From positions 1 to 6,647 of the forward strand of contig JAJRSX010000084.1 in the NCBI GenBank assembly GCA_024278555.1: a stretch of DNA of 6,647 nucleotides, read 5' to 3'. A model generated the notes under the pieces. It saw only the letters and a program-made list of their open reading frames with translations, did no database searches and was not told the DNA's origin. The position numbers were made by a program, and so were the translations under genes. This stretch comes from a bacterium (lineage in GTDB: Bacteria > CG2-30-53-67 > CG2-30-70-394). Shown piece by piece: positions 1-6,647 of this stretch (its first letter is position 1; each line of letters opens with the position of its first letter).

Positions 1-28
1 AGCGGAAACAAGATCGGGTTACCAGACC

Positions 29-50
29 GTAGGGTCGGCTTCAGCCGACC
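29..50 (+). repeat. REP-like palindrome with GTAG foot, copy 1
   Basis: The tetranucleotide GTAG (29-32) is followed by a perfect 7-bp stem, GGTCGGC (33-39) pairing with GCCGACC (44-50), closed by a TTCA tetraloop (40-43). A GTAG immediately 5' of a short GC-rich hairpin is the hallmark of REP sequences handled by RAYT (TnpA-REP) transposases. A second copy with the same foot and loop but a different, still fully paired stem lies at 549-570 on the other strand. No RAYT gene is in the window, so mobilisation would have to be in trans. Identification rests on structure only. Confidence 0.65.
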
Positions 51-58
51 GACGCCGT

Positions 59-108
59 CATTTCAAGAAATGCCTATTGCCCCTAGCTCATGACCGACGA
101 TGGGCAAT
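59..108. repeat. two small hairpins just after REP copy 1
   Basis: CATTTC (59-64) can pair with GAAATG (67-72), in practice a 5-bp stem with a CAAG loop. ATTGCCC (76-82) can pair with GGGCAAT (102-108) across a 19-base spacer. Together with the REP-like hairpin at 29-50 they form three adjacent dyads within 80 bases. They might be the remains of a terminator or of a structured element. No poly-T tract follows, so I do not call a terminator. Short dyads like these can also arise by chance. Confidence 0.3.
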
Positions 109-197
109 CGGAAAGATGGCGAGATGTCAGGGGGAGGGGATACCGCCAACCGGGTCGAGGGACTCACGAGGTGATCACGGTGCGAGCCTGGAGGGCG

Positions 198-365
198 ATT
201 TCAACACAGAGACACAGAGGACACGGAGAACTGCAAAGGAGAGGTGCTTTCCTCCTCTTGGGCCTCGCGATGGATCGCCACGGGGTTGCCGTGCACGAGG
301 ACGGCGCAAAATCGTGTTGTTTTCTGATGGAGTTCTCTGTGCCCTCCGTTTCTCTGTGGTGAAAA
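198..365. repeat. CACAGAG-type inverted-repeat element, about 168 bp
   Basis: The left arm (198-234) and the right arm (329-365, reversed and complemented) align without gaps over 37 positions with 30 matches. Shared blocks include CACAGAGA, GAGG and GAGAACT. The 94-base centre (235-328) is unrelated GC-rich sequence containing a small CACGG/CCGTG hairpin. Inverted repeats built from CACAGAG units are, as I recall, widespread in intergenic DNA of several environmental bacterial lineages and give rise to spurious peptides of the TTEAQRTQR kind. It is probably a non-autonomous mobile or hairpin-forming repeat. No flanking target-site duplication is obvious, and no protein is encoded. Confidence 0.65.
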
Positions 366-548
366 ATCCCTTCCGGGAGCCCTCCGCCTCCCAGCCGAGG
401 CGTGGAGCGACGCCGTACCTGAAAACGGCTCCCCCCTCCCTGGTGGATAGGATGCCACTCGCCATCCTCGACCTCTTGCGTTCAGGACGAACTACGCTGT
501 CCGTCATGGGCAAGGGGGATAGGGAGTTCTCAAGAAGTTACGGTGCTC

Positions 549-570
549 GGCGGGCTGAAGCCCGCCCTAC
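549..570 (-). repeat. REP-like palindrome with GTAG foot, copy 2 (inverted)
   Basis: Read on the minus strand, GTAG (570-567) is followed by stem GGCGGGC, loop TTCA and GCCCGCC (566-549), a perfect 7-bp hairpin. Foot, stem length and loop are identical to the copy at 29-50. The stems differ at two positions on each side in a compensated way, so pairing is fully preserved. The two copies face opposite directions, with their GTAG ends at the outer edges of a 542-base interval, an arrangement like that of paired REPs (BIME/REPIN). Confidence 0.65.
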
Positions 571-607
571 GGACGGTCCCATCTTGGTCTGCATTGCTAT
601 TTCCGCT

Positions 608-681
608 GATCCTCGAAGAGCATGAAGAGACAGACCGCAGCACGGCAGCCATCCCATAACCCTTCATGTCCTTCATGGTAA
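608..681. repeat. CATGAAG-type inverted-repeat element, about 74 bp
   Basis: The left arm (608-629) and right arm (660-681, reversed and complemented) match at 14 of 22 positions around the shared core GAAG-two bases-CATGAAG. The 30-base centre contains GCAG/GGCAG-type short repeats. On the minus strand the right arm reads as the beginning of the familiar ACCATGAAGGACATGAAG repeat, which I recall as common in intergenic DNA of planctomycetes, Desulfuromonadales and other environmental bacteria and which yields false peptides such as HEGHEG. The left arm is more degenerate, so this may be a decaying copy. Function is unknown. Confidence 0.55.
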
Positions 682-777
682 AAAGAAGATTTCTCACTTC
701 GCACATCGCCCCTCGACGAGCGCAGTCTGCGCGCGAACCGAAGGTCTTCTTCACCCACCTCCCTCCCGGCCGTCGCT

Positions 778-809
778 CCCTCCGGAGGTGGGGTCGATCC
801 TCCGGAGGG
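778..809. repeat. 11-bp GC-rich inverted repeat
   Basis: CCCTCCGGAGG (778-788) and CCTCCGGAGGG (799-809) are perfect reverse complements separated by a 10-base spacer. Each arm also contains its own palindrome, CCTCCGGAGG. The site lies about 105 bases beyond the stop codon of the minus-strand gene (915-1253), so a hairpin in that transcript could help 3'-end formation. However, no T-run follows on the minus strand, so I list it as a repeat rather than a terminator. Confidence 0.45.
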
Positions 810-914
810 CCCCCCGGAGCTGAGTCTGCCGCCGATCCAACAGATACCCCGCGGCGGTGTCGGTTTGGGTCTCGTTTGCGCGCACGCCCGGTGGTTCTTG
901 ATTGGGCTCACTCC

Positions 915-1253
915 CTACGGGATCGGCGTCCCGGGGGGGTCGTCGTGGTCGCCGTGGCCAAAGAGGCGGGCCATCTCGTCTTTCAGGAGGCCAAAGGCGG
1001 TGTAGTTGACGGCCCAGAAGAGGATGGAGGCGATGGGGACGGCGACGAAGGTGATGGCGGTCCCAGGACCGGTGGATTCGTGGATCTGATGGGCCGAGCG
1101 GATCATGTAAAAAAACCAGCTCAGGAAGGCAATGATAAACAGATTGAATCCTGCAACCATTGCGATCTGGATGAAGAATATGAGTTTTTGTTGCGTTGGT
1201 CGCATGGGGAGCCCATCCGAAAAATGTACGGATATGCGTTGTTTGTTGACCAT
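915..1253 (-). CDS. small two-helix membrane protein of unknown function
   Basis: A 112-residue protein that I do not recognise. It has a short polar N-terminus, a first hydrophobic helix at about residues 24-51 (rich in F, I, L and W), a polar loop ending in IRSAHQIHEST, and a second helix at about 66-90. The tail is charged, contains Asp and His (FGHGDHDD) and ends in PPGTPIP. The two clear helices are what make it credible as a gene, since shadow frames in this DNA are Arg/Pro-rich. The stop is TAG (917-915). Two ATG starts are possible: residue 1 (at 1253) and Met17 (at 1205). Neither has a good Shine-Dalgarno sequence, so the start is uncertain. It is divergent from the respiratory operon with only 54 bases between the starts, so a shared control region is possible. 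Its DNA is less GC-biased than the operon. A role linked to the adjacent electron-transfer complex is only a guess from position. Confidence 0.7.
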   Translation of the reverse strand: MVNKQRISVHFSDGLPMRPTQQKLIFFIQIAMVAGFNLFIIAFLSWFFYMIRSAHQIHESTGPGTAITFVAVPIASILFWAVNYTAFGLLKDEMARLFGHGDHDDPPGTPIP

Positions 1254-1307
1254 CGTAGCAGAGTGTGCTAGTCATGTATAGCGCAGTCATCGTTATGGGG
1301 GTGGGTT
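1254..1307. promoter_or_regulatory. divergent control region of the respiratory operon
   Basis: These 54 bases separate the start of the minus-strand membrane protein from the GTG start of the cytochrome gene, so promoters for both directions must lie here or overlap the coding ends. A 15-base dyad, TAGCA (1256-1260), five bases, TGCTA (1266-1270), could be an operator. The hexamer AGTCAT occurs twice, at 1270-1275 and 1285-1290, exactly 15 bases apart. A TTGACC resembling a -35 box lies at 1245-1250 on the plus strand, but I see no convincing -10 at standard spacing. The G-rich stretch around 1297-1305 may serve as the ribosome binding site for GTG 1308. Confidence 0.35.
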
Positions 1308-1814
1308 GTGCACACAACCGGGATTACCGGGTTCGTGGCGGGCGTGGCAGGGCTGATGGCCACCTTGCCGCCGCAGGACGCCGGCGCCGGCACCACCCAC
1401 CAGCCCATCCAGTTCAACCACCAGAAGCACACCCAGGGGTTGGAGCTGTAGTGCATCCAGTGCCACGAGGGGGTGGCGGATCGCATCCGCGCCACCCTCC
1501 CGGGGGTGGAGGTGTGTATCGGCTGCCATGAGGAGGCGGTCACCGATAGCCCGGAGGAGGAGAAGATCCGGGGCTACGACGGCGGCGGTGAGGAGATCCC
1601 GTGGCAGCGGCTCTATCGGGTGCCCAGACACGTCTTCTTCTCCCACCGGCGCCACGTCCACGTGGCGCGGGTCGAGTGCACCACCTGCCACGGCGACATG
1701 GGGAGCCTGACCCGGCCGCCGCCCAGGCCCCTGAAGAAGATCGCCATGAAGGCGTGTCTCGCCTGCCACCGCGACCGGGGCGCGCCGATCGACTGCGTCT
1801 CCTGCCACCGTTGA
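1308..1814 (+). CDS. pentahaem c-type cytochrome (ActA-like), interrupted by in-frame TAG
   Basis: This is the periplasmic multihaem electron carrier of the complex. Read from GTG 1308 the frame gives a signal peptide (hydrophobic core GITGFVAGVAGLMATL), then FNHQKH (residues 36-41), and five CXXCH haem sites: CIQCH (49-53), CIGCH (70-74), CTTCH (124-128), CLACH (150-154) and CVSCH (163-167, one residue before the stop). FNHQKH and FFSHRRH (residues 110-116) are the F-S/N-H-x-x-H segments that provide second axial histidines in class III/c7-type cytochromes. Five haems match ActA of alternative complex III. Codon 48 (1449-1451) is TAG, immediately before the first CXXCH, and splits the signal peptide from all haem sites. 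The next in-frame start, GTG 1473, would give 113 residues with four haem sites but no signal peptide, so it could not be exported or matured. CAG to TAG by one C-to-T change would explain it. If the stop is real and not read through, this is a pseudogene. The next gene starts 18 bases downstream. Confidence 0.8.
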
Positions 1815-1832
1815 GGAGAGGACGGGAAATCC

Positions 1833-4307
1833 ATGGATCGAAGGAGCTTCCTCAAGGTTCTGGCCGGCGGCACCTTCGGCGTTGCCTACGGCTATGGCCT
1901 CTTCCCGCGGCTGGCGGCGATGCCCGCGGCGGCGCTGCGGGAGCTCGGGGACGACGCCCTGCGTCCCCCGGAGGAGCGGTGGATCCCGTCGATTTGCCAG
2001 CAGTGTCCGGGGGGCTGCGGGATCCTCGTGCGCGCCTATGGCGACCGGGCGGTGAAGATCGACGGGAACCCGCTCCATCCGATCAGCCGCGGGCGGCTGT
2101 GCGCCCGCGGGCAGGCGGCCCTGCAGCTCCTCTACGACCCGGACCGGATTCGCGGCCCCATGGTGCGGGTGGGTGAGCGCGGGGCGGGCAAGTGGAGGTC
2201 GGTGTCGTGGGACGTTGGCCTCGCCGCGGTGGCCAAGCCGCTGGCGGCGTTGCGGGCCCAGGGACGGGCACACTTTGTGGCCATGCTCACCGGGCCGCCG
2301 CGTGGTCTCGATTTCATGGTGGGCGAGTGGTTCATGGAGAGCTACGGCTCCCCGAACCTGATCCCGATGGCCCGCGACCGCGCCGCCGGCCGTGACGAGG
2401 CCGTCGCGCTCATGCAGGGGGGCGAGGCGGGGGTTACCCACGACATCGAGAACGCCACCTATATCCTCTCTTTGAATAGCGGTCTCCTGGAGCGCCACTG
2501 GTCCGCCGTCCAACTCGCGCGCGCCTACGGTCGCTTTCGGCGGGGACGCAGCAACCTCCGCGGCCGCTTCGTCCACTTCGAGCCGCGCCTCTCGGTCACC
2601 GGGGCCAAGGCGGACGAGTGGGTGCCGCTCCGTCCGGGCAGCGAGGGCGTCCTCGCCAACGGCATCGCCTCGGTGTTGATCCGCGAGGGGCGTTACGACC
2701 GCGACTTCGTGCAAGAGCGGGTCTTCGGCTTCGAGGACTGGAGGGACGAGGGGGGAGCCCTTCATCCCGGCTATCAGACCCTGTTGCTCCGCTACTACCC
2801 GATGGAGCGGGTCGAGGAGGAGAGCGGCGTCGGTCGCGAGACGATCACCCGCATCGCCCGGGAGTTCTCCCGCAGCGCGGCGGCGGTGGCGATCGGCCCG
2901 GAGGGCGGCGCCCTGGGGGCGGCGGGTCTGCACGGACAGATGGCGGTCCACGCCCTCAACGCCTTGGTGGGCAACCTCCAGCGGAAGGGGGGCGTCCTGA
3001 GCCGAGCGCGGATGCCCACGCTCTCGCTCCCTCCGGTCACCCCGGACGCCGTGGCGGCGCGCTCCCTGGCGCAGCCACCGATCAACGGGGGTGGGGGCGG
3101 GGCGGTGGTCAACGGCGTGGGCTCGGCCGAGCGCCTGGCGGCGCGGCTGGCGAGCGCCGACCCCTACCCGGTGGAGGCGGTGATCCTGCGCGGCGCCAAC
3201 CCCTTGTTCGACGCCCACCCCCAGGCGTCCTTCCTGGGCGCCCTGGACAGGGTCGGGCTTGTCGTCAGCCTCGCGTCGTTTCTCGATGAGACCACCGTCC
3301 ACGCGGATGTCGTCCTCCCCGACTCCACCCCCATGGAGCGGTGGCAGCTCGACACCAGCTACACCCTCCAGGGCCAGCCGGTGGTCAACCTGGGGCGGCC
3401 GGTGGTCCCGCCCACCTTTGATACCCGCGATGCCAACGAGACCCTCATGGCGGTGGCGCAGCGGATCGGCGCGCCGGTCTCCGACCGCTTCCCGGTGGTC
3501 GAGCCGGAGGCGCTGATCAAGGGGGCGGTGGTGTCGCTCCACGCCGGTGGCAGCGGCGAGCCGTTCGGTGCCCCCCTGGAGGAGGCGTGGACGACGCTGT
3601 TGGAGCAGAGCGGCTGGCGCGTCCCCCACGACGAGCCCTTCGAGACGTTCTGGGAGGGGCTCACGGCGCGCGGCGGCTGGTGGGATCCGGTCTACTACCG
3701 CTACGAGTGGGGGCGGGTTCTCGCCACCCCCTCCGGCCGTTTCGAGCTCCGTTCGCAGCGGGTCGCCGCGTGGCTCTCCTCCCTGCCGGAGTCGGGGCGC
3801 GAGGCGGCGCTGCACGGTGTGGCGCCCTCCCTCCAGGGGCTTGGCACCGAGCTCCTCGCCCTGCCGCTGGCGGTCCGTGACGACGGGGCGGGCGACGCGG
3901 CCTACGACCTGGAGGTCAACCCCTACCCCATCCCGATTCTCAGTGGCCTCGCCCACACCAATGAGCCGTGGTTGCAGGACATCACCGGCTTCCACCTCTA
4001 CCGCAACTGGGAGACGTGGGTGGAGATCCACCCGCAGACCGCCGGCGAGCGGGGGTTTGTCGACGGTGAGCGGGTGTGGGTGGAGTCGCCGTCCGGCCGG
4101 GTGCTGGCGCGGTTACGCCTTTTCCCCGGGGCGATGCCGGGGGTGATCAACCTGCCCGTGGGGCTCGGCCACACCTCGGGGGGCCGGTGTACGGCGGGGA
4201 TCGGCGACGCCCCGCAACGGATCCTCGCCACCGGGGTGGAGCCGCTTACCGGGGCGACGGTCTATCGGGCCACCCGGGCCCGCCTGCTTCCCGTGGAGGA
4301 GAGATGA
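1833..4307 (+). CDS. Tat-exported molybdopterin-oxidoreductase-like subunit (ActB1/QrcB-like)
   Basis: An 824-residue member of the DMSO-reductase/CISM superfamily. The N-terminus has a Tat signal (DRRSFLK at 2-8, then a hydrophobic stretch). Cys55, Cys58, Cys62 and Cys90 form the CxxCxxxC...C [4Fe-4S] motif, followed by ARGQ. Later family landmarks are NPLFDAHP (about 455), HADVVLPDSTPMERW (about 490), TPSGRFEL (about 630) and the C-terminal dinucleotide-binding domain with INLPVGLGHTSGG. After GSPN (172-175), where PsrA/PhsA-type enzymes carry the Mo-ligating Cys, the sequence reads LIPMARDRAAGRDEA, with no Cys, Ser or Sec. Molybdenum catalysis is therefore doubtful and a structural role, as in ActB and QrcB, is more likely. 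The motif EPWLQDITGFHLYRNWETWVEIHP also resembles ACIII/Qrc-type proteins. The ATG at 1833 has a strong GAGGAGAGGA site (1813-1822). The gene ends in a 4-base ATGA overlap with the ferredoxin gene, whose product probably shares its Tat export. An active sulfur or arsenic oxyanion reductase is the alternative reading. Confidence 0.88.
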   Translation: MDRRSFLKVLAGGTFGVAYGYGLFPRLAAMPAAALRELGDDALRPPEERWIPSICQQCPGGCGILVRAYGDRAVKIDGNPLHPISRGRLCARGQAALQLLYDPDRIRGPMVRVGERGAGKWRSVSWDVGLAAVAKPLAALRAQGRAHFVAMLTGPPRGLDFMVGEWFMESYGSPNLIPMARDRAAGRDEAVALMQGGEAGVTHDIENATYILSLNSGLLERHWSAVQLARAYGRFRRGRSNLRGRFVHFEPRLSVTGAKADEWVPLRPGSEGVLANGIASVLIREGRYDRDFVQERVFGFEDWRDEGGALHPGYQTLLLRYYPMERVEEESGVGRETITRIAREFSRSAAAVAIGPEGGALGAAGLHGQMAVHALNALVGNLQRKGGVLSRARMPTLSLPPVTPDAVAARSLAQPPINGGGGGAVVNGVGSAERLAARLASADPYPVEAVILRGANPLFDAHPQASFLGALDRVGLVVSLASFLDETTVHADVVLPDSTPMERWQLDTSYTLQGQPVVNLGRPVVPPTFDTRDANETLMAVAQRIGAPVSDRFPVVEPEALIKGAVVSLHAGGSGEPFGAPLEEAWTTLLEQSGWRVPHDEPFETFWEGLTARGGWWDPVYYRYEWGRVLATPSGRFELRSQRVAAWLSSLPESGREAALHGVAPSLQGLGTELLALPLAVRDDGAGDAAYDLEVNPYPIPILSGLAHTNEPWLQDITGFHLYRNWETWVEIHPQTAGERGFVDGERVWVESPSGRVLARLRLFPGAMPGVINLPVGLGHTSGGRCTAGIGDAPQRILATGVEPLTGATVYRATRARLLPVEER

Positions 4308-5017
4308 GCGCACCGACAGGGACCACCGCCCACCGGGCGCGCTGGGGGATGGTCATCGACCTCGACAGGTGCACCGCCTGTCAGGCGTGTGTGGTGGCGT
4401 GTCAGGCAGAGAACAATATCCCCAACTCGAATCCACACACCGCCCAGGGCGGCCGCAACATCCACTGGATGGAGATGATCCCCTTTGTGGAGGGGGAGTA
4501 CCCGCATACCGAGATGCGCCTGCTGCCGCGCCCGTGCATGCACTGCGACAACCCGCCGTGCATCAAGGTGTGTCCGGTGGGGGCGACGCAGCTCAGCTCC
4601 GAGGGGATCGTCGGTCAGATCAACGCCCGCTGCATCGGCTGTCGCTACTGCACCACCGCCTGTCCGTACACGGTGAAGTCGTTCAACTGGTTCAAGCCGC
4701 AGTGGCCGGAGGTGATGGAGCGGTACCTCAACCCGGACGTGAGCGTGCGTTTCAACGGGGTGGTGGAGAAGTGCACCTTGTGCCACCACCGCCTGCAGAA
4801 GGCCCGCGACCTGGCGGCCTACGAGGGACGGCCCCTGCAGCCGGGGGACTACACCCCCGCCTGTGTCCAGACCTGTCCCGCCGAGGCGATGGTCTTCGGC
4901 GACCTGGCCAACCCGCGCTCCGCCGTCGCCGTCCTGTCGCGCAGCAAGCGGGCGTTTCGTCTCCTCGATGAGCTCGGGACCGAGCCCAAGGTGACCTATC
5001 TGAGAGAGGGGGTGTGA
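4304..5017 (+). CDS. four-cluster ferredoxin-like electron-transfer subunit (ActB2/PsrB/QrcC-like)
   Basis: A 237-residue iron-sulfur protein that would pass electrons between the membrane subunit and the periplasmic cytochrome or molybdopterin-like subunits. Sixteen cysteines fall into four groups: 23/26/29/33 (CTACQACVVAC), 78/81/86/90 (CMHCDNPPCIKVC), 110/113/116/120 (CIGCRYCTTAC) and 157/160/187/191 (CTLC...CVQTC), the standard DmsB/PsrB arrangement. In characterised ACIII one of the four clusters is a [3Fe-4S]. Here every position has a cysteine, so four [4Fe-4S] clusters are possible by sequence. There is no signal peptide. Export most likely occurs by hitch-hiking on the Tat signal of the preceding subunit, whose stop overlaps this start (ATGA). 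ATG 4304 is chosen over upstream in-frame starts because it has GGAGGA at 4295-4300 and gives the usual N-terminus just before the first cluster. In canonical Act loci this domain is fused to the molybdopterin-like domain; here it is separate. Confidence 0.93.
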   Translation: MSAPTGTTAHRARWGMVIDLDRCTACQACVVACQAENNIPNSNPHTAQGGRNIHWMEMIPFVEGEYPHTEMRLLPRPCMHCDNPPCIKVCPVGATQLSSEGIVGQINARCIGCRYCTTACPYTVKSFNWFKPQWPEVMERYLNPDVSVRFNGVVEKCTLCHHRLQKARDLAAYEGRPLQPGDYTPACVQTCPAEAMVFGDLANPRSAVAVLSRSKRAFRLLDELGTEPKVTYLREGV

Positions 5018-5018
5018 C

Positions 5019-6374
5019 GTGGACCTCGAAGCGGCCTACCGGCGCGACGAGGAGATCCTCCTCCGACCGATCCTAGAGTCGAACCGCAACGTCTACGTCG
5101 CCGTCACCGTGCTCGGCGTCTTGGTGGCGTGGGGCATCTACGCCTATCTCTACCAGTTCCACTACGGCCTCGGGGTCACCGGCCTCAACCGGCCGGTCTA
5201 CTGGGGCTTCTACATCACCAACTTCGTCTTCTTCATCGGGATCAGCCACGCGGGAACCCTGATCTCCGCCATCCTGCGGATCGCCAGGGCGGAGTGGCGG
5301 CGCGCCATCACCCGCTCGGCAGAGGTGATCACGGTGATGGTGATCTTCTTCGGAGCCGCCTCCATCTTGATGGATTTGGGGAGGCCGGACCGCCTGCTCT
5401 TCGTGATCACCCACGGCCGCTTCCAGTCGCCGATCCTCTGGGATGTCACCAGCATCACCATCTACCTGACCTCCAGCAGCCTCTACCTCTATCTGCCGCT
5501 GATCCCCGATATCGCCATCATGCGGGACACGATCCCGAAGCGGCGGTGGTTCTACGCCATCCTCGCCCTCGGCTGGCGCGGCACCCCCAAGCAGTGGCGG
5601 CGGCTGGAGCTGGCAATCCAGGTGATGGCGATCTTGGTCATCCCGGTGGCGGTCTCGGTCCACACGGTGGTCTCCTTCGTCTTCGCCATGACCGTGCAGC
5701 CCATGTGGCACTCGGCGATCTTCGGGCCGTATTTCGTGGTCGGGGCGATCTACTCGGGGATCGCCGCGCTCATCGTCGCCATGGCCATCATCCGCTGGGT
5801 CTACCGCCTGCAGGACTACCTCAAGGATGTCCACTTCCAGAACCTGGGGATCCTCCTCTTCATCATGACCCTCCTGTGGACCTACTTCACCTTCTCCGAG
5901 TACCTCACCACCTTCTACGCCGGCGAGCCGGTCCACATGGCGGTCTTCTGGGCCAAGTTCAGCGGCGAGTACCGGCACGAGTTCTGGGGGATGGTGGTCT
6001 GCTGTCTGGTGATCCCGTGCATCTTCCTCAGCAACCGGCGGATGCGGACCATGGGCGGGATGGTCTTCACCTCCCTGGCGATCACCGTGGGCATGTGGCT
6101 GGAGCGGTTCATCATCGTCGTTCCCACCTTGGCGAACCCGCGCCTCCCGTATGAGCGCGGCGTCTACCACCCGAGCTGGGTGGAGATCTCTCTGCTGGTC
6201 GGGTGCTTCGCCTTCTTCATCCTCCTCTACGTCCTGTTCACCAAGTTCTTCCCCATCGTCTCCATCTGGGAGACCAAGGCGGGGCGAGCCCATGCGGTGC
6301 GCGAGGTCTCCAGCCGGGTGGAGGAGTACCTCCCCGGCGACCCCGCCACGATGGAGGCGGGAGGTGGGTCATGA
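5019..6374 (+). CDS. nrfD: NrfD/PsrC-family quinone-reactive membrane subunit (ActC-like)
   Basis: A 451-residue polytopic membrane protein expected to hold the quinol/quinone site and anchor the complex. I count ten hydrophobic helices, roughly at residues 25-47, 60-86, 100-121, 139-163, 196-224, 235-262, 277-301, 323-340, 346-370 and 388-414. That is longer than classical eight-helix NrfD/PsrC proteins (about 320 residues) and matches ActC and QrcD. Family-like segments include GLNRPVYWGFYITNFVFFIG (55-74) followed by ISHAG, ILWDVTS (139-145), SVHTVVSFVFAMTVQPMWH (213-231) followed by GPYFVVGA, and FSEYLTTFYAGEP (292-304). Polar residues inside helices (His78, Asp142, His215) are candidates for quinone binding or proton transfer. 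The start is GTG 5019, one base after the preceding stop, with an AGAGGGGG ribosome binding site just upstream. The polar C-terminal tail ends in a 4-base ATGA overlap with the next gene. ActC versus QrcD cannot be settled by eye. Confidence 0.93.
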   Translation: MDLEAAYRRDEEILLRPILESNRNVYVAVTVLGVLVAWGIYAYLYQFHYGLGVTGLNRPVYWGFYITNFVFFIGISHAGTLISAILRIARAEWRRAITRSAEVITVMVIFFGAASILMDLGRPDRLLFVITHGRFQSPILWDVTSITIYLTSSSLYLYLPLIPDIAIMRDTIPKRRWFYAILALGWRGTPKQWRRLELAIQVMAILVIPVAVSVHTVVSFVFAMTVQPMWHSAIFGPYFVVGAIYSGIAALIVAMAIIRWVYRLQDYLKDVHFQNLGILLFIMTLLWTYFTFSEYLTTFYAGEPVHMAVFWAKFSGEYRHEFWGMVVCCLVIPCIFLSNRRMRTMGGMVFTSLAITVGMWLERFIIVVPTLANPRLPYERGVYHPSWVEISLLVGCFAFFILLYVLFTKFFPIVSIWETKAGRAHAVREVSSRVEEYLPGDPATMEAGGGS

Positions 6375-6647
6375 GCGGTCCGGCGTGGGGTCGCGGGTCC
6401 GGGAGGGGGGGGCGGTTTGTTGGCCAGGTGGTGGTGGCGTGCGTGCTCTGCGGAGTCCTCTTGGCGGCCATTCGTGTGGCGGCGGAGACCGCCGTCCCCT
6501 CCCTGGCGCAGGGGGCGCGCCGCGGCTGGGAGCTCTTCCTCGCCAAGGGGTGTATCCGTTGCCACACCATCTTCGGGCAGGGGGAGGGGGTGATCGGCCC
6601 GGACCTCGGGCGGATCCACCTCAGCCATCTGTCGCAGGCGGAGCTGG
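6371..6647 (+). CDS. monohaem cytochrome c, 5' part (ActE-like candidate)
   Basis: The first 92 codons of a gene that continues past the right edge. An Arg/Gly-rich start (three Arg in the first 15 residues) is followed by a hydrophobic stretch, about residues 16-34, that can act as signal peptide or anchor. It contains VVAC (21-24), which resembles a lipobox, but the stretch before it is short, so lipidation is uncertain. The mature part has GWELFLAKGCIRCHTIFGQG with a haem site CIRCH at 61-65, then GPDLGRIHL, the usual pattern of a class I monohaem cytochrome c domain. The methionine ligand would lie beyond the window. ATG 6371 overlaps the preceding stop (ATGA) and has GGGAGG at 6359-6364. 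In an Act-type operon a monohaem cytochrome (ActE) is expected to pass electrons to a terminal oxidase. An oxidase-associated cytochrome c is the alternative, since the downstream genes are not visible. Confidence 0.85.
   Translation, partial: MSGPAWGRGSGRGGRFVGQVVVACVLCGVLLAAIRVAAETAVPSLAQGARRGWELFLAKGCIRCHTIFGQGEGVIGPDLGRIHLSHLSQAEL

Follow-up and report, generated by a model that had tools for sequence, protein, structure and literature searches.

The window analysed here is the whole of contig C53 (6,647 bases) of the assembly G000, which comprises 3.06 Mb in 211 contigs, with a completeness score of 100% and a contamination score below 1%. Its plus strand carries an operon that opens with a gene for a multihaem cytochrome (1308..1814), which has a GTG start, a TGA stop and a single TAG inside. 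This gene is followed by an intact, QrcB-like subunit of the molybdopterin-oxidoreductase family (1833..4307; PF00384, PF04879 and PF01568), which contains an N-terminal 4Fe-4S Cys motif and no internal stops, and by a QrcC-like iron-sulfur subunit (4304..5017; Fer4 families), the start of which overlaps the preceding stop (ATGA). An NrfD/PsrC-like membrane subunit (5019..6374; PF03916, E = 3.8e-33) comes next, and a gene for a class I cytochrome c (6371..6647; PF00034) is truncated by the contig end. Five genes matching this operon, in identical order, are found on L215, which belongs to a Nitrospirae MAG, and the relative's copy of the last gene (L215:12071-13351) encodes a cytochrome with four CXXCH motifs. 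In G001, a genome of the same genus that is 94% complete, no close match to the cytochrome or to QrcB was found, so some members of the genus may lack the complex. On the minus strand, a small, divergent ORF resembling a membrane protein (915..1253), which has no family match, ends in a TAG stop according to the ORF list, as the original prediction had noted.

The window also contains repeats. Inverted, intergenic copies of a CACAGAGGACACGGAGA-type repeat are located at 200-366. The G000 sample has further occurrences of a related motif (25 GACACAGAGG), and none came up in the smaller G001 sample. Short palindromic repeats at 25-50 and 548-578 (TCGGCTTCAGCCGA, GGGCTGAAGCCC) are likewise recurrent in the G000 sample.

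Judged by its translation, by the homology of the read-through product and by the NCBIfam model QrcA, the first gene is assigned to a pentahaem c-type cytochrome (QrcA/ActA-like) of a quinone:cytochrome oxidoreductase that resembles Qrc and alternative complex III (ACIII). The product of 1308-1814 reads VHTTGITGFVAGVAGLMATLPPQDAGAGTTHQPIQFNHQKHTQGLEL, then the stop, then CIQCH and onwards to CVSCHR and the terminal stop. The TAG, which occupies 1449..1451, is directly followed by the first haem motif, CIQCH (1452..1466), and the other four are CIGCH (1515..1529), CTTCH (1677..1691), CLACH (1755..1769) and CVSCH (1794..1808), so that the frame holds five CXXCH motifs and exactly one internal stop, in agreement with the original prediction. 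A homology search aligned residues 29-168 of the read-through cytochrome with uninterrupted relatives at 61-69% identity, and intact counterparts at this level are present in four genomes of the same class as G000. Because this homology crosses the TAG in one frame, the gene is neither a chance ORF nor the result of a frameshift, the second of which had already been dismissed when the stop was first described.

The leader that follows the GTG at 1308 has the hydrophobic core of the signal peptide originally proposed and is weaker than the leaders of its relatives, which carry Lys/Arg near the N-terminus, where this one has none. Export of the cytochrome is probable and, owing to this leader, appears less clear than had been assumed. 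Mechanically, an ORF from GTG 1473 exists, from which a cytochrome without the first 47 codons could be made by internal initiation after the TAG. Such a product would have neither the signal sequence nor the first haem motif, and would therefore be neither exported nor provided with a full set of haems; the complete form is found in all relatives, and internal initiation is extremely improbable. A similarity search of the genome found no second intact copy of the cytochrome, and the idea of a compensating intact paralogue was dropped, the only matches being weak ones to a different multihaem protein on contig C51.

None of 80 homologues from public genomes, all of them uninterrupted, has a stop at the TAG position, which also answers the possibility, raised originally, that close relatives might share the TAG. 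The commonest residue at the site is Glu (23/80), followed by Asp (15/80), and in an alignment of 14 homologues the five closest all carry Glu. The codon is GAA in the closest named homologues, and the intact cytochrome of L215 likewise has Glu (GAA) here. In the codon usage of G000, GAG is about 10 times commoner than GAA. Given Glu in the closest relatives and this preference, a G-to-T change that turned GAG into TAG appears to be the simplest origin of the stop, and the CAG-to-TAG (C-to-T) origin proposed earlier is not borne out. Programmed stop-codon readthrough was rejected since the stop is not conserved among the 80 homologues; the earlier view that a base error or a nonsense mutation is likelier than such readthrough holds, and TAG is a normal stop in the genome.

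In-gene stops were surveyed in 1.26 Mb (41%) of G000 with a codon-usage model of coding potential, which looked for coding sequence on both sides of a stop. A strict first pass gave one candidate, and the thresholds were loosened twice after known genes had been scored. The last pass gave 106 candidates, all of which were judged by eye; most are junctions of neighbouring genes. About 12 genes on different contigs have one in-frame stop (about 10 TAG, one TAA and one TGA), a count that comes from a survey detecting only part of such genes and from a reader's sorting of gene junctions from in-gene stops. For most of these genes, comparison with protein families or solved structures served as a check.

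One of them encodes the canonical lysyl-tRNA synthetase (LysRS) on contig C56, to which a weak match in a pylS search had led. It contains one internal TAG (L085:9010-9012, plus strand), where G001 and most relatives have Glu, and it also terminates in TAG. No other canonical LysRS is present in the assembly: the remaining LysRS-like matches are partial, with two lying at contig ends, and a class I LysRS that could replace the enzyme was not found. A TAG also interrupts an aminotransferase (Glu in the closest solved homologue), a CbbQ/NorQ protein (Gln in two homologues), a sigma-54 activator (at a variable site), a PhoB-type regulator and a flavoprotein, as well as three less certain cases, namely a glutamate-dehydrogenase-like protein, a beta-propeller and a barrel-like protein. 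An RND/MMPL transporter is interrupted by TAA, and a short, weakly matched AAA-type gene by TGA, the residue replaced in the latter being presumably Gly, going by the family rather than by an alignment. Glu and Gln are both among the residues replaced, so the stops do not point to one particular amino acid.

All three stop codons are represented, which is compatible with plain substitution. Single substitutions at equal rates in the sampled codon usage would yield 62.5% TAG, 21% TGA and 16% TAA, and the excess of TAG over this expectation is not significant, either for all cases (at least 10 TAG in 12, P = 0.11) or for the nine surest ones only (at least 7 TAG, P = 0.28). The test is thin, with just two non-TAG cases, both of them in dispensable genes and possibly ordinary pseudogenes. 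Among the residue-resolved cases, one of which is the presumed Gly of the AAA-type gene, 4/5 would be G-to-T changes (P = 0.06), too few to claim a bias, and a biological G-to-T mutator was rejected, MutY and MutM both being intact.

Two further in-frame TGA codons were counted at first, when the tally was 6 TAG of 9, and later left out, whereby the TAG share rose. One lies in an arsenite-methyltransferase-like selenoprotein on C50 (L156, minus strand, 611) and the other in a zinc-ribbon (seleno)protein DG on C76 (L177, plus strand, 4063). They were set aside because these are known selenoprotein families and because tRNA-Sec and SelB are present in G000, an organism that probably makes selenoproteins.

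In the wider genome, TAG is an ordinary terminator, as had been expected from the neighbouring minus-strand gene. RF1 and RF2 are both intact, and TAG ends 177 of 429 long ORFs (41%) in the G000 sample. As an observation in its own right, this proportion seems high for 68% G+C, and the same-genus genome is similar (25/70). Stops within five codons after the terminator, which could serve as a back-up, are not enriched behind TAG (5.6%, vs 13.7% for TGA-ended ORFs). Genome-wide reassignment of TAG was rejected on the grounds of the intact RF1, the use of TAG as a terminator and the TAG with which LysRS itself ends. Neither an amber suppressor tRNA nor pylS, for both of which a search had been suggested, was detected in the genome: a CUA anticodon is absent from its 48 tRNA matches and from the 1.26 Mb sample, which led to the rejection of a suppressor tRNA, and altered Glu/Gln tRNAs with a shortened anticodon stem were likewise rejected, because the Gln tRNAs and tRNA-Glu(UUC) form normal cloverleafs.

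UAG is the codon for pyrrolysine in organisms where pylTSBCD exists, which is the one point in favour of pyrrolysine being inserted at the cytochrome TAG. No PylS above the curated cut-off occurs among the nine genomes searched, one weak match, inspected in full, being an ordinary LysRS; tRNA-Pyl was not found in the tRNA searches of G000, and relatives have Glu at the site. The original prediction had considered pyrrolysine unlikely, and with no pylS found its probability becomes practically negligible.

A lethal stop in LysRS, a gene that the cell cannot lose, points to a fault in the data rather than to biology. The TAG at 1449-1451 is accordingly, in our judgement, probably a base-level error in a fragmented assembly, which covers the cytochrome stop, the LysRS stop and the missing decoding machinery together, and which needs no new biology. 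The comparable stops elsewhere in the assembly make an assembly-wide error more likely than an event specific to the cytochrome. The TAG would be one of the in-frame stops scattered across G000, most simply a GAG codon in which the G was read as T; the cell itself would have a Glu codon at this position. The five-haem cytochrome would then be exported and would pass electrons between soluble cytochromes c and the quinone-reactive NrfD/FeS part, in both respects like its relatives. Several observations speak against an error. Most interruptions are TAG, and the argument from mixed stops is thin, as it draws on one TAA and one TGA. For a short-read assembly with good coverage, the error rate that follows from these stops is high. 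Furthermore, the 52 nt from the TAG onwards are more stably folded than most of their shuffled versions (z = -2.4, 3/200 shuffles), although the 121-nt stretch shows no such excess (z = -1.0). No account of erroneous stops in metagenome assemblies emerged from a literature search.

Should the TAG instead be a genuine and recent nonsense mutation, the first subunit would be lost and the complex would be decaying or working without its pentahaem subunit. The cytochrome is single-copy, and the genus may be able to do without the complex, given that G001 has neither a high-similarity cytochrome nor its QrcB partner, both of which fit such a loss. No additional decay is visible in the remainder of the gene or in the operon downstream of it, and the stop in LysRS is left unexplained, which makes a nonsense mutation unlikely.

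The interrupted genes, and above all LysRS, which the cell needs, can also be read as a sign that UAG is read through, wholly or partly, by near-cognate Glu/Gln tRNAs or by an unseen suppressor tRNA, which would give full-length LysRS and other proteins. Around ten genes with a single internal TAG in 41% of the assembly, the location of several of these codons at conserved Glu/Gln positions (in the cytochrome, LysRS, the aminotransferase and CbbQ/NorQ) and the modestly stable stem after the cytochrome TAG all lean in this direction. Against it stand the intact RF1, the many ORFs, LysRS included, that end in TAG and do so without back-up stops, the tRNA and pylS results, a TAG share that fits plain substitution and a sense codon at the site in all relatives. 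Moreover, 260 kb of the same-genus genome contain no gene with an in-gene stop, a weak result, since the G000 rate would predict only about two. Readthrough is thus quite improbable. It is very doubtful that UAG is leaky or suppressed in such a way that it would be read as Glu or Gln at some ten or more internal sites, with LysRS and the cytochrome depending on it; suppression lacks every expected part and is unsupported.

If a base-level error is indeed the cause, a lone in-frame TAG in this assembly is no evidence of recoding or of gene loss, and caution is advisable, as an assembly scored 100% complete appears to hold single-base stops in conserved genes. If, on the other hand, the TAG is real, UAG would be read inside the LysRS of an organism that has RF1 and many TAG terminators and shows no suppressor, which would amount to a new kind of ambiguity of the code.

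Compared with known systems of UAG recoding, such as pyrrolysine insertion and amber suppression, the cytochrome gene is alike in having a TAG in frame within a conserved coding sequence. It is unlike them in that G000 is without decoding machinery, keeps RF1 intact and uses TAG as a frequent terminator, and in that no relative has a TAG at the site.

The operon itself resembles Qrc (QrcABCD) of Desulfobacterota in its gene order of multihaem cytochrome, molybdopterin-family subunit, FeS subunit and NrfD-like subunit, and the best NCBIfam models for subunits A, B and C are QrcA, QrcB and QrcC. All scores are nevertheless below the curated equivalog cut-offs, with 67.8 vs 180 bits for QrcA (scored solely on the portion behind the TAG), 272.5 vs 440 for QrcB, 298.6 vs 400 for QrcC and 56.8 vs 570 for QrcD. 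The membrane subunit scores higher as DsrP (123.7 bits) than as QrcD, a class I cytochrome c gene comes after it, and the cytochrome has five CXXCH motifs, whereas QrcA carries six haems (PMC8076601).

With ACIII (ActABCDEF), the operon shares a pentahaem subunit, as ActA has 5 haem c (PMC8076601), and the cytochrome matches ACIII-type cytochrome chains (subunit A) in the PDB (6btm, also 8k9e and 6lod). In contrast to ACIII, the molybdopterin-family and FeS parts are separate (1833-4307 and 4304-5017) and do not form a single ActB, there is a single NrfD-like gene before the contig end, as there is in L215, where an ActF-type second subunit is absent, and the operon fits the Qrc models better. 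It is thus Qrc/ACIII-like and a strict member of neither class, because it has five haems and not the six of QrcA and because ActB is not fused. By analogy with these systems, the most likely role of the complex is electron transfer between quinone and periplasmic cytochromes c, which the NrfD-like subunit would couple to ion movement.
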